From Flavobacteriaceae bacterium PS02337 (GTDB lineage: Bacteria; Bacteroidota; Bacteroidia; Flavobacteriales; Flavobacteriaceae), in the NCBI GenBank assembly GCA_029959285.1, contig JASCOE010000008.1:186001-250000 (forward strand): a stretch of 64,000 bases of DNA. The letters run 5' to 3'. Within the stretch, counting starts at the first letter, position 1. Each line of letters starts with the position of its first letter. Under the pieces are notes generated by a model. It saw only the letters and a program-made list of their open reading frames with translations. It was not told the origin of the DNA and did no database searches. Made by a program: the position numbers and the translations under genes. This document shows positions 1 to 64,000 of this stretch, piece after piece.

Positions 1-617
1 TCGCCAGAAATAATTTTGATTCTTTCTGCATTTTTTGTGATCGCATTCAATGAATTTTCTTCAATCTCGAAATTCAATTGTGTAGCAAAACGAATCGCAC
101 GCAACATACGCAATGGATCATCAGAATAGGTAATATCTGGATCCAAAGGCGTTTTTATGGTTTTATTTTCTAAATCTGTTAAACCATTAAAAGGATCTAA
201 AAGATCTCCAAAATTGTTTTTATTTAAAGATAAAGCAAAAGCATTGATTGTAAAATCGCGACGATTTTGATCGTCTTGCAAAGTTCCGTTTTCTACAATT
301 GGGTTTCTGCTGTCACGGGTATAAGATTCTTTTCGTGCGCCAACAAATTCGATATCTGTATCTTCAAAACGCAACATTGCTGTTCCGTAGTTTTTAAAAA
401 CCTGAACTTTTGGCTTATTCGGAAGTAAATCAGAAACCTTAAGCGCTAATTCGATTCCGCTTCCAACAGCAACTACGTCAATATCTTTTTTTGAACCTCG
501 ATTTAAAAGTAAATCACGAACAAATCCTCCTATAACATAAGAGTCAACATTTAATTCTTGAGATGCTTTCGAAATAATATCGAAGATTTTGTTTTGTAAA
601 GCAGTTTTATAATTCAT
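1..617 (-). CDS. CCA tRNA nucleotidyltransferase (poly(A) polymerase family), 3' part outside window
   Basis: Adds or repairs the CCA end of tRNAs. I translated the minus strand from the ATG at 617-615; the frame stays open to the window edge, giving about 205 N-terminal residues. Residues 29-38 read IGGFVRDLLL, the nucleotide-binding loop of class II nucleotidyltransferases, followed by the catalytic DID (D45, D47). Further on are RRDFTINA and DPLRMLRAIRFA, both hallmarks of the bacterial CCA-adding/poly(A) polymerase head. Which activity (CCA-adding or A-adding) cannot be told without the C-terminal part. The gene is truncated only by the window boundary, not broken. Confidence 0.93.
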   Translation of the reverse strand, partial: MNYKTALQNKIFDIISKASQELNVDSYVIGGFVRDLLLNRGSKKDIDVVAVGSGIELALKVSDLLPNKPKVQVFKNYGTAMLRFEDTDIEFVGARKESYTRDSRNPIVENGTLQDDQNRRDFTINAFALSLNKNNFGDLLDPFNGLTDLENKTIKTPLDPDITYSDDPLRMLRAIRFATQLNFEIEENSLNAITKNAERIKIISG

Positions 618-628
618 TTTTTTGCCAC

Positions 629-646
629 TCCCGATAGCTATCGGGA
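629..646. repeat. perfect 18-bp palindrome
   Basis: TCCCGATAGCTATCGGGA lies just upstream of the CCA-enzyme start. A related CCCGA/TCGGG palindrome occurs at about 12951-12966 inside the trp operon, so this is probably a dispersed small repeat rather than a gene-specific operator. Confidence 0.5.
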
Positions 647-797
647 TCACTAATTTTTAATAAAAGCATTTTTAATTTCAGTAGAAATGAAATGCATGCA
701 AATTTACAACATAGAAAATCCCTATTATAATCTATAGCACACTTTTTTGAAGAAATTCACATTTTGATAGGTTGATTTTTGTGAATTGAGAAATGGT

Positions 798-1110
798 TGC
801 CACGAATTACACGAATTTACACGAATTGATTTTTTTCTGCCACAGATTAAAGGATTAAAAAGATTAAAAAATCTGTGAAAATCATTCTAATCTGTGGTAA
901 ACAAATTTTAGGAATTGGTATGAAGAAAAATTCTTGGTTTAAAAAATGTTTGCCATGAATTATACTAATTTCCACGATTTTATTTTTTTTCTGCCACAGA
1001 TTAAAGGATTAAAAAGATTAAAAAATCTGCGAAAATCTTTCTAATCTGTGGCAAAAACTTCGCAATCTACGTTAAAGAATAATTCGTGGAAATTTGTGTA
1101 ATTTGTGGCG
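798..1110. repeat. composite intergenic inverted repeat (families A and B)
   Basis: The gap 618-1203 has no gene. It holds a nested structure. Outer arms read GCCACGAATTACACGAATTT at 799-827 and its degenerate complement at 1077-1109. Inside are two copies (about 838-897 and 991-1052) of a unit starting GCCACAGATTAAAGGATT and ending in its complement, AATCTGTGG. Similar units recur at 7900-7977, 31484-31665 and 32309-32455. The arms are themselves made of 9-10 bp near-repeats. Confidence 0.85.
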
Positions 1111-1175
1111 AAAAAAAAACTATGCAGCAATAAAACAAATCAATTACGATAATCAATTTTTAGAAATGCAATTTG

Positions 1176-1183
1176 TATTTTTG
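1176..1183 (+). promoter_or_regulatory. probable -7 element of yaaA
   Basis: TATTTTTG matches the Bacteroidota -7 consensus TAnnTTTG and lies 20 bp before the yaaA ATG. No clear -33 TTG was found, so this is tentative. Confidence 0.4.
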
Positions 1184-1203
1184 AATCATAGAAAAAAGCA
1201 CAA

Positions 1204-1962
1204 ATGAAAATAGTTATATCGCCAGCGAAGTCTTTAAATTTTGAAAAAGAATTACCAACATCTCAATATACAGAACCTTCATTTTTGAAAGAAGCGAGAG
1301 TGGTTCACAAAGTAGTTAAACAAAAAAAGCCATCTGAATTATCAGAATTAATGTCGATTTCAGACAAACTAGCCGATCTAAATTGGAAAAGAAATCAGGA
1401 TTGGAAAACACCTTTTACACCAGAAAATGCACGCCCAGCGGTTTATACTTTTGATGGAGATGTTTATACAGGTTTAGATGCCTATTCAATTCCGTTAGAA
1501 AAGCTAGAAGCATTGCAAGATAAATTAAGAATCTTATCTGGACTTTATGGTCTTTTGAAGCCATTAGATTTAATGCAAGCTTATCGTTTAGAAATGGGAA
1601 CGAAAATGCCAGTTGCAGAATCTAAAAACTTACACGAGTTTTGGAAACCAACCGTTACTAAAGCATTAAATAAAGAATTGAAAAAAGGTGAGTTATTTGT
1701 GAATTTAGCGAGTAACGAATACTTTTCTGCTGTCGATGTTAAAGCGTTGAAAGTTCCAGTTATTACTCCAGATTTTAAAGATTACAAAGACGGAAAATTA
1801 AAAATGATTAGTTTCTTCGCAAAAAAGGCGAGGGGAATGATGGTTCGTTATATTATCGATACAAATGCAGAAACTATTGATGATTTAAAAGGTTTCAATT
1901 ATGACGGATATCAATTTGATGCGAATCTTTCTAAAGGAAATCATTTAGTTTTTACAAGGTAA
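1204..1962 (+). CDS. yaaA: peroxide stress protein YaaA (UPF0246/DUF328)
   Basis: 252 residues, full length for the family. It starts MKIVISPAKSLNFE, the conserved YaaA N-terminus, and has the family C-terminal stretch around ITPDFKDYKDGKLK and FFAKKARGMMVRYI. In Escherichia coli YaaA lowers free iron during hydrogen peroxide stress; that role is carried over by homology. The gene stands alone between repeat-filled gaps. The ATG at 1204 is the only sensible start and sits just after a -7-like element. Confidence 0.93.
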   Translation: MKIVISPAKSLNFEKELPTSQYTEPSFLKEARVVHKVVKQKKPSELSELMSISDKLADLNWKRNQDWKTPFTPENARPAVYTFDGDVYTGLDAYSIPLEKLEALQDKLRILSGLYGLLKPLDLMQAYRLEMGTKMPVAESKNLHEFWKPTVTKALNKELKKGELFVNLASNEYFSAVDVKALKVPVITPDFKDYKDGKLKMISFFAKKARGMMVRYIIDTNAETIDDLKGFNYDGYQFDANLSKGNHLVFTR

Positions 1963-1969
1963 ATTTGAG

Positions 1970-2126
1970 GAACAAAGGCTCAAAGTTGCAAAGGTTCAGA
2001 GGTTTTTTTTTAAGGTTCTGAATTACTAAGGTACTGAGGTTTTAAGATTTTTTGCTAGAGAGCCGAAGGCTCGGAACATATTGTAGGCAGGGATTTCAAT
2101 CCCTGAAGATTAAGAATATTAAATAA
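1970..2126. repeat. intergenic repeat region (AAGGTTCTGA-type units)
   Basis: Downstream of yaaA are short units such as AAGTTGCAAAGGTTCAGAGG and AAGGTTCTGAATTACTAAGG, the same family as in the trp operon gaps and at 34775-34810. They are followed by small palindromes GAGCCGAAGGCTC and AGGGATTTCAATCCCT. Confidence 0.6.
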
Positions 2127-2135
2127 CATAAAAAT

Positions 2136-2172
2136 AAAAAGCCGAGTTACAGGAAAGTGAACTCGGCTTTTT
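2136..2172. terminator. bidirectional intrinsic terminator
   Basis: AAAAAGCCGAGTT (2136-2148) pairs with AACTCGGCTTTTT (2160-2172), with an 11-nt loop. It lies between the convergent ends of yaaA and the MFS gene, and works as a terminator on either strand. Confidence 0.85.
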
Positions 2173-2196
2173 CGTATTATAAATAATTATTCAATA

Positions 2197-3786
2197 TTAA
2201 TGCATCGCATCTGCGGGATTAATTTTGTTTTTTCCTTTTTTAATGAAAAGGATAATTGGAATACAGCATAAAAACATAATTCCAAGATACATAAAGATAT
2301 CCATGTAAGCCATTACAGTACTTTGTTTCATCACAGAATATTCTATAGCTTGATAAGCTTTTTTCAAAGCAACATCTGCGCTATATCCTTTTGCCATAAA
2401 AGCGTGCTGCATTCCTGCTAAACGCTGTTGAACGTCAAATTTTGCGGGATCTAAATTGTTAATTAGATCGACTCTGTGCGATTGGCTAAAACGTGTAATA
2501 AAAGTGGTAATAATCGCAATACCAAATGAACCTCCTAATTGACGCATCATTCCTGTAAATGCTGCTCCTTCACCAATTTGTTTTCCTTTCAAAGTAGAAA
2601 GAGAAAGCGTTGTAATCGGTACGAAAAGCAATCCTAAACCAATACCTCTTAAAATTAAAGGCCAATACATATGTTCAACTCCAGTATCTGGTGTCATACG
2701 GCTGTACATCATAAAGGTAAAGAAGAAGAAAACTAAAAATCCTACTCCAACCATATAACCTTGCGGTACACCTTTCTGAATCATATTTCCAACAAATGGC
2801 ATCATAATCGCCGTTGTAATAGATCCTGGAATCAATAATAAACCTGCATCAGTTGCTGTCCATCCTAAAATAGATTGTGTGTAAATCGGGATAATCAATG
2901 TAGATCCATACAAACCAAAACCTAGAATGAAACACATTACGGTTCCAATTCTTAAATTTCCGTCTTTTAGAACGCTCAAGTTTACAATTGGATGTTTATA
3001 AGTAAGCTCTCTCCAAATAAATAAAACCAATCCAAGAACGGTTACAACACTTAAGGTTACGATTAATGAATCGTTAAACCAGTCGTCTTGCTGACCGTGT
3101 TCAAGTACGAATTGTAAAGAACCAATAAAGGCGCTCAACAAGAAAATTCCCCACCAGTCTACTTGATTGGCTTTTAATTTCTCTCCATATTTTGGACTTC
3201 TCACAAAAGTTAAAGCCAAAATAGTAGCAATAATTCCTAATGGAATATTGATATAGAAAATATAAGGCCAAGAATAATTATCTACTAAATATCCTCCTAA
3301 AGGCGGACCTAAAGTTGGACCAACAATTACACCCATTCCGTAAATCGCTTGCGCCATTCCACGTTTTGCAACTGGGTAACTTTCTGTAATAATTGTTTGG
3401 GCTGTTACAAGTAGCGCACCACCACCCATACCTTGTACGAATCGGAAGGCTACAAGTTCCCATATATTCGTGGCATTACCACATAAAAAGGAGCAGACGG
3501 TAAATATTATGATTGAAGCCACAAAATAATTTCGTCTTCCAAATTGCTGTGATAGCCAGCTCGTCATCGGAATTACAATAACATTCGCAATTGCGTATGC
3601 TGTAATAACCCACGCCACATCGGTCAAGGTAGCACCAAGACTTCCGCGCATGTCTGTTAGAGCTACGTTTACAATCGTAGTATCAACAATTTCCAGCAAT
3701 GCACAAAGTACAGCTGTAATTGTAATAATCACGCGTCGGTAACCGTATTCTACTAAATCGTCGTCTGCTTGTATTGCTGCTGCCAT
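2197..3786 (-). CDS. DHA2 family MFS drug efflux permease (EmrB/QacA type)
   Basis: 529 residues, about 14 predicted membrane segments. After the first helix pair it carries the MFS motif A region (QQFGRR near residue 82) and the DHA2 motif C-like GVIVGPTLGPPLGG. It should be the inner-membrane proton-driven pump of a tripartite efflux system. It ends the operon TetR, TolC, HlyD, MFS: its ATG is only 4 bp after the HlyD stop. The substrate cannot be told from sequence. Confidence 0.92.
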   Translation of the reverse strand: MAAAIQADDDLVEYGYRRVIITITAVLCALLEIVDTTIVNVALTDMRGSLGATLTDVAWVITAYAIANVIVIPMTSWLSQQFGRRNYFVASIIIFTVCSFLCGNATNIWELVAFRFVQGMGGGALLVTAQTIITESYPVAKRGMAQAIYGMGVIVGPTLGPPLGGYLVDNYSWPYIFYINIPLGIIATILALTFVRSPKYGEKLKANQVDWWGIFLLSAFIGSLQFVLEHGQQDDWFNDSLIVTLSVVTVLGLVLFIWRELTYKHPIVNLSVLKDGNLRIGTVMCFILGFGLYGSTLIIPIYTQSILGWTATDAGLLLIPGSITTAIMMPFVGNMIQKGVPQGYMVGVGFLVFFFFTFMMYSRMTPDTGVEHMYWPLILRGIGLGLLFVPITTLSLSTLKGKQIGEGAAFTGMMRQLGGSFGIAIITTFITRFSQSHRVDLINNLDPAKFDVQQRLAGMQHAFMAKGYSADVALKKAYQAIEYSVMKQSTVMAYMDIFMYLGIMFLCCIPIILFIKKGKNKINPADAMH

Positions 3787-3790
3787 TTAT

Positions 3791-4870
3791 TTATTTTACG
3801 TGTACATCTACATCAACGTTCATTCCTGGGCGTAATAATTTTACTTTTTCAGGATCGTTAGATTGATCTAAACTAATTTTTACTGGTAATCTTTGAATTG
3901 TTTTCACGAAGTTTCCTGTAGCATTGTCAGGAGGCAATAATGAAAAACGAGATCCTGTTGCAGGAGAAAAAGAAGTTACAACTCCTTTGAATTCGTAGTT
4001 TGGATAAGCATCAACTTTTAAGCTTACTTTTTGTCCCACAACCATTTTATTCAATTGTGTTTCTTTAAAGTTAGCTACAACCCAAGCTTCATTATTATTA
4101 ATGATGTAAAACAAAGATTGTCCTGGCTGAACCAATTGTCCTGGCTGAATATCAACTTTAGAAACCTGACCATCAATTGCAGCCGTAACTACAGTATAAG
4201 AAAGATTTAAGTGTGCAACATCAAGCATTGTTTTTGCTTTTTTGATGTTTGCCGCAGCCACTTCAGTTTGTTTGTCAGAAACTTTAGATTTTGACTGAAT
4301 AACCGATTTTTGGTAAGATGTCGCTCTTTGTTGTTGTTCTAAAACACGTACTTGATTTTCAGCTTCTTCTTTTGCAGTTTGAGCTTGTTCAAATTGTTGT
4401 TTTGTAATCGTATGTGTTTTGTACAAATTATTGTAACGGTTGAAATCGTTTGTAAGCTGTCTCAATCTAATTTTGGCACTTTCGATAGAACCACCTGCAG
4501 ATCTCATTTGAGCGTCTGAAACAGAGATGCTTGCATAAGCACTTCCGATATCAGCTTTTGCAGCTTCGTATTGACCTTCAGCTCCTAATAAAGCAGCATT
4601 TGCTTCATCAATCTTCAATTGATAATCTCTTTTATCGATAGTAAATAAAGTATCTCCTTTTTTTACATAATCATTATCTTTCACATAAACTTTACTAATA
4701 TATCCAGAAACTCTCGGGATAATCGGATTCATTTTTTTCTCGATTTGAGCATCATCCGTTTCTTCGTGTGCTTGTGAGTGTAAATATTTAGATATTCCGT
4801 AAGTTCCGCCCACTAAAACCAAAACGGTTAGTATGATGATGAATTTTTTATTTGTCTTTTTCTTTTCCAT
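3791..4870 (-). CDS. HlyD/EmrA family membrane-fusion protein
   Basis: 359 residues. One N-terminal membrane anchor (about 10-27) is followed by a lipoyl/beta-barrel half (PRVSGYISKVYVKDNDYVKKGD), a long coiled-coil hairpin (about 80-210, rich in A, Q and E) and the returning lipoyl and barrel half (AAIDGQVSKVDIQPGQLVQPGQ). It bridges the MFS pump and the TolC-like channel. It is 12 bp downstream of the TolC gene stop and 4 bp upstream of the pump, so all three are probably co-transcribed. Confidence 0.92.
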   Translation of the reverse strand: MEKKKTNKKFIIILTVLVLVGGTYGISKYLHSQAHEETDDAQIEKKMNPIIPRVSGYISKVYVKDNDYVKKGDTLFTIDKRDYQLKIDEANAALLGAEGQYEAAKADIGSAYASISVSDAQMRSAGGSIESAKIRLRQLTNDFNRYNNLYKTHTITKQQFEQAQTAKEEAENQVRVLEQQQRATSYQKSVIQSKSKVSDKQTEVAAANIKKAKTMLDVAHLNLSYTVVTAAIDGQVSKVDIQPGQLVQPGQSLFYIINNNEAWVVANFKETQLNKMVVGQKVSLKVDAYPNYEFKGVVTSFSPATGSRFSLLPPDNATGNFVKTIQRLPVKISLDQSNDPEKVKLLRPGMNVDVDVHVK

Positions 4871-4882
4871 GAGAGCTATCGA

Positions 4883-6205
4883 TTATATTTTAGAAAGATT
4901 GAATGATTGTGATAATTGTCCTGATACTGAAAGTAATTCGTAGTATTTTTGAATGATTGTTGCTTTAGATACAGCTGTGTTAATTTTTGCACTTAAGTGT
5001 TCAACATCTGCTTCAACCAAATCATTAGTATCAGCAAGACCATTGTCGAACTTATCTTTTACAAGTCTGTAATTTTCAGCAGCCTGTTGAAGCGCTTCAT
5101 CGTAAACCACACTTTGGTTGATTGCCAAGTCATAATCTTCAAGAGATTTTTGAACTTCAACTTTAATACGGTCTGTCATTATTGCTTCAGTGTTTTTTAC
5201 TTCCAAAGCTCTACTTTCAGCTTCTTTTACGTGTGCGCTGTTTTTTAGAATTCCAGATAAATCATAAGATAATCCTAAACCAAAATTCATAGCATATTTT
5301 ACAGTAATAATATCTTTAAGATCTAAAGCTGTATAACCTCCAAGCAAAGAAAGTGTTGGATAATAAGCTGCTTTTGCAATTTTAATATTTGCTTCAGAAG
5401 CTTTAGATTGCAAACGAATTGCTTCCAAATCTTTTCTGTTTTCAAGTGCTAATGCATCTGTTGTTGGAGCATTATTTGTTTTCAAATTAAAGAAATCATC
5501 TTCGTTAACCTGAAGTTTTGTTTCAGGAGCTAATTTCAATAATGTTGTTAAATAAAAATTGATATTGTTTAAATTATTAGTCGCTTCATCAATAGATAAT
5601 TGTGTTTTTGAAACTAACAATTGAGCCTTCAACAAATCATTTCTCGGAATAATTCCGTTTTTCTCCAATTCTACAAAGTCTGTTACACGCTGTTTAGCAC
5701 TTTTTTGATTTTCATTTAGAACATCTAAAGTTTTTTGCGCTTTGTATAATGCAGTATAATAAGTAATTACTCTTAAAGCTACATCTTCTTTTGTTTTTGC
5801 AGCATTTGCAGTTTCAGCTTCATATAAGTTATCGTAAGCATCAATGCTGCTTTGAATTTTAAATCCAGCAAAGATTGGTAAACTTAAATTTGCCATTCCT
5901 AACATTGCGCGATCTGGCGAAGCTAGAGAAGCAGTATTTTCACCTTCATTGTGCATATCAATCGAAGCTTTTGTTAGTCGCTGATATTGCCCAGAAATTT
6001 TAAGATCAGGATACTGATTATTTTTTACGGCTTTTAACTCGTATTTTTTTGTGTTTACCTTAGTGTTGGCAAGCGTAACTTCGTTACTTTTTTCCCACGC
6101 CATCTTCACGGCTTCGTCTAAGGTTAAACTTGTTTTTTCTTGTGCTTCTACTGAAGATATTCCTATAAAGAAAACTCCAAAGAGCATTAATTGACTAATT
6201 TTCAT
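4883..6205 (-). CDS. TolC family outer-membrane efflux protein
   Basis: 440 residues from the ATG at 6205 (MKISQLMLFGVFF). A TTG two codons upstream is possible but unlikely. A signal peptide ends near residue 22 (SSVEAQ), followed by two OEP repeats with the alternating helix/strand pattern of TolC. It forms the outer-membrane channel for the HlyD/MFS partners downstream. The start overlaps the end of the TetR gene by 11 bp, which suggests translational coupling. Confidence 0.9.
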   Translation of the reverse strand: MKISQLMLFGVFFIGISSVEAQEKTSLTLDEAVKMAWEKSNEVTLANTKVNTKKYELKAVKNNQYPDLKISGQYQRLTKASIDMHNEGENTASLASPDRAMLGMANLSLPIFAGFKIQSSIDAYDNLYEAETANAAKTKEDVALRVITYYTALYKAQKTLDVLNENQKSAKQRVTDFVELEKNGIIPRNDLLKAQLLVSKTQLSIDEATNNLNNINFYLTTLLKLAPETKLQVNEDDFFNLKTNNAPTTDALALENRKDLEAIRLQSKASEANIKIAKAAYYPTLSLLGGYTALDLKDIITVKYAMNFGLGLSYDLSGILKNSAHVKEAESRALEVKNTEAIMTDRIKVEVQKSLEDYDLAINQSVVYDEALQQAAENYRLVKDKFDNGLADTNDLVEADVEHLSAKINTAVSKATIIQKYYELLSVSGQLSQSFNLSKI

Positions 6206-6824
6206 AAACAAGTAGCGCTTTTATAGTTTGTTGAATGTGCTTTGTAAGTTCGTTTTTCATGTAATTGTTAAACATTTCTTCTGTTTTTAAATCCAGTAAT
6301 TCTTCGAAGAAAGGGCGATTCATATGAAAGTGAAAAAAGGTTCCAATAATAGTTGGTGTAATCAGTTGAATATTAATATCTTTTCTAAAAACGCCTTGAG
6401 TTTGACCTTGTTTGATAATGCTTTCTACAGATTTTAAATTTCCTTTTTTAAGTTCTGTAAAAGCTTGAAAGCTTTTTTCTCTTTTTTTATTGTTCAATTC
6501 AAAATGTAAGACTCTGTAAATCCCTTTGTTAAGGCAGATTCTGTTAATGTAAATTTCGATTAATTTATTGACTTTTTCAAGGGGTTCTATATTTTCCTTT
6601 AATAAATTTTCGAGTTGTAATTTTAAATCAACAGTTTTGTGAAGAATCAAAGCCTCTAAAAGCTTTTCTTTTGAACCAAAATAATACGAAACCATGGCAA
6701 TATTAATTTTTGCCTCTTTGGAAATGTCCCGTATCGATGTACCCTCAAATCCTTTCTCAGAAAACAGCGTTTCAGCAACGTTAAGAATCTGAATTTTTTT
6801 GTCGTTTAATTCGATGTTTGACAT
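6195..6824 (-). CDS. TetR/AcrR family transcriptional regulator of the efflux operon
   Basis: 209 residues from the ATG at 6824 (MSNIELNDKKIQILNVAE). A longer reading would begin at a GTG inside the operator palindromes and upstream of the likely transcription start, so I reject it. The N-terminal helix-turn-helix is clear: LFSEKGFEGTSIRDISKEAK, then VSYYFGSKEKLLEALI. The C-terminal ligand domain is TetR_C-like with no recognised ligand. First gene of its operon, with two operator-like palindromes over the promoter, so an autorepressed drug-responsive repressor is likely. Confidence 0.92.
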   Translation of the reverse strand: MSNIELNDKKIQILNVAETLFSEKGFEGTSIRDISKEAKINIAMVSYYFGSKEKLLEALILHKTVDLKLQLENLLKENIEPLEKVNKLIEIYINRICLNKGIYRVLHFELNNKKREKSFQAFTELKKGNLKSVESIIKQGQTQGVFRKDINIQLITPTIIGTFFHFHMNRPFFEELLDLKTEEMFNNYMKNELTKHIQQTIKALLVYEN

Positions 6825-6845
6825 GATAGTGTTTCTAATCGGATA

Positions 6846-6883
6846 CAAAATTAAACACTTGTTTAATTTAAACACTTGTTTAA
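6846..6883 (-). promoter_or_regulatory. efflux operon promoter with two TetR operator palindromes
   Basis: Two identical perfect palindromes TTAAACACTTGTTTAA lie at 6851-6866 and 6868-6883, 17 bp apart. The minus-strand -7 element TAATTTTG (6853-6846) overlaps the first. This is the expected layout for repression by the TetR protein encoded just downstream. Confidence 0.75.
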
Positions 6884-6935
6884 TTTTATTTTAACATAAT
6901 ATTAACATAAAACGGTTTCGATAATTTTGAGCAAA

Positions 6936-6970
6936 AAAAAGCTGAAATACTAAGTGTTTCAGCTTTTTTC
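6936..6970 (-). terminator. terminator hairpin downstream of trpA
   Basis: AAGCTGAAA and TTTCAGCTT form a hairpin around 6939-6966, flanked by A- and T-runs. It sits after the trpA stop on the minus strand and before the tetR promoter. Confidence 0.65.
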
Positions 6971-6975
6971 ACAAT

Positions 6976-7107
6976 CTTGTCATTCCGAGGAACGAGGAAT
7001 CGCACTAGAAATTCCGCAAAATATAGTATCAATTTTTGTCGAGTTACGAGTGTGATTGCTTTGCCAGTTCGCTATCGCTCGTGTCTTCGTTCCTCAGAAT
7101 GACAAAC
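6976..7107. repeat. long intergenic inverted repeat (GTCATTCCGAGGAACGAGG family)
   Basis: The arm GTCATTCCGAGGAACGAGG at about 6980 is matched by an imperfect complement CTTCGTTCCTCAGAATGACA ending near 7105. The gene-free interior has smaller palindromes. It fills the gap between trpA and the tetR promoter region. Confidence 0.75.
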
Positions 7108-7127
7108 TAAATGTTTATTCTATATAA

Positions 7128-7889
7128 TTATCGAATCTCTCCAACAAATTCTTCAATTTTCCCACTTCCGCTTTCGCTTAAATGTTTAATGAAAGCACTT
7201 CCAATAATAGCGCCTTTTGCATATTTTGTAGCCTGATTGAAAGTTTCTTTATTCGAAATTCCGAATCCAACAATTTGTGGGTTTTTCAAATTCATATCTG
7301 CAATTCTTTCAAAATAGGTTTCTTGAGTATTTCCAAAACCAGCTTGAGAACCCGTAACGCTTGCAGAACTTACCATATAAATAAATCCGTTTGAAACGCT
7401 GTCAATAAAACGAATTCTTTCATCTGAAGTTTGAGGCGTAATCAAAAACACATTGATTAACCCGTATTTTTCGAAAATTGCTTTGTATTCATCAGCATAA
7501 ACATCAACTGGAAGATCAGGAATAATTAGGCCATCAATTCCAATTTCTGCACATTTTTGGCAAAAAGCTTCAACTCCATATTGTAACATTGGGTTGAAAT
7601 ATCCCATAATAATTAATGGAATTTTTACGCTTTCGCGGATGTTTTTCAACTGATCAAAAAGAATTTGAGTCGTCATTCCGTTATGAAGTGCAGTTGTAGA
7701 ACTTGCCTGAATTGTTGGTCCGTCTGCCAAAGGATCGCTAAAAGGAAGACCAATTTCAATTAAATCAACGCCATTTTTTTCTAAATCCTGAATAATCTGC
7801 ACCGTATCGTTTAAGTTCGGATATCCAGCAGAAAAGTAAATAGAAAGTATCTTTTTGTCTTCTTGTAATTTCTGAGTTATTCTGTTCAT
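7128..7889 (-). CDS. trpA: tryptophan synthase alpha subunit
   Basis: 253 residues from the ATG at 7889 (MNRITQKLQ). An upstream TTG is rejected. It cleaves indole-3-glycerol phosphate to indole and glyceraldehyde 3-phosphate. The catalytic acid E45 (IEIGLPFSDP) and D56 (LADGPT) correspond to the E. coli pair E49/D60. Last gene of the trp operon, but separated from trpB by two unrelated genes. Confidence 0.96.
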   Translation of the reverse strand: MNRITQKLQEDKKILSIYFSAGYPNLNDTVQIIQDLEKNGVDLIEIGLPFSDPLADGPTIQASSTTALHNGMTTQILFDQLKNIRESVKIPLIIMGYFNPMLQYGVEAFCQKCAEIGIDGLIIPDLPVDVYADEYKAIFEKYGLINVFLITPQTSDERIRFIDSVSNGFIYMVSSASVTGSQAGFGNTQETYFERIADMNLKNPQIVGFGISNKETFNQATKYAKGAIIGSAFIKHLSESGSGKIEEFVGEIR

Positions 7890-7899
7890 TATTATGTTT

Positions 7900-7977
7900 T
7901 TTGTTGCCAAAGATTAAAGTGATTTCAATGATTTTTTAAATAATTTAATCTGTGAAAATCTGTGAAATCTGTGGCAT
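7900..7977. repeat. intergenic repeat, GATTAAAG/AATCTGTGG family
   Basis: A degenerate copy of the family B repeat (GCCAAAGATTAAAG to AAATCTGTGGCA) fills the 95-bp gap between the nitrilase gene and trpA within the operon. Confidence 0.6.
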
Positions 7978-7984
7978 TATTTTT

Positions 7985-8722
7985 TTAATTTTTTAAAACT
8001 TTACTTGTCCAAATATCATTTTGGTTTTCTACCAATAATAATCCCGAATCAGAATCATTCATTTGTCCGATCAATTCACCTTTATTATTCCAAAAAGCGC
8101 TTTTTCCTCCCGAAGGATAACCCCAAGATTCTCCGCTAAAATTCGACATCAAAACATTCATTTCATGTTTTTGAGCATAATTCTGCAAATCTCTATAGGC
8201 ATTCGGAATTCCGTTTGGCGAAAAGAAAATACTAGCAATATAAATATCTGCATCTTTCTTTTTAGCATTTTCTGGATGCTTCGGATTATCAATATCGGCA
8301 CAAATGGCAAAAGAAATATTCTGATTTTCAATTCGAATCATCGGATTATAATCAAAAGAAGGTTTGAAAAATTCATCTTCACCTTCATGTAAAAATTGTT
8401 TGGTATAAATCGAAACCGAATTGTCTGGCGAAATCACAAATTCACCAATAAACATTTGAGATTCTACTTGAATTGGTGCGCCAGCAATAATGATAATATT
8501 ATGTTTAACAGCCAATTTTTTTAAATGATCTATTCTATAATCGTCTCTTGTAAAAGCTAAATCTGCGGCATTTTCTCTTTCGTAACCCGTAATTGACAAT
8601 TCTGGAAAAGCAATCAAATTGACGCCGTTTTGAGCAGCTAATTCAATTAACTGATAATGATTCAATAAATTAGAAGCGATGTCTCCGCGTTTTGGTTTTG
8701 TTTGTGCCGCAGCTAAAATCAT
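7985..8722 (-). CDS. carbon-nitrogen hydrolase (nitrilase superfamily)
   Basis: 245 residues. The nitrilase-fold catalytic triad is visible: E41 (FPELSITGYE), K108 (YTKQF) and C141 (AICADID). Members cleave amides or nitriles. The exact substrate is unknown, and the length is nearer to amidase-type members than to aliphatic nitrilases. Inserted between trpB and trpA, and 15 bp from the small cyclotransferase-like gene upstream. No link to Trp synthesis is evident. Confidence 0.88.
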   Translation of the reverse strand: MILAAAQTKPKRGDIASNLLNHYQLIELAAQNGVNLIAFPELSITGYERENAADLAFTRDDYRIDHLKKLAVKHNIIIIAGAPIQVESQMFIGEFVISPDNSVSIYTKQFLHEGEDEFFKPSFDYNPMIRIENQNISFAICADIDNPKHPENAKKKDADIYIASIFFSPNGIPNAYRDLQNYAQKHEMNVLMSNFSGESWGYPSGGKSAFWNNKGELIGQMNDSDSGLLLVENQNDIWTSKVLKN

Positions 8723-8737
8723 TTTATATTTTTTCGA

Positions 8738-9058
8738 TTATTTATTTTCTGTATAAACCCATGCTGTGATTCCAGATTTTAGTTTGACCTCGACTCTTTT
8801 GTATGAATTCGATTCGAATTGGTCAACCTTTAATAATTCTGAATTGGAAACGTCAAAAACGACACCATGTATAATATCTTCCAAATTTTCACTTGGAACC
8901 GCAACAACATAATCTGCCATTCCAAATTCTTCTTCAATTTGTAGGCTTTTAAGTTTAAAACCCAAAATCTGATCTTGAGTTCCGTTTAAAACCTTATTAA
9001 AAATCTGCATTTGAATTTGTTTTGATCGTAATGTTCCGTAAGAGAATAACTTTTCCAT
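8738..9058 (-). CDS. gamma-glutamylcyclotransferase-like (AIG2/GGCT) protein
   Basis: 106 residues. It starts MEKLFSYGTLRSKQIQ, the FSYGTLR motif of the GGCT/AIG2 fold, and has a short beta-rich body (VVFDVSNSELLKVDQFE). The SYGTLR loop binds the gamma-glutamyl moiety, and an acidic residue in the DQFE segment is the expected catalytic base. Substrate unknown. Co-oriented with the trp genes and likely read through from trpB. Confidence 0.85.
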   Translation of the reverse strand: MEKLFSYGTLRSKQIQMQIFNKVLNGTQDQILGFKLKSLQIEEEFGMADYVVAVPSENLEDIIHGVVFDVSNSELLKVDQFESNSYKRVEVKLKSGITAWVYTENK

Positions 9059-9138
9059 AATTACTATTTTCTCGTTATTTGTTTGGTTTTAGATAAACCT
9101 TATTAATTAAAGTACATTATCCAAAAGTATAACTTTTA

Positions 9139-10320
9139 TTACAATTTAAAATATTCAATATAATTATCTAAATCTTTATCGCCACGCCCCGAAAGACTAA
9201 TAACCACAACATCTGTAGGCTTAAATTTCTTCTGATCTAAAACTGCAAAAGCGTGCGCACTTTCAATCGCTGGAATTATTCCTTCTAATTTTGTCAATTG
9301 TAAACCTGCATTCATCGCATCGTCGTCTGTTACAGAGAAAAATTCTCCGCGACCAGTTTGTGCTAAATGAGCGTGCAAAGGTCCAACTCCAGGGTAATCT
9401 AATCCTGCTGAAATAGAATAAGGTTCTGTAATTTGCCCGTCTGGAGTCTGCATTAAAAGGGTTTTACAACCGTGAATAACACCAACTTTTCCTAATTTAC
9501 TTGTTGCAGCACTATGTCCGCTGTCAACACCTTTTCCAGCTGCTTCAACCGCTATAATTCCAACTTCTGGTTCATGTAAAAAATGATAATAAGTTCCTGC
9601 TGCATTACTTCCTCCACCGATACAAGCAACTACATAATCAGGATTTTCACGTCCTTCTTTTTCTTTCAATTGCCATTTAATTTCTTCTGAAATAATGCTT
9701 TGAAAACGAGTTACCATATCTGGATAAGGATGTGGTCCAATTGCAGATCCGATAATATAATGTGTGTCAACAGGATTATTAATCCAATCACGAATCGCTT
9801 CGTTTGTCGCGTCTTTTAAAGTTCTTGAACCCGAAAGTGCTGGACGAACTTCTGCACCTAACATTTTCATACGAGCTACGTTTGGAGCTTGACGCGCAAT
9901 GTCAATTTCTCCCATATAGACAATACAATCCATTCCCATCAAAGCACAAACTGTCGCGGTTGCAACGCCATGTTGTCCTGCTCCAGTTTCGGCAATAATT
10001 CTTTTTTTGCCTAAACGTTTTGCGACTAAGATTTGCCCAATTGTGTTGTTTACTTTGTGCGCACCGGTATGATTTAAATCTTCTCTTTTTAAGTAAACTT
10101 TGGTATTGTATTTCTCCGATAAACGTTTTGCAAAATAAAGCGGACTAGGACGCCCAACATAATCTTTTAACAATTGATTGAATTCTGCTTTGAAATCAGG
10201 TTCTGCAATAACTTCCAGATACTTCTGACGTAATTCTTCTACATTCGGATACAGCATTTCTGGAATATAAGCACCTCCAAATTCTCCGTAATATCCTTTT
10301 TCGTTAACATTATAATTCAT
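9139..10320 (-). CDS. trpB: tryptophan synthase beta subunit
   Basis: 393 residues, the usual length. Joins indole with serine using PLP. The PLP lysine is K89 in HTGAHKVNN. The glycine-rich phosphate loop ACIGGGSNAAGTYY and the C-terminal VISLSGRGDKD are present. The start overlaps the end of trpF by 11 bp, so the two are translationally coupled. Confidence 0.97.
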   Translation of the reverse strand: MNYNVNEKGYYGEFGGAYIPEMLYPNVEELRQKYLEVIAEPDFKAEFNQLLKDYVGRPSPLYFAKRLSEKYNTKVYLKREDLNHTGAHKVNNTIGQILVAKRLGKKRIIAETGAGQHGVATATVCALMGMDCIVYMGEIDIARQAPNVARMKMLGAEVRPALSGSRTLKDATNEAIRDWINNPVDTHYIIGSAIGPHPYPDMVTRFQSIISEEIKWQLKEKEGRENPDYVVACIGGGSNAAGTYYHFLHEPEVGIIAVEAAGKGVDSGHSAATSKLGKVGVIHGCKTLLMQTPDGQITEPYSISAGLDYPGVGPLHAHLAQTGRGEFFSVTDDDAMNAGLQLTKLEGIIPAIESAHAFAVLDQKKFKPTDVVVISLSGRGDKDLDNYIEYFKL

Positions 10321-10960
10321 TATATTCTTGTTTAAGGTTTAAAATTTCAGGCTTTAAAGTTTTCTGAAATTTTCTTAATAGACTTTTATTTTTTAATCCG
10401 GGTTCGATTTCAAATTTACTGTTTACATCAATAGCATAAATAGGTAATTTGAGATTTTTTATCGCTGGAATTTCTTCAATTCCGATTCCGCCGCTTAAGA
10501 AAAACGGTTTTTCAGATTTGTAATTTTCTAATATTTTCCAATCAAAAGTTGTCCCGTTTCCGCCTGGTAATTTTCCTTTTGTGTCAAACAGAAAGTAATC
10601 GCAAACGGCTTCAAAAGGTTTTAATAATTCAAAATCAAAATCTTCTCCAACAGAAAATACTTTTATAATTTCAATTTTCGAATCGATTTTTTCTTTTAAT
10701 GACGCGCAAAATTCAACAGACTCTTTTCCGTGCAATTGAACGGCTTGCAAATCGTATTTATTGATTTTTGCTATAATATTTTCTACCGTTTCGTTTACAA
10801 AAACACCGGTTTTTTTAATCGTTTTGATCAGTTCCGGAATGGTTCCGTCAAAATATCTAGCGGATTTTTCCCAGAAAATAAATCCCATATAATCGGGTAG
10901 GAGTGATCCTACTTCGAGAATGTTTTCGGGATATTTCATGCCGCATATTTTAAGTTTCAT
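10310..10960 (-). CDS. trpF: phosphoribosylanthranilate isomerase
   Basis: 216 residues. KICGMK at residues 3-8 carries the catalytic Cys (C6 or C7 by start count), and FDTKGKLPGGNGTTFDW and LSGGIGIEEI are the phosphate-binding loops. Here trpF is a separate gene, not fused to trpC. It is 105 bp downstream of trpC with an inverted repeat in the gap. Confidence 0.95.
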   Translation of the reverse strand: MKLKICGMKYPENILEVGSLLPDYMGFIFWEKSARYFDGTIPELIKTIKKTGVFVNETVENIIAKINKYDLQAVQLHGKESVEFCASLKEKIDSKIEIIKVFSVGEDFDFELLKPFEAVCDYFLFDTKGKLPGGNGTTFDWKILENYKSEKPFFLSGGIGIEEIPAIKNLKLPIYAIDVNSKFEIEPGLKNKSLLRKFQKTLKPEILNLKQEYNEL

Positions 10961-10965
10961 TTTTT

Positions 10966-11065
10966 TAAATGCTTTAAGCTTTAGGCAATAGGCAATAAGC
11001 TTTTTGCTTTGTGCTGATTTTTTTATTTAATTTTTGCTAAAAGCTTATAGCCTATAGCTTAAGGC
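10966..11065. repeat. intergenic inverted repeat between trpC and trpF
   Basis: The arm TTAGGCAATAGGCAATAAGC (about 10981) faces a complement-like arm GCTTATAGCCTATAGCTTAA (about 11043). The arms are made of repeated AATAGGCAATA-like units. The feature is inside the operon and could modulate mRNA processing, but nothing proves a function. Confidence 0.6.
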
Positions 11066-11845
11066 CTACAGCTGACTAATAAAGTCAATAGCTGATTTTC
11101 CTGCATTATCGGTTTTCATGAAGTTTTCTCCAATTAAGAAACCTTTGTATCCGTAAGGTTTTAATTCTTGTATTGCTTCAATTGATGAAATACCACTTTC
11201 GGAAACTTTTACAAAATCATCTGGAATTTGTGACGCCAATTCTTTACTGAAATCCAAACTCACTTCAAAAGTTTTTAAGTTTCTGTTGTTTACGCCAATC
11301 ATATCTAAAGTCGGCATAATCGATTTTTCTAATTCTTCTTGATTATGAACTTCAAGCAAAACTTCTAAATTTAAACTTTTAGCAAATTCAGATAAAGATT
11401 TGATTTCTTCTCGAGTTAAAACCGCGGCAATCAAAAGAATCAAATCGGCTCCGTGTGCTTTTGCTTCTAAAATCTGATATTCATCAACAATAAATTCTTT
11501 TCGCAAAAGCGGAATATTAACTGAAGCTCTCGCCAAAAGCAAATCGTCTAGAGAACCACCGAAATATTTTCCGTCTGTTAAAACCGAAATTCCGCATGCG
11601 CCTGCATCTTCATATCCTTTTACAACTTCTTCAACTGTAAAATTATTGTTGATAATTGATTTTGAAGGAGATCGGCGCTTGTGTTCTGCAATAATTCCAG
11701 AATTACTTTCGCGTAAATTCTGGCTAAGAGAAATAGTTTGTTTTCCAAAAAACACAGAAGCTTCCAGTTGCGAAACCGGAATAATCGATTTCTTCAAAAT
11801 TACTTCTCGCTTTTTGTCTATAATTATTTTGTCTAAAATGTTCAT
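11066..11845 (-). CDS. trpC: indole-3-glycerol phosphate synthase
   Basis: 259 residues. Ring-closing decarboxylase of Trp synthesis. The catalytic E54 and K56 lie in IIAEHKRRSPSK, and NNRNLKTFEVSL and VSESGIS are conserved. Between trpD and trpF, same strand. Confidence 0.96.
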   Translation of the reverse strand: MNILDKIIIDKKREVILKKSIIPVSQLEASVFFGKQTISLSQNLRESNSGIIAEHKRRSPSKSIINNNFTVEEVVKGYEDAGACGISVLTDGKYFGGSLDDLLLARASVNIPLLRKEFIVDEYQILEAKAHGADLILLIAAVLTREEIKSLSEFAKSLNLEVLLEVHNQEELEKSIMPTLDMIGVNNRNLKTFEVSLDFSKELASQIPDDFVKVSESGISSIEAIQELKPYGYKGFLIGENFMKTDNAGKSAIDFISQL

Positions 11846-11853
11846 TGTTGTTT

Positions 11854-11930
11854 TGTTTCATGTTTCACGTTTCAGGTTTCAAGTTGTAGAACGTTCAAAA
11901 CAACTTGAAACCTGAAACTTGAAACAAATT
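11854..11930. repeat. intergenic inverted repeat (TTTCAGGTTTCAAG family)
   Basis: CACGTTTCAGGTTTCAAGTTG (11867 onward) is mirrored by CAACTTGAAACCTGAAACTTG up to about 11925, with a short centre. The arms consist of 9-bp GTTTCA-type units. The same family occurs at 21672-21710. Confidence 0.75.
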
Positions 11931-12923
11931 TTATTTACTTAATTCTTGTAATTTTTTCAACGCTTGATGTCCTTTTCCAGACAATAAACTTTCTTTTGCT
12001 AATTCAAATCCTTCTATAGGAGAACATTTTGTAACTGTCGCAATTGCCATTGCTGCATTGGCACAAACTACATTATTTTGGGCTTCGTTTCCTTTTCCTG
12101 AAATGATATTTGTGAATATTTCAGCTGATTCTTCGATGGTTTTTCCGCCTTCAATTTCTGTTTGAGATAAAAGACGAACACCAAAATCTTCTGGTTTTAG
12201 CATTCCTTCCATATGGTTTGAAATCGTTTTGGTTGGGCCAGTTAATGAAATTTCATCATATCCGTCAAGCGAATGTAAAATCGTAAAATTGGTATCGGTA
12301 TTTTGGTATAAATAAGCATACATTCTTGCCAATTCTAAATTGAAAACTCCAACCAACTGATTTTGTGGAAATGAAGGATTTACCATTGGACCTAACATAT
12401 TAAAGAATGTTTTTACAGCCAATTCTTTTCTAATTGGTCCAACGTTTTTCATTGCTGGGTGAAATAATGGTGCGTGTAAAATACAGATTCCAGCTTGATC
12501 GATACATTTTTCTAAAAATGAAAAATCATTACTGAATTTAATTCCCATTTTTTCCATCACGTTGCTCGATCCAGAAATAGAAGAAACACCGTAATTTCCG
12601 TGTTTTGCGATTTTAATTCCTGCGCCAGCAGAAACAAAAGAAGCTAAAGTTGAAATATTGAAAGTGTCTTTTCCGTCACCGCCCGTACCGCATAAATCTA
12701 TTGTATTATAAGCCGATAAATCGACGCGAATACATAATTCTAATAAAGCTTCGCGAAAGCCAGAAAGTTCTTCAATTGTAATGCTTCGCATCATAAATAC
12801 AGTCAAAAAAGCCGAAATCTGACTTGGATTGTATTGACCGCTTGAGATATTAATCAATACGTTTTTTGCTTCTTCTTTTGTAAGCACTTCGTGATTGATT
12901 AATTTGTTTAATATAGTTTTCAT
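11931..12923 (-). CDS. trpD: anthranilate phosphoribosyltransferase
   Basis: 330 residues. Transfers phosphoribose to anthranilate. LCGTGGDGKDTFNIST is the phosphate/PRPP loop, KHGNYGVSSISGSS the second loop, and HPAMKNVGPIRKEL the anthranilate-site helix. Separated from trpG by an acetyltransferase gene. Confidence 0.96.
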   Translation of the reverse strand: MKTILNKLINHEVLTKEEAKNVLINISSGQYNPSQISAFLTVFMMRSITIEELSGFREALLELCIRVDLSAYNTIDLCGTGGDGKDTFNISTLASFVSAGAGIKIAKHGNYGVSSISGSSNVMEKMGIKFSNDFSFLEKCIDQAGICILHAPLFHPAMKNVGPIRKELAVKTFFNMLGPMVNPSFPQNQLVGVFNLELARMYAYLYQNTDTNFTILHSLDGYDEISLTGPTKTISNHMEGMLKPEDFGVRLLSQTEIEGGKTIEESAEIFTNIISGKGNEAQNNVVCANAAMAIATVTKCSPIEGFELAKESLLSGKGHQALKKLQELSK

Positions 12924-12927
12924 TTTT

Positions 12928-13015
12928 TCTTTTAAGTTGCTAAGTTACTATCCCGAGGCTTCGGGACTGAGATGCTAAGTTTTTTTCTGTGACTTTAAAT
13001 TGAGACTGAATACTT
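12928..13015. repeat. intergenic repeat with TAAGTTGCTAAG units and GAGACTGAA end
   Basis: Gap between the acetyltransferase gene and trpD. It has TTAAGTTGCTAAGTTACTA, a CCCGAGGCTTCGGG palindrome and a GAGACTGAAT tail. Closely similar units sit in the other three gaps of this operon (13425-13471, 14039-14121, 14563-14610). Confidence 0.6.
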
Positions 13016-13019
13016 TATT

Positions 13020-13424
13020 TTAATGTTCGTTTCCTTGATAAATCCACATTGGTTCTGTTTTTCCAGCTCTTTCAAAACCATTTTTTTTATAAAAATCAAC
13101 AGATTTTCCGTCGGCAGTCAGCATTTGCATATGAAAGTGACTGTATTTCTCCTGCATTTTATCCAAAATCAATTTTCCAATTCCTTTTCCTTGATATTCA
13201 GGAAGAACCAATAAATGCGGATAATAAACCGTTAAAAATCCATCAGAAATTGCATTTCCTAGTCCAACAAGTTTTTTTCCTTCCCAAGCCGTTACTAATG
13301 TTTCCGAATTTAATAATCCGTTATAAAGTTCGTTTGGCTTGCTGGCAGAACTCCATTCATTTGCTTTGTACAAAACTAAAATGTCGTCAATGCTTATTTC
13401 TCTGGTTTCTAAAATTGTAATCAT
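13020..13424 (-). CDS. GNAT family N-acetyltransferase
   Basis: 134 residues. The acetyl-CoA loop is LPEYQGKGIGKLILDKM, followed by the typical YKKNGFERAG near the C-terminus. The N-terminal part (EWSSASKPNELYNGL) suggests a small-molecule acetyltransferase. Substrate unknown. Sits inside the trp operon between trpG and trpD, co-oriented, but is not a Trp pathway enzyme. Confidence 0.88.
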   Translation of the reverse strand: MITILETREISIDDILVLYKANEWSSASKPNELYNGLLNSETLVTAWEGKKLVGLGNAISDGFLTVYYPHLLVLPEYQGKGIGKLILDKMQEKYSHFHMQMLTADGKSVDFYKKNGFERAGKTEPMWIYQGNEH

Positions 13425-13471
13425 TTTTAAGGTTCTAAGTTTTTTACTGGTGACTGTACTGCGACTGAAAA

Positions 13472-14038
13472 CTAACTTTTAACCCAGTTCTCTAAAATCC
13501 TTTTTCCATTTGGTGTTAAAACGCTTTCTGGGTGAAATTGTACGCCTCTTACGTCGTAGCTTTTGTGTCTTAAAGACATAATCTGTCCATTTTCGTCAAC
13601 AGAAGTTGCTTCCAAATCTTCAGGTAAATTGGCATCAACAACCCAAGAATGATATCTTCCAACTTCAAATTCGTTTCCTAAACCTTCAAATAAAATTTCA
13701 TCCGAAACTAAAGTTTTTACATTTGTTGCAACGCCATGATATACTTTATCAAGGTTTGAAAGCGTTCCGCCAAAAACTTCTCCAATTGCTTGCTGTCCTA
13801 AACAAACGCCAAGAATACTTTTCGTTGGACTGTATTTTTGGATTACCGCTTTTAATAAACCTGCTTCATCTGGAATTCCAGGTCCTGGAGAAAGTAATAT
13901 TTTATCAAAAGATGCAATTTCATCAATATCAAATTCATCGTTTCTGTAAACGGTTACTTCGCAATTTAAATCTTCTAAATAGTGTACTAAATTGTAAGTG
14001 AAACTATCGTAATTATCTATAACTAATATTTTTTTCAT
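13472..14038 (-). CDS. trpG: anthranilate synthase glutamine amidotransferase component
   Basis: 188 residues, class I glutamine amidotransferase. The triad is C79 (LGVCLGQQAIGE) with H169 and E171 (VQFHPESVL). Supplies ammonia to TrpE. The same protein often also serves para-aminobenzoate synthase, and sequence alone cannot separate the two. The operon context favours trpG. Confidence 0.94.
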   Translation of the reverse strand: MKKILVIDNYDSFTYNLVHYLEDLNCEVTVYRNDEFDIDEIASFDKILLSPGPGIPDEAGLLKAVIQKYSPTKSILGVCLGQQAIGEVFGGTLSNLDKVYHGVATNVKTLVSDEILFEGLGNEFEVGRYHSWVVDANLPEDLEATSVDENGQIMSLRHKSYDVRGVQFHPESVLTPNGKRILENWVKS

Positions 14039-14121
14039 TTTTTTTAAGGTTCTAAGTTGCTAAGATTCTAAGGTTCTAAGTTTTTTGCTGAAAACTGTGA
14101 CTGAGACTGACAACTAAATTT
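14039..14121. repeat. operon gap repeat (TTCTAAGTTGCTAAGATTC)
   Basis: AAGGTTCTAAGTTGCTAAGA and further 9-bp CTAAG units fill the gap, ending in GACTGAGACTGACAACTAAA. Same family as at 13425-13471 and 34778-34810. Confidence 0.6.
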
Positions 14122-14562
14122 TTATTTTTCTCGAACGTATTTTTCAATAATAATTCGATCTATTCCTAATTTTTCTACTCTTTCTACACCTTTTTGAATC
14201 AAGGTGTCATTTTGAACTTTCACCACAAATTCAAATTTGTTGTCTTCCCAATCGCGATTATTGAAATACTCCAATTGCTCTGTATAAATACTGTCATTTA
14301 AAGTATATTTTCCGCCTCCGCCAAAGAATAAAGCTGTTTCTGGCTCTTTTCCGTTTTTCAAATCATGATTAAAAAATGCAAAATGTGTATCGTTAATAAT
14401 TTTAATCATTTTTGTTTTTCTATTGAAAGTTGAAAAAGTCGAATCTTTTTCAGTGGTTTCTGCCGAAATCAGACGCCAGGTTCCTTCAATCGGATTCTTC
14501 TTTTCAGAAGTGCAAGATGTCATCATAATGATTAAAACTAAAATAGATACTGTTTTTTTCAT
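14122..14562 (-). CDS. small lipoprotein, lipocalin-like
   Basis: 146 residues. A lipoprotein signal ends at TSC (about residue 17), so it is probably attached to a membrane in the periplasm. The body (IEGTWRLISAETTEKD, then alternating beta strands) resembles the DUF4488/lipocalin-like secreted proteins of Bacteroidota, a weak assignment. Lies between trpE and trpG, where no pathway role is expected. Confidence 0.75.
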   Translation of the reverse strand: MKKTVSILVLIIMMTSCTSEKKNPIEGTWRLISAETTEKDSTFSTFNRKTKMIKIINDTHFAFFNHDLKNGKEPETALFFGGGGKYTLNDSIYTEQLEYFNNRDWEDNKFEFVVKVQNDTLIQKGVERVEKLGIDRIIIEKYVREK

Positions 14563-14610
14563 GATTTATGGTTTTGGTTGTTTTATGATTTCAAATTCTG
14601 AGACTGAAAA

Positions 14611-16011
14611 CTAAATTTTCTCTGCAATTTCTAAAGCCGTATTCAAAGCTCTTAATTTATTATAAACTTCCTGCATTTCACTTTCTTCGTCTGAACTAGC
14701 AACAATTCCAGCTCCAGCTTGACAATGCAATTGATGATTTTTAGAAAGGAAAGTTCGAATCATAATCGCGTGATTAAAGTTTCCGTTAAAATCCATGAAA
14801 CCAATTGCGCCGCCGTAAAAATTACGATTTGTTTTTTCGCAGTCTTCAATTAATTGCATGGCTCTATGTTTTGGCGCTCCGCTTAATGTTCCCGCAGGAA
14901 AAGTATCTGCAACGACTTGCATTGTAGTAGCTTTATCGTGTAAATGCCCCGTAACTTTTGAAACCAAGTGAATTACGTGAGAGAAAAACTGCACTTCTCT
15001 GTATTTTTCTACATTTACGTCGTGACCATTTCTACTTAAATCATTTCTTGCCAAATCAACCAACATAACGTGTTCACTATTTTCTTTTTTATCTTCAGAA
15101 AGTTCTTTGGCTAAAAGTGCATCTTGTTCGTCATTTCCTGTTCTTTTGAAAGTTCCAGCAATGGGGTGAATTTCTGCTTTTCTATCTTTTACAATAATTT
15201 GTGCTTCTGGCGAAGAACCAAATATTTTGAAATCTCCATAATCAAAAAAGAATAAATAAGGAGAAGGATTTATACTTCTTAAAGCTCTATAAACATTAAA
15301 TTCGTCACCTTTAAATCCTTGAGTAAAACGACGTGAAAGAACCAATTGGAAAACATCGCCTCTAAAGCAATGTTTTTTTGCTAAAGCTACGTTTTGCTTA
15401 AATTCTTCATCTGTTAAATTAGAAAAACCTTCGCCTTCTTTTGAGAATTTGTATGAAGCAATATTTCTAGATTGAAGTAATTGCTCAATTTCTGCAATAT
15501 TATTTTTACCGTCTAAACTGTGGCAGAAAATATAAGCCTCATTTTTAAAGTGATTGATGGCAATAATGTTTTGATAAACAGCATAAAAAACATCTGGAAT
15601 TGAAGTTGCATTGTCTTTTTTTGCAATTGAAACTTTCTCAAAATAACGAACGGCATCATAAGAAATGTATCCGAATAAACCATTATTAATGAATTTGAAA
15701 TCATTTTTTTCTGATTGAAACTGACCTGAAAATTCCTGAATTACCTGCGGAATATTTGTTGAAGCATCAATATTGATTTTTTCTGAAGTTCCGTCAGGAA
15801 AAGTTTTAGAAATAACCTCGTTTTCGATTTTTATAGTTGCAATCGGATTACAGCAGATATAAGAAAAACTGTTGTCATTTCCGTGATAATCACTACTTTC
15901 TAGTAATAAACTGTTTGGAAATTTGTCTCTAATTTTAAAGTAAATACTAACAGGAGTAACCGTATCTGCCAGAATTTGTTTGTAATGTGTATTAAGAATA
16001 AAAGGTTTCAA
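14611..16011 (-). CDS. trpE: anthranilate synthase component I
   Basis: 466 residues. Converts chorismate and ammonia to anthranilate. Conserved chorismate-binding motifs are HPIAGTFKRTG, LVDLARNDLSRNG, PAGTLSGAPKHRAM and FNHAIMIRTFL, with QAGAGIVASSDEESE near the end. The N-terminal LLESSD segment is the usual Trp feedback site. The start appears to be TTG at 16011: no in-frame ATG lies upstream, and the family N-terminus MKPFILNTHYKQ begins there. First structural gene after the leader-peptide attenuator. Confidence 0.95.
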   Translation of the reverse strand: MKPFILNTHYKQILADTVTPVSIYFKIRDKFPNSLLLESSDYHGNDNSFSYICCNPIATIKIENEVISKTFPDGTSEKINIDASTNIPQVIQEFSGQFQSEKNDFKFINNGLFGYISYDAVRYFEKVSIAKKDNATSIPDVFYAVYQNIIAINHFKNEAYIFCHSLDGKNNIAEIEQLLQSRNIASYKFSKEGEGFSNLTDEEFKQNVALAKKHCFRGDVFQLVLSRRFTQGFKGDEFNVYRALRSINPSPYLFFFDYGDFKIFGSSPEAQIIVKDRKAEIHPIAGTFKRTGNDEQDALLAKELSEDKKENSEHVMLVDLARNDLSRNGHDVNVEKYREVQFFSHVIHLVSKVTGHLHDKATTMQVVADTFPAGTLSGAPKHRAMQLIEDCEKTNRNFYGGAIGFMDFNGNFNHAIMIRTFLSKNHQLHCQAGAGIVASSDEESEMQEVYNKLRALNTALEIAEKI

Positions 16012-16064
16012 AATATATAGTTTTATGTTGTTCGTTATTTAATTTCAATTTAAACCAAAAAAAA

Positions 16065-16091
16065 AAAGGCTTGTCGTGATGACAAGCCTTT
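16065..16091 (-). terminator. trp attenuator terminator
   Basis: On the minus strand AAAGGCTTGTC (16091-16081) pairs perfectly with GACAAGCCTTT (16075-16065) over a 5-nt loop and runs into about eleven U residues. It lies between the leader peptide and trpE. Seven bases of its loop and 3' arm are complementary to the GTCGTGA that includes the leader-peptide stop codon (16135-16129), offering an antiterminator pairing. Confidence 0.88.
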
Positions 16092-16128
16092 TATATTTAT
16101 AGTTTTACAATACCATAGGAAGCTTTGT

Positions 16129-16185
16129 TCACGACGTTTGACGTAAATTGTTCCACCACCAAGAATTGTTTAATAATGTTCTCAT
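16129..16185 (-). CDS. trpL: trp operon leader peptide (three tandem Trp codons)
   Basis: An 18-codon open frame, MRTLLNNSWWWNNLRQTS, from ATG at 16185 to TGA at 16129. Codons 9-11 are three successive TGG. It lies about 10-15 nt after the likely transcription start and about 40 nt before a strong intrinsic terminator leading into trpE. This is the classic organisation for ribosome-mediated attenuation by charged tRNA-Trp: stalling at WWW should free the antiterminator strand. It was too short for ordinary ORF calling and I found it by reading the strand. Confidence 0.88.
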   Translation of the reverse strand: MRTLLNNSWWWNNLRQTS

Positions 16186-16202
16186 ATCTGTTTTTGTTGT
16201 CA

Positions 16203-16210
16203 CAAAGATA
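16203..16210 (-). promoter_or_regulatory. trp operon -7 promoter element
   Basis: On the minus strand TATCTTTG fits TAnnTTTG. It is placed so that transcription would begin just before the leader-peptide ATG. No convincing -33 box was seen. Confidence 0.55.
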
Positions 16211-16307
16211 TAAATGTAATTTGAATTGTAATACATAAAATTCAAAAAAAATCTTTTCTAAATTCTAAAATTTGTTAAATTTAAAATATCGAAATTACTG
16301 CAAAAGC

Positions 16308-17585
16308 TTAATTTCCAATTGCTATTGTATTGTTTGTACTTGCTCTAAAATCAGGATTTCCTTTGATGCTAGGCGTTGCAAAAAGCTCGGTATTTTTCAT
16401 TTTAGTATATTCTAATCCCGAATTTGGATTGTAAAAATTCTGAATTGCATTATCACTGCTTGCAGATTCGCTTGTAATTCCGCCGTTGCAATTATTTACA
16501 ATTGTATTTTTAAAACTCATTTTTGAAAGATTTACATCTCCATTTCCGATATTTCCTTCTAATAAAACGAATGGAGAAAAACCAGAAACAATACTATTAT
16601 TTAAACTGAAAAATGTATTCTCTCTAACAAAAATAGATTCTCTAACCAAACCTTGATTATTTTCTTCCATATTAATCAAAGTAATATTGTTAGCTGTAAT
16701 TTTTGTCATTTTTTTCGTCATATCAGTATTTTCAACTTTGTCGTACGAATCAACTTCAAAACATCTTGATCCAGAAATATCCGATGAAAAAGGATGACGA
16801 ACCGCAATACTGTTTGAGATGTTTATTTGAGCGCCTTGCGTAAAGTCAAAATCATCGTCTGTTGTACGGTAAGAAATTAAATTATTCATATTTAAATCTC
16901 CTCCATAACATTCAAAAGAATCATCATTTGAATAACTAATTTGAATATTACTTAAAACCGTTTTTCTTCCAACTCCGGCCAAAGAAAGACCATTTAATTC
17001 TTTTGCAGCACTTAATTTTCTTCCTGCATATTCAATTCTCACATATTTTAAAATACCTGAATTATCTTCTGCATCTTGACCTCCGTAGTGGTTTAATGTT
17101 GGTTCTAAATCAAAAGGTAAAGTATGAAGTCCGCCTAAAGAATTTATTGGAGCTTTTCCTAAAACAATGATTCCGCCCCAATCTCCAGGTTTTCTAATAT
17201 TCTTTTCTTTATTTGAAGTAAAAACGATTGGATCTGTTTCTAAACCTTCTGCCAAAATTTTTGCGCCATTTGTAATTACAAGAGTTCCGCATGTTTTATC
17301 GTCACCGCGAATTACAGTTCCTGGTTCGATAGTTAAAACAGCGTTATTGGTAACATACACAACACCAACTAATTGATATGTGTTTCGCTTTACTAATCTA
17401 GTGTCTTTGTCTATTGTTCCGGCAATTATATTTGTAGCTTCATTATATTCGTTCAGAGCTGGTTTAAAGTTGGTCCAGTTGTTCATCCAATTATTAGTAC
17501 CAATAATTCCTTTTGGTTGTTGTTGGGCGTGTACTAAAAAGCTGATTGTAAGAGTAATAAGGGCAATGCGTATTTTTGTTTTCAT
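16308..17585 (-). CDS. secreted right-handed beta-helix-like protein of unknown function
   Basis: 425 residues with a signal peptide ending near LVHAQ (about residue 20). The body has repeated short strand units (VTNNAVLTIEPGTVIRGD, LVITNGAKILAEG, GGIIVLGKAPIN, VLSNIQISYSNDDSFECYGG) typical of parallel beta-helix surface proteins. No enzyme motif is recognised. The C-terminus does not resemble a type IX secretion sorting domain that I can identify, so the final location is open. Confidence 0.7.
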   Translation of the reverse strand: MKTKIRIALITLTISFLVHAQQQPKGIIGTNNWMNNWTNFKPALNEYNEATNIIAGTIDKDTRLVKRNTYQLVGVVYVTNNAVLTIEPGTVIRGDDKTCGTLVITNGAKILAEGLETDPIVFTSNKEKNIRKPGDWGGIIVLGKAPINSLGGLHTLPFDLEPTLNHYGGQDAEDNSGILKYVRIEYAGRKLSAAKELNGLSLAGVGRKTVLSNIQISYSNDDSFECYGGDLNMNNLISYRTTDDDFDFTQGAQINISNSIAVRHPFSSDISGSRCFEVDSYDKVENTDMTKKMTKITANNITLINMEENNQGLVRESIFVRENTFFSLNNSIVSGFSPFVLLEGNIGNGDVNLSKMSFKNTIVNNCNGGITSESASSDNAIQNFYNPNSGLEYTKMKNTELFATPSIKGNPDFRASTNNTIAIGN

Positions 17586-17731
17586 AACTATGATTTGGAT
17601 TTCTAGTTTTTGATTTTTTTAATTGTCCCAAAATTAGAAGCCCTATGTTAATCAAAGTCCTGATATTTATTACGAATGCGTTAGCTTAGTATTAAGAATG
17701 TTAAGTTTGTGAAAAGTTATGGCAAAAAATA

Positions 17732-17761
17732 AACCCCGACAATTTAAATACTGTCGGGGTT
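17732..17761 (-). terminator. terminator of the MarR/nitroreductase/YceI operon
   Basis: AACCCCGACA (17732-17741) pairs with TGTCGGGGTT (17752-17761), with a 10-nt loop. It lies 30 bp beyond the YceI stop on the minus strand. Confidence 0.75.
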
Positions 17762-17792
17762 TATTATATTTTGAACTTATGTGTCTAAAAAA

Positions 17793-18359
17793 TTAGAATT
17801 TTAAAGCTACAGTCAATTCGAATTCGTCATTGATAGTTTTGTCTCCTAAACCTTCGAAGAAACTACCTGAACCGTATTTAATATCGTATTTAGTTCTGTC
17901 AACTTTGAAAGCAGTTGTAGCAGTGTTTCCTTTTACAGCGATATCAAAAGTTACTGGTTTAGTGATTCCTTTGATAGTTAAATCAGCAGTTGCAGTGTAA
18001 ACGTCAGTAGATTTTGTAGCGATTTTTTTGATAACTAATTTTGCAGTTGGGAATTTTTCAGTTCCGAAGAAATCGTCAGCTTTTAAGTGCCCGTTTAATT
18101 TTCCTTGGTATTCTCCAGTTAAATCTGTAGAAGTCAATGAAGTCATGTCAACTGTAAAGCTACCACCAACTAATTTGTTTCCTTTTAAAACTACAGCTCC
18201 GTCTTTGAAGTTTACAGTTCCAGAGTGCTCTCCAGTTACTTTTTTACCAACCCATTTGATAGAAGACGCTTTTACGTCGATTTTTTTAGTTTGAGCGTTT
18301 ACTGAGATACCAGCTGCTGCTACGAATAATGCTATTGCAATTGTTTTTAAATTTTTCAT
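17793..18359 (-). CDS. YceI family periplasmic lipid-binding protein
   Basis: 188 residues from the ATG at 18359 (MKNLKTIAIALFVAAA). The longer frame reading into the nitroreductase gene is rejected because a signal peptide begins exactly here, cleaved after VNAQ. The mature part has the YceI lipocalin-like barrel (ASSIKWVGKKVTGEHSGTV, VDMTSLTSTDLTG, VTFDIAVKG). Such proteins bind polyisoprenoid-type lipids. It is 31 bp downstream of the nitroreductase, probably co-transcribed. Confidence 0.92.
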   Translation of the reverse strand: MKNLKTIAIALFVAAAGISVNAQTKKIDVKASSIKWVGKKVTGEHSGTVNFKDGAVVLKGNKLVGGSFTVDMTSLTSTDLTGEYQGKLNGHLKADDFFGTEKFPTAKLVIKKIATKSTDVYTATADLTIKGITKPVTFDIAVKGNTATTAFKVDRTKYDIKYGSGSFFEGLGDKTINDEFELTVALKF

Positions 18360-18390
18360 GTTGTAAAAATTGAATTTGATTAATAAATAA

Positions 18391-19023
18391 TTATAGTGTG
18401 ATAAATAATTCTTCTTGAGATTTTCTAACTTTTTTGTAATGCTGAGCGTCGTCCTCATCATGTCTGTAACCAACAGTTGCAATAACTGAAGCGTTTAAAC
18501 CTAATTTATCGAAACCTAATATTTCGTTGAATTGAGCTGGATTAAATCCTTCCATTGGTGTAGCATCGATTTTTAATTCTGCTGCTGCTGCCAATAAAGT
18601 TCCTAAAGCAATGTAAGTTTGTTTTGCTGTCCAGATGTTTTTGTTTTCTTGAGATAAGTTTGAAATTACGTTATTCATCATATCTTCAAAACCTCCTAAA
18701 GCTTCAGTAGGAACACCTCTTGTTTCGCTAATGTTTTTAATGTAAGCTGCTACAGATTCTGGTCCTGCGTTTAAGTCGTTTGCAAAGATAAACAATTGAG
18801 AAGCATCGGTAATTTGAGTTTGTCCGTAAGCCGCAGCTTTCAATTTTTCTCTAATTTCTGGATTTTCTACAACTACTACTTTAAATGGTTGCAAACCGTA
18901 TGAAGAAGCAGCTAATCTCACAGCTTCTTTTAATGTATTTAAATCAGCATCTGAGATTTTTTTTGTTGCATCAAATCTTTTTGTTGCATATCTCCAATTA
19001 AGATTTTCTAAAATTGTGCTCAT
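18391..19023 (-). CDS. nitroreductase family NAD(P)H oxidoreductase
   Basis: 210 residues. FMN-dependent nitroreductase fold: NWRYATKRFD (FMN phosphate contacts) at the start, AASSYGLQPFKVVVVENPE, and AELKIDATPMEGFNPAQFN. It is of the NfsB-like type that reduces quinones or nitro compounds. Middle gene of MarR-nitroreductase-YceI with 4 bp to the MarR stop. Confidence 0.9.
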   Translation of the reverse strand: MSTILENLNWRYATKRFDATKKISDADLNTLKEAVRLAASSYGLQPFKVVVVENPEIREKLKAAAYGQTQITDASQLFIFANDLNAGPESVAAYIKNISETRGVPTEALGGFEDMMNNVISNLSQENKNIWTAKQTYIALGTLLAAAAELKIDATPMEGFNPAQFNEILGFDKLGLNASVIATVGYRHDEDDAQHYKKVRKSQEELFITL

Positions 19024-19027
19024 AGTT

Positions 19028-19489
19028 TTAATTTTGTTGAGTTCTGTATTTTTCTAATAATTTGTTCAATAATTCTAATTCTTCTTGACTTATATTCTCA
19101 GCAAATGCGCGTTCGTGTGCATCTACTTTCGGATCTAATTCTTTTAAAACATCTAATCCTTTTTGCGTAATCAAAACTTCGATTTTACGTCGATTGTCGG
19201 GACAGACATTTCTTGTAACGAATTCTTTCAGTAATAATTTGTCAACTAATCGGGTTGTGTTACTCGTTTTAGCCAACATACGTTCTTGTATCACACACAT
19301 ATTAGCAGGATTTCCTTTTTGTCCTCTTAATATACGCAGCACATTATACTGTTCTCCAGACAAATCATACGGTTTTATCAACTCGTTGAAATGATCCTGA
19401 ATCACATTTTGTGTGTACATGATATTCAGAATAACTTTTTTCGCATTATCCATCTTAACTGTACTCTTAATAACCTCTTCAATTGTCAT
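19028..19489 (-). CDS. MarR family transcriptional regulator
   Basis: 153 residues from the ATG at 19489 (MTIEEVIKSTVKMDN). A longer reading would start inside the operator palindromes. Winged helix: GEQYNVLRILRG, then MLAKTSNTTRLVDKLLLKEFV and NRRKIEVLITQKG. It probably represses its own operon and senses an electrophile, quinone or similar compound; the Cys residues C59 region and C97 region could be redox active, which is inference. Confidence 0.9.
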   Translation of the reverse strand: MTIEEVIKSTVKMDNAKKVILNIMYTQNVIQDHFNELIKPYDLSGEQYNVLRILRGQKGNPANMCVIQERMLAKTSNTTRLVDKLLLKEFVTRNVCPDNRRKIEVLITQKGLDVLKELDPKVDAHERAFAENISQEELELLNKLLEKYRTQQN

Positions 19490-19504
19490 AGTCGTAAGTG
19501 TATA

Positions 19505-19548
19505 ATTTGTATATACAAATGTAGAACTTTTAATAGTTGTATATACAA
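19505..19548 (-). promoter_or_regulatory. MarR operator: two TTGTATATACAA palindromes
   Basis: ATTTGTATATACAAAT (19505-19520) is a perfect 16-bp palindrome. TTGTATATACAA recurs at 19537-19548. Their centres are exactly 30 bp apart, about three helical turns. They lie directly upstream of the marR start and suit binding of two dimers on one DNA face. Confidence 0.8.
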
Positions 19549-19787
19549 GTGTCATGTTAAAAATTTGTTAATTGATAAAATAATGAGCGATTACAAGGGA
19601 AATTTGAAATTATGTTGTTATAAAAGTAACGTATTTTTCCTTTTTAAAGTATTGATATTTTGATGTTTAACTTAAATTTAAAATTGAAAAAGGCGCAGAG
19701 ATTGGAAATGTTTCTAAAAATGACATTTGTAAGACAATTAAAAAAGCAATAAAGCTAAATAGTTTATAATCAGTTAAATTTGAAGTT

Positions 19788-21365
19788 TTATTGAAACTCA
19801 GAAAGCAAAAATCCTTTGGCAATTGCTTTAAAATTTGAAATTTCATTGTTAATCCAAGCTTCGTCGTGACCCAATTCTTTAGCAATTATTCGTGCTGTTT
19901 TTTCAGAAATCTCAATTGCGGCTCTGGCGTCTAAGAATAATAAACGAACGCGTCTTGCCAAAATATCATCTACAGTTCTGGCCATTTCGTATCGAATTGC
20001 CCAAACAACTTCTGCCAATGTAAACTCATGATTTGGATGAAGTTTCTCTTTTAATTCAGGTTCATTTTGTTGAAGTTCGATAATTTTAGGAATATCGGTT
20101 CCATATATATAAAGGTGATTTTCTCTATCGATAGAAGTCGTTGCTTTATTTCCATGAATGGGAAGATGCTCGGTTTGACATTCTTTCTGAGATAATTTTC
20201 CTGTTTGAATTGCTTTATCGATAATATCTTCGGCAATTTTTCTATACGTTGTCCATTTTCCTCCAGTAATGGTAATTAATCCTGTTTCAGAAACAATTAT
20301 TTTATGACTTCTAGAAACTTCCTTAGTGCTTTTTCCTTCTTCTTTCGGCGCCGCCAACGGACGCAAACCTGCAAAAACCGATAAAACATCTGCTCTTGTT
20401 GGTTTTTTTGTCAAGAAACGTTGAGCAGTTTCGAGAACAAATTGAATTTCGCTTTCTAAAGCAATTGGTTCAAGACTTTGTTTCTTAATTAAAGTATCTG
20501 TGGTTCCAACCACAACGCGATTGTGCCACGGAACTGCAAATAAAACTCTTCCGTCTTTTGTTTTCGGGATCATTAATGCATTTTCGCCTGGCAAGAAAGA
20601 TTTATCAAATACCAAATGAATTCCCTGACTTGGAACAATGTATTTTTTATAGACATTATCGTTCAGCTTCATGATGGCATTGGTAAAAACACCGGTCGCA
20701 TTTACAACAACAGAACCTTTTAGATCGTATTTATTTCCTGTTTCTTGATCAATTATCTGAACACCAATAATTTGATTTTTATCATCTTTCAATAAATTGA
20801 AGACTTTTGTATAGTTTAAAACACAAGCTCCATTTTCTACAGCAGTTTGAGCAAGATTAATTGCCAAACGAGAATCATCAAATTGACCGTCGTGATAAAT
20901 AACGCCGTTTACCAATCCGTTTTCTTCTACATTAGGAAGCATTTCAATAGTTTTTCTTTTTGAAAGATATTTTGAACTTCCTAAACTCAAACAACCCGAC
21001 AGTAAATCGTAAACTTTTAATCCGATAGTATAAAAATAACCGCTAAACCAATGATAATTCGGAATAATAAACGATTGGTTTTTTACTAAATGATTTGCAT
21101 TTTGAGCTAATAATCCTCGCTCTTTTAAAGCTTCTCTAACCAAATGAACGTCACCTTGAGCTAAATAACGAACGCCGCCATGAACCAATTTTGTACTTCT
21201 GCTTGAAGTTCCTTTAGCAAAATCTACCGCTTCCAATAAAATGGTTTTATAACCCCGACTTGCTGCATCAATTGCAGTTCCGAGTCCGCTTGCGCCACCG
21301 CCAATAATGATTACATCCCAATTTTCTGTATTTTGTAATTTTGATAATTGCTCGGAGCGGTTCAT
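19788..21365 (-). CDS. glpD: glycerol-3-phosphate dehydrogenase/oxidase, FAD-dependent
   Basis: 525 residues. Oxidises sn-glycerol 3-phosphate to dihydroxyacetone phosphate at the membrane and passes electrons to quinone. The FAD fold is at the start (DVIIIGGGASGLGTAIDAASRG), followed by the GlpD motifs KGTSSRSTKLVHGGVRYL and ITGGKWTTYRKIAEDI. No glpF or glpK is beside it. The 232-bp gap before marR shows nothing recognisable. Confidence 0.95.
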   Translation of the reverse strand: MNRSEQLSKLQNTENWDVIIIGGGASGLGTAIDAASRGYKTILLEAVDFAKGTSSRSTKLVHGGVRYLAQGDVHLVREALKERGLLAQNANHLVKNQSFIIPNYHWFSGYFYTIGLKVYDLLSGCLSLGSSKYLSKRKTIEMLPNVEENGLVNGVIYHDGQFDDSRLAINLAQTAVENGACVLNYTKVFNLLKDDKNQIIGVQIIDQETGNKYDLKGSVVVNATGVFTNAIMKLNDNVYKKYIVPSQGIHLVFDKSFLPGENALMIPKTKDGRVLFAVPWHNRVVVGTTDTLIKKQSLEPIALESEIQFVLETAQRFLTKKPTRADVLSVFAGLRPLAAPKEEGKSTKEVSRSHKIIVSETGLITITGGKWTTYRKIAEDIIDKAIQTGKLSQKECQTEHLPIHGNKATTSIDRENHLYIYGTDIPKIIELQQNEPELKEKLHPNHEFTLAEVVWAIRYEMARTVDDILARRVRLLFLDARAAIEISEKTARIIAKELGHDEAWINNEISNFKAIAKGFLLSEFQ

Positions 21366-21427
21366 GTTATATTTATTTTGGAAATATTGTTTAAAGCAAA
21401 CTTAACGAAACGAAATTAAAAATTGAT

Positions 21428-21612
21428 GAAGAAATATTCCGTAGGAATATCTCGTCGGTAGAAAAAGATAATATTGTTTTGTTTTATGTCCTGTAGGGAC
21501 ATTTGTTTTTTTATAAAATGGGATATTCAATCGTTAATCATACGTTCCTACGGAACGTGTAAATGGAATTCAAATTTAATTTCTACCAACCAGACATTCC
21601 TACGGAATGAAT
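21428..21612. repeat. intergenic repeat with TACGTTCCTACGGAACG palindromes
   Basis: The gap 21366-21711 has no gene. It holds several small palindromic units: CCGTAGGAATATCTCGTCGG, GTCCTGTAGGGACAT, CGTTCCTACGGAACG and ATTCCTACGGAAT. They form an imperfect large inverted structure together with TTTCTACC/GGTAGAAA outer pieces. Confidence 0.65.
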
Positions 21613-21627
21613 ATGTTTTAAAATACA

Positions 21628-21659
21628 AAACCCGACAGTTTTTTTAAACTGTCGGGTTT
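21628..21659 (-). terminator. terminator downstream of the YeeE/YedE pair
   Basis: AAACCCGACAGTTT (21628-21641) pairs perfectly with AAACTGTCGGGTTT (21646-21659). Lies after the stop at 21712 on the minus strand. A second D-type repeat (AACTTGAAACCTGAAAC) sits between. Confidence 0.8.
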
Positions 21660-21711
21660 GTTACGTTTTCGAACTTGAAACCTGAAACAAATAAAACTTG
21701 AAACAAGTTTA

Positions 21712-22191
21712 TTAATGAGGCAATTTATCCTTAATCAATCCATAAACCCAAGTTCCTGCAATGGCACTTACTAAAGTTACCACAATTACTGTCGCGCCTG
21801 TACCAATCTGAGCAAAAAGCGGACCTGGACAAGCTCCAGTAATTGCCCATCCGAAACCAAATAGTAAACCGCCATAAATTTGTCCTTTGTTAAAAGTCTT
21901 TGGCTGAATTTCGATTTTCTCGCCTTGTAAAGTTTTAATATTGAATTTTTTAATTAATTGCACAGATATTAATCCAACTGCAACTGCGCTTCCGATTACA
22001 CCGTACATAAAGAAAGATTGCAAATGAAACATTTCCTGAATTCTGAACCAGCTAATGATTTCTGCTTTTACGAATACAATTCCGAAAAAGATTCCAACAA
22101 TTAGATATTTCAAATTTCCTAAAGCATTTTCTTTTTTCTGGCTTGCGTTAATTCCTTCGCCGTCTGTATTTTTATTTTCTAAATTATTCAT
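21712..22191 (-). CDS. YeeE/YedE-type sulfur transport membrane protein (second half)
   Basis: 159 residues with about four membrane helices. GLLFGFGWAITGACPGPLFAQIGTG carries the conserved GxCPG cysteine motif of the YeeE/YedE (sul_transp) family, which conducts thiosulfate or related sulfur species. It pairs with the gene 10 bp upstream, which carries the other half of the duplicated architecture. Confidence 0.88.
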   Translation of the reverse strand: MNNLENKNTDGEGINASQKKENALGNLKYLIVGIFFGIVFVKAEIISWFRIQEMFHLQSFFMYGVIGSAVAVGLISVQLIKKFNIKTLQGEKIEIQPKTFNKGQIYGGLLFGFGWAITGACPGPLFAQIGTGATVIVVTLVSAIAGTWVYGLIKDKLPH

Positions 22192-22201
22192 TTTTGAAAT
22201 T

Positions 22202-22771
22202 TTAAAGTGAAAGAATATAAGGTAAGATCAAAAGAGCCATTACAAAACCGCCAATCATAAAACAGATTGTCGCTACTAATGAAGGCCATTGTAGATTTGA
22301 CAATCCCATAATTGCGTGACCACTAGTACAACCGCCCGCGTAACGAGTTCCAAAGCCTACTAAAAATCCTCCAACTACGATCATAATGAATCCGCGAAGC
22401 GTTAATAAACTTTCCCAAGAAAATAATTGCGATGGAACTAAACCAGTGTGATCAGTAATTCCGTAACTTGATAATTGCTCTGAAAGTTCTGGAGTAATGA
22501 CAACCGCATTTGGATTGGATAGAAAATAAGTAGCGATAGCACCGCCGAAAAATATTCCCAAAACAAAAAATAAGTTCCAGCTTTCTTTTTTCCAATCGTA
22601 TTTAAAAAACGAAATATTCGCAGGAATACAAGCCGCACAAATATGTCGCAATGACGAACTAATCCCAAAAGATTTATTCCCAATAATTAATAAAATTGGA
22701 ACAGTTAATCCAATCAGCGGACCAGCAACATACCAAGGCCATGGTTCTCTTATAATTTCAAGTATACTCAT
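22202..22771 (-). CDS. YeeE/YedE-type sulfur transport membrane protein (first half)
   Basis: 189 residues, about five helices. VGFGTRYAGGCTSGHAIMGL is the conserved GGCTSGH motif, and IRHICAACIPANI adds two cysteines. Together with the next gene it makes the split two-protein form of the sulfur transporter. The order with the persulfide dioxygenase gene upstream suggests a sulfide/persulfide handling operon. Confidence 0.9.
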   Translation of the reverse strand: MSILEIIREPWPWYVAGPLIGLTVPILLIIGNKSFGISSSLRHICAACIPANISFFKYDWKKESWNLFFVLGIFFGGAIATYFLSNPNAVVITPELSEQLSSYGITDHTGLVPSQLFSWESLLTLRGFIMIVVGGFLVGFGTRYAGGCTSGHAIMGLSNLQWPSLVATICFMIGGFVMALLILPYILSL

Positions 22772-22798
22772 TTTACTTTTAAAATTTATTTTTTATTT

Positions 22799-22912
22799 TA
22801 AACCATTAAGATATTAAGGAAATTAAGCTAATCTGACTTAATGAAAATTTTCAAAAGAAGGTTAAGAAAATTAAGCATTCCAACTTAATTAACTTAATAT
22901 CTTAATGGTAAA
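22799..22912. repeat. intergenic inverted repeat (ACCATTAAGATATTAAGG family)
   Basis: ACCATTAAGATATTAAGG (22802 onward) is mirrored by TTAATATCTTAATGGT ending near 22909. The arms consist of 9-bp ATTAAG units. Lies between the dioxygenase and transporter genes. Confidence 0.7.
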
Positions 22913-22919
22913 AATTATT

Positions 22920-24338
22920 TTATGCTTTCAAAACCTTGCTTTGACAAACAAAATCAGATTTTGGAATATTTGTTTTTGAAATCGCTCCGAAACCGCCTTC
23001 CACTTCAGAGAAATTTCTAAAACCTCTTGCTTGAAGAATAGAAGCCGCAATCATACTTCTGTAACCACCAGCGCAATGTAGATAAAAATGCTCATTTGGG
23101 TTAATGTCTTTTACCCAGTCATTAATATAAGCTAAAGGTTTGCTGTAAGCATCTTCGATATGTTCTGCTTCGTATTCTGTTTCTTTACGAATGTCGATTA
23201 TTTTGTCTTTTTGAATGTCTACTTCGTTTGCAAATTGTTCAGCAGTAATTCGGTTTACAGAATCTGTTTCGAAACCTGCTTTTTGCCACGCTTCAAAACC
23301 GCCTTCCAAATGTCCAATAATCGTATCAAAACCTACACGGCTTAAACGCGTTACAGTTTCTTCTTCCATTCCAACTGTAGTAACCAAAATGATTGGTTGT
23401 TTTACATTTGCAATTAAAGTTCCTACCCACGGTGCAAAATCACCGTTGATTCCGATATTAATAGATTGCGGGATAAATGCTTTACTGAAATCGGCAGCAC
23501 TTCTGGTGTCTAGAATCAAAGCGCCAGTTTCTTCTGCGATAGCTTCAAATTCTTTTGCATTTATTTCTTTCATTCCGTTGTGTAAAACAGATTCAAAACT
23601 TTCGTAGCCCTGTTTATTCATTGCAACATTCATGCTGAAATAGGCTGGAGGAGGCAACAAACCGTCGGTAACTTCTTTGATGAATTCTTCTTCGGTCATG
23701 TTGGCGCGCAAAGCATAATTCGTTGCTTTTTGATTACCAATTGTAGAAACAGTTTCTTTGCTCATGTTTTTTCCGCAGGCGCTTCCGGCACCGTGCGCAG
23801 GATAAACGATAACATCATCAGCCAAAGTCATGATTTTATCCCTTAAAGAATGAAATAAAATTCCAGCCAATTGATCTTGCGTCATTCCCGCTGCTTTTTG
23901 AGCTAAATCTGGACGTCCGACATCGCCAATAAATAAAGTGTCTCCAGAGAAAATAGCATGATCTTTTCCGTTTTCATCAATTAATAAAAAAGTAGTGCTT
24001 TCCATAGTATGTCCTGGCGTGTGCAAAACTTTAATGGTTACTTTTCCAAGTTTAAATTCTTGTCCGTCTGTTGCAGAAATGCAGTCAAATTCGCAGGCAG
24101 CATTTGGTCCGTAAACGATTGGCGCTCCAGTTTCTTTGCTTAAATCAACGTGTCCAGAAACGAAATCGGCGTGGAAATGTGTTTCAAAAATATATTTCAA
24201 CTTTACGCCGTCACGTTCTAAACGATCTAAGTAAGGTTGCGTTTCTCTAAGCGGATCAATAATGGCCGCTTCGCCATTTGAAGTGATATAGTATGCACCT
24301 TGCGCAAGGCATCCGGTGTAAATTTGCTCTATTTTCAT
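22920..24338 (-). CDS. persulfide dioxygenase-like metallo-beta-lactamase protein fused to two rhodanese domains
   Basis: 472 residues. The N-terminal metallo-beta-lactamase fold has the iron/zinc ligands H54, H56, D58 and H63 (THFHADFVSGH) and SGDTLFIGDVGRPDL. Rhodanese domain one (about 265-355) lacks a catalytic Cys. Domain two (about 365-465) has it, in LHCAGGYRS. Such fusions oxidise glutathione or other persulfides to sulfite and move sulfane sulfur. Neighbouring YeeE/YedE genes fit sulfide detoxification. Confidence 0.9.
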   Translation of the reverse strand: MKIEQIYTGCLAQGAYYITSNGEAAIIDPLRETQPYLDRLERDGVKLKYIFETHFHADFVSGHVDLSKETGAPIVYGPNAACEFDCISATDGQEFKLGKVTIKVLHTPGHTMESTTFLLIDENGKDHAIFSGDTLFIGDVGRPDLAQKAAGMTQDQLAGILFHSLRDKIMTLADDVIVYPAHGAGSACGKNMSKETVSTIGNQKATNYALRANMTEEEFIKEVTDGLLPPPAYFSMNVAMNKQGYESFESVLHNGMKEINAKEFEAIAEETGALILDTRSAADFSKAFIPQSINIGINGDFAPWVGTLIANVKQPIILVTTVGMEEETVTRLSRVGFDTIIGHLEGGFEAWQKAGFETDSVNRITAEQFANEVDIQKDKIIDIRKETEYEAEHIEDAYSKPLAYINDWVKDINPNEHFYLHCAGGYRSMIAASILQARGFRNFSEVEGGFGAISKTNIPKSDFVCQSKVLKA

Positions 24339-24476
24339 GATAGGTATTGTAAAATGATGGGTTACAAAGGTAACTTTGTTTTTTAGAAAAATAGGTGACT
24401 AATGTTACAGAAATTAGGTTTTTGTGTAAAAAAATGTGGAGTTTGTCATATTCGATTGAGATAAATTAATTTAAAG

Positions 24477-24507
24477 TTGAGCAATTACGCTTTAAGCTTT
24501 AATTTTG
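24477..24507 (+). promoter_or_regulatory. promoter of the HD-domain gene
   Basis: TTG at 24477-24479 and TAATTTTG at 24500-24507 are 20 bp apart, fitting the Bacteroidota -33/-7 pattern. The transcription start would be near 24513, which decides for the ATG at 24541. Confidence 0.6.
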
Positions 24508-24540
24508 CATATGACGAATGTCATTTCAAAAATAAAAAAA

Positions 24541-25131
24541 ATGAACACAAAAGACTTATTAGATCAAATCGCTTTTATAAAAGAAATTGATAAAGTAAAA
24601 TACATTCAGCGCAAAACGAAATTGTTTAACAGCGACCGTTGTGAAAATGATGCAGAACACAGTTGGCATTTGGCATTAATGGCAATTGTTTTGGCAGAAC
24701 ATTCTAATGAACCAATTGATGTTTTAAAAGTCGTAAAAATGGTTTTGATTCATGATATTGTCGAAATTGACGCTGGAGATGTTTTTATTTATGATACTGT
24801 AAAAAGTCATGATAATACTGATGAAGAACGATTGGCAGCAAATCGAATTTTTGGTTTATTACCTAAAAACCAAGCTGATGAATTAATTTCTATTTGGGAA
24901 GAATTTGAAGCTGGAGAAACTAATGAAGCCAAATTTGCCAGATCTATGGACATATTAGAGCCTTTGTTGCAAAATACTTCTAACAACGGCGGAACATGGA
25001 AAGAATTTGGAGTGAATTACGATAAGGTTTATGAAAAGAAAAGCGTCATTAAAAACGGTTCAGCATCTTTATGGAATTACGCCGAGGGTTTGATTAATGA
25101 AAGTGTTGAAAAAGGAATTTTGAAGAAATAG
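24541..25131 (+). CDS. HD domain phosphohydrolase (YfbR-like 5'-nucleotidase family)
   Basis: 196 residues from the ATG at 24541 (MNTKDLLDQIAFIKEID). An ATG at 24511 would fall at the transcription start. Metal ligands of the HD fold: DAEHSWHLALMA and LIHDIVEIDAGD, as in YfbR/HDDC2 nucleotidases that dephosphorylate (deoxy)nucleoside monophosphates. Alone on the plus strand, divergent from the dioxygenase gene. Confidence 0.88.
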   Translation: MNTKDLLDQIAFIKEIDKVKYIQRKTKLFNSDRCENDAEHSWHLALMAIVLAEHSNEPIDVLKVVKMVLIHDIVEIDAGDVFIYDTVKSHDNTDEERLAANRIFGLLPKNQADELISIWEEFEAGETNEAKFARSMDILEPLLQNTSNNGGTWKEFGVNYDKVYEKKSVIKNGSASLWNYAEGLINESVEKGILKK

Positions 25132-25212
25132 TCTAAACCATATAAGTAATGTAAGTTCATTTTAGTTTAAGCAAAAATTATATTTACTTATATAACTTAT
25201 ATGGTTTAAAAT
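25132..25212. repeat. intergenic inverted repeat (AAACCATATAAGT family)
   Basis: TAAACCATATAAGT (about 25134) is mirrored by ACTTATATGGTTTA ending at about 25207; outer 14 bp perfect, inner AAGT units imperfect. It may serve as a transcription end for the HD gene. Confidence 0.7.
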
Positions 25213-25259
25213 TTTAAAAAGAAACTCTTTTTTTAAGAGACAATTCGGGTTCTAATGGT

Positions 25260-25267
25260 TAAATTTG
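25260..25267 (+). promoter_or_regulatory. probable -7 element for cydAB
   Basis: TAAATTTG fits TAnnTTTG and lies 27 bp before the ATG at 25294. If real, the upstream in-frame ATG at 25255 would not be transcribed. Confidence 0.4.
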
Positions 25268-25293
25268 TGGAACTTCATAAACAAATTACCATT

Positions 25294-26640
25294 ATGGAAG
25301 AAATGCTCTTTTATGATCGAATGCAATTTGCCTTCACGATTACTTTTCATTATCTTTTTCCACAACTTACAATGGGTCTTTCGTTGATCATTGTGTACTT
25401 CAAGTGGAAATACCTCAAAACTAAAGACGAACAATACAATCACGCCACCCATTTCTGGATGAAAATCTTCGCCCTCAATTTTGCAATGGGCGTTGTAACC
25501 GGAATTCCGATGGAGTTTCAGTTTGGAACCAACTGGGCAAAGTTTTCCGAATTAACGGGCGGAATCATTGGACAAACCCTTGCAATGGAAGGAATGTTTT
25601 CTTTCTTTCTTGAATCTTCTTTCTTAGGAATATTTTTATTTGGAGAAAAACTCCTCGGACATAAATGGCATTTTGTAACGGGATTATTAATTTGTATCGG
25701 TTCTTGGGCCAGCGGATTTTTGATTATTGCCACACATTCGTGGATGCAGAATCCGGTTGGTTATGAAATTTTAGAAAACGGAAAATTTGTACTGACTAAT
25801 TTTCAAGCTTTATTTTTAAATCCTTGGCTTTGGCCTTCTTATCTGCACAATCAAGCAGCTTCTATGGTAACAAGTTCTTTTGTTGTTGCGGGAATTGGCG
25901 CTTTTTATATTTTAAGTAATAAAAATGTTTCTTTCGGAAAATTGTTCTTAAAAACAGGAGTTATTTTCGGATTGATTTCGAGCATCATTGTTGCAGTTCC
26001 AACGGGAGATTTATTGGCGAAAAACGTAGTAAAATATCAACCTGTAACTTTTGCAGGAATGGAAGGGATTTTTCATACCGAGAAAAAAGGTTCTGAAATT
26101 GTTTTAATCGGACAACCCGACGTAAAAGACAAAAAACTAGATAATAAAATAGCTGTTCCAAACATTTTAAGTTTTCTTACTTATGGAAATTGGGATCAGG
26201 AAATTAAAGGTTTAGATCAGTTTGAAGAAGATTTGCATCCGACAAATATTTCAGGATTATATTATGCCTATCATATTATGGTTGGTTTAGGAACCGTTTT
26301 TATAGGTTTAATGGCGCTTTCGCTTTTCCAATTAATTCGCGGAAAATTATTTCAGACCAAATGGATTTTATGGTCGTTAATGTTCATGATGCCATTTCCG
26401 TACATTGCCAATACAACGGGCTGGTATACGGCCGAATTAGGAAGACAACCGTGGCTGGTTTATAATTTATTGCGAACTGCAGCGGGAGCTTCGCCAACCG
26501 TTTCTTCTGGAAATACATTATTTACATTGCTTGGTTTTATTGGATTGTATCTCCTTCTCGGAATGTTGTTTTTACTTTTGATTGGAAAAATTATCAATAA
26601 AGGACCGCATCATGTGGAACTTTCAACAGAAAAAATATAA
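25294..26640 (+). CDS. cydA: cytochrome bd ubiquinol oxidase subunit I
   Basis: 448 residues from the ATG at 25294 (MEEMLFYDRMQFAFTITFHYLFPQL), putting the conserved high-spin haem ligand at H19 as in E. coli. An ATG at 25255 is an alternative. Other marks: MEFQFGTNWAKFSELTGGIIG, ASGFLIIATHSWMQNP and AELGRQPWLVYN. The Q-loop region is short, as in the cyanide-insensitive oxidase type. Oxygen-reducing quinol oxidase, inner membrane; 2 bp before cydB. Confidence 0.94.
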   Translation: MEEMLFYDRMQFAFTITFHYLFPQLTMGLSLIIVYFKWKYLKTKDEQYNHATHFWMKIFALNFAMGVVTGIPMEFQFGTNWAKFSELTGGIIGQTLAMEGMFSFFLESSFLGIFLFGEKLLGHKWHFVTGLLICIGSWASGFLIIATHSWMQNPVGYEILENGKFVLTNFQALFLNPWLWPSYLHNQAASMVTSSFVVAGIGAFYILSNKNVSFGKLFLKTGVIFGLISSIIVAVPTGDLLAKNVVKYQPVTFAGMEGIFHTEKKGSEIVLIGQPDVKDKKLDNKIAVPNILSFLTYGNWDQEIKGLDQFEEDLHPTNISGLYYAYHIMVGLGTVFIGLMALSLFQLIRGKLFQTKWILWSLMFMMPFPYIANTTGWYTAELGRQPWLVYNLLRTAAGASPTVSSGNTLFTLLGFIGLYLLLGMLFLLLIGKIINKGPHHVELSTEKI

Positions 26641-26642
26641 GT

Positions 26643-27719
26643 ATGGAATTTTTTTGGTACATAGTTTTAATGGGAATTTTGGCTGTTTATCTGGTTTTAG
26701 ACGGCTACGATTTTGGTGCAGGAATTATTCATTTATTTTTTGCCGATACAGAAAAAGATAAAAAAGCAATTACAAATTCGATTGGACCTTTTTGGGATGC
26801 AAATGAAGTTTGGTTGATTGCGGCTGGGGGAGTTTTATTTTTTGCTTTTCCGACTTTATACGCATCTTCTTTCAGCGGATTTTATTTGCCTTTGATTATG
26901 ATTTTATGGCTTTTGATTTTCCGTGCAATCGGATTAGAAATGCGCGGACAAGTGCACAATCATATGTGGGAAAGTATTTGGGATAAAGCGTTTGGAATTG
27001 CGAGTTTGCTTTTGGCTCTCTTTTTCGGAATTGCTTTAGGAAATATCGTTCGAGGCGTAAATCTCGGAATGGTTCAAAACGGAGTTTCTACGCAAGAACC
27101 GCATTTTTTCTTTCTGCCTTTATGGAATCCAACTTTTAGTCCGCAGGCAAATGAATTGGGAATTATAGATTGGTTTACGCTTTTCTTAGGAATTGTGAGT
27201 GTCGTGGCTTTGACTATTCACGGCGCAAACTGGATTATTTATAAGACAAATTCAGCTTTAAATCCGAAATTGAAAAAGGTGGTTTTTGCATTGAATATTG
27301 TTTTGCTGGTTTTGGTTTGTATCTCATTGCAGATTTGGCATTTTATTGAGCCAAAACCGTTTCATAATTTTGTTGAAAATCCGATTTTGTGGTTTTTTCC
27401 TTTAATGACTTTTGTTGGAATTTTAGGATTGTTTAAAGTCCGTTCATTTAAAAAAGACGGTCACGGATTTATTTTCTCCACTTTGTTTTTATTGGGAGGA
27501 TTTGCTTCTACAGCCGTTTCCATTTTTCCGAATGTTTTGCCTTCAACCAATAAAGTGAATCCGTCCTTAACGATTTACAACACCGCAGCTCACGAATACG
27601 GATTAAACGCAGGCTTAAGTTGGTTTTTTATCGCTCTGTTTCTGGTGATTATTTATTTTATTATTCAGTATCGCGTTTTTAGCGGAAAAATGGATGATAT
27701 TGGGTATGGAGAACATTGA
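26643..27719 (+). CDS. cydB: cytochrome bd ubiquinol oxidase subunit II
   Basis: 358 residues, about eight or nine helices. Starts MEFFWYIVLMGILAVYLVLDGYDFGAG, the conserved CydB N-terminus with the GYDFG motif, followed by IGPFWDANEVWLI. Forms the heterodimer with CydA. No cydX-like small gene or cydDC was seen next to it. Confidence 0.94.
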   Translation: MEFFWYIVLMGILAVYLVLDGYDFGAGIIHLFFADTEKDKKAITNSIGPFWDANEVWLIAAGGVLFFAFPTLYASSFSGFYLPLIMILWLLIFRAIGLEMRGQVHNHMWESIWDKAFGIASLLLALFFGIALGNIVRGVNLGMVQNGVSTQEPHFFFLPLWNPTFSPQANELGIIDWFTLFLGIVSVVALTIHGANWIIYKTNSALNPKLKKVVFALNIVLLVLVCISLQIWHFIEPKPFHNFVENPILWFFPLMTFVGILGLFKVRSFKKDGHGFIFSTLFLLGGFASTAVSIFPNVLPSTNKVNPSLTIYNTAAHEYGLNAGLSWFFIALFLVIIYFIIQYRVFSGKMDDIGYGEH

Positions 27720-27758
27720 TTTTTTTGTTTGTAACGAATACATGAATTAATAATATTA

Positions 27759-28130
27759 ATGAAAAAGAAAATAATTTTAATTTCTGTTTTTATATTAGTC
27801 ATAATATTTCTTTTGAAGACCTGGTATTTTAATTCTAAACGAATTGATCATGTAAAAAAAGAAATTATAACGGAACGCATTTTAGGAAATAGCTATATTG
27901 AATATAATCCAATTGTGTTTCAACAAGATCATCTTGTAGATTCGCCAGAATTATTGACTCAAGAACATGTTAATAATGTTATTCATGTTTTAAAATATTA
28001 TGGCGAAAAGTTTAAGTTTGAAAATGGAAAACTTTTTGTGTCAAATGAAATAGATAGAAAAATATTATGGAATTATACAACAAAAGCAAATGATTCTATA
28101 TGGCTTAGCCAACATTTGTTAGAAGAATAA
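27759..28130 (+). CDS. unknown membrane-anchored protein
   Basis: 123 residues. One N-terminal membrane segment (about 3-24, IILISVFILVIIFLL), then a hydrophilic domain of about 95 residues ending in NDSIWLSQHLLEE. No family recognised. 39 bp after cydB; may be read through from it. Confidence 0.6.
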   Translation: MKKKIILISVFILVIIFLLKTWYFNSKRIDHVKKEIITERILGNSYIEYNPIVFQQDHLVDSPELLTQEHVNNVIHVLKYYGEKFKFENGKLFVSNEIDRKILWNYTTKANDSIWLSQHLLEE

Positions 28131-28134
28131 AAAT

Positions 28135-28265
28135 CAATTGCCTCCAGTTTTAACTGGAGGTTTTTTGTTTGATTTTGAAAAGGTTTTAGCCAAATTCGTA
28201 AAGTTTGGCTAAAGCCTTTTATTTGTATAGATTTGTTTACCTCCAGCTAAAGCTGGAGGCAATTC
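28135..28265. repeat. triple-hairpin intergenic repeat
   Basis: Three hairpins in a row: CCTCCAGTTTTAACTGGAGG (28141-28160) followed by a T-run, a central AAAGGTTTTAGCC / GGCTAAAGCCTTT hairpin (about 28178-28219), and CCTCCAGCTAAAGCTGGAGG (28240-28259). AATTGCCTCCAG and CTGGAGGCAATT at the two ends are complementary. The first hairpin can act as a terminator. Confidence 0.75.
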
Positions 28266-28326
28266 AAAAAATATTGAAGATTTATTTCTGAAGCCTTCTT
28301 TTAAACATTTTATTATTTTTCATTTT

Positions 28327-29175
28327 ATGAAAACAGTTAGAATAATTGTACTTTTTTTTCTTTTAAGCACTTTAAAAACATTTGCTTGTTCTTGTGATAC
28401 ACCAAAACTAATTTTAGAGTTTTATTCGTCAAAATATGTTTTTAGAGGAAAAATTACAAGTAAAAAATTCAGTAAAGATTCTGCAACTTATACCATTAAA
28501 TTTAAAATTTTTGAAAGTTATAAAAAAGGAAACATTCCGAAAGAAATATCATTTACACATCATTATCAAAAGAAAAATGGTCCGTGGAATTCCTGCTATA
28601 CAGAAGAATATCTAAACCAGGAATGGCTAGTTTTTGCAGAGGAAAAAGGTGGAAAATTATATTTTAGTCAAATCTGTTCTAACTCACGACTTCTTGATAA
28701 TAAAGGAATTGATACATACACGCAAAAATTATTGAACAGTGCGAATGATTTTAAATTACAAGATTACATCTATAATGATTATGATAGCGAAAGATCTGAA
28801 TTTAATTACACAAAGCCTATTACAAATTTAGATTCTATTTTTAAAAATGGAAAAATCAAAGATTACGAAAAGACTTATACGGTATTGGCATTGTATATAG
28901 ATGAAAAGGGAAAATTGATTTCGTCTCATACAGGATTAGACATGAATCATTCGGAACCTAATTTTGTTTATGATCCTATCTTTGGATTATTGAAAAGTAT
29001 TAATGTACAAAGCAAACGTCCTTTATACGAATTTGAAGTAGAAGCGATGGCTTTATATGGAAAAGTGGATTGGGAAATAAAAAAACATCGAAAAACTAAA
29101 ATTCCTGTAAAATATATTCGCTATGTTCGTGCAGAATTTGATAAAGAAACTAAAACTTGGAAGCACGATATCTAA
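28327..29175 (+). CDS. secreted protein with NTR/TIMP-like CSC N-terminus, unknown function
   Basis: 282 residues. The signal peptide ends at TFA, and the mature chain begins CSCDTP, followed by SSKYVFRGKITSKKFSK, a pattern like the N-terminal CSC of netrin/TIMP-like (NTR) modules often seen in secreted bacterial proteins. The C-terminal part (about 150-282) looks like a TonB/energy-transfer style fold but has no motif I can name. Likely periplasmic or surface located. Confidence 0.6.
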   Translation: MKTVRIIVLFFLLSTLKTFACSCDTPKLILEFYSSKYVFRGKITSKKFSKDSATYTIKFKIFESYKKGNIPKEISFTHHYQKKNGPWNSCYTEEYLNQEWLVFAEEKGGKLYFSQICSNSRLLDNKGIDTYTQKLLNSANDFKLQDYIYNDYDSERSEFNYTKPITNLDSIFKNGKIKDYEKTYTVLALYIDEKGKLISSHTGLDMNHSEPNFVYDPIFGLLKSINVQSKRPLYEFEVEAMALYGKVDWEIKKHRKTKIPVKYIRYVRAEFDKETKTWKHDI

Positions 29176-29464
29176 TTGATTAAAGAAAAATATAACATTC
29201 TTATTGTTCTTTGTTAATAAATAGATTTCTGATTTAATTTTTGAAAGAATCAAAAGATATAATGTCCTAAATAAGCCCACTTTATAAGCATAATTGTAGA
29301 TTAAAGATTTAATTACAACCAACAGTTATATTCTATAATTTTTATTGTAAGAAAAAAAATAAGTTAATGCTTAATATTGCGTATCTAAGAATTTTTCCCC
29401 CTAAAAGAATTTTTAGAAAGTGATTTTTACTAAAAGCTTAAATCTTTTTTACCTACAAATTATT

Positions 29465-29869
29465 ATGCCCTTAACAATTTTTCCAGACAAGCTTAGATTT
29501 TGTTATAAATCTAAAAATTGGCAATACCATTTTGATGAAATTAAAGAAATTGGACTCATCAAGAAAAAGAAAAAATACCTTCTCGAAAATAGCGCTTTTG
29601 CTATCGTTACTGCCGCTGCGTATTATTGCATGTTGTTTTCTGACTTAATGGATTTATATTATATTATTCCTGCCATTTTGTGTTATACCATTATTATTGC
29701 CATCAGATTTAATGATCCGGCAGAATTTGTTTACTTCTTTTTTATAAAAGATATTTATCACAACGAAATCGTAACCAAAATAGAATCAAAAGATCGTGAT
29801 TTGGTTGGCAAACAAATAGATTACTATTTAGATCTTCAGTTTGAAAGAAATATTCAAAAAACAGCTTAA
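29465..29869 (+). CDS. unknown two-helix membrane protein
   Basis: 134 residues from the ATG at 29465 (MPLTIFPDKLRFCYKSK); a GTG at 29420 is less likely. An N-terminal PH-like stretch (FPDKLRFCYKSKNWQYHFDEIKEIGLIKKKKKY) is followed by two membrane segments (about 52-68 and 74-90). No family name is certain. Confidence 0.55.
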   Translation: MPLTIFPDKLRFCYKSKNWQYHFDEIKEIGLIKKKKKYLLENSAFAIVTAAAYYCMLFSDLMDLYYIIPAILCYTIIIAIRFNDPAEFVYFFFIKDIYHNEIVTKIESKDRDLVGKQIDYYLDLQFERNIQKTA

Positions 29870-29879
29870 TAAAAAATCC

Positions 29880-29981
29880 ATGTTTGCATTTAATATTTCC
29901 CGTTATGATCTTTTATTCATAATGGCAGCCTTGATTTATGGTTTTTTTATAATCAAAAGAAAAAAATTAACGAAACGCTAA
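29880..29981 (+). CDS. possible 33-residue single-pass membrane peptide
   Basis: ATG at 29880, 33 codons, TAA at 29979-29981. The product starts MFAFNISRYDLLFIMAALIY, continues as one hydrophobic helix and ends with the basic KRKKLTKR. Follows the previous membrane-protein gene by 10 bp. Could be a real micro-protein or chance; only length, hydrophobicity and spacing support it. Confidence 0.35.
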   Translation: MFAFNISRYDLLFIMAALIYGFFIIKRKKLTKR

Positions 29982-30038
29982 GTCATATTTTATTTATTAT
30001 GAACTAGCTTTAGAATACCAAAAACAAGTATAGTTATG

Positions 30039-30055
30039 CTGTTATAATTTAACAG
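30039..30055 (+). promoter_or_regulatory. inverted repeat upstream of the XRE regulator
   Basis: CTGTTA and TAACAG (5-bp spacer) lie 43 bp before the regulator ATG, with outer TATAGT/ACTATA pieces at about 30029 and 30068. Possible autoregulatory operator. Confidence 0.4.
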
Positions 30056-30097
30056 CGGGCTGTTTTGACTATACATGACCCCAAATCACAAAGAATT

Positions 30098-30487
30098 ATG
30101 GCCACGACAATTAAAAACAAAATTAAAAACATTAGAGAGTTAAAAAATTACACTCAAGAATATATGGCAGAAAGATTAGGTGTAACGCAGGCTGGTTACA
30201 GTAAAATTGAAAAAGGAAAAACGTCTTTGAGTTATGAAAAATTGGTTGAAATTGGAAGAATTTTAGATGTCAGTGTTGAAGACATTATTAGTTTTGATTA
30301 TGATAGATATTTTAATAATTTCAATAAAATAACAGGAAATAATAACGGAAGTATTTTAATAAATACAGATAATAATACCTCAGCCTTAAAAGAACTTTAC
30401 GAAGATAAAATTCAATTGCTAGAAAAACTGCTCAATATTACTGAAAATGAATTGGAACGCTATAAAGATAAGTTTGGAGAGATTTAG
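30098..30487 (+). CDS. XRE family helix-turn-helix regulator
   Basis: 129 residues from the ATG at 30098 (MATTIKNKIKNIRELKN). A TTG 33 bp upstream is rejected. The Cro/CI-type HTH spans about 8-62: NYTQEYMAERLGVTQAGYSKIEKGKTSLSYEKL. The C-terminus (about 90-129) is a leucine-rich coiled coil likely to mediate dimers. No toxin or phage genes adjoin it, so its target is unknown. Confidence 0.85.
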   Translation: MATTIKNKIKNIRELKNYTQEYMAERLGVTQAGYSKIEKGKTSLSYEKLVEIGRILDVSVEDIISFDYDRYFNNFNKITGNNNGSILINTDNNTSALKELYEDKIQLLEKLLNITENELERYKDKFGEI

Positions 30488-30625
30488 ATTTAAAGCGAAT
30501 TAAATTTTAGTTTCATCTTTGTCAAAGTGTAAAACTTTGACAAAGATTACTCTACAAGTAAAACTAAATTCAAAATATAAATTAAAATCTACAAAGATCT
30601 GCGCGACCAGTGTGATGCGTTTAGT

Positions 30626-31411
30626 CTAAAACAAAACTTCTTTTGTAATAATATAAAATCCCATAACGAGAACAAACCAGCCAAAAAGTGGTTTTAATTT
30701 TGTTCCGTCTATTTTTTTAGAAAGCTGGCTTCCGATCAACATTCCGATTAAGGCCATTGCAGAAACACTCAATAGGAAAGTGTAATTTATTGGTGTTCCG
30801 ATATATAAATCGCCCGCAAAACCTATTGAAGAATTTATTGTAATAATTAATAATGAAGTTCCAACGGCTTGTTTCATTGGTAAATTGGCGAAAAAAAGCA
30901 AGGCTGGAATAATTAAGAATCCGCCGCCAGCACCAAGAAACCCAGTTACAATTCCGACTAAAAAACCAATAATGCTTAGTTGAAGATAATTGGTTTCGGC
31001 AGTTTTTATTTCGGGCTGATTTTTTTTAATCATAGAAATTGCCGCTGTAATCATTAATACAGAAAAGATTATCATAATTAGAAAATCTTTTGAAACATTG
31101 TATGATGCGACGCAAAATAAGGTTTTGGCAATTTGTGGAAAAATCACTTCGCGAATAATTAAAATCGAAATAATTGAAGGAATCGCGAAATACAGTGCCG
31201 ATTTCAATTTCAGATTTCCCATTTTGTAATGGCTGTAACTTCCAAAAAGAGCGGTAAGTCCAACAATAAATAAAGAATAAGAAGTTGCTTGATCTGGATT
31301 TACTTTAAATAAATAAACTAAAATTGGAATAGTCAAAATAGAACCGCCTCCACCAATTAAGCCAAGTGAGATTCCGATTATGATTGAAGCAAAAAAGCCT
31401 AAATATTCCAT
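30626..31411 (-). CDS. TauE/SafE family sulfite/anion exporter
   Basis: 261 residues, about eight helices. LGLIGGGGSILTIPILVYL and FLGAGGGFLIIPALLFF are the two glycine-rich repeats of this family. Exports sulfite, sulfoacetate or similar anions. It shares a neighbourhood with a Crp/Fnr regulator and a rhodanese, so a role in sulfite or sulfur handling is plausible. Confidence 0.88.
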   Translation of the reverse strand: MEYLGFFASIIIGISLGLIGGGGSILTIPILVYLFKVNPDQATSYSLFIVGLTALFGSYSHYKMGNLKLKSALYFAIPSIISILIIREVIFPQIAKTLFCVASYNVSKDFLIMIIFSVLMITAAISMIKKNQPEIKTAETNYLQLSIIGFLVGIVTGFLGAGGGFLIIPALLFFANLPMKQAVGTSLLIITINSSIGFAGDLYIGTPINYTFLLSVSAMALIGMLIGSQLSKKIDGTKLKPLFGWFVLVMGFYIITKEVLF

Positions 31412-31483
31412 TGCATTTATTTTAATGCAAATTTGCTTCGGAAATTAGAATCCTACAGTAACATTTATCACAGAAGGTTTTTT

Positions 31484-31666
31484 TTTCGCCACGAATTCAC
31501 GAATTATTCTGTCACATTGAGCGAAGTCGAAATGCTTTGCGGGGCTTCGACTTCGCTCAACCTGACAACAGGAAATATTTTTGCCACAGATTAAAAGGAT
31601 TATTAGGATTTCTTTTTAATAAGAATAGAAAAATCCATCTAATCCTTTTAATCTGTGGCGAAAAAA
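31484..31666. repeat. composite intergenic inverted repeat (families A, J and B)
   Basis: Between tauE-like and crp-like genes: GCCACGAATTCACGAATT, then a hairpin TTGAGCGAAGTCGAAATGC / GCTTCGACTTCGCTCAA (about 31527-31561), then GCCACAGATTAAAAGGATT mirrored by AATCCTTTTAATCTGTGGC ending near 31659. Several repeat families are nested in one gap. Confidence 0.8.
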
Positions 31667-31668
31667 AA

Positions 31669-32295
31669 CTATTTCAATAACTCAATTTGGTTTCGGTTGA
31701 GTTTGACCAAACCGCGTTGTTCCATTTTTTTGAGTAATCTGGAAACCACCTCACGAGAAGTATTTAATTCGGTTGCAATTTCTTGATGTGAAAGATTTAC
31801 TTCAGAACAACCGCAAGCATCAGAATGTCTTTTTAAATAAAATTCTAAACGTTCGTCCATAGAGCGGAAAGCAATATTATCGACTACTTCCAGAACTTCT
31901 TCAAAACGGCTTCTGTAGGTTTCGATTACAAATTCATACCAAGATCTATGCTCCATCATCCATTTGTCCATTGATTGCAGCGGAATCATCATTACAGAAA
32001 CATCTTCAACTACTTTTGCCATAATCTGGCTTTTCTCGCTTTTAACTGTGCAAATCATCGAAATCGCACAAGCTTGACCTGGCTGTAAATAATATAATAA
32101 AAATTCTCCTCCATCTTCTCCTTCGCGATAAATCTTGATTTTGCCTTTGGTAATCAAAGCAGTGTTTTTTATGTATTGTCCGGTACGCATTAAAATAGTT
32201 CCAGCTTCAAAATTCTGAAGAGTTCCATTTTTTTCTATGGTTTCAATAAGTTCGTTGGAGAAATTTGGAAAGATATTTTTTAATGAATTTTGCAT
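31669..32295 (-). CDS. Crp/Fnr family transcriptional regulator
   Basis: 208 residues. Cyclic-nucleotide-binding-like barrel (about 20-120), dimer helix, then the HTH NLSHQEIATELNTSREVVSRLLKKME (about 165-190). It lacks the N-terminal four-Cys iron-sulfur set of classical Fnr, though a DACGCSE segment before the HTH has two Cys. Likely controls neighbouring sulfur genes, by context only. Confidence 0.9.
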   Translation of the reverse strand: MQNSLKNIFPNFSNELIETIEKNGTLQNFEAGTILMRTGQYIKNTALITKGKIKIYREGEDGGEFLLYYLQPGQACAISMICTVKSEKSQIMAKVVEDVSVMMIPLQSMDKWMMEHRSWYEFVIETYRSRFEEVLEVVDNIAFRSMDERLEFYLKRHSDACGCSEVNLSHQEIATELNTSREVVSRLLKKMEQRGLVKLNRNQIELLK

Positions 32296-32308
32296 GTATT
32301 GTAATTTT

Positions 32309-32455
32309 TTTTGCCACGAATTGCACGAATTTATGACGAATGTTTTTTTGAAATATTGGATCTCTTTCTATGTGTTGAAATTTATTTTTTTAATACCAAT
32401 TTTACGAAATCCCAAAAAATAATTCGTGAAAATTAGTGCAATTCGTGGCAAATAC
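32309..32455. repeat. intergenic inverted repeat (GCCACGAATTGCACGAATT)
   Basis: The gap 32296-32737 is gene-free. GCCACGAATTGCACGAATTT (32311 onward) is mirrored by AATTAGTGCAATTCGTGGCA ending near 32452. The rest (32456-32737) holds an AAAACGTTTT palindrome and otherwise nothing recognised. Confidence 0.75.
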
Positions 32456-32641
32456 TTTTATCAAAAAGAGATTAAAAATTATAATTATTTGCAAAGATAA
32501 TAGTTTGAGTTGGGACTAATTATCAGAAAACTAGATTTGATATCAATTTGGTGTAAATGAAAAAATCCTATTTTCTATCGATTTTGTGGACTGAATTTTT
32601 AAAAATAGTAACTAAATTTGTAATTCACTGATTATAATAGT

Positions 32642-32664
32642 TTCTCTAAAACGTTTTCTGAGAA
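32642..32664 (+). promoter_or_regulatory. near-palindrome around AAAACGTTTT upstream of the rhodanese gene
   Basis: AAAACGTTTT (32648-32657) is flanked by TTCTC and GAGAA. It lies about 80 bp before the rhodanese ATG. A perfect GAAAACGTTTTC lies at 38667-38678. Resembles operators of the LacI type, but no LacI gene is in the window. Confidence 0.35.
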
Positions 32665-32737
32665 TAATAATCGAAATCGCATTTGGTACGTTTTTTATAT
32701 ATAGAAACGTCGTAATTTTACAAAAACACATTTTATT

Positions 32738-33049
32738 ATGAATTTATCACAAGAAGATTGGGTTGCTCAGTTAGAGGCTGACGAAAATGCAGTTATACTT
32801 GACGTAAGAACTGCTGACGAATTTAATGATGGCTACATTGAGAATGCTCTAAATATTGATATCAATAAAGGGCAAGGTTTTATTTATGAAATTGAAGAAT
32901 TAGATAAAAATAAAAACTATTACGTATACTGTCGTTCTGGGGCAAGAAGTGCAAAAGCATGCCAAGTTATGAACGAATTGGGTATACAAAACGCTTACAA
33001 TTTGCTTGGAGGAATCCTGGATTGGGAAGGCGAAACAATACAACCATAA
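32738..33049 (+). CDS. single-domain rhodanese-like sulfurtransferase
   Basis: 103 residues, one rhodanese domain: VILDVRTADEFNDGYIENALNIDI, then the active-site loop YVYCRSGARSAKA (Cys near residue 68) and NLLGGILDWEG. No signal peptide, so cytoplasmic. Carries sulfane sulfur as a cysteine persulfide. Divergent from the Crp/Fnr gene. Confidence 0.93.
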   Translation: MNLSQEDWVAQLEADENAVILDVRTADEFNDGYIENALNIDINKGQGFIYEIEELDKNKNYYVYCRSGARSAKACQVMNELGIQNAYNLLGGILDWEGETIQP

Positions 33050-33055
33050 AAGAAG

Positions 33056-33077
33056 AAGAGGCATACAAAAGCCTCTT
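33056..33077 (+). terminator. terminator after the rhodanese gene
   Basis: AAGAGGC (33056-33062) pairs with GCCTCTT (33071-33077), followed by a T-run. Confidence 0.75.
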
Positions 33078-33121
33078 TTTTCTTTTCAAAATAAATTACC
33101 AGACCTTAAAATAACCAAATT

Positions 33122-34702
33122 ATGAGTTTTATACCAGAAGAATATCAGATTACTACGCTGATAAACCAAGATACTTATCTTGTAAACGGAGAGTTGAAAC
33201 AATGGACAGGGCAAACCACACCTGTGTTTTCTACTATTTCTTCGACAGAAAAGTATTCTCCGACTTTATTAGGATCTATTCCTTTTATGGCAGAAAAAGA
33301 AGCAGCTGAAGTTGTCGAAGCTGCTACCAATGCATACGATATGGGGCAAGGTTTATGGCCAACGATGAAAGTTGCCGATCGTATTAAAAGCATGGAGAAT
33401 TTTGTGAAACAAATGAAAGAAACCCGCGAAGAAGTTGTAAAACTTTTGATGTGGGAAATTGGAAAAAATCTTGGAGATTCACAAAAAGAATTCGACAGAA
33501 CGGTAGAATATATTTACGATACTATTGCTAGTTATAAAGAATTAAACGGACGCAGTTCGCATTTTGAAAAAGTGCAAGGTGTAAACGCCATGATTCGCCG
33601 CGGACCTCTTGGTGTTGTTTTGTGTCTTGGGCCTTATAATTATCCTTTAAATGAAACTTTTTCATTACTAATTCCTGCTTTGATTATGGGAAATACAGTA
33701 ATCTTCAAACCTGCTAAACATGGTGTTTTATGTATTTCTCCATTGTTAGAAGCTTTCAGAAGCAGTTTTCCAAAAGGGGTTATCAATATTGTTTACGGAA
33801 GAGGAAGAGAAGTAGCTTCTCCAATCATGAAATCTGGAAAAATTGATGTTTTAGCATTAATCGGAAATAGTAAATCGGCAATTGCATTACAAGATCAGCA
33901 TCCGAATAAAAATAGATTGCGTTTGATTTTAGGTTTAGAAGCTAAAAATCCAGCAATTATTCTTCCAGATGCCGATTTAGATTTGGCTATTCAAGAATGT
34001 ATTACAGGAAGTTTATCTTTTAATGGACAACGTTGTACAGCTTTAAAAGTATTATACGTTCACGAATCTATTAGAGAAGAATTCAATAAACGCTTTGCAG
34101 AAAAAGTAGACGGTTTAGTTTTCGGAAATCCGTGGGAAAAAGGAGTTTCTTTAACACCACTTCCAGAAACAGAAAAACCAAGTTATATTCAAGGATTAAT
34201 TGATGATGCCACTTCAAAAGGTGCAAAAATCATTAATGAAAAAGGAGGAAAACATACTGATAACTACATTTTTCCTGCCGTTTTATATCCAGTAAATAAA
34301 GACATGCGTGTGTATCACGAAGAGCAATTCGGACCAGTTGTTCCTATACTTTCATTCACAGATATTAAAGAGCCTTTAATTGATATGGCAGAATCAAACT
34401 ACGGACAACAAGTAAGTTTGTTTGGAAAAGATATCAAAACTCTTGCTCCACTAATTGATTCTTTGGTAAACTTAGTGTGTAGAGTAAACCTCAACAGTTC
34501 TTGTCAAAGAGGACCAGATGCTTTTCCTTTTACAGGAAGAAAAGATTCTGCTGTAGGAACTTTGAGTATTCCAGATGCTTTGCGTTCTTTCTCAATTCGT
34601 ACGTTTGTAGCTTCAAAAGATATCGATTATAATAATGAGATTCTGCAGGAATTGCTTAACAGCAAAGAATCTAATTTTATCAATACCGATTATATTTTGT
34701 AG
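33122..34702 (+). CDS. gapN: NADP-dependent glyceraldehyde-3-phosphate dehydrogenase-like aldehyde dehydrogenase
   Basis: 526 residues. Aldehyde dehydrogenase fold with the general base Glu in [18 protein letters not shown] and the catalytic Cys in [28 protein letters not shown] and [20 protein letters not shown] resemble the GapN subgroup, which irreversibly oxidises glyceraldehyde 3-phosphate to 3-phosphoglycerate making NADPH. Substrate assignment rests on family resemblance; another aldehyde remains possible. Confidence 0.82.
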
Positions 34703-34731
34703 TAATCAAAAGTTATATATTAATTGTAGAT

Positions 34732-34761
34732 ACCGTCTGTTGCTTTTTTGTGGCAGACGGT
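34732..34761 (+). terminator. terminator after gapN
   Basis: ACCGTCTG (34732-34739) pairs with CAGACGGT (34754-34761), followed by a T-run. Confidence 0.8.
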
Positions 34762-34774
34762 TTTTTTCTTTTTT

Positions 34775-34925
34775 AGATACTAAGGTTCTAAGGTGCTGAG
34801 GTTCTAAGTTTTTTTGGGTTAATTGTAAAATGAAAAGTATTTCTTTTGCATCTTACATTTTACAATTCATCATTACAATTCATCATTAACAATTTACAAT
34901 TCACAATTAATAATTAATAACTAAA
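34775..34925. repeat. intergenic repeats (CTAAGGTTCTAAGG units and TTTACAATT units)
   Basis: TACTAAGGTTCTAAGGTGCTGAGG is the family also seen in the trp operon gaps. It is followed by AATTGTAAAATG mirrored by CATTTTACAATT and a run of ACAATTCATCATTA units with about 9-15 bp spacing. No gene in 34703-34997. Confidence 0.6.
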
Positions 34926-34997
34926 TTTGTAACATTCGTAGAAAAAAATCCACTAATACGATATCAAAAACTAATTTAAAATACCTAAGAATTACTT

Positions 34998-36875
34998 ATG
35001 GAAAAGAAAATATTGCAATTTGCAGTACTAGCATTTGTTCTTTTTACACAAAATATATTTGCTCAAGAGCTTTATATGCCTAGAAATATTAAGCAAGCTT
35101 ATGAAAATGGAACGCGTTCTAAGGACGGAAAACCAGGAAAAAATTACTGGCAGAATCGCGGAAAATACAATATGGAAATCGCTGTCGATCCGAAAACAAG
35201 ATTGGTCAGCGGAACCGAAACTATTATTTATGAAAACAATAGTAAAGACACTTTAAAAAATTTAGCAATTCGTTTTGTCAATAATCTTCACAAACCTTCT
35301 TCGCCTCGTGGAAGTGAAGTAAACGATGATTTTCTAAGCGACGGATTAACCATTACTTCGTTAAAAATAGAAAATGAAGTTTATAAAGAAGATGCTAGAA
35401 AATGGGGAACTGTTGGAAATGTGAAGTTGAAAAAAGCAATTCTGCCAAATTCTAAAATCACATTAAATATTCAATGGAATTATCCTTTATCAAAAGAGAG
35501 CGGGAGAGAAGGACAGATTGACGAAACGACTTTTTTTGTAGCGTATAGTTATCCGCGTGTTTCCGTTTTTGATGATTATAACGGGTGGGATAGACTTCCG
35601 CATACAGATCGTCAGGAATTTTATAATGATTTTAATGATTATGTTTTCTCTGTAAAAGCACCAAAAAATTATGTGGTTTATGCAACAGGAGATTTGCTGA
35701 ATCCAGATGAGGTTTTACAGCCCGATTTTGCAACTCGTTTAAAGAAATCGTACACAACAGATGAAATTCTGCATATCGCAAACGAACAAGAAATGAAAAG
35801 CGGTATCGTAACCAAGCAATACGATTGGAATGTTTGGAAATTTGAAGCTAAAAATATTTCAGATGTTTGCTTCGGTTTAAGCGATCATTATTTGTGGGAT
35901 GCAAGCAGTGTGATTGTAGACAAGAAAACAAACCGCCGCGCAAGTGTTCAGGCGGCGTATAATGTTACAGGAACAGATTTCGTAAATTCTGTGAAAAACA
36001 ATCAATATGCTTTAGATTGGTTTTCTAACAATTGGCCAGGGGTTCCGTATCCATTTTCAAAAATGACTGCTTTTCAAGGTTTTGCAGATATGGAATATCC
36101 AATGATGTGTAACGATTCTGAAATGGGAGATCCAGTTTTTGCACAATTGGTACAAGATCATGAAGTGGCTCATACTTATTTTCCATTTTACATGGGAATC
36201 AACGAAACACGTTACGCTTTTATGGATGAAGGCTGGGCAACAACTTTCGAATATTTAATCGGAATTGCTGAACATGGTAAAGAAGCGGCAGATAAATTCT
36301 ATAAAGATTTTAGAGTAAAAGGATATATAAATGACCGTTCTACAGAAGAAGATCAGCCTATTATTTCAATGTCTACTCAAGTTTCTGGAGCCGGTTACGG
36401 AAATAATTCATATGGAAAAGCATCTCTTTCTTATTTAGCTTTGAAAGATATGTTAGGCGATGATTTATTCAAAAAAGCATTGCATTATTACATGGATACT
36501 TGGAATGGAAAACACCCAATTCCGTGGGATTATTTTAATTCGTTTAATACGACAACAGGAAAAAATCTAAACTGGTTTTTCAACAATTGGTTTTTCACTA
36601 ATAATTATTTAGATATTGCAATTAAAGGTATTTCAGCAGATAAGAAAATTATCACTGTAGAAAATATCGGTGGATTTGCGATTCCTTTTGATGTAATTAT
36701 TACTTACGCAGATAAAACAAAAGTAACGTTGCATCAAACACCTGCAATCTGGGAAAAGAATCAAAAAACAGCGAAAATTGTTTTGAAAAGCACAAAAAAA
36801 ATCGAACAGATCGAACTTGACGGAGGTATTTTTATGGATGCAACTCCAGCGAATAACATTTTACATATTAAATAA
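34998..36875 (+). CDS. secreted M1 family zinc aminopeptidase
   Basis: 625 residues. The signal peptide ends near FAQ (about 22). The zinc site is H388, H392 and E411: HEVAH followed 18 residues later by the Glu in MDEGWATT. The substrate-side GAMEN-like motif is GFADMEYPM (about 370). Removes N-terminal residues from peptides, probably in the periplasm. Followed after 13 bp by the ACT_3 gene. Confidence 0.92.
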   Translation: MEKKILQFAVLAFVLFTQNIFAQELYMPRNIKQAYENGTRSKDGKPGKNYWQNRGKYNMEIAVDPKTRLVSGTETIIYENNSKDTLKNLAIRFVNNLHKPSSPRGSEVNDDFLSDGLTITSLKIENEVYKEDARKWGTVGNVKLKKAILPNSKITLNIQWNYPLSKESGREGQIDETTFFVAYSYPRVSVFDDYNGWDRLPHTDRQEFYNDFNDYVFSVKAPKNYVVYATGDLLNPDEVLQPDFATRLKKSYTTDEILHIANEQEMKSGIVTKQYDWNVWKFEAKNISDVCFGLSDHYLWDASSVIVDKKTNRRASVQAAYNVTGTDFVNSVKNNQYALDWFSNNWPGVPYPFSKMTAFQGFADMEYPMMCNDSEMGDPVFAQLVQDHEVAHTYFPFYMGINETRYAFMDEGWATTFEYLIGIAEHGKEAADKFYKDFRVKGYINDRSTEEDQPIISMSTQVSGAGYGNNSYGKASLSYLALKDMLGDDLFKKALHYYMDTWNGKHPIPWDYFNSFNTTTGKNLNWFFNNWFFTNNYLDIAIKGISADKKIITVENIGGFAIPFDVIITYADKTKVTLHQTPAIWEKNQKTAKIVLKSTKKIEQIELDGGIFMDATPANNILHIK

Positions 36876-36888
36876 TTAAACAGATAAA

Positions 36889-37281
36889 ATGTCTGGAGAA
36901 AAAGATTTACAACAATTGCTAAAAAGCATGAAACCTGAACATATTTCGGGAGATTATGTTTTTTGTAAAGTTGATACGCTGGAAAATATCGATTTGAATA
37001 ATGTAGAAATGTTCTTTAAGGAAAAAGAAGCCATTACTTTAATTCTTAAAAAAGAAATTGCCGACAAATTGCAACTAGATTATTCAGTTGTAATGGCTTG
37101 GATAACGCTTACAGTGCATTCATCATTAGAAGCGGTCGGGTTAACTGCTGCGTTTTCTAAAGCACTTTCAGAAAATGAAATTAGTTGTAATGTGGTTGCG
37201 GCTTATTATCACGACCATATTTTTGTCAATAAAAAAGACGCCCAAAAAGCTATAGAAATTTTGAACTCGTTTTCAAATTAG
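36889..37281 (+). CDS. ACT_3 domain protein
   Basis: 130 residues. The N-terminal half (LQQLLKSMKPEHISGDYVFCKV) and the C-terminal ACT-like half (AWITLTVHSSLEAVGLTAAFSKALSENEISCNVVAAYYHDHIFVN) fit the small ACT_3/ACT_7 proteins (COG3602). These likely bind an amino acid; ligand unknown. Close spacing to the M1 peptidase suggests an operon. Confidence 0.88.
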   Translation: MSGEKDLQQLLKSMKPEHISGDYVFCKVDTLENIDLNNVEMFFKEKEAITLILKKEIADKLQLDYSVVMAWITLTVHSSLEAVGLTAAFSKALSENEISCNVVAAYYHDHIFVNKKDAQKAIEILNSFSN

Positions 37282-37304
37282 TTTTTAATTTAGAATTTAT
37301 AATT

Positions 37305-37335
37305 AAAAGAGAATCTGTTGTTTAGATTCTCTTTT
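37305..37335 (+). terminator. terminator after the ACT_3 gene
   Basis: AAAAGAGAATC (37305-37315) pairs with GATTCTCTTTT (37325-37335), and a T-run follows. Confidence 0.85.
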
Positions 37336-37424
37336 TTTTTAATTTTTAAAATAAATGAGGAAATACGTAAAATCTTTGTTAAAAAAAAGTACGTTTGTAA
37401 AATAATAAAAAACCTACTATTTTA

Positions 37425-38039
37425 ATGAAAAAGACATTTCCCCTAATTGTTTTTTTGATTAGCCTTCAGTGTTTTGCACAGAATGATCAAAAAATTGCAT
37501 TTCAAAAATGCAAATACGAATTGGCCGTTTCTTATTATGAGAAAGCCGATTTTGTAAAAGCTATTGATTTATTTTCTTTAGCGGCAAAAATTAAACCTGA
37601 AAATGAAATTGGTCAGGAAGCCAGTAAAAAAGTAGATACGCTACGAGAGGTTTTACGAAAAGAAATTATGCATCAAGCAGTTGGAACATGGAAAAGATCC
37701 GGAAGTCAGCCTGTTTGGGCTAGTACTGCGGTAAATGTAAATGATCAATCGAATGTTGATGAGATTGTTGAAATTACCCCAAATGAAATTGCTTTTTATA
37801 CGATGGATAAAAAGACAAAAGAAAAAAAACTGCTAAGAAAAGAAGATTTAGTTTATAATGATAAAAATGATGCTGTTTCATTATTTTCAGAAATAATACT
37901 TTCAGACGGAACAATTTGGAATTGCAGTATTAACGAAAAAGCAGATGTTTTGCGGGTAATAAATGTTGCCGTAAAAACAGAAAACGGAATTGAAAAGATA
38001 AACAGTAATAACGAAGAGAATTATTACGTTAAAATGTAG
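37425..38039 (+). CDS. secreted protein with TPR-like repeat, unknown function
   Basis: 204 residues. Signal peptide ends near CFAQ (about 19). Residues 25-75 (KCKYELAVSYYEKADFVKAIDLFSLAAKIKPENEI) look like one or two TPR units. The rest (GTWKRSGSQPVW, then beta strands) resembles a lipocalin-like sheet. Likely periplasmic; partner unknown. Confidence 0.65.
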   Translation: MKKTFPLIVFLISLQCFAQNDQKIAFQKCKYELAVSYYEKADFVKAIDLFSLAAKIKPENEIGQEASKKVDTLREVLRKEIMHQAVGTWKRSGSQPVWASTAVNVNDQSNVDEIVEITPNEIAFYTMDKKTKEKKLLRKEDLVYNDKNDAVSLFSEIILSDGTIWNCSINEKADVLRVINVAVKTENGIEKINSNNEENYYVKM

Positions 38040-38040
38040 C

Positions 38041-38070
38041 AAAAAGGGAGTCAATTTGATTCCCTTTTTT
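38041..38070 (+). terminator. terminator after the TPR-like gene
   Basis: AAAAAGGGAGTC and GATTCCCTTTTTT form a short hairpin with a T-run directly after the stop codon. Confidence 0.75.
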
Positions 38071-38191
38071 ATTGAATTGAAAGACTTGCCTGATTTATTT
38101 TGTGATAAATTTTTGATGTAAAATGAAATGAAAAGGTTCTTCTTCTCTTTTCAATGAAAATCCATTATTTTTGAAGCACTATAAAATCAAA

Positions 38192-38596
38192 ATGGAAATA
38201 AAAAAAATCAATGCATCCGATACTTGGCAGATTAGACACGAAGTAATGTGGCCAGATCAACCGTTTGAATTTGTACAATTAGAAGAAGATAATTTAGGTT
38301 TGCATTTTGGCGCTTTCGAAAATGATAAACTAGTTGCTATAGTTTCTTGTTTTGTTTCAGATGATGAAATGCAGTTTAGAAAATTAGCCACTTTAAATTC
38401 GTATCAAGGAAATGGAATTGCATCTCAATTATTAAAGCACATTTTTGAATCTGCAAGAGAAAAAAAACTAAAAAAAGTTTGGTGTAACGCTCGAACAGAA
38501 AAAAAACAATTTTACGAAAAGTTCGGTATGGTCGATACAGGAGAAACTTTTAGTAAAGCAGGACAAGAATTTACAATCATGGAAATTATATTTTAA
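38192..38596 (+). CDS. GNAT family N-acetyltransferase
   Basis: 134 residues from the ATG at 38192 (MEIKKINASDTWQIRHEVMWP). A TTG 21 bp earlier is rejected. The acetyl-CoA loop NSYQGNGIASQLLKHIFESA and the terminal FYEKFGMVDTGE are typical. Substrate unknown. Stand-alone gene. Confidence 0.88.
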   Translation: MEIKKINASDTWQIRHEVMWPDQPFEFVQLEEDNLGLHFGAFENDKLVAIVSCFVSDDEMQFRKLATLNSYQGNGIASQLLKHIFESAREKKLKKVWCNARTEKKQFYEKFGMVDTGETFSKAGQEFTIMEIIF

Positions 38597-38666
38597 ATGA
38601 TTGTTTGTTAGTATTTTGAGTTGTTTTTTAACTTTGAAAAAGAGTCATTTTATTTTGCTTTCAATT

Positions 38667-38678
38667 GAAAACGTTTTC
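38667..38678 (+). promoter_or_regulatory. perfect palindrome GAAAACGTTTTC
   Basis: A 12-bp perfect palindrome, 72 bp before the ATG at 38751. It may be an operator; the same core occurs at 32648-32657. Confidence 0.35.
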
Positions 38679-38750
38679 GTTTGATATTCAATGTTAAGAC
38701 TTTCTTATTTTATTTTTTTTGTTCCAATCTTTTATTACTTTCGCACCGAA

Positions 38751-39131
38751 ATGAGAAAGTTAATAGTATTTTTAGTATTCATGAATATGCTTCTGTTCGG
38801 CGGAGGCCAATATTTGAATGCAAATACTTTTGGTCCTCATAATAATCATCATGTTCAGAAACATAGAGTAAAATTCACAAATCAGGATCGCGGATCTTCA
38901 ATTTTAGAAGACGCTGCAGATATTGATCTTGAGGAAGATCTTTTAGGCAATGATGATGTTAATACACTTACGAACAAGTTCTTTACTGCTTCGTACAGTT
39001 TGGTAGACACTTTGTATCTGGCACTTTCAGATCAGTCTGCTGCGAATGATTCCAATCGTTTTAAATTTTCTACGCCTGTTTTCGGGTATTCAAATCCTTT
39101 ATACATTACTCAACGAGTTTTAAGAATTTGA
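38751..39131 (+). CDS. secreted protein of unknown function upstream of the RND operon
   Basis: 126 residues from the ATG at 38751 (MRKLIVFLVFMNMLLFGGG), which gives a clean signal peptide ending near NANT; an ATG at 38691 is possible. The mature part is short, acidic (DAADIDLEEDLLGNDD) and ends with a hydrophobic FSTPVFGYSNPLYITQR. No family recognised. 174 bp before the RND adaptor gene, same strand. Confidence 0.55.
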   Translation: MRKLIVFLVFMNMLLFGGGQYLNANTFGPHNNHHVQKHRVKFTNQDRGSSILEDAADIDLEEDLLGNDDVNTLTNKFFTASYSLVDTLYLALSDQSAANDSNRFKFSTPVFGYSNPLYITQRVLRI

Positions 39132-39305
39132 TTTTAAAGTATACATCAGTTACCTAGATTTCGATCTTCGTATCTTGCTTTTGTATATTTCTACTTCTGC
39201 TTATATGAACTTTAAGGTCTGGACTAAGGCTGACTGATGCATTTTAACATCCAAAAGGAATTTTCATTCCAAAAGCATTCATTCGCTTAATTTCCAAACT
39301 AAATC

Positions 39306-40388
39306 ATGAAAAAAATCATTGTTTTCACAGGCTTAATTGCCTTGATGTGCTTGACTAGTTGTACATCTAAAAAAGAAGAAAAAGAAGAAGTTGAAAAATT
39401 TACGGTTACTAATCCCGTTAAAATCGATACTTCATTCACAAAAGAATATGTTTCACAAATAAAATCTGTGCGAAATATCGAGCTTCGCGCACAAGAAAAA
39501 GGTTTTCTACAAAATATTTATGTTGATGAAGGACAGTTTGTAAAAAAAGGACAACTGTTGTTTAAAATCATGCCAAACATGTATCAGTCTGAATTGCTTA
39601 AAGCACAGGCAGAGCAAAAATCAGTTGAAATTGAATTACAAAATTCAAAATTATTGGCTGACAAAAATATCGTTTCTAAAAACGAATTAAGTGTTGCTCA
39701 GGCAAAATTACAGTCTGCAAAAGCTGAAGTTGCATTAGCAAAACTTCATTTATCATTCACAGAAATCAGAGCTCCTTTTGACGGAACAATCGATAGAATT
39801 CCATTAAAATTAGGAAGTTTAATTGACGAAGGAGAATTGCTGACAAGTCTTTCAGACAATAGCCAGATGTTTGCTTATTTCAATGTTTCTGAGCCAGAAT
39901 ATATTAGTTATGAAACGAATATTAAAGATCGTGCTGACAACAAAGTGAATTTAGTTTTGGCTAATGGAGATATTTTCAAAGAAAAAGGAAATGTTGAAGT
40001 TATAGAAAGTGAATTCAACAATGAAACTGGAAATATTGCTTTTAGAGCAAGATTCCCTAATTCTGGAAAACTACTTAGAAACGGAGAAACAGGACAAGTT
40101 CAAATGAATGTTCCGTTGAAAAATGCTATTGTGATTCCACAAAAAGCAACTTACGAAATTCAGGATAAAAAATATGTTTTCGTTGTAGGAAAAGATGATA
40201 AAGTAAGCTCTAGAGAAATCACGATTACAGGTGAAATTCCTGATTTATACGTGATCAAAAGCGGACTTAATGAAAATGATAAAATTTTACTTGAAGGTGT
40301 TCAGAAAGTAAAAGAGAATGATAAAATTAAATACGAATTTGAATCTCCTAAAAAGGTAATTAATAACCTGCGCTTGAAGGCGGAGTAA
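39306..40388 (+). CDS. RND efflux periplasmic adaptor (membrane-fusion protein)
   Basis: 360 residues. Lipoprotein signal with TSC at about residue 19, so anchored by lipid to the inner membrane. Lipoyl halves NIYVDEGQFVKKGQLLFKI and IRAPFDGTIDRIPLKLGSLI flank a coiled-coil hairpin; barrel and membrane-proximal domains follow. Works with the pump and outer-membrane channel downstream. Confidence 0.92.
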   Translation: MKKIIVFTGLIALMCLTSCTSKKEEKEEVEKFTVTNPVKIDTSFTKEYVSQIKSVRNIELRAQEKGFLQNIYVDEGQFVKKGQLLFKIMPNMYQSELLKAQAEQKSVEIELQNSKLLADKNIVSKNELSVAQAKLQSAKAEVALAKLHLSFTEIRAPFDGTIDRIPLKLGSLIDEGELLTSLSDNSQMFAYFNVSEPEYISYETNIKDRADNKVNLVLANGDIFKEKGNVEVIESEFNNETGNIAFRARFPNSGKLLRNGETGQVQMNVPLKNAIVIPQKATYEIQDKKYVFVVGKDDKVSSREITITGEIPDLYVIKSGLNENDKILLEGVQKVKENDKIKYEFESPKKVINNLRLKAE

Positions 40389-40482
40389 TTAGTATTCAGT
40401 CACAGTTTTCAGTAATTATTGTTTGAAATATACTGTCAACTTATTGATTTCCTTTTGATTTAATCATTAAAAAAATATAAAA

Positions 40483-43400
40483 ATGTTTAATAAATTTATA
40501 CAAAGACCTGTTCTTTCGATAGTAATATCGTTGATAATTGTCTTTTTAGGGGTTTTGTCTGTATTGAATTTACCAATTACACAATTCCCAACCATTTCGC
40601 CTCCAATGGTGAATGTTACTGCAGATTATCCAGGATCTAATGGTGAATTGATGATCAAGGCGGTAGTTATTCCTTTAGAAAGAGCCTTGAACGGTGTTCC
40701 AGGAATGAAATACATGGCTTCTGATGCAGGAAACGACGGTGAAGCTACAATTAAAGTAGTTTTTAACTTAGGTACAGATCCAAATCAGGCAGCGATTAAC
40801 GTGCAAAACCGTGTAGCTTCGGTTACCAATAAACTTCCACCTTTAGTAATTAGAGAAGGTATTAAAATTACACGAGAAGTTCCGAGTATGTTGATGTACG
40901 TGAATCTTTACAGTACAGACAAAAATACTGACATGAAGTTCTTGTATAACTATGCCGATATCAACGTACTTTCTGAATTGAAAAGGGTAAATGGTATTGG
41001 TTCTGGAGATATCTTAGGAACACGTGAATATGCAATGCGTATTTGGTTAAAACCAGATCGTATGTTAGCTTATAAAATTTCTGCTGATGAAATAATGGAA
41101 GCATTATCTAGTCAGAGTTTGGAGGCTTCTCCGGGGAAAACGGGAGAAAGTTCTGGGAAACGTTCTCAAGCGTTTGAATATGTATTGAAATATTCTGGTC
41201 GTTTTACAACAAAAGAGCAATACGAGAATATTGTTGTAAAAGCAAATCCAAACGGAGAGCTTTTGAGATTGAAAGATGTTGCTAAAGTTGAATTTGGTAG
41301 CTCGATGTACGATATCTATTCTAATTTGAATGGAAGACCATCAGCGGCAATTGTATTAAAACAATCTTTTGGAAGTAACGCGAATCAGGTTATTGAAGAA
41401 GTAAAAGCAAAACTGGAAAAAATCAAACAGAGATTTCCAAAAGGAATGGATTATGAAATTTCATATGACGTTTCTAAATTCCTTGATGCTTCTATCGAAA
41501 AAGTAATTCACACACTTGTTGAAGCCTTTATTTTAGTAGGTTTAGTAGTATTCCTTTTCTTAGGAGATTGGCGTTCTACGGTTATTCCAGCAATTGCGGT
41601 TCCAGTTTCGTTGGTAGGAACATTTGTATTTATGACTTTCTTCGATATTTCGTTGAACTTAATTACATTATTTGCTTTAGTATTAGCAATTGGAGTCGTC
41701 GTCGATGATGCGATTGTGGTTATCGAAGCCGTTCACGCCAAGATGGAAGAAGAACATCTGTCGCCATTTAAAGCAACTAAGAAAGCAATGCATGAAATCG
41801 CGGGGGCAATTATTGCAATTACCTTTCTTATGGCGGCAGTATTTATTCCAGTTGCCTTTATGTCTGGTCCTGTGGGAGTTTTCTACAGACAATTCTCTGT
41901 AACTATGGCAACGGCAATTATTCTTTCTGGTATCGTGGCTTTAACATTAACACCTGCACTTTGTGCGATGATGTTAAAAAACAATCACGGCGTGCCTAAA
42001 AAGAAAACACCAGCAAATAGATTTATTGATGGTTTTAACGAAAAGTTCAATTTAGCACAAGGTAAATACCAAAATCTATTGGGTAAAATTGTAAACAGAA
42101 GAGTTGTTACAATTGTTGCACTTCTAGTATTTTGTGCTGGAACATGGTTAATAAGCAGTACAGTTCCTTCAGGATTTATTCCGAATGAGGATCAGGGAAT
42201 GTTTTATGCAGTAATTCAGACTCCTCCAGGTTCTTCTTTAGAAAGAACTAATAATATTGCAGAGAGAGTTCAAAAAATTGCAGAAGATATTGATGGAGTT
42301 AAATCGGTTTCTTCTTTAGCTGGATACGAAATTCTTTCTGAAGGTACAGGAGCAAACTCAGGAACCTGTTTGGTGAACTTGAAAGATTGGAGTGACAGAA
42401 AAGAATCTGTTGTGGAGATTATGCATGACATGGAGGAAAAATGTAAAGATATTACAGGAGCTAATATCGAGTTTTTCCAACCGCCTGCAGTTCCAGGATA
42501 TGGTGCAGCGGGAGGATTTGAGCTTCGTTTGTTAGATAAAACAGGTTCTGTTGATTATAAGAGAATGGAACAGGTTAATAATGAATTTGTTGCAGAATTG
42601 AACAAACAACCAGAATTATCAAACGTATTTAGTTTCTATAGTTCTAGTTTCCCTCAATACATGATGAAAGTGGATAATGACTTGGCACAGCAAAAAGGTG
42701 TTTCTATAGAAAATGCCATGAATACTTTGTCAACTCTTGTGGGAAGTAACTACGAAATCAGTTTTATTAAATTCGGTATTAACTATAAAGTAATCGTTCA
42801 GGCTTCGCCAGAATATCGTGCACAGCCAGACGATATCTTAAAATTGTATGTAAAAAATGACCGTGATGAAATGGTGCCTTTTTCTGCTTTCATGAAATTA
42901 GAAAAAGTGTACGGTCTTTCGGAAATTACACGTCATAATATGTATACCTCAACACAAATCAGTGGTTCTCCAGCTGCAGGTTATAGCTCTGGTACAGCTA
43001 TTAAAGTAATTCAAAAAATAGCTGCTGAAAAATTACCAAGAGGATATGACATTGACTGGGCAGGTATTTCTGCCGATGAGGTTGCACAAGGAAATCAAGC
43101 TATTTGGGTATTCTTAATCTGTTTAGGATTCGTTTACTTGGTATTAGCAGCACAGTATGAAAGTTTTATTCTTCCATTATCAGTAATTCTTTCGTTGCCA
43201 GCAGGTATTTTTGGAGCTTTCCTTTTATTAAAATTAACTGGATTAGAAAACAATATTTACGCCCAAGTTGCCATGGTAATGTTGATTGGTTTATTGGGTA
43301 AAAATGCCGTGTTGATTGTAGAGTTTGCGATACAACGACATGCCGCAGGATTATCTGTTTTACAAGCAGCAATGGAAGGAGCAAAAGCAAGGTTCCGTCC

Positions 43401-43650
43401 GATTTTGATGACTTCATTTGCTTTTATTGCCGGATTAATTCCGCTTACGTTCGCAACAGGTCCTGGTAAAATTGGAAATAGAACTATTGGTACCGCTGCT
43501 GCTGGAGGTATGCTTATCGGAACGATTTGCGGTGTATTTGTAATTCCAGGATTGTACTTCATTTTTGCTAAAATTGCCGAAAAACACAAATTGGTAAAAC
43601 ATGAAGAAGAAAATCCATTAACAGAAGAAATTGATAACAATCATGTATAA
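40483..43650 (+). CDS. RND efflux permease (HAE1/AcrB family)
   Basis: 1055 residues, twelve helices with two large periplasmic loops. Starts MFNKFIQRPVLSIVISLIIVFLG. The proton-relay pair is in GVVVDDAIVVIE (two Asp, helix 4), and GLLGKNAVLIVEFA is the helix-10 Lys region. Phe-rich binding-pocket features cannot be judged here. Inner-membrane drug/proton antiporter. The outer-membrane gene overlaps its end by 8 bp. Confidence 0.95.
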   Translation: MFNKFIQRPVLSIVISLIIVFLGVLSVLNLPITQFPTISPPMVNVTADYPGSNGELMIKAVVIPLERALNGVPGMKYMASDAGNDGEATIKVVFNLGTDPNQAAINVQNRVASVTNKLPPLVIREGIKITREVPSMLMYVNLYSTDKNTDMKFLYNYADINVLSELKRVNGIGSGDILGTREYAMRIWLKPDRMLAYKISADEIMEALSSQSLEASPGKTGESSGKRSQAFEYVLKYSGRFTTKEQYENIVVKANPNGELLRLKDVAKVEFGSSMYDIYSNLNGRPSAAIVLKQSFGSNANQVIEEVKAKLEKIKQRFPKGMDYEISYDVSKFLDASIEKVIHTLVEAFILVGLVVFLFLGDWRSTVIPAIAVPVSLVGTFVFMTFFDISLNLITLFALVLAIGVVVDDAIVVIEAVHAKMEEEHLSPFKATKKAMHEIAGAIIAITFLMAAVFIPVAFMSGPVGVFYRQFSVTMATAIILSGIVALTLTPALCAMMLKNNHGVPKKKTPANRFIDGFNEKFNLAQGKYQNLLGKIVNRRVVTIVALLVFCAGTWLISSTVPSGFIPNEDQGMFYAVIQTPPGSSLERTNNIAERVQKIAEDIDGVKSVSSLAGYEILSEGTGANSGTCLVNLKDWSDRKESVVEIMHDMEEKCKDITGANIEFFQPPAVPGYGAAGGFELRLLDKTGSVDYKRMEQVNNEFVAELNKQPELSNVFSFYSSSFPQYMMKVDNDLAQQKGVSIENAMNTLSTLVGSNYEISFIKFGINYKVIVQASPEYRAQPDDILKLYVKNDRDEMVPFSAFMKLEKVYGLSEITRHNMYTSTQISGSPAAGYSSGTAIKVIQKIAAEKLPRGYDIDWAGISADEVAQGNQAIWVFLICLGFVYLVLAAQYESFILPLSVILSLPAGIFGAFLLLKLTGLENNIYAQVAMVMLIGLLGKNAVLIVEFAIQRHAAGLSVLQAAMEGAKARFRPILMTSFAFIAGLIPLTFATGPGKIGNRTIGTAAAGGMLIGTICGVFVIPGLYFIFAKIAEKHKLVKHEEENPLTEEIDNNHV

Positions 43651-45094
43651 AGTTAAATCATATCAATATAGTATTGCATTAGCTGTATGTCTAGCAGTTG
43701 CAGGGTGTAAAACCCCTGCATCTGAGGCAGCGGTTACAACAAGTACGCCAGTTCCTGAATCGTTTGGCAAAACAGCTCAAACTCAGGATGCCAACAATAA
43801 TACGGCAACTCTTGCTTGGAAAGATTATTTTAAAGATCAGAATCTTATCGATTTGATCGATGTTGCAATAAAAAATAATCAAGAACTAAATATCACTTTG
43901 CAAGAAATTGAAATTGCAAAAAATGATATTCGTGTAAAAAAAGGACTTTTATTGCCAACAGCAGGTTTACGTGCGGGAGCGGGAGTAGAAAAAGTAGGAA
44001 GATATACAAGTCAAGGTGCAGGTGATGCTACAACGGAGATTAAACCAGGTGTAGAAACTCCGGATCCGTTAGGAGATTTTACTATTTCGGCTTATGCAAA
44101 TTGGGAAGTAGACATTTGGAAAAAACTGCGTAATTCTAAAAAAGCAGCTTTAAATAGATATTTGGCTACAGTTGAAGGTAAAAACTTTGTAATTACCAAC
44201 CTCATCGCTGAAGTTGCAGATTCGTATTACGAATTAATAGCTTTAGACAATCAGTTGGATATTGTAAAACAAACGATCAAATTGCAGACTAACGCTTTAG
44301 AAATTGTAAAAGTTCAAAAACAAGCGGCAAGAGCAACTGAATTGGGAGTTAAGAAATTTGAAGCAGAGGTTTTAACTTCACAAAGTATGGAGTTTGATAT
44401 TTTGCAGCAAATAAAAGAAACAGAAAACAAAATCAACTTTTTATTGGGAAGATATCCTCAGGAAATTAAAAGAACTAGCAATACTAATTTCTTAAGCTTA
44501 TTACCAGCTGCTGTAAGTTCTGGAATTCCATCGCAATTGTTAGCGAATCGTCCAGATATTAAACAAGCAGAATTAGAATTAGTAGCTTCAAAATTAGACG
44601 TAAAAGTAGCTCGTGCTGAGTTTTATCCTTCGTTGGATATCACAGCGGCAATTGGAGTTCAGGCTTTCAAACCTTCTTATTTGTTTACAATGCCAGAATC
44701 GCTTTTATATTCTTTGGCTGGAGATCTTGTTGCACCTTTGATTAACAGAAATGCAATCAAAGCGGAGTTTGCAAGTGCAAATGCAAGACAGCTTCAAGCA
44801 TTATACAATTACGATCGTACGGTTTTAAATGCTTATTTAGAAGTTTCAAATCAATTGTCTAAGATTGAAAATCTTCAAAAAGGTTATGATCTTAAATCAA
44901 AACAAGTTGACGCTTTAAATACGTCTATTGATGTCTCTAACGATTTGTTTAGATCGGCTAGAGTAGATTATTTTGAGGTTTTGATGACGCAGAGAGATGC
45001 ATTAGAAGCAAAACTAGAATTAATCGACACTAAAAAAGAACAATTAAATGCTGCAGTTCATGTTTACAGAGACTTGGGCGGCGGATGGAAATAA
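43643..45094 (+). CDS. RND efflux outer-membrane factor (NodT/OprM type)
   Basis: 483 residues from the ATG at 43643 (MYKVKSYQYSIALAVCLAV); a TTG 12 bp earlier is unlikely. Lipobox AGC near residue 21, then two OEP repeats, with SGIPSQLLANRPDIKQAELELVA between them, typical of the NodT family. Completes the tripartite pump. No regulator gene adjoins this operon. Confidence 0.92.
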   Translation: MYKVKSYQYSIALAVCLAVAGCKTPASEAAVTTSTPVPESFGKTAQTQDANNNTATLAWKDYFKDQNLIDLIDVAIKNNQELNITLQEIEIAKNDIRVKKGLLLPTAGLRAGAGVEKVGRYTSQGAGDATTEIKPGVETPDPLGDFTISAYANWEVDIWKKLRNSKKAALNRYLATVEGKNFVITNLIAEVADSYYELIALDNQLDIVKQTIKLQTNALEIVKVQKQAARATELGVKKFEAEVLTSQSMEFDILQQIKETENKINFLLGRYPQEIKRTSNTNFLSLLPAAVSSGIPSQLLANRPDIKQAELELVASKLDVKVARAEFYPSLDITAAIGVQAFKPSYLFTMPESLLYSLAGDLVAPLINRNAIKAEFASANARQLQALYNYDRTVLNAYLEVSNQLSKIENLQKGYDLKSKQVDALNTSIDVSNDLFRSARVDYFEVLMTQRDALEAKLELIDTKKEQLNAAVHVYRDLGGGWK

Positions 45095-45116
45095 TTTTGC
45101 CAATTAATTTGTAGTG

Positions 45117-45154
45117 AAAAAGCCTTTTGAGAGTAAAATCTTGAAAGGCTTTTT
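45117..45154. terminator. bidirectional terminator between RND operon and DeoR gene
   Basis: AAAAAGCCTTT (45117-45127) pairs with AAAGGCTTTTT (45144-45154) between convergent genes. Confidence 0.85.
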
Positions 45155-45162
45155 TTATCGTT

Positions 45163-45912
45163 TTAAAGAACTGTAAGACCTTTTTCTTTGTATATTTTAA
45201 GGATTTCTTCGTCTGGTGAAATATTAGTCACCAAAACATCAATATCGTTTATATTCGAAACAAAATAAGTTTCGGCGGTATCAATTTTTTCACTTGAACT
45301 CAACGCAATAATAAAATTAGAATTTTGAATCATATTTTTTTTGATTTGCGAATCATCATATAAAATTCCTGTAAGTCCGCGTTCATGGTGAATACTGCAA
45401 ATTCCTAAAATGCAGATATCCGCTCTAAAGTTTCTGAAGAAATCAAGAGATTCCATTCCAGCAGTTGTAAACGATGTTTTGCACATTCTTCCTCCAGCAA
45501 AAATCAATTCGATATTTGGTAAATCTTCAACCAAAACTGCAACGGGAAAACTATTAGTAATAACAGTCAGTTTTAAATCATGTGGAAAACTGGCAACTAA
45601 AGCCAAAGAAGTTGTTCCGCCATCAATAAATACAACTTGCCCGTCTTTTAGATACGGAATCGCTTTTTGCGCAATAATTTTCTTGTTTTCAAGATCGTGT
45701 TTTTCTCTTTTTCTATAATGTAACGGAATTGGGGAAGGAGCAACCGCTCCGCCACGAACTGCTTTTAAAAGTCCTTGATCTGAAAGTTCTTTTAAATCAC
45801 GTCTAATGGTATCTTCTGAAACACTCAAATAATCACTTAATTCAACCGAAGTTACGCGATGTTCTTTCGATAAATATTCTAAAATTGCTTGCTGACGTTC
45901 TTCCTTTTTCAT
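45163..45912 (-). CDS. DeoR/GlpR family transcriptional regulator
   Basis: 249 residues from the ATG at 45912 (MKKEERQQAILEYLSKEH); an upstream TTG is rejected. DeoR-type HTH: VELSDYLSVSEDTIRRDLKELSDQGLLKAVRGGAV. The C-terminal sensor domain (FIDGGTTSLALVASFP, VLGICSIHHERGLT) binds a sugar phosphate in relatives. Divergent from the deoxyribonucleotidase gene, with phased TTGC motifs between them. Confidence 0.92.
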   Translation of the reverse strand: MKKEERQQAILEYLSKEHRVTSVELSDYLSVSEDTIRRDLKELSDQGLLKAVRGGAVAPSPIPLHYRKREKHDLENKKIIAQKAIPYLKDGQVVFIDGGTTSLALVASFPHDLKLTVITNSFPVAVLVEDLPNIELIFAGGRMCKTSFTTAGMESLDFFRNFRADICILGICSIHHERGLTGILYDDSQIKKNMIQNSNFIIALSSSEKIDTAETYFVSNINDIDVLVTNISPDEEILKIYKEKGLTVL

Positions 45913-45917
45913 TCTAA

Positions 45918-45984
45918 TTGCGGTTTTATATTGCAAAAATAAATAAAAAATTGCATTAATTTGCGTTTTATTGCAACTTTTGCA
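45918..45984. promoter_or_regulatory. phased TTGC motifs in the DeoR/nucleotidase divergent region
   Basis: TTGC occurs at 45918, 45931, 45951, 45961, 45971 and 45980, so the last four are 9-10 bp apart; four of the six read TTGCA. Likely binding sites for the DeoR-family protein, covering both divergent promoters. Confidence 0.55.
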
Positions 45985-46010
45985 TAATTTAGCAGCAAAA
46001 TAAATTTACA

Positions 46011-46544
46011 ATGAAAAAGAAATCAATTGCAATCGATATGGATGGCGTTTTAGCTGATGTTGAATCACAAATAATCGACCATTACAATAAAGAATATGGA
46101 ACCACTTTAACAAAACAAGATATTCAGGGATTAAGTGAAGAAGAAGCTTTTAAAGACAGAGATTTATTATTTAAGATTTTAAATAAAGATAATTTTTTCA
46201 GAACCTTGCCCGTAATGCCTGATGCGATTGAAAGTGTGCGCGAATTACAAAAGAATTTTGAAGTATATATTGTTTCTGCTGCGACAGAATTCCCAATTTC
46301 ACTTGCTGAAAAAGTAGCTTGGCTTGACGAGCATTTTCCTTTTATTGGCTGGGAAAATATTGTTTTATGTGGCAGCAAGAAAATCATCAATACAGATTAT
46401 CTGATCGACGATCACTGTAAAAATCTAGATTATTGCATCGGAAAACCGATTATGTTTACGGCATTTCATAATATAAATAAAACGCATCATTTAAGAGTAA
46501 ATAACTGGAAGGAAGCTGTTTCGGTTTTAAAGGAAACATTATAA
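46011..46544 (+). CDS. 5'(3')-deoxyribonucleotidase-like HAD phosphatase
   Basis: 177 residues. HAD motif I is IAIDMDGVLADVES (two catalytic Asp), motif II VYIVSAATEFP, and the late acidic pair is DYLIDDH. Matches the NT5C/YorS type 5'(3')-deoxyribonucleotidases that trim deoxynucleoside monophosphates. Divergent from a DeoR-family regulator, which may control it. Confidence 0.88.
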   Translation: MKKKSIAIDMDGVLADVESQIIDHYNKEYGTTLTKQDIQGLSEEEAFKDRDLLFKILNKDNFFRTLPVMPDAIESVRELQKNFEVYIVSAATEFPISLAEKVAWLDEHFPFIGWENIVLCGSKKIINTDYLIDDHCKNLDYCIGKPIMFTAFHNINKTHHLRVNNWKEAVSVLKETL

Positions 46545-46577
46545 CAAAAGGTTATAATATTTATTGTTTTTTGAAGA

Positions 46578-46610
46578 AAAAGCCTTTCGGAAAAATTCTG
46601 AAAGGCTTTT
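46578..46610. terminator. bidirectional terminator
   Basis: AAAAGCCTTTC (46578-46588) pairs with GAAAGGCTTTT (46600-46610) between the convergent nucleotidase and kinase genes. Confidence 0.85.
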
Positions 46611-46612
46611 GT

Positions 46613-48322
46613 TTATTTAGGAATTACAATTTTAGCTTTAAATCCGTTGTTGGGCGATGTGTTAAATTCTATAGTTCCTTTAACAGCCTGAATTCGGTTT
46701 TCCATATTGAGCAAACCATTTTTTACAACTTCTGTTTTTTCACACCCAATTCCGTTATCTGTATAGTTTATGAACAGTGTTTTTTGATCACTTTCAAATT
46801 TTATTACGACAAGACTGGCTTTGCTGTGTTTCTTCATATTGACCATTAATTCTTGTAAAACGCGGCTAATGGTGATTTTTTTTACATCATTAATCGTTTC
46901 CCAATCAACATTTTCAAAATTAGTGGCAATAATATTTCTTTCGTTAGTATTGTACACAGAAAGCATTTCTTTTATGTTTTTAGTAAAATTTTCACCAATA
47001 TCAATCTTATTGTTTTCTTTTGAAATTCCTCGTACACGTCCGTAAATATCATCTAATTTTTGAAGCAGGTTCTCTCTCGTGTTTTCTGTCGATAAAGGTT
47101 GAGATTCGGTAAAAGCAATTACATTAAAGACATCATTTGCCAATTCGTCATGAATTTTTTTAGCAATTCGGGTTTCGGTGTCGTACGAACTTTTAAATTC
47201 GATGGCCTTGTTTTTATTTTTATAATAGCGAATTAAAATGGCAATTAAAATCACTAAAAAGACAAATACAATTGCAAATACAATACGCATATAACTAGCT
47301 TTTTGCAACGATAATTGATTTTCTGCTTTTTCTAAACGAAGCTTTTCGTTTTCATCTTTTTCTTTTTTCGAGTCGTATTTAATTTTAGCGAATTTATTTT
47401 TAAAGTTATTTCTAACCTTTATAATGCTGTCGTTTAAACTAAAATATTTTTGTACATATTTGCTGTCTTGTGCACTATGATTATTCGAAATTAAAATTTG
47501 CAATGCTTCTAATCTTTCATCAACGCTATTTAGTTTTGTAGCAGCATTATAAGCCGCAAGAGCATTGTCATCAGATTTTTGAAGGTCTTTTTTAGAATAA
47601 TAATCGCCAAGATGTAAATAGCTTTCGATGCTTCCGTAAGTATTCTTAATTTCGTTTCTTAATTTAAGACTTTCATTCATTAAATAGAAACCTTTTTCAT
47701 CAGAACCATTTTTAAAATAAGCATAACCTAGATTATCTTGTAATGTTGCTTTAAAACTTGCTTTAGATTCATTATCTAAAAATTTTTGTGACAAGATTGA
47801 TTCTAGAAGGTCAATTGCTTTTTCATATTTTTTTTGCTGTATATATACAGCTGCAATATTGCTTCTAGGTCCCTGTTTCTCTTCAAGATCTTTTGAGTAT
47901 TTAATCGATTCATTATAGTAAAAAATAGCATCGTTGTAAAGTGAAAGTTCTTTGTCAGCGATTCCTAATATATTATTTATGCAGCCGATATGATTTATGT
48001 TATTTTTAGCATATGGTAACGCATCTGTCACTGTTTCTTTACTACCATAATAATCTCCATTAATTTGTTGAATAGATGCCATTTGTATAAGGACATACGA
48101 GATATTGGCACTGTCTTTTACCGTTTCAAAAAGTAGTTTAGATTTGTTAAACTCGTAAAATGCGGTGTTTAGGTTTTGTTTTTGATAGTTTTCATCTGCT
48201 TTATCTCTTAAAACACCAGCTTCTTTACTTACAGCTTCTGTATTAGAATTACTAGTCTTTTTTTCTTTGCAGGAAAAGAGAGAAAGTATGATAATAAAAT
48301 AAAAAAACGGGGACCGCAACAT
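46613..48322 (-). CDS. TPR-containing sensor histidine kinase (cassette copy 1)
   Basis: 569 residues. It starts MLRSPFFYFIIILSLFSCKE, a lipobox-like signal. TPR repeats span about 40-280 and should lie in the periplasm; a linker coiled coil (about 310-340) leads to a membrane helix (about 344-365). The kinase is of the HisKA_3 type: H-box IHDELAND with His near 391, N-box ELMVNMKKHSKAS, G-box DNGIGCEK. Closely similar to the kinase at 54894-56594 along its whole length. Unlike that copy it has no response regulator gene beside it. Confidence 0.88.
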   Translation of the reverse strand: MLRSPFFYFIIILSLFSCKEKKTSNSNTEAVSKEAGVLRDKADENYQKQNLNTAFYEFNKSKLLFETVKDSANISYVLIQMASIQQINGDYYGSKETVTDALPYAKNNINHIGCINNILGIADKELSLYNDAIFYYNESIKYSKDLEEKQGPRSNIAAVYIQQKKYEKAIDLLESILSQKFLDNESKASFKATLQDNLGYAYFKNGSDEKGFYLMNESLKLRNEIKNTYGSIESYLHLGDYYSKKDLQKSDDNALAAYNAATKLNSVDERLEALQILISNNHSAQDSKYVQKYFSLNDSIIKVRNNFKNKFAKIKYDSKKEKDENEKLRLEKAENQLSLQKASYMRIVFAIVFVFLVILIAILIRYYKNKNKAIEFKSSYDTETRIAKKIHDELANDVFNVIAFTESQPLSTENTRENLLQKLDDIYGRVRGISKENNKIDIGENFTKNIKEMLSVYNTNERNIIATNFENVDWETINDVKKITISRVLQELMVNMKKHSKASLVVIKFESDQKTLFINYTDNGIGCEKTEVVKNGLLNMENRIQAVKGTIEFNTSPNNGFKAKIVIPK

Positions 48323-48340
48323 ATAAGTTAACTTTCCCCG
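48308..48340 (-). promoter_or_regulatory. hairpin over the kinase start codon (copy 1)
   Basis: On the minus strand CGGGGA (48340-48335) can pair with TCCCCG (48313-48308), enclosing the kinase ATG, and is followed by TTTTTTTATTTT. The 21-nt loop is large. It could be a weak terminator or hide the start. The copy-2 kinase has the same element at 56580-56611. Confidence 0.5.
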
Positions 48341-48384
48341 AAAATAGTAATTAATTAGATACTAAAAACATATTTTTAGCATAC

Positions 48385-48588
48385 TTATGGATTTACTGGC
48401 GGATTTACCGGTGGTTTTACTGGCGGATTTGTCGTATCACCAGGACCTTCAGCAGGAGCATCACCAGCTTTTAAGTGATCGAATGGTTTTTCGATTTTCT
48501 TACTTGTTTGAGTCTCATACTCATCAGGAGTACAAGAAAATATAGTGAACAATAACGCAATAGCGATAAAAAGTATAAATTTTTTCAT
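48385..48588 (-). CDS. small lipoprotein with proline-rich tail (cassette copy 1)
   Basis: 67 residues. Lipobox cysteine at about 19 (FSCTPDEYET), a short charged linker, then GPGDTTNPPVKPPVNPPVNP at the C-terminus. The mature chain is under 50 residues. Paralog of the 61-residue gene at 56647-56832: both share MKKF, SCT-DE-ET and a Pro-rich end, and both are directly upstream of a TPR kinase gene. I suggest a periplasmic or surface partner or ligand of that kinase; no experiment is known to me. Confidence 0.75.
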   Translation of the reverse strand: MKKFILFIAIALLFTIFSCTPDEYETQTSKKIEKPFDHLKAGDAPAEGPGDTTNPPVKPPVNPPVNP

Positions 48589-48672
48589 TTTGATTTAATT
48601 TAGAAATTAGACATAGGTATTGCTGTCCGGAATTATCCAGAGCCTATTGGCGGCGATACCAAATTGATTTTA

Positions 48673-48745
48673 GGGAAGTAAGGCGTGTAGAACTGTAAGA
48701 CGTAATTTATACTTCCCGAATAAACTCGGTCTTACTGTTTTCCAC
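48673..48745 (-). other. conserved structured upstream element (copy 1)
   Basis: The arms 48685-48701 (GTGTAGAACTGTAAGAC) and 48729-48745 (GTCTTACTGTTTTCCAC) are complementary at 15 of 17 positions, counting one G-T pair. Interleaved with them, GGGAAGT (48673-48679) pairs with ACTTCCC (48711-48717). Both pairings cannot form as simple nested stems, so a pseudoknot or switch is possible. Copy 2 lies at 56898-56976. Confidence 0.65.
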
Positions 48746-48766
48746 AATGTTATTTAGAACTAGTTT

Positions 48767-48796
48767 TATGTTTGTGTTTTAGTCTGCAGACAAAAC
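48767..48796. promoter_or_regulatory. CTGCAG palindrome with plus-strand -7 element (copy 1)
   Basis: TTTAGTCTGCAGACAAAA (48778-48795) is a palindrome with one mismatched pair. It directly follows TATGTTTG (48767-48774), a TAnnTTTG element facing the plus strand. Copy 2 has the same arrangement at 56996-57024. Confidence 0.6.
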
Positions 48797-48852
48797 TTGA
48801 ACTAATTTCTGATGCAAAGAAAAGGCGCTTTGAAGCCATTGTAGCCAAGGTA

Positions 48853-48895
48853 TTCCCAGAATTCCCGCATTTCCCCGAGATTCCCGAAAATTCCT
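48853..48895. promoter_or_regulatory. phased TTCCC array (copy 1)
   Basis: TTCC(C) starts at 48853, 48862, 48871, 48881 and 48891, spacing 9, 9, 10 and 10 bp. First unit is 66 bp from the centre of the CTGCAG palindrome. Likely a series of protein-binding sites on one face of the helix. Confidence 0.65.
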
Positions 48896-48899
48896 TACA

Positions 48900-49680
48900 A
48901 CAAAATAAATTGCAAGATGAATTTGATCAATTACAAGTTTTATTTGTTTATAAAACCAATCTGACCTCTATTTATAATAGATGCAAAAAGTGCTAAAAAA
49001 GTTGTTTTGAGTATTAAAAAAGATAAAAATGTAGAATTAAAAAAATCAATAAATTGAGATTAGTGTTAGAACAAGTCAAATTGATAGAAAACGAGAAATA
49101 AATCATAGAATTACTTTTGGTTTTTGAAAAATTAAAATGAAGAGTCGAAAAAGGTTTCCCGAACAGGAAATCTTTTTTAAGTGGAGCGTCTATACTTTCT
49201 AAAAAGAGATTTAGAAATATAATGAAAGAAAAAGAATTACGGTCGCAATTGAAGCTGACGCGTTGCAATTTTCTGCTTGCTTGTATTTTGTGCAGAAAAA
49301 GAATTGGGTAGAATAATTTCTAACTGAAATTGAAAAGCATTTTTAAAAATAAAATGCATGAAGAGATAAAAAGTGTAATTTTTTGAGAACGGATTCTGGC
49401 ATTTAAAAAGTTTGTTTTTCGGCATATATTTACTGTTATTTACACTATAAAGATAAGAAAAAATATCCGATAAACCTAATGAAAATCAATAAAATAAGTG
49501 GTTTTTTTATAAAAAAGTGCACTTTTTTTTCGTTGAATTTATTTGCTTTTTTTGAATGATTTTTGCGGACATAAAACTTGCTTTTTTGACAATCAAGTCG
49601 AAGTAAAAATTATTTATATTAATAAAAAACATTAAATTAGATTTTGATTTTCTAATAACAATTCGCTTAAAAAACTTCTT
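48900..49680. other. gene-poor stretch, possibly decayed sequence
   Basis: No convincing gene in either strand. Short plus-strand fragments (for example EADALQFSACLYF around 49250-49290) read like coding sequence but are cut by many stops. Could be remains of a gene once driven from the copy-1 divergent promoter. 49441-49680 is very AT-rich and probably holds the promoter of the next gene. Confidence 0.3.
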
Positions 49681-50043
49681 ATGAAAAAGATCCTGGTATT
49701 ATTAATTGTTTTATGCACTTTCGGCTGTAAAAAATATGTTGTTGCGTTTGAGCAGCCAACAAATATGAAATTGGATAAATTAAAATTGGAAGTTTTTCTG
49801 GACAAAGAGAAAGTTCAGGAAATCAACTTAAATGCAACAAATGAAATGCCAACGTATCAAACGGCAGAATTGTCTATATCTGATGATGGAAAACACCTGC
49901 TTCAAGTTAAAGCACAAGACACAACGTTTAGTTATGAGGTAAAATATCCCGAAGAAAAATATATTAGAGTGACAGCGCACTTAAAATCGAATGGAAAAAT
50001 CCATATCGGAATTACGAAACAAAATTATAAGTTTAGATCATAA
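49681..50043 (+). CDS. small lipoprotein of unknown function
   Basis: 120 residues. Lipobox FGC at about residue 16, then a beta-rich body (LDKLKLEVFLDKEKVQEINL, HLLQVKAQDTTFSYEVKYPE) of about 100 residues, possibly one Ig-like or transthyretin-like sheet. No named family. Flanked by repeats. Confidence 0.65.
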   Translation: MKKILVLLIVLCTFGCKKYVVAFEQPTNMKLDKLKLEVFLDKEKVQEINLNATNEMPTYQTAELSISDDGKHLLQVKAQDTTFSYEVKYPEEKYIRVTAHLKSNGKIHIGITKQNYKFRS

Positions 50044-50049
50044 TAAGTT

Positions 50050-50182
50050 ATCCAACCGCAAAGTTCGCAGGTTTTTTACTTATTTATTTAACCGCAAAGT
50101 TCGCAAAGATATATCGGAATATCTTTGCGAACTTTTTTTATGAATTTTGCTAAATAAAAAACTTAGCGTGCTTTGCGGTTAA
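50050..50182. repeat. intergenic inverted repeat (AACCGCAAAGTTCGCAAAG family)
   Basis: AACCGCAAAGTTCGC appears at 50055 and 50091 and is mirrored by GCTTTGCGGTT at 50172-50182. Inside is AAAGATAT/ATATCTTT with TGCGAACTTTTTTT, usable as a terminator. Units are 9 bp. Confidence 0.75.
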
Positions 50183-50188
50183 AATACT

Positions 50189-51541
50189 TTAAGATAAAAA
50201 ATCCTTAAACCATAATCCTGAATTCTTGATTGTTCTTTTCTGAGTTTCAAAATCAACGTGAATTAAGCCAAAACGTGCGTTATAACCTTCAGCCCATTCA
50301 AAGTTATCAGTCAAACTCCAAACAAAATAACCATCGACATTTAAACCATCATTTTTGGCCTTTAAAATTTGTTCTAAGTTATCCTGAATAAAGTGCGTTC
50401 TTTTGATATCGTGAACTTTTCCATTTGTTACAACATCTGGAAAAGCAGCTCCGTTTTCGGTAATAATGATCTTTTTGATATTGTCATATTCATTAAATTT
50501 CTTTAGAATATGATACATCGCTGCCGGATAAACTTCCCAGCCCATATCGGTCGAAATTACATTTCGCTTTTCGGCACTTACCAATTCGGCACCAATATAC
50601 GGAATCAGCATTGCTGATTTTACAACTTCTCTGGTGTAACATTGCAGGCCTATAAAATCAAAATCGAAAGCCAGATTATCTAAATCGTCAGGCGCAATAT
50701 AATTATTCAGTTTTTTTAAAACAGGAAGATCTTTCTGTGGATAACCCAATCCTAAAATGGGCTCGATAAAAGTTCTGTTTAATAAAGTATCGACACGTTT
50801 TGCGGCTTCAACATCTTTTGCGCTTTCAGTTGCAGGTTCTATGTGCGTACAAGAAAAAGTAGTTCCGATATTAGCATTTTGAACTTTATTTCGAATTATT
50901 TTGGCGCCAGCTGCAGTTGCCAAAGTAACGTGATGCATGGCTTTTAAATAATTGGTAATTCCTTTTCTGCCAGGAGCATGAATTCCTAAAAAGTAACCTG
51001 CACCAGTAAAAACAGAAGGCTCGTTAATTACCATCCAGTTTTTTACACGATCACCAAAATTTTGCACACACACTTCAACATATTCCGAAAACCAAGCAAC
51101 CGATTCTCGGTTTGTCCAGCCTCCTTTTACTTCGAGAGCGTGTGGTAAATCCCAATGATATAGCGTAATCCAAGGTTGGATTCCAGATGCAAGAAGCGAA
51201 TCTATAATTTTGTTGTAATAATCAATTCCAGCCTGATTTATCGGATGAATTCCAGTTGGCATAATGCGCGGCCAGCTTATAGAAAATCTAAAATTCGGAA
51301 TATTTAATTCGTTAATTAGATTAATATCATCCTGATAATTATTGTAGAAATCACAGGCAGTTAGGGCATGATGTCCGTTTTTTATTTTTCCTTTTTGAGA
51401 AGTAAAAACGTCCCAAATAGAAGAACCTTTTCCATCAGAATCATGTGCACCTTCAATTTGGAAAGCGGCAGTTGAGACACCCCATAAGAAATCTTCACCA
51501 AATTGGTTTTTGTTCAAAAATGAGCTTTCAATTTTATTCAT
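50189..51541 (-). CDS. glycoside hydrolase family 1 beta-glucosidase
   Basis: 450 residues. Starts with the GH1 mark FLWGVSTAAFQIEGAHDSDGKG. Acid/base Glu in WMVINEPSVF (about 165) and nucleophile Glu in IITENGAAFPD (about 355). No signal peptide, so it probably cleaves imported disaccharides or aryl glucosides in the cytoplasm. No transporter or SusCD pair adjoins it. Confidence 0.95.
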   Translation of the reverse strand: MNKIESSFLNKNQFGEDFLWGVSTAAFQIEGAHDSDGKGSSIWDVFTSQKGKIKNGHHALTACDFYNNYQDDINLINELNIPNFRFSISWPRIMPTGIHPINQAGIDYYNKIIDSLLASGIQPWITLYHWDLPHALEVKGGWTNRESVAWFSEYVEVCVQNFGDRVKNWMVINEPSVFTGAGYFLGIHAPGRKGITNYLKAMHHVTLATAAGAKIIRNKVQNANIGTTFSCTHIEPATESAKDVEAAKRVDTLLNRTFIEPILGLGYPQKDLPVLKKLNNYIAPDDLDNLAFDFDFIGLQCYTREVVKSAMLIPYIGAELVSAEKRNVISTDMGWEVYPAAMYHILKKFNEYDNIKKIIITENGAAFPDVVTNGKVHDIKRTHFIQDNLEQILKAKNDGLNVDGYFVWSLTDNFEWAEGYNARFGLIHVDFETQKRTIKNSGLWFKDFLS

Positions 51542-51752
51542 TCAATCTGTACCTTCCTTTATTTAAAACCATTTATTAGTGTAGGAAAGAAGATTGCATT
51601 GCTCTTAAGAAAAGCCATTCTTTGAATGATACGAGAAAATTTAGATTAAATAATTTCATAACGATTAGTTTTATTTCAAATTACCGAAACTAATGTGAAA
51701 TTATTGTAAACTCATTATTATCAAATGATTAAATAAATCGATAAAGAGAAAA

Positions 51753-51962
51753 TTAATCTTCCCAACCGCAAAGTGACAGGCCTAAACCTTGAGCTTTTTT
51801 GAGTGAAGTTTTTACAATTTCGTGTTTACAAGAACTCAATCCGCGACAGGTTTCTTTATAATGATATTTTTTAGCGCCAGTAGAACCGCAAATAAAAACA
51901 TTGGTTTCAATTGGTGAAAAAGAAGTTGAAAAAACGAAAATTAAAAGTAAAATATATTTCAT
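51753..51962 (-). CDS. small secreted Cys-rich protein with KYH-C motif
   Basis: 69 residues. Signal peptide of about 18, mature part begins near ETNVFICGSTGAKKYHYKET, followed by CRGLSSCKHEIV and GLSLCGWED. KYH followed by spaced Cys residues resembles the small Ada-like metal-binding module found at the ends of bacterial nucleases, here on its own. Function unknown. 3 bp after the next gene upstream. Confidence 0.65.
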   Translation of the reverse strand: MKYILLLIFVFSTSFSPIETNVFICGSTGAKKYHYKETCRGLSSCKHEIVKTSLKKAQGLGLSLCGWED

Positions 51963-51965
51963 GGT

Positions 51966-52379
51966 TTATTTGACAATTAATTGATATTCGTTTCCACTTT
52001 TATCAAGAGCTTTAAGTTTTCCATTCGAAACCCATTCGGTATTAATATCGATTTCACCAAGACTATCGTTTTTCAACATTCCTGCGCCATATTTTCCTTC
52101 TGTATTAATGTTTCCAAAAACCGAATCGCCTGTCATATTTATCCCTTTTACATCATAATTGTATTTATAATGTCCAGAATTTCCAGTTCTATATTCGTAT
52201 TTATAATTGGTATTGACATGATAGGTTTTGGCTTCTTCGGGCGTAATGGTTTTGCGATCATCTGCCGTAATTACCGTTTTGTAAAATGAATTTACTTGCG
52301 GCAGTGGAGGCGGAGCGTCGGCATTTTTGCAGGAAAATAAGAAGAAGAATAAAAGTAAGGTTAAGTAGTTTTTTTGCAT
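51966..52379 (-). CDS. lipoprotein of unknown function
   Basis: 137 residues. Lipobox FSC near 17, then ADAPPPLPQ and a beta-rich region with repeated YKYEYRTGNSGHYKYNYDVKG. Likely envelope located. Probably forms a two-gene unit with the small Cys-rich gene downstream. Confidence 0.65.
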   Translation of the reverse strand: MQKNYLTLLLFFFLFSCKNADAPPPLPQVNSFYKTVITADDRKTITPEEAKTYHVNTNYKYEYRTGNSGHYKYNYDVKGINMTGDSVFGNINTEGKYGAGMLKNDSLGEIDINTEWVSNGKLKALDKSGNEYQLIVK

Positions 52380-52452
52380 AGGCGTTGGTTTGGGTTAATT
52401 GTTTTTTGGTTGCAATAAATCTAATTAGAATTACTTTTTCTAAAATGAGTAG

Positions 52453-52758
52453 TTATACTGGATTTAATGCAGAGATTGAATTAATAACTCGTTCAGCTAT
52501 TTCTTCCCTTTCAACTATTATTTGAGAGGGAAGAAGTATTTGAATTTTGTCATTTATTGGATTTTTAAAAACTTGAAAATTACCTCGACAGTTATGATAT
52601 CGAAATTGAAATGCTTTTAATCCTTTTATAAAACCTTCCTTTTGAGTTGTTTCAAACACATAATTCGAGCAGGATTTTTTAAAAATGCATTTTCTCCGAT
52701 TGGATTGAGGAATTAAAAGCCAGTACATTTTAATAACAAGAAGTATTAAATATCTCAT
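52453..52758 (-). CDS. YidD-like membrane protein insertion efficiency factor
   Basis: 101 residues. MYWLLIPQSNRRKCIFKKSCSNYVFETTQKEGFIKGLKAFQFRYHNCRG follows the YidD pattern (C-x-x-x-x-SCS-Y, then helix and R-x-x-C), but the usual Pro-Thr-Cys-Ser and final CNP motifs are altered, so it is a divergent member. Overlaps the end of the upstream gene by 4 bp (ATGA). Confidence 0.7.
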   Translation of the reverse strand: MRYLILLVIKMYWLLIPQSNRRKCIFKKSCSNYVFETTQKEGFIKGLKAFQFRYHNCRGNFQVFKNPINDKIQILLPSQIIVEREEIAERVINSISALNPV

Positions 52759-52988
52759 TTTTTCTGAAAAACTACCATTTGATTATTTGTTGTATAACCT
52801 GGGCGAGCTCCAAGTCCAAAACATCCAGTTTCAGGATGAACAAATGTTGATACGCTTTCTAAACGAACATATTCCCAGCCTTGATTTGAAAAGTTTTTTA
52901 TTAAACTTTCAAGTTGCTCTGCAACATGATTGGTTGTTCCTTTTTTTGGATCGATTGAAGCTATAAATGGCACGACTTTGTATTCCAT
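52755..52988 (-). CDS. small DUF4177-like protein
   Basis: 77 residues. MEYKVVPFIASI and LESLIKNFSNQGWEYVRLESV match the layout of DUF4177-type proteins (YKVV, then GWE). No signal peptide. Function unknown. Translationally coupled to the YidD-like gene. Confidence 0.65.
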   Translation of the reverse strand: MEYKVVPFIASIDPKKGTTNHVAEQLESLIKNFSNQGWEYVRLESVSTFVHPETGCFGLGARPGYTTNNQMVVFQKK

Positions 52989-53021
52989 AATATTTATTTG
53001 TTTGTTTGTTTAGATTTGTTT

Positions 53022-54077
53022 TTATTCCGTTTCGTAAAGTGCAACAGTTTCTAGTAATTCTTTTTCATATTGATAAATGTCATCTATAGAAGACATTGGT
53101 AGTTTTACTTCATTTTTATTATCATTAAAAAGACTGATATATTTTTTGCTCCCATTTAAATGAAGTCTTGTTAATGGTTTTCGGTTATTGTCGTCTAATA
53201 AAATTCCGAAGTATGATTGTGTGTCGCGATACACGACTCTGTTTGTCGGTAATTTGCGACGTAAAATGGCAAGAACAATTCTGTAACCGTCAAGTTCTTC
53301 TTCTGTAGTTACGATTTTGCTTTCATCTTCCACTACAACTATTTCTTCATTTTGTTGTTTAATAGTTTCTTTTGTAAGCGCAGCATTTAATCTATCATTG
53401 ATTTTATCATTGATAAATTGACTAACCGATTTCTGAACTAAATCTTTAAATTCATCAACTACTTTTTCGGTTAATCTCCCAGTATAAATTTTGCTGGCAA
53501 ATAATTTTGTAAAATCACTTGAAGGACTTTCTAATTCTGTATTGATAAGTTTTTTTATTTCCTTAATATATTTTAATGAACTAGCATTGTTTACAATATT
53601 ATTTACATCAAAATTGGCTTTATGGAATTTGGCAATTTCACTTATTGTATTTTCTTTTAGATTGCTAATATCAAATTCTAAAAATGGTTTTTCATCCATT
53701 TTATTAGTATCATCTAAATCGGTAAAAAATTGATAATGAATACCATTTGTTAAAAGTGCAAATCGAGTTTTTGTAACATGGAAATAACGAAACAATTGAG
53801 AATTGTGTACAGTAAGTTTTTCTTTCCAGCTTTTACATTCTACAATTATGATTGGTTCTCCGTTTTGAAAAATGGCGTAATCTACTTTTTCACCTTTTTT
53901 CAAACCAAGATCTGCTGTAAATTCTGGAACTACTTCTAAAGGATTAAAAGCATCATAACCTAAAATATGAATGAACGGTAACACAAAAGCATGTTTAGTG
54001 GATTCTTCTGTTTCAATTTTACTTTTTAACTGATTTATTTTATCAGATAGTGATTTAAGTTGAATGTTAATTTCCAT
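53022..54077 (-). CDS. solitary HsdR N-terminal-like nuclease domain protein
   Basis: 351 residues from the ATG at 54077 (MEINIQLKSLSDKINQLKS); an upstream start is unlikely. The PD-(D/E)XK site is D66 in GEKVDYAIF and E80/K82 in IIIVECKSW, as in the type I restriction HSDR_N domain. The middle is helical (about 130-260), and the C-terminal 90 residues (about 262-351: YRIVLAILRRKLPTNRVVYRDTQS) form a separate small domain. No HsdM or HsdS is near, so it is not a normal type I subunit. May be a stand-alone nuclease or defence-related protein. Confidence 0.75.
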   Translation of the reverse strand: MEINIQLKSLSDKINQLKSKIETEESTKHAFVLPFIHILGYDAFNPLEVVPEFTADLGLKKGEKVDYAIFQNGEPIIIVECKSWKEKLTVHNSQLFRYFHVTKTRFALLTNGIHYQFFTDLDDTNKMDEKPFLEFDISNLKENTISEIAKFHKANFDVNNIVNNASSLKYIKEIKKLINTELESPSSDFTKLFASKIYTGRLTEKVVDEFKDLVQKSVSQFINDKINDRLNAALTKETIKQQNEEIVVVEDESKIVTTEEELDGYRIVLAILRRKLPTNRVVYRDTQSYFGILLDDNNRKPLTRLHLNGSKKYISLFNDNKNEVKLPMSSIDDIYQYEKELLETVALYETE

Positions 54078-54218
54078 TGGATTTAGTTTTGATTTATATT
54101 TCAAAAGTAAAACCAAACAAAACCAATGTTTTACGGAAATCCATAATACATAAATATTAAATTCAAGAAATAAAAAAAGCCCCCGAAGGAGCTAAAGAAA
54201 TATAAGTTGAAAAGGAGA

Positions 54219-54887
54219 TTAAATAATTCCCATGTCTTTTGTAATAGAAACCAAATGAATGGTATTATTGGCTTTGAAAAAGTCTTTTAGTTTTGACAAT
54301 CTTTTTTCCATAGCACTTTTGCTATTGGCTTTGACTTCTGAGTTTTTGAAAATTTCTACAATTTCATCTTGTGAAATTCCGTCCGATAAATATTTTAGAA
54401 TTTTAATATCCACATCATCAATTTCAAAATTGTTTTTTTCCTGCAATGCAGAAGCAACTTCAGGCGAAATAAATTTTTGATCGGAGGTCGAAATTAAATG
54501 AATCGCTTTTTTTAATTCTTCGATGCTGTTCAGACTTTTTAAAACAAAACCATCGATTTCGGCATTTTCAAAAAGCGATTTAATTCTAAAACTTTTGTCT
54601 TCAACAGAATATGCAATTATTTTAATATTGGGCTGAAGTTCACGAACTTTTTGAACGAGTTCGTCACCGCTTGCAATTTTTACTTCACGATGATCTGTTT
54701 TAAACGAAAGATCACTAATTAATAAATCGTAAGGCTCGTTTTGATGAATCGCGGCGCGTATCTTTAGAAATGCATCATCACAAAATTTCGAATGTTGAAA
54801 ATCGACAATATTTAAATCTTTCAAAACTTGCTGAATTCCTAAATTCATGGCATCGATATCTTCAGCTATTATTACTTTTTTAAACAT
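54219..54887 (-). CDS. NarL/LuxR-like response regulator (cassette copy 2)
   Basis: 222 residues. Receiver domain with phospho-acceptor D59 (LLISDLSF), acidic E9/D10 and K near 111 (VLKSL). C-terminal HTH region about 150-215 (VDIKILKYLSDGISQDEIVEIF) is LuxR-like but divergent. Six bp after the TPR kinase gene, so its cognate partner is very probably that HisKA_3-type kinase. Confidence 0.88.
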   Translation of the reverse strand: MFKKVIIAEDIDAMNLGIQQVLKDLNIVDFQHSKFCDDAFLKIRAAIHQNEPYDLLISDLSFKTDHREVKIASGDELVQKVRELQPNIKIIAYSVEDKSFRIKSLFENAEIDGFVLKSLNSIEELKKAIHLISTSDQKFISPEVASALQEKNNFEIDDVDIKILKYLSDGISQDEIVEIFKNSEVKANSKSAMEKRLSKLKDFFKANNTIHLVSITKDMGII

Positions 54888-54893
54888 AGGCTT

Positions 54894-56594
54894 TTATTTA
54901 GGCATTGTTATTTTTACTTTAAAACCTTTATCAGGTTCCGTTTCAAAAGTAATAGTTCCTTTACTAGACAAAATACGGTTTTCCATATTTAGCAAACCAT
55001 TTTTTATAATTTGTGATTTTTCGCAACCTTTTCCGTCATCACTATAATCAATAAGTATCAAATTTGAATTATTATTAAACTTTAAAACCACAATAGAAGC
55101 ATTGCTATGTTTTTTCATGTTAACCATTAATTCCTGAAGAACTCTATGAATAATAACTTTCTTTTCGTCTTCAATATCATTCCAACTAATCTTTTCAATA
55201 TTTGTAATAATTACATTCGTATTAGCGGTATTATAAGTGGAAAGCATTTCTTTTAAGTTATAAGAGAAATTTATACCCGTGTCGACATTACTATTTTCTC
55301 GTGAAATGCCTCTTACGCGAGAATAAATATGATTGAGTTTTTGTAATAAAGGTTCTTTACTGTTTTCTGTTGTTAGAGATTGTGTCTGAGTAAAAGTAAT
55401 GGCATGAAAAACGTCATTTGCCAGTTCGTCGTGTATATTTTTAGCAATTCTCGTTTCCGTATTATAGGCAGTTTTAATTTCTACTAAACGAGTTTTGTGT
55501 TTGTAACGTTTTCTTAGATAAAGACCCAGAGATACAATAGTAATAACAATAACGATTATAGCAGCATATAAAACGACTTTATCTTTTTCTGCTTCTTTAA
55601 TTGCCACTAAATCTTCAGCTTTTTCTAAACGAAGTTTCTGGTTCTCGTCTTTTTCTTTTTTCGAATCGTATTTTATTTTCGCGAATTTGTTTTTGAAGTT
55701 GTTGCGAATATTAGTTATACTGTCATTTATGGAAATATATTTTTTTGAATATTGAGTTCCAGATCCGTTAGAAATTAAAACGGCTAAAGATTTTAAACGT
55801 TCATCAACACTGTTGAGGTTAGTTGCAATGTTGTATGCTTTTTGAGCATATTCATTGGATTTATTTATATTGATAGAAGTATAATATTCAGATAAATGAA
55901 GGTAACTAGCGATGCTGGAATATAAATCTTGAGATTGATTTTTAATTTCTAAACCTTCATTCATTAAAGAAAGTCCTTTTTTGTTTGAACCCATTTTGAA
56001 ATAAGCAAAACCAAGATTGTCTAAAGCTCTGCCTTTACTTTTCTCAGAAATTTGCTTTTCATTTAAAATAGATTCAAGAATTTGAATTGCCTTGTCATAT
56101 TTTTTCTGTTCAGTATAAATAACAGCGATATTATTTAAAGGTGATATTTTAGAGATGTTATTGTCTGCGTCTTTAATTGCTTCATTGTAATAATAAATAG
56201 CATCATTATAAAGTAGAAGTTCTTTATCAGCAATTCCAAAAAAATTATTGATTGAAACGGAATAAATATCTTTCTTTTTAAGATAAGGAAGTGCTTCTGT
56301 CAATGTTTCTTTGCTACCATAATAATCATCGTTAATTTGCTGTATTGAAGCCATTTGAATGAGATTGTAAACAAGATTTACACTATCTCTTAAAATTTCA
56401 AATGCTATTTTTGATTTATTAAAATTGTAGAAAGCGCTATTGTAGTTTTTATTTTTAAAATCTTCAACACCTTGATCTCTTATTTTGTATATCTTTTCTT
56501 TGTCAATTTCGACTTTGTTATTTTCTATTGTTTCTTTCTTACAAGAAAAGCAGAAAAGTAGAATTAGAAAATAAAAAAACGGGGATCGTAGCAT
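54894..56594 (-). CDS. TPR-containing sensor histidine kinase (cassette copy 2)
   Basis: 566 residues. Same plan as the copy at 46613-48322: MLRSPFFYF and lipobox-like FSCKK at the start, TPR repeats about 35-280, linker coiled coil, membrane helix about 340-362, then HisKA_3 kinase (IHDELAND, His near 388; ELMVNMKKHSNAS; DDGKGCEK; NGLLNMENRI). The TPR half is expected in the periplasm. Followed by its response regulator; preceded by its small lipoprotein. Confidence 0.88.
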   Translation of the reverse strand: MLRSPFFYFLILLFCFSCKKETIENNKVEIDKEKIYKIRDQGVEDFKNKNYNSAFYNFNKSKIAFEILRDSVNLVYNLIQMASIQQINDDYYGSKETLTEALPYLKKKDIYSVSINNFFGIADKELLLYNDAIYYYNEAIKDADNNISKISPLNNIAVIYTEQKKYDKAIQILESILNEKQISEKSKGRALDNLGFAYFKMGSNKKGLSLMNEGLEIKNQSQDLYSSIASYLHLSEYYTSININKSNEYAQKAYNIATNLNSVDERLKSLAVLISNGSGTQYSKKYISINDSITNIRNNFKNKFAKIKYDSKKEKDENQKLRLEKAEDLVAIKEAEKDKVVLYAAIIVIVITIVSLGLYLRKRYKHKTRLVEIKTAYNTETRIAKNIHDELANDVFHAITFTQTQSLTTENSKEPLLQKLNHIYSRVRGISRENSNVDTGINFSYNLKEMLSTYNTANTNVIITNIEKISWNDIEDEKKVIIHRVLQELMVNMKKHSNASIVVLKFNNNSNLILIDYSDDGKGCEKSQIIKNGLLNMENRILSSKGTITFETEPDKGFKVKITMPK

Positions 56595-56611
56595 AATAGT
56601 TACTTTCCCCG
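56580..56611 (-). promoter_or_regulatory. hairpin over the kinase start codon (copy 2)
   Basis: On the minus strand CGGGGA (56611-56606) can pair with TCCCCG (56585-56580) across the ATG, followed by TTTTTTTATTTT. Leu and Arg codons between the arms differ from copy 1 (CTA CGA versus TTG CGG), but the TCC CCG arm and the T-run are identical. Confidence 0.5.
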
Positions 56612-56646
56612 AAAATACTAATTTATTACAAATTAGAAATTTTAAT

Positions 56647-56832
56647 TTATGGTTTTTTTGGAGGCACCGGTACTACAACAGGATCATCTTCAGGACCATC
56701 GCTAGCTTGTGTATTAGTAATATCTTTTTTTACCTCAGTTTTGCCATCGGCTGTTTCGAATTCATCAGCAGTGCAAGAAAATAATGTAGTTGTCAATAGG
56801 GTAAACGCTCCCCATAAAAAAAACTTTTTCAT
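56647..56832 (-). CDS. small lipoprotein with proline-rich tail (cassette copy 2)
   Basis: 61 residues. Lipobox Cys near 20 (FSCTADEFET), a linker KTEVKKDITNTQASDGPEDD, and the C-terminus PVVVPVPPKKP. Paralog of the gene at 48385-48588. 52 bp upstream of the copy-2 kinase and presumably co-transcribed. Confidence 0.75.
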   Translation of the reverse strand: MKKFFLWGAFTLLTTTLFSCTADEFETADGKTEVKKDITNTQASDGPEDDPVVVPVPPKKP

Positions 56833-56897
56833 AATTGAAAATTTTTAAGATTGGATTAAAGGCGTTCAGAACTTTTCTGAGTTATGCCATTTTGGGT

Positions 56898-56976
56898 GGG
56901 AAGTGAAGTGCGTAGAACAGTAAGATTTTCATCTATACTTCCCGGAATAAAATCCGCCTTACGGTTTTCCGCACTT
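56898..56976 (-). other. conserved structured upstream element (copy 2)
   Basis: Arms 56906-56924 (AAGTGCGTAGAACAGTAAG) and 56958-56976 (CTTACGGTTTTCCGCACTT) are complementary at 17 of 19 positions, counting one G-T pair. GGGAAGT (56898-56904) and ACTTCCC (56937-56943) pair across them. The two mismatch positions are the same as in copy 1, and one T-A pair there is C-G here. Confidence 0.65.
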
Positions 56977-57024
56977 TGTAATTGAACTAGTTTTGTACAT
57001 TTGTTTTTGACCTGCAGATCAAAA
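56975..57024. promoter_or_regulatory. plus-strand promoter and CTGCAG palindrome (copy 2)
   Basis: TTTG (56975-56978), 17 bp, TACATTTG (56996-57003) is a good -33/-7 pair facing the gene at 57199. TTTTGACCTGCAGATCAAAA (57005-57024) is a 20-bp palindrome with one mismatched pair, placed at the expected transcription start. Confidence 0.6.
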
Positions 57025-57045
57025 CATTAACTAATTTTGTTAAGG

Positions 57046-57053
57046 CAAAGTTA
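57046..57053 (-). promoter_or_regulatory. possible minus-strand -7 element of the copy-2 cassette
   Basis: On the minus strand TAACTTTG fits TAnnTTTG. The phased AAGT array starts 29 bp upstream of it, where a -33 box would be. Copy 1 has a weaker counterpart (TTTCTTTG, 48822-48815), 31 bp from its array. Confidence 0.45.
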
Positions 57054-57081
57054 TGTAGGGTTTAGAGCTGTATTGTCCAGA

Positions 57082-57188
57082 AAGTCAGGAAAGTCTAATT
57101 TGTTTTTCTAAAGTCGAGATAAGTTCTAAGAAGTCATAAAAAGTCAGACAAAGTAGAATAAAGTACTTTAGAAAAAGTTTAAAAAAGT
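57082..57188. promoter_or_regulatory. phased AAGT array (copy 2)
   Basis: AAGT starts at 57082, 57091, 57111, 57121, 57131, 57141, 57151, 57161, 57175 and 57185. Six consecutive copies are exactly 10 bp apart; five of the ten read AAGTC. It lies between the cassette promoter and the plus-strand gene. Phased A-tracts here could also bend the DNA. Confidence 0.75.
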
Positions 57189-57198
57189 TCAATTGCCT

Positions 57199-58149
57199 AT
57201 GTCAAAAATTACTTTTGAAGATTATAAAAAAGCTATTAAGGCTAAATATGAAGAGGAAATAGAAGGTGTATATTCAAATAATTTAAGTTCACCAACAGCA
57301 GCGAATCTTAGAAATTTGTGCATCAAAAGATTTACATCAAATAATAGTAAAGATGACTTATTTACTTTTGAATCTTTTTTTGATTTTCCATTTGATGGGG
57401 ATAAGAAAAATTTGTTTGGAGATGATGAACTGAATAAGTTAGAAGCAGTTAAGAGATTTTTTTTAGGTAAAACAGAAAAACCAGCAGAAGATACTATTCA
57501 GTTAGCTGCAATACTTGTTGACCTTAAGCCAAGACCTTTTAAAGAGTTTAGAAAACAAATTGATGAAGAGGATGTAGATTTGATAAAGGATTTAAGAAAT
57601 ACTGGTTTTTCAAAAAAAAATATTTCTTCTGATAATGTGAATGAAGAAACGCAAATAGAAAGTTTTTTCGATTCAGAAATAACCTCGGATGAGGAAGAAG
57701 ATTCAAAAAGAAATGAAGAAGAAAAAGAAAAAGAAAAAGGAGGAGCAGAAGAAATCAAAATTGAAAATCCAAAACATCCAATATTAAGATACTTTGCAAT
57801 AACAGGAATTCTGGCTGGATTATGTTTAATTATTTATTTGGCTCTACCTCAAAAAGAATGTATGCAATGGTCTAATGATCATTATGAATTAGTGGATTGT
57901 GATGTCAAAATTGAAGGCATCGGAATGGTGAATCAGATAGAACTTTTAGATAAAAGTCTCTTCAATCTTAAAAAGGTAAATGTTTGTGATACAACAAAAT
58001 GTTTTGATAAAAATGGAGACGCTGTAATTTGGTACGCAAAAACTGAAAATGGTATCGATTTCTTTAATGGTCATGGAAGGCATCCTGAGAACAACAAGGC
58101 TTTAAGACCTATAACACAATATATCATTAATAAATATGTCAAAAAATAA
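57199..58149 (+). CDS. unknown single-pass membrane protein next to the cassette
   Basis: 316 residues from the ATG at 57199 (MSKITFEDYKKAIKAKYEEE). N-terminal cytoplasmic region of about 200 residues, acidic and Lys/Glu-rich toward its end (DEEEDSKRNEEEKEKEKGG), one membrane helix (about 205-223, YFAITGILAGLCLIIYLAL), then a 90-residue outer domain with four Cys (KECMQW, VDCD, VCDTTKCF). No family recognised. Transcribed away from copy 2 across the phased array. Confidence 0.65.
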   Translation: MSKITFEDYKKAIKAKYEEEIEGVYSNNLSSPTAANLRNLCIKRFTSNNSKDDLFTFESFFDFPFDGDKKNLFGDDELNKLEAVKRFFLGKTEKPAEDTIQLAAILVDLKPRPFKEFRKQIDEEDVDLIKDLRNTGFSKKNISSDNVNEETQIESFFDSEITSDEEEDSKRNEEEKEKEKGGAEEIKIENPKHPILRYFAITGILAGLCLIIYLALPQKECMQWSNDHYELVDCDVKIEGIGMVNQIELLDKSLFNLKKVNVCDTTKCFDKNGDAVIWYAKTENGIDFFNGHGRHPENNKALRPITQYIINKYVKK

Positions 58150-58262
58150 AGTTAAAATGCGATTTATGTAATAAAAACCTGAAATCATGGAATTTTCTGT
58201 AAGATTATACATTTAATTTAGCAGTATTAAAATTAATAAACAAATCAAACAAAAAATCTACC

Positions 58263-58676
58263 ATGAAAAGTAAAGCAATATTATTAGGATTATTAAGCAT
58301 CGGTTTTTTTGCAACATCTTGCAGCAGTGATGATAACAACGGAGAAACAATCGTTCCAATTCAAGGAAAATACAACCTTAGACAAACAGGATCAATTGTT
58401 GGTGGACAAGAAGTATTAATTGATGCAGTAGCAAACCAAGCAGGTTGCCCAGGAGATTACTTAGATCTAAGATTGAGTAATGCTGCGGTTTACGGAGATT
58501 ATAACGGTTCTGAATGTGCCTTAACTGAAACAACTGGAACGTACGTAAGATCTCATAACGATTTAACGCTAACTATTAATGGTGTTACTACAACTAGTGA
58601 TATCATGAATCTTACAAACAAAGAGTTGAAAATAAAAGACAAAGTATCTGGTGCTATTACAGTTTACAGTCGATAA
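58263..58676 (+). CDS. lipocalin-like lipoprotein
   Basis: 137 residues. Lipobox TSC at about 20, then SSDDNNGE and a body starting IQGKYNLRQTGSIVGGQEVL, with beta strands and two Cys (AGCPGD, SECAL) that could bridge. Resembles the small lipocalin-like lipoproteins of Bacteroidota. Function unknown. Confidence 0.7.
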   Translation: MKSKAILLGLLSIGFFATSCSSDDNNGETIVPIQGKYNLRQTGSIVGGQEVLIDAVANQAGCPGDYLDLRLSNAAVYGDYNGSECALTETTGTYVRSHNDLTLTINGVTTTSDIMNLTNKELKIKDKVSGAITVYSR

Positions 58677-58717
58677 GAAAAATTGTTTTGAGATAATTTC
58701 AATGTGCTTTGAAATTG

Positions 58718-58752
58718 AAAAACGGAAACACTTTAAAGTAGTTTCCGTTTTT
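58718..58752. terminator. bidirectional terminator
   Basis: AAAAACGGAAAC (58718-58729) pairs with GTTTCCGTTTTT (58741-58752) between convergent genes. Confidence 0.85.
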
Positions 58753-58775
58753 TTATGAATTTTTATAATTGAATT

Positions 58776-61700
58776 TTAGCTGACAGGAATATAGATATCG
58801 AAAGTTGCGCCTTCATTTTGTAAACCCGAAGCCGTTATAATTCCGTTATGGTTTTCTACAATCTTTTTTACAATTGCTAGTCCAATTCCAGTTCCGTTGT
58901 AGCGATCTCTTCCGTGTAAACGCTGAAAAACTTCGAATATTTTTTTGTTGTATTGAGGTTCAAAACCAATTCCGTTGTCTGAAACTTGAATGTGACAATA
59001 TTTTTTCGTCGGAATCAATTTTTCATTGTCTAAATCTTCTGCTACAGCAATTTCACTTTTAATTTTAATTACAACAGGAACATCAGGATTTGAGAATTTT
59101 AATGAATTGCTAATTAAATTGTATAATAACTGTTTGAACTGAAACGGAATAATATCAGCTTTTGATGTTTTTTCTACTTCAATAACAGCATTTTTTTGTT
59201 CTAATTCTTCGGTTAAATCCTCTTTTACTTCTTTTATAATTTGAGAAAGATCTGTTTTAACAAATACTCGTTCTTGAATATTAGTTCTAGAATACGCCAA
59301 TAAATCGTTAATCAAAGTCTGCATTCGTTGGGCTGCATTTTGCATTCTTCTAAATTTATCTTTTCCATTTTCAGATAAACTTTCAGATTCTTTATCCATA
59401 ATCTGCGAAGCAAAAGTCTGTATTTTTCGAAGCGGTTCCTGTAAATCATGACTAGAAATGTAAGCAAACGACTGAAGTTCTTTATTCATTTCTTCCAGTT
59501 CGTTATTTTTTTGCTCCAATTCTAAAGCATTCATTTTTAGTGTGTCATCGGCCTTTTTTCTTTCGGTCAGATCATGTGTAACTTTCGAGAAACCAATAAT
59601 TTCATCTTGTTTGTTATGAATTGCCGTAATTACCACATTTGCCCAGAAACGAGTTCCATCTTTTCGAGCGCGCCAGCCTTCATGAACCACCTTTCCGTTT
59701 TCTATTGCGAGTTGCAGAAGTTTTTCAGGAAGTTTGCTTTTCTGATCTTCTTTCGTATAAAAAATAGAAAAATATTTTCCGACAATTTCTTCCGCTTTAT
59801 AACCTTTTATTTTTTCGGCACCAGCATTCCAGTTTTCAATAATTCCGTGAGCGCTGAGGTATAAAATCGCATATTCCTGAACTTCTTCGACCATTAAATG
59901 ATAACGTTCTTCACTTTTTCGAAGCGATTCGTTCATCTGAATTAATTCTCTGGTTCTTGCTGTAACCTGTTGTTCTAGTTCGTGAGTAAAAGCCTTTTCA
60001 GTATGAATGTCGGTAAAAGCGCCAACCCATTTTATTATTTGATTATTCAAATCTAAAACGGGTTCGCCAATAACGGTATGCCATCTGTAAGTGCCATCTT
60101 TACGTCGCATTCTCACGTCGCATCGATACATTTCTCCAGTTGAAAGGGCGTGTTTCCAGATTTTTACATTTTCATCAAAATCATCAGGATGAATCATCGC
60201 TTCCCAAGAACCTTCAAGACCAGGTTCGATTCCGGTATATTCAAACCATTTTCCAGAAGTAAATAATGAATTTCCTTCGGCGTCTGTTTCCCAAATTAAT
60301 TGCGGAATACTTTCTGTTAGAGAGCGGAATCTTTTTTCACTTTCTTCAATTTTTTTTCTGGCTTCGACTTTTTCTGTAACATCAATCAGCGTCATTCTGA
60401 TTCCAGAAATCGAATTGTCGCTTTCGCGGAGCGGTGCAAATTCAAAATCAACATAAAATTGATTGCTCTGATTTTCATTTTCAATAAAAAGTAAAGATTC
60501 GGCTTCTGTATAAACTTCGCCAGATTCGTATACTTTTTTTAGCAATTTGCCATATTTCTGTTTTTGAAGTTCAGGAAATAATTTTAAAAGATTTTTTCCT
60601 TCAACTTCATTTTGCTGTTTTTTCCAAATATTATCCAAAAGCACAAAATTGGCCATTTCGATCACAAAATCATTTCCTCTCAAAATCGCAATCGGAACAG
60701 GTGAATAGACGATGAGGTTTCGTAATTTTTTTGCGCTATCTTCAATTTTTTGCTGATACTTTTTCTCTTCGGTAATATCTCTAATTGTTCCAATTAGTTT
60801 TTCAGGTTCATTGTTTTCATCATAAAAAACTTTTCCTTTCCCTTCAATCCAATGAATCGATTTATCTTTCCAAATTACACGAACTTCATAATTTAAAATA
60901 CCAGAATTTAATGCATCTTTAAAACCTTGGTTTCTCACATGCATATCGTCGGGGTGAAGATGTTGCAGCAAATCTTCATGAGTTAAAGAAACTTCTTCGG
61001 TATATCCGCCAACAATTTCGAGATATCTTTGCGAATAAATTGGAGCTCTGGTTTTTACATTCAATTCCCAAGTTCCTAATTCGCTGGCTTCTACAACAAT
61101 TTTAAGACGATCTTCATTAAGCTCAATTTTTTTTCTAGCTTCCACTTTATCCGTAACTTCAGTTACAGTAACCAAAATTCCAGAAATAGTTCCGTCTTCT
61201 TCTTTTAATGGATGATATAGAAAATCGAAATAAAAAATTTCAATTTTCCCATATCGGTTAATTGGAACAGGAACTTCATATCCATTGAAAGGAATTCCGG
61301 TTTTTAAAACACCGTCCAATAAAGCACTGACAGTTTCTTTAACTTCAGGAAGTGAGTCATAAAGTGGTCTTCCAACAAAACTCTTTTCTTCGCGAGCCAC
61401 AATTTTTAGATACGCTTCATTTGCCATTTCGACAACATATTCTGGCCCGCCCAGAATTGTAATTCCTACTGGAGCTTGTCGAACTGTATCTCGGAAACGT
61501 TTGTCACTTTCTTCGATTTTTTGTTTGGCTAAATATAAGTCTGTAATTTCTACGGCTGTATTCATAACGGCATAAACTTTACCGTTTAAATCGTACAAAG
61601 GTGTAAAGCTGTAATTGAAATAGAATGGCTGTAATACATTATCTTTTACAATATCAACGCGTGAGTTTCTGGAGTGAAAAGACTTTCCAGTTTCAAATAC

Positions 61701-62795
61701 AGTAGCAACTTGTTCAAAAATAGACTGATTTTGTAATTCTGGCAGGATTTCTCTGTACGTTTTCCCTATTACATCAGAACCTTTTCCCCAAATATTTATA
61801 ATCGATTCGTTGGCGAGTTCAATGCGCATTTCTTTCCCCACATAAACTGCGATCGGAAAAGGAGCGTTTTCTACCAATTGTCTTATTTTTTGTTCACTTT
61901 CTTCCACTTTAGAACGCGCCAAAACCTGAGCCGTAACTTCGGTCGCAATTGCCGCAACGCCAGAAATAGTTCCGTCTGGTTCTCTTAAAGCTTCGTAAAC
62001 AAAATTGATATACGTATTTTCGGTTTTTCCGTTACGATTTAATTCGACAAAAATCTCGTCGGTGGCGATTTTTTTTCCGTCGACATAAATGTTTTGAAGA
62101 ATTTCACTAAGACCGTGTTTTTTTAATTCTGGCAAAACCTTAAAAATCGGCTGATTGATGATGTCTTCGGCTTTTGTGTTCCAAAGTTGCATCATTTGCT
62201 CATTGGCAATTTCAACAATATGATTTTCACCTCTAAAAATACACATGGCTACAGGAGCCTGCATAATATTATTGATAAATCGAGCATTACTTTCTTGCAA
62301 TGCATCGGCAACAATTTTCTTATCTGTGGTTTCAATAACAGTAACTAAAATACCGCCAACCGAACCGTCTTCTATTTTTATGGGACTATATGAAAAATCA
62401 AAATAGCAATCTTCTACATAGCCATTGCGATGCAGCGGAACTTTAAAATCAGGAAAACTAACTGCTTTTCCTTTCATTACGTCGGCGAACATCGGACCAA
62501 TTTGATCCCAGATTTCGGAAAAAGTATTTTTAGAACTTCCGCCCAAAGCTTCAGGATGTTTTGAAGCACCTAAAATTGGACGAAAAGCGTCATTGTACAA
62601 TTGCGTGTAACTGTTTCCCCAAGCAATATACATGGCAAATGGGTTGCCAAGCATCATTGCAGTCATGGTTTTAAGGCTTTGAGGCCATTTGTCAGGATCG
62701 CCTAAAGATGTTTTGCTCCATTCTTTGGAACGAATTAAGCTGCCCATTTCTCCTCCTTCGGACAGAAAATAATGTTCCTTTTTATTTCGGTTCAT
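58776..62795 (-). CDS. multi-PAS sensor histidine kinase
   Basis: 1339 residues, no membrane helix seen, so cytoplasmic. Eight PAS-like units in a row, each joined by a short helix such as EARKKIEESEKRF: about 1-165 (SLGDPDKWPQSLKT type), 166-295, 296-420, 421-550, 551-680, 681-810, 811-950, 951-1090. Then a coiled coil, HisKA with SSHDLQEPLRKIQTF (His near 1125) and HATPase with DNGIGFEPQ and GTGIGLAIVKKIVENH. Eleven bp after its response regulator. The signal is unknown; several units may bind different ligands. Confidence 0.92.
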   Translation of the reverse strand: MNRNKKEHYFLSEGGEMGSLIRSKEWSKTSLGDPDKWPQSLKTMTAMMLGNPFAMYIAWGNSYTQLYNDAFRPILGASKHPEALGGSSKNTFSEIWDQIGPMFADVMKGKAVSFPDFKVPLHRNGYVEDCYFDFSYSPIKIEDGSVGGILVTVIETTDKKIVADALQESNARFINNIMQAPVAMCIFRGENHIVEIANEQMMQLWNTKAEDIINQPIFKVLPELKKHGLSEILQNIYVDGKKIATDEIFVELNRNGKTENTYINFVYEALREPDGTISGVAAIATEVTAQVLARSKVEESEQKIRQLVENAPFPIAVYVGKEMRIELANESIINIWGKGSDVIGKTYREILPELQNQSIFEQVATVFETGKSFHSRNSRVDIVKDNVLQPFYFNYSFTPLYDLNGKVYAVMNTAVEITDLYLAKQKIEESDKRFRDTVRQAPVGITILGGPEYVVEMANEAYLKIVAREEKSFVGRPLYDSLPEVKETVSALLDGVLKTGIPFNGYEVPVPINRYGKIEIFYFDFLYHPLKEEDGTISGILVTVTEVTDKVEARKKIELNEDRLKIVVEASELGTWELNVKTRAPIYSQRYLEIVGGYTEEVSLTHEDLLQHLHPDDMHVRNQGFKDALNSGILNYEVRVIWKDKSIHWIEGKGKVFYDENNEPEKLIGTIRDITEEKKYQQKIEDSAKKLRNLIVYSPVPIAILRGNDFVIEMANFVLLDNIWKKQQNEVEGKNLLKLFPELQKQKYGKLLKKVYESGEVYTEAESLLFIENENQSNQFYVDFEFAPLRESDNSISGIRMTLIDVTEKVEARKKIEESEKRFRSLTESIPQLIWETDAEGNSLFTSGKWFEYTGIEPGLEGSWEAMIHPDDFDENVKIWKHALSTGEMYRCDVRMRRKDGTYRWHTVIGEPVLDLNNQIIKWVGAFTDIHTEKAFTHELEQQVTARTRELIQMNESLRKSEERYHLMVEEVQEYAILYLSAHGIIENWNAGAEKIKGYKAEEIVGKYFSIFYTKEDQKSKLPEKLLQLAIENGKVVHEGWRARKDGTRFWANVVITAIHNKQDEIIGFSKVTHDLTERKKADDTLKMNALELEQKNNELEEMNKELQSFAYISSHDLQEPLRKIQTFASQIMDKESESLSENGKDKFRRMQNAAQRMQTLINDLLAYSRTNIQERVFVKTDLSQIIKEVKEDLTEELEQKNAVIEVEKTSKADIIPFQFKQLLYNLISNSLKFSNPDVPVVIKIKSEIAVAEDLDNEKLIPTKKYCHIQVSDNGIGFEPQYNKKIFEVFQRLHGRDRYNGTGIGLAIVKKIVENHNGIITASGLQNEGATFDIYIPVS

Positions 62796-62806
62796 CCAAA
62801 GAAGAT

Positions 62807-63256
62807 TTAGGGTTGCAGTATGAAATTTGCTCTTTCGGGCTGTTTGAAATTATTTTCGGATGCTATTGTCAGTGCTTTTTCGATAACTGTTTTTAGTTTA
62901 GAAAATTCTCCAGGCTTACGAATGTAGTAAGACGCGCCTTTTTGATATAGATTGTTAACAATTTCGCTATCTAACGAAGTCGAAAAAATAATAATAGGAA
63001 GGCCTTTCAACCTTTCATTTTCTTTAATTTCAGTTAAACATTCTATACCGTTTTTACGAGGCATATTCAAATCAAGAAAAATGACATCAGGAAAATTTTT
63101 CAGTTCGTTATTTTCTAAGAAATTCATTAATTGTACTCCATCATGCACCGTCAAAAGATCAGCTTTAATTGTCGTTTCGCCTAGGGCTTCCCTAAAGAAA
63201 TCGCAATCATCCTCGTCATCATCTGCCAATAAAAGATTGTAGTGCTTTGTAATCAT
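62807..63256 (-). CDS. single-domain response regulator (CheY/Rcp1-like)
   Basis: 149 residues, receiver domain only. Acidic cluster D12-D14 (ADDDEDD), phospho-acceptor D62 (VIFLDLNMPRKNG), Thr/Ser in IIFSTS and Lys in IRKPGE. The Rcp1-like form is typical of partners of PAS or phytochrome kinases. First gene of the pair with the multi-PAS kinase; it has no output domain, so it must act through protein contacts. Confidence 0.93.
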   Translation of the reverse strand: MITKHYNLLLADDDEDDCDFFREALGETTIKADLLTVHDGVQLMNFLENNELKNFPDVIFLDLNMPRKNGIECLTEIKENERLKGLPIIIFSTSLDSEIVNNLYQKGASYYIRKPGEFSKLKTVIEKALTIASENNFKQPERANFILQP

Positions 63257-63546
63257 TTTTAGTCTCCTAAAATTATCTGTTAGTATATTTGATAAATTTA
63301 ACTTTTTTATACAAAATTTCTGTTTTTTTTAGAAAGAATGTTTTTTCTTATTTCCGTAAAAAATTAAAGTAGGGAAGTTTTTTTACATTTAGGAAACAAT
63401 TTTATTTTACATTTTACGTTTTTATACTAACAAAGAATTTGCTTTTTGTACTTCATTACGTTTTAAAAATTATTCTTCTTTTTTAGAGAAATAATACTTA
63501 AAACCCTTTAAAAATCTCACTTTTCAATTACTGTTTTTTCAATTTT

Positions 63547-63587
63547 TGTGTATACCGTATCCACAAAGTGTGAAATAATTATACACT
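63547..63587. promoter_or_regulatory. two upstream palindromes, candidate enhancer sites
   Basis: TGTGTATACCGTATCCACA (63547-63565, one mismatched pair) and a 21-bp palindrome at 63567-63587 with arms AGTGT/ACACT. They are centred about 110 and 90 bp before the expected start of the sigma-54 promoter at 63638. Confidence 0.6.
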
Positions 63588-63637
63588 ATTTTTTGAACTC
63601 TTTTTTCTAAATGCCTCTACAACAGCTTAGAACTGTA

Positions 63638-63654
63638 TTGGCACGCCGCTTGCA
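63638..63654 (+). promoter_or_regulatory. sigma-54 (-24/-12) promoter
   Basis: TTGGCACGCCGCTTGCA matches the RpoN consensus TTGGCACGnnnnTTGCW at every fixed base, with GG and GC exactly 12 bp apart. Faces the gene at 63790; expected start near 63665. Confidence 0.85.
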
Positions 63655-63775
63655 AATTGTGTTTATGTCAAAATCTTTGATGTGTCTGTTTTTTTAATTG
63701 TTTCTCCCCATACGAGTTTCAAATTAAGTAGAAAAAAAAAGATTTTACTAAAAGCCAAATTAAAAGAAATTAAAA

Positions 63776-63782
63776 AAAGGAG
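63776..63782 (+). promoter_or_regulatory. Shine-Dalgarno site of the last gene
   Basis: AAAGGAG lies 7 nt before the ATG at 63790. Such a strong site is unusual next to the other genes here, which mostly lack one. Confidence 0.55.
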
Positions 63783-63789
63783 TATAAGC

Positions 63790-64000
63790 ATGGAAAGCGA
63801 AACAATTATCTCAAAACAATTTTACTCGAACAACAGTTCGATTATCACAGAAAAAGCACTAACAGGTTCTATTTTCGGAACTAAAGAAAAAACACAAAAA
63901 ATACACGTTGAAAGACCTAAAAGTTCAATCGGATTAGCAGTTATTATTGCTACTTTCTTATTGATGATTGCTGGTGTTTGTTCGGTATTTTTATTACAAG
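63790..64000 (+). CDS. unknown membrane protein, cut by window end
   Basis: 70 residues visible from the ATG at 63790. A polar N-terminus (MESETIISKQFYSNNSSI, then about 27 more residues) is followed by a membrane helix (about 50-69, IGLAVIIATFLLMIAGVCSV) that leads out of the window. No family recognised. Expressed from a sigma-54 promoter with upstream palindromes, so it is probably induced by an enhancer-binding activator. Confidence 0.6.
   Translation, partial: MESETIISKQFYSNNSSIITEKALTGSIFGTKEKTQKIHVERPKSSIGLAVIIATFLLMIAGVCSVFLLQ

Follow-up and report, generated by a model that had tools for sequence, protein, structure and literature searches.

Natural exchanges between species suggest that a phased decamer array in Flavobacterium is read by an adjoining putative membrane protein

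The array of direct repeats described here lies between two divergently oriented gene sets in Flavobacterium and is a conserved, probably regulatory region. Its natural exchanges between species point to an adjoining, likely membrane-bound protein as its reader, via a putative DNA-binding domain that belongs to no known family. The genus was assigned from nine named relatives, all of which are Flavobacterium. The array is genuine and a phased array is conserved at its place; a regulatory role is likely. Judged from sequence comparisons, the array is probably read by the product of the gene that adjoins its far end, and not by the response regulator of the two-component system, which had been put forward in the original prediction. 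We consider it probable (approximately 0.63) that a membrane-anchored regulator, carrying a putative DNA-binding domain not described so far, uses the array as a multi-site operator to control its own gene as well as the cassette.

The window (the whole stretch of DNA that was analysed, 64,000 nucleotides) contains the decamer array at positions 57082–57188 of the plus strand. Ten AAGT direct repeats start at 57082, 57091, 57111, 57121, 57131, 57141, 57151, 57161, 57175, and 57185, and all ten originally listed positions were confirmed. The successive spacings are 9, 20, 10, 10, 10, 10, 10, 14, and 10 bp, with six repeats at exactly 10 bp between 57111 and 57161. The base following AAGT is C, T, or A. 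The six-fold run is the longest exact 4-mer run at any period from 7 to 25 bp across the 64-kb window. The claim that such a run is far from random held in 20,000 dinucleotide shuffles of the region 56833–57198, in which any 4-mer at period 10 was considered: runs of at least six occurred in none of them, runs of at least five once, and runs of at least four ten times. Nowhere in the 5.7-Mb genome but in the array of the window does AAGT occur four times in a row at exact 10-bp spacing (three overlapping matches; 0 matches for the reversed control of the pattern). A search of the genome for other sites of the AAGT reader (three AAAGT, at most two mismatches) yielded 97 matches versus 194 for the reversed control; there is therefore no excess, and hence no sign of a regulon, beyond the array of the window. 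Ending beside the −7-like box of the cassette promoter and being far from random, the stretch is probably a multi-site regulatory array, as had been predicted.

The array is situated between this −7-like box (minus strand) and the ATG at 57199. Units 57082 and 57091 are located about 29–38 bp upstream of the box, and no clear −33 element was seen around this distance, which would suit activation of the cassette. At the other end, ten bases separate the last unit (57185–57188) from the ATG; the start codon abutting the array end would suit autoregulation of the divergent gene. Units 2 and 3 are separated by an AT-rich gap (57095–57110), which all eight aligned AAGT-type loci share and which could possibly house the promoter of this gene.

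The gene set on the minus strand is a lipoprotein–kinase–regulator cassette. Its promoter-like −7 box, TAACTTTG (57046–57053), fits the sequence TAnnTTTG, which we take to be the Bacteroidota −7 consensus, and a CTTTG box was found at the equivalent position in the other cassettes read. Between the box and the first gene lies a leader (56833–57045) with the arms GGGAAGT (56937–56943) and ACTTCCC (56898–56904). The first gene encodes a small lipoprotein-like peptide of 61 amino acids with a proline-rich C-terminus (56647–56832), and it is followed by the genes for a TPR sensor histidine kinase (566 amino acids, 54894–56594) and the response regulator (222 amino acids, 54219–54887). The divergent gene on the plus strand (57199–58149) encodes a protein of 316 amino acids, the proposed reader of the array. 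Its codons 1–118 (57199–57552) correspond to the N-domain, which shows covariation with the array and is replaced together with it. The paralogous copy-1 cassette of the window (46613–48588) lacks an AAGT array of the copy-2 type; in the equivalent position with respect to its promoter-like box, it carries an array with an unlike core, TTCC(C) (48853–48894, plus strand), whose units start at 48853, 48862, 48871, 48881, and 48891, in steps of 9–10 bp.

Of 300 genomes from the genus, 119 possess orthologues of the kinase (E ≤ 1e-110). From these, 60 regions were taken, mostly around the closer kinase matches, with others of like identity left out, and 65 cassettes including the two of the window were located. 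Four of them had no recognised −7-like box and were left out of the lag test. In the remaining 61, arrays with a period of 9–10 bp were found 5′ of the orthologous two-component cassettes: pooled over these loci, 4-mers recurred at lag 9 in 392 of 6,062 and at lag 10 in 308 of 6,002 comparisons, versus just 18–62 at lags 5–8 and 11–17, where the pool includes related loci and the result applies to the pool as a whole. Further peaks were present at lags 19–20, 28–30, and 38–40. The core differs between loci. Eight arrays have AAGT (ACTT towards the cassette), and the remaining arrays read have TCC-based cores (AGGAT, CGGAAT, or GGGAAT, read towards the cassette). Regarding the expected conservation beside orthologous cassettes, the phased array is found at the same place, but its AAGT core is kept in just 8 of 61 arrays. 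The usual helical repeat of DNA is about 10.5 bp per turn. The notion that all copies lie on one face of the helix holds roughly, but the period of 9–10 bp across the family is below this value and the units therefore drift around the helix.

In the alignment of the eight AAGT-type arrays, the long gaps are all whole 10-bp units. Compared with the window, five loci lack one decamer, one lacks two, and one lacks none; indels of 1–2 bases occur near the start codon. Nine of the ten units of the window are intact in at least six of the seven other loci, and the tenth in one of seven. The core columns are 89% identical (250/280) and the spacers 73% (341/469), but with the core frame shifted by one base the identity is still 0.86, so that the contrast between core and spacer is modest. 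Across the genus, the pattern of four AAGT at exact 10-bp spacing was detected in 12 of 121 genomes and its reversed control in five of 121. Six of the 12 represent the locus of the window (genomes G000, G006, G057, G079, G088, and G108), most of the others are seemingly simple tandem repeats, and in one (G076) the pattern precedes the apparent start of mraZ. About ten near-perfect AAGTCTAAG[AC] decamers stand directly before a reading frame in genome G009 (L009, approximately 1501–1534, minus strand); these are seemingly a simple tandem repeat, and the locus has no apparent relation to the array. For the copy-1 type, a genome-wide search for TTCCC arrays with up to three mismatches gave 22 matches versus five in the control. 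The best two were the copy-1 array of the window (one mismatch) and the stretch before an unlinked reader paralogue on contig C4 (two mismatches); two other matches with two mismatches fall within long reading frames. Several copy-1 arrays have no adjoining reader gene.

An adjacent reader gene was assigned by a motif rule in 47 of the 61 cassettes, and the 41 loci with a long reader and a regulator gene were used for a covariation test, in which array similarity was expressed as the pairwise similarity of 4-mer spectra. Array similarity followed the similarity of the N-domain (rho 0.51) and not that of the C-domain (0.07), the linker (−0.01), the response regulator (0.03), or the leader (−0.02). 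The partial correlation of array and N-domain, given regulator, leader, and C-domain, was 0.52 and was reached in 0 of 2,000 permutations, a test that ignores relatedness, so the weight rests on the contrast between the segments and not on the p-value. The linker, although situated beside the N-domain, tracks the regulator (0.34) and the leader (0.38), not the array. All 41 listed pairs with N-domains at least 75% and C-domains at most 65% identical had array similarities of 0.65–1.00 (overall median 0.52), and nine of ten pairs with C-domains at least 80% and N-domains at most 60% identical had array similarities of 0.23–0.46. The exception (L056/L060) combines N-domains of 42% identity with arrays of 0.76 similarity, both of the TCC type; subtypes of the N-domain therefore need not differ in their target. 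Sixteen positions carry residues that are present in at least seven of the eight AAGT-type readers and in at most three of the 33 others. Eight of these positions fall within residues 81–97, and Glu82, Lys85, and Arg86 occur in all eight AAGT-type readers. Because the AAGT-type readers are related, these residues may be lineage marks.

In one clean pair, flanks of high similarity enclose a single block, the array plus the N-domain, that has been replaced as a whole. The loci L066 (TCC type) and L079 (AAGT type) are 93–98% identical over approximately 370 bp on the leader side before the array, or 90% if all 494 bp are taken. Array and codons 1–118 are 58% and 59% identical, respectively, and the rest of the gene is 91% identical. 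On the left, the block begins shortly after the −7 box, and on the right it ends near codon 115. A second pair, L062/L064, has regulators of 99% (220/222), leader plus peptide of 97%, and C-domains of 90% identity, together with N-domains of 45% and arrays of 52% identity; here, the divergence extends into the linker. L054/L056 resemble this pair, with the divergence again reaching the linker. Among the first pairs compared, two had a conserved C-domain with a swapped N-domain and three had a diverged C-domain as well and are of little informative value. Variation of the C-terminal domain (about 57766–58149) among species does not follow that of the N-domain, and the C-terminal domains have a median pairwise identity of 0.46, as if this sensor part were also exchanged between species.

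A profile of the N-domain gave matches in 27 of 61 genomes from the genus. Of 249 genomes sampled from the whole family, 12 had a match, and ten of these 12 belong to other genera. Long homologues are mostly preceded by arrays: a significant 10-bp chain was present within 130 bp before the start in 57 of 66 at p ≤ 0.05 and in 48 of 66 at p ≤ 0.01. Short homologues had a significant chain before their own start in four of 23 cases (p ≤ 0.05), and among ten unlinked short readers, whose arrays are degenerate, one had a significant chain. For all 89 readers, the exact 4-mer chain test, which is strict for arrays with a 9/10-bp jitter, was significant in 28 cases at p ≤ 0.01 and 44 at p ≤ 0.05. 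A 3-mer chain test allowing one skip, devised after the outcome of the exact 4-mer test was known, gave 51 and 61, respectively. Ten loci were available from other genera of the Flavobacteriaceae, two of which were excluded for lack of a readable start; six of the eight readable loci have a significant chain, whose core contains TTC or TCC. In tblastn searches (E ≤ 1e-4), a relative of the TPR kinase was located in the examined flank of 31 of 40 reader loci, among them eight of the ten from other genera. Among the 61 genomes, all ten with a copy-1 kinase carry, at an unlinked site, a short reader with the motif PSR[GA]KLRD, and such a reader was seen in 0 of the other 51 (read by eye). This co-occurrence may be due to shared ancestry alone.

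Array and N-domain are physically adjacent, and their co-inheritance may partly reflect linkage. They could have been exchanged together merely as neighbours, the repeats being slippage-prone DNA with little function or being read by an unlinked protein. Slippage in tandem repeats gains and loses units and alone can yield the 10-bp indels, and the similar arrays beside unlike N-domains in L056/L060 would be in line with this. However, neither the leader, which is the other neighbour of the array, nor the linker beside the N-domain shows a corresponding tracking of the array. The better conservation of core columns than of spacers (0.89 versus 0.73) and the phased arrays before homologues in other genera (6/8) also speak against this reading, which we regard as unlikely.

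Kinase–regulator cassettes often autoregulate, and the array is located upstream of the cassette promoter. The response regulator (54219–54887) might thus bind the array in tandem and autoregulate the cassette, and ComA is reported to be a response regulator using direct repeats (PMC4797271). The original prediction had named the response regulator as a candidate reader, but the comparison of loci turned against it: regulators that are 99% (L062/L064) or 96% (L066/L079) identical stand beside arrays with differing cores, array and regulator are uncorrelated (rho 0.03, 41 loci), and most copy-1 cassettes have an array although no regulator gene was found directly downstream of the kinase. The response regulator is accordingly a rather improbable reader.

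The protein encoded by 57199–58149 consists of the N-domain, an acidic linker, a likely transmembrane helix (approximately residues 194–215), and a C-terminal domain, which is likely periplasmic. Members of the family share this plan: the N-domain (about 118 residues) is conserved, the linker and the C-terminal domain are variable, and a likely membrane helix separates the two. The hydrophobic helix and a conserved cysteine in the C-domain were recognised from the sequence and a full-length model of poor quality (pLDDT 39.4), too poor for a fold search. The best model of the N-domain is all-helical (pLDDT 68.7; four other models 38.5–58.8), and in a check for a ribbon–helix–helix fold, this moderate model displayed no N-terminal strand. 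Pfam gave no match for the protein and, at E ≤ 5 with ten family members, just one unrelated weak family. An N-terminal winged helix of the ToxR/CadC type was found neither by Pfam nor by a fold search of the moderate model, which had no fold matches at E ≤ 0.001; the PDB contained no sequence relatives of the N-domain. The reader protein also had no match in NCBIfam (E ≤ 0.1) or PADLOC (E ≤ 0.01). With no Pfam, PDB, or fold match for the N-domain, nothing independent points to DNA binding.

The last unit (57185–57188) ends close to the start codon (ATG 57199), and the transcription start of the divergent gene could fall upstream of most units. In that case, the repeats might act at the RNA level, within the 5′ untranslated region of this gene, for instance as repeated sites for an RNA-binding protein. 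This is very unlikely: two units are found between the gap and the cassette, copy-1 arrays exist though several have no reader gene directly after them, and a spacing close to one turn of the helix is what DNA sites would naturally have. It had been suggested that phased A-tracts may add curvature, and intrinsically curved DNA might stimulate the cassette promoter. T-runs follow the core in many units and 8 of 58 other long-reader flanks were more bent than their shuffles (p ≤ 0.05; wedge model), but none of the eight AAGT-type arrays was, and A-tract phasing was found in one of these eight and in none of the 58 others. Curvature was therefore set aside as highly improbable. Least credible is a run of MraZ boxes: the MraZ site, printed as (AAAGTGKN3)3 in PMC5282649, shares the period and the AAAGT start, and the genome possesses mraZ (Pfam MraZ) with AAAGTGG decamers in front, but AAGT is followed by C in 32, T in 27, A in 13, and G in 0 of 72 units at the eight loci, the TCC-type arrays at the equivalent place do not share the MraZ core, and the adjoining proteins have no MraZ match in Pfam.

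We thus favour the multi-site operator, which would be common to the two divergent transcription units. Each unit of about 10 bp, corresponding to about one helical turn, would accommodate one protomer (or dimer) of the N-domain, and several protomers would align head to tail along the array. The reader would be anchored in the inner membrane, as is likely from its helix, with the C-terminal domain outside, where a signal could alter how far the array is occupied. Binding to the units near the −7 box of the cassette (57082 and 57091) would control the lipoprotein–kinase–regulator cassette, and the units just 5′ of the ATG at 57199 would control the gene of the reader itself. N-domain protomers held at the membrane might in this way fill successive decamers and gate both divergent promoters. 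Direct binding, one protomer per unit, the membrane topology, the sign of regulation, and the signal are the parts of this mechanism that we infer. More tentatively, and with somewhat less than even odds, the N-domain may represent a new DNA-binding domain family on a membrane-spanning regulator that polymerises on decamers, with array and domain forming an exchangeable specificity cassette while the sensor domain and the two-component system are kept.

If array and domain are exchanged in this manner, the locus would, in different species, use DNA "addresses" that are insulated from one another. An operator and its reading domain are rarely seen changing together in one step. The natural swaps between highly similar flanks, with eight AAGT-type loci versus the TCC type at the same place, resemble such a one-step change, and the evolution of regulator–operator specificity would thus be directly testable with existing orthologues. 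Orthogonal operator–reader pairs for Bacteroidota may result. The locus furthermore hints at a DNA-binding domain beyond Pfam, NCBIfam, and the solved folds searched, and it links a likely membrane regulator to the lipoprotein–kinase–regulator cassette.

Several known systems resemble parts of this arrangement. The original prediction knew of no described regulator with decamer arrays, thereby overlooking MraZ, whose site in Mollicutes consists, like the array of the window, of decamer direct repeats starting with AAAGT (PMC5282649). The decamers precede the gene of the regulator itself in the same genome, as proposed for the reader of the window. At L148 (about 1501–1525), AAAGTGG decamers in a 10-bp phase are found before the mraZ of the genome, which looks like an ordinary MraZ operator. 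The printed MraZ site comprises three units with a GTG core, whereas arrays of the window type are longer and their cores vary by species; moreover, the proposed reader has no MraZ match, is likely membrane-anchored, and faces a two-component cassette. Omega (ParB) of plasmid pSM19035 binds parS, in which 7–10 consecutive short repeats overlap its own and other promoters, with one protein dimer per repeat (PMC9499535). The repeats of this plasmid system are contiguous, 7 bp long, and bound by a ribbon–helix–helix protein, in contrast to the 9–10-bp repeats, the domain modelled as helical and with no known fold, and the chromosomal-type contig in the present case. The membrane-bound one-component regulators ToxR/CadC (PMC5430869) are composed of an N-terminal DNA-binding domain inside, one membrane helix, and a sensor outside. 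The proposed reader would share this layout but differs in the lack of a winged-helix match in Pfam, in its long phased arrays, and in the exchange of N-domain and operator as a block. HsdC, a controller of mycoplasma restriction–modification, has the direct repeats (GTGTTAN5)2 in the promoter of its own operon, and the repeat type differs between species in a similar way (PMC5282649); in contrast to the present case, there are just two 11-bp repeats and a restriction–modification context. PMC10197871 was rejected as a precedent, as its direct repeats sit inside tolC. In searches for Flavobacterium decamer tandem repeats, direct repeats with regulators, and TPR kinases, covering mostly literature outside subscription papers, the locus was not found described.

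Further observations concern the cassettes themselves. The leader (56833–57045, minus strand) is strongly conserved across cassettes, and arms similar to GGGAAGT/ACTTCCC, 25–45 nt apart and nearly invariant, were found in 63 of 65 leaders. In 60 cassettes, a further helix (≥ 5 bp) is able to interleave with these arms, a number biased by the choice of the best helix per locus. The base-pairing potential suggests that the leader may form a pseudoknotted RNA element; Rfam gave no match at the gathering score for 48300–58800. Most copy-1 cassettes consist of array, leader, peptide, and kinase, and because no regulator gene was found directly downstream, the copy-1 kinase may signal to another regulator. 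At L052 (745–6739), three TPR histidine kinases in a row are followed by one response regulator; these kinases are related to the cassette of the window but lack the lipoprotein–leader arrangement. The small lipoprotein-like peptides (56647–56832 and 48385–48588 in the window) have a conserved signal region and a variable proline-rich tail. They precede 63 of 65 kinases of the cassette type and are possible ligands or partners of the kinase.
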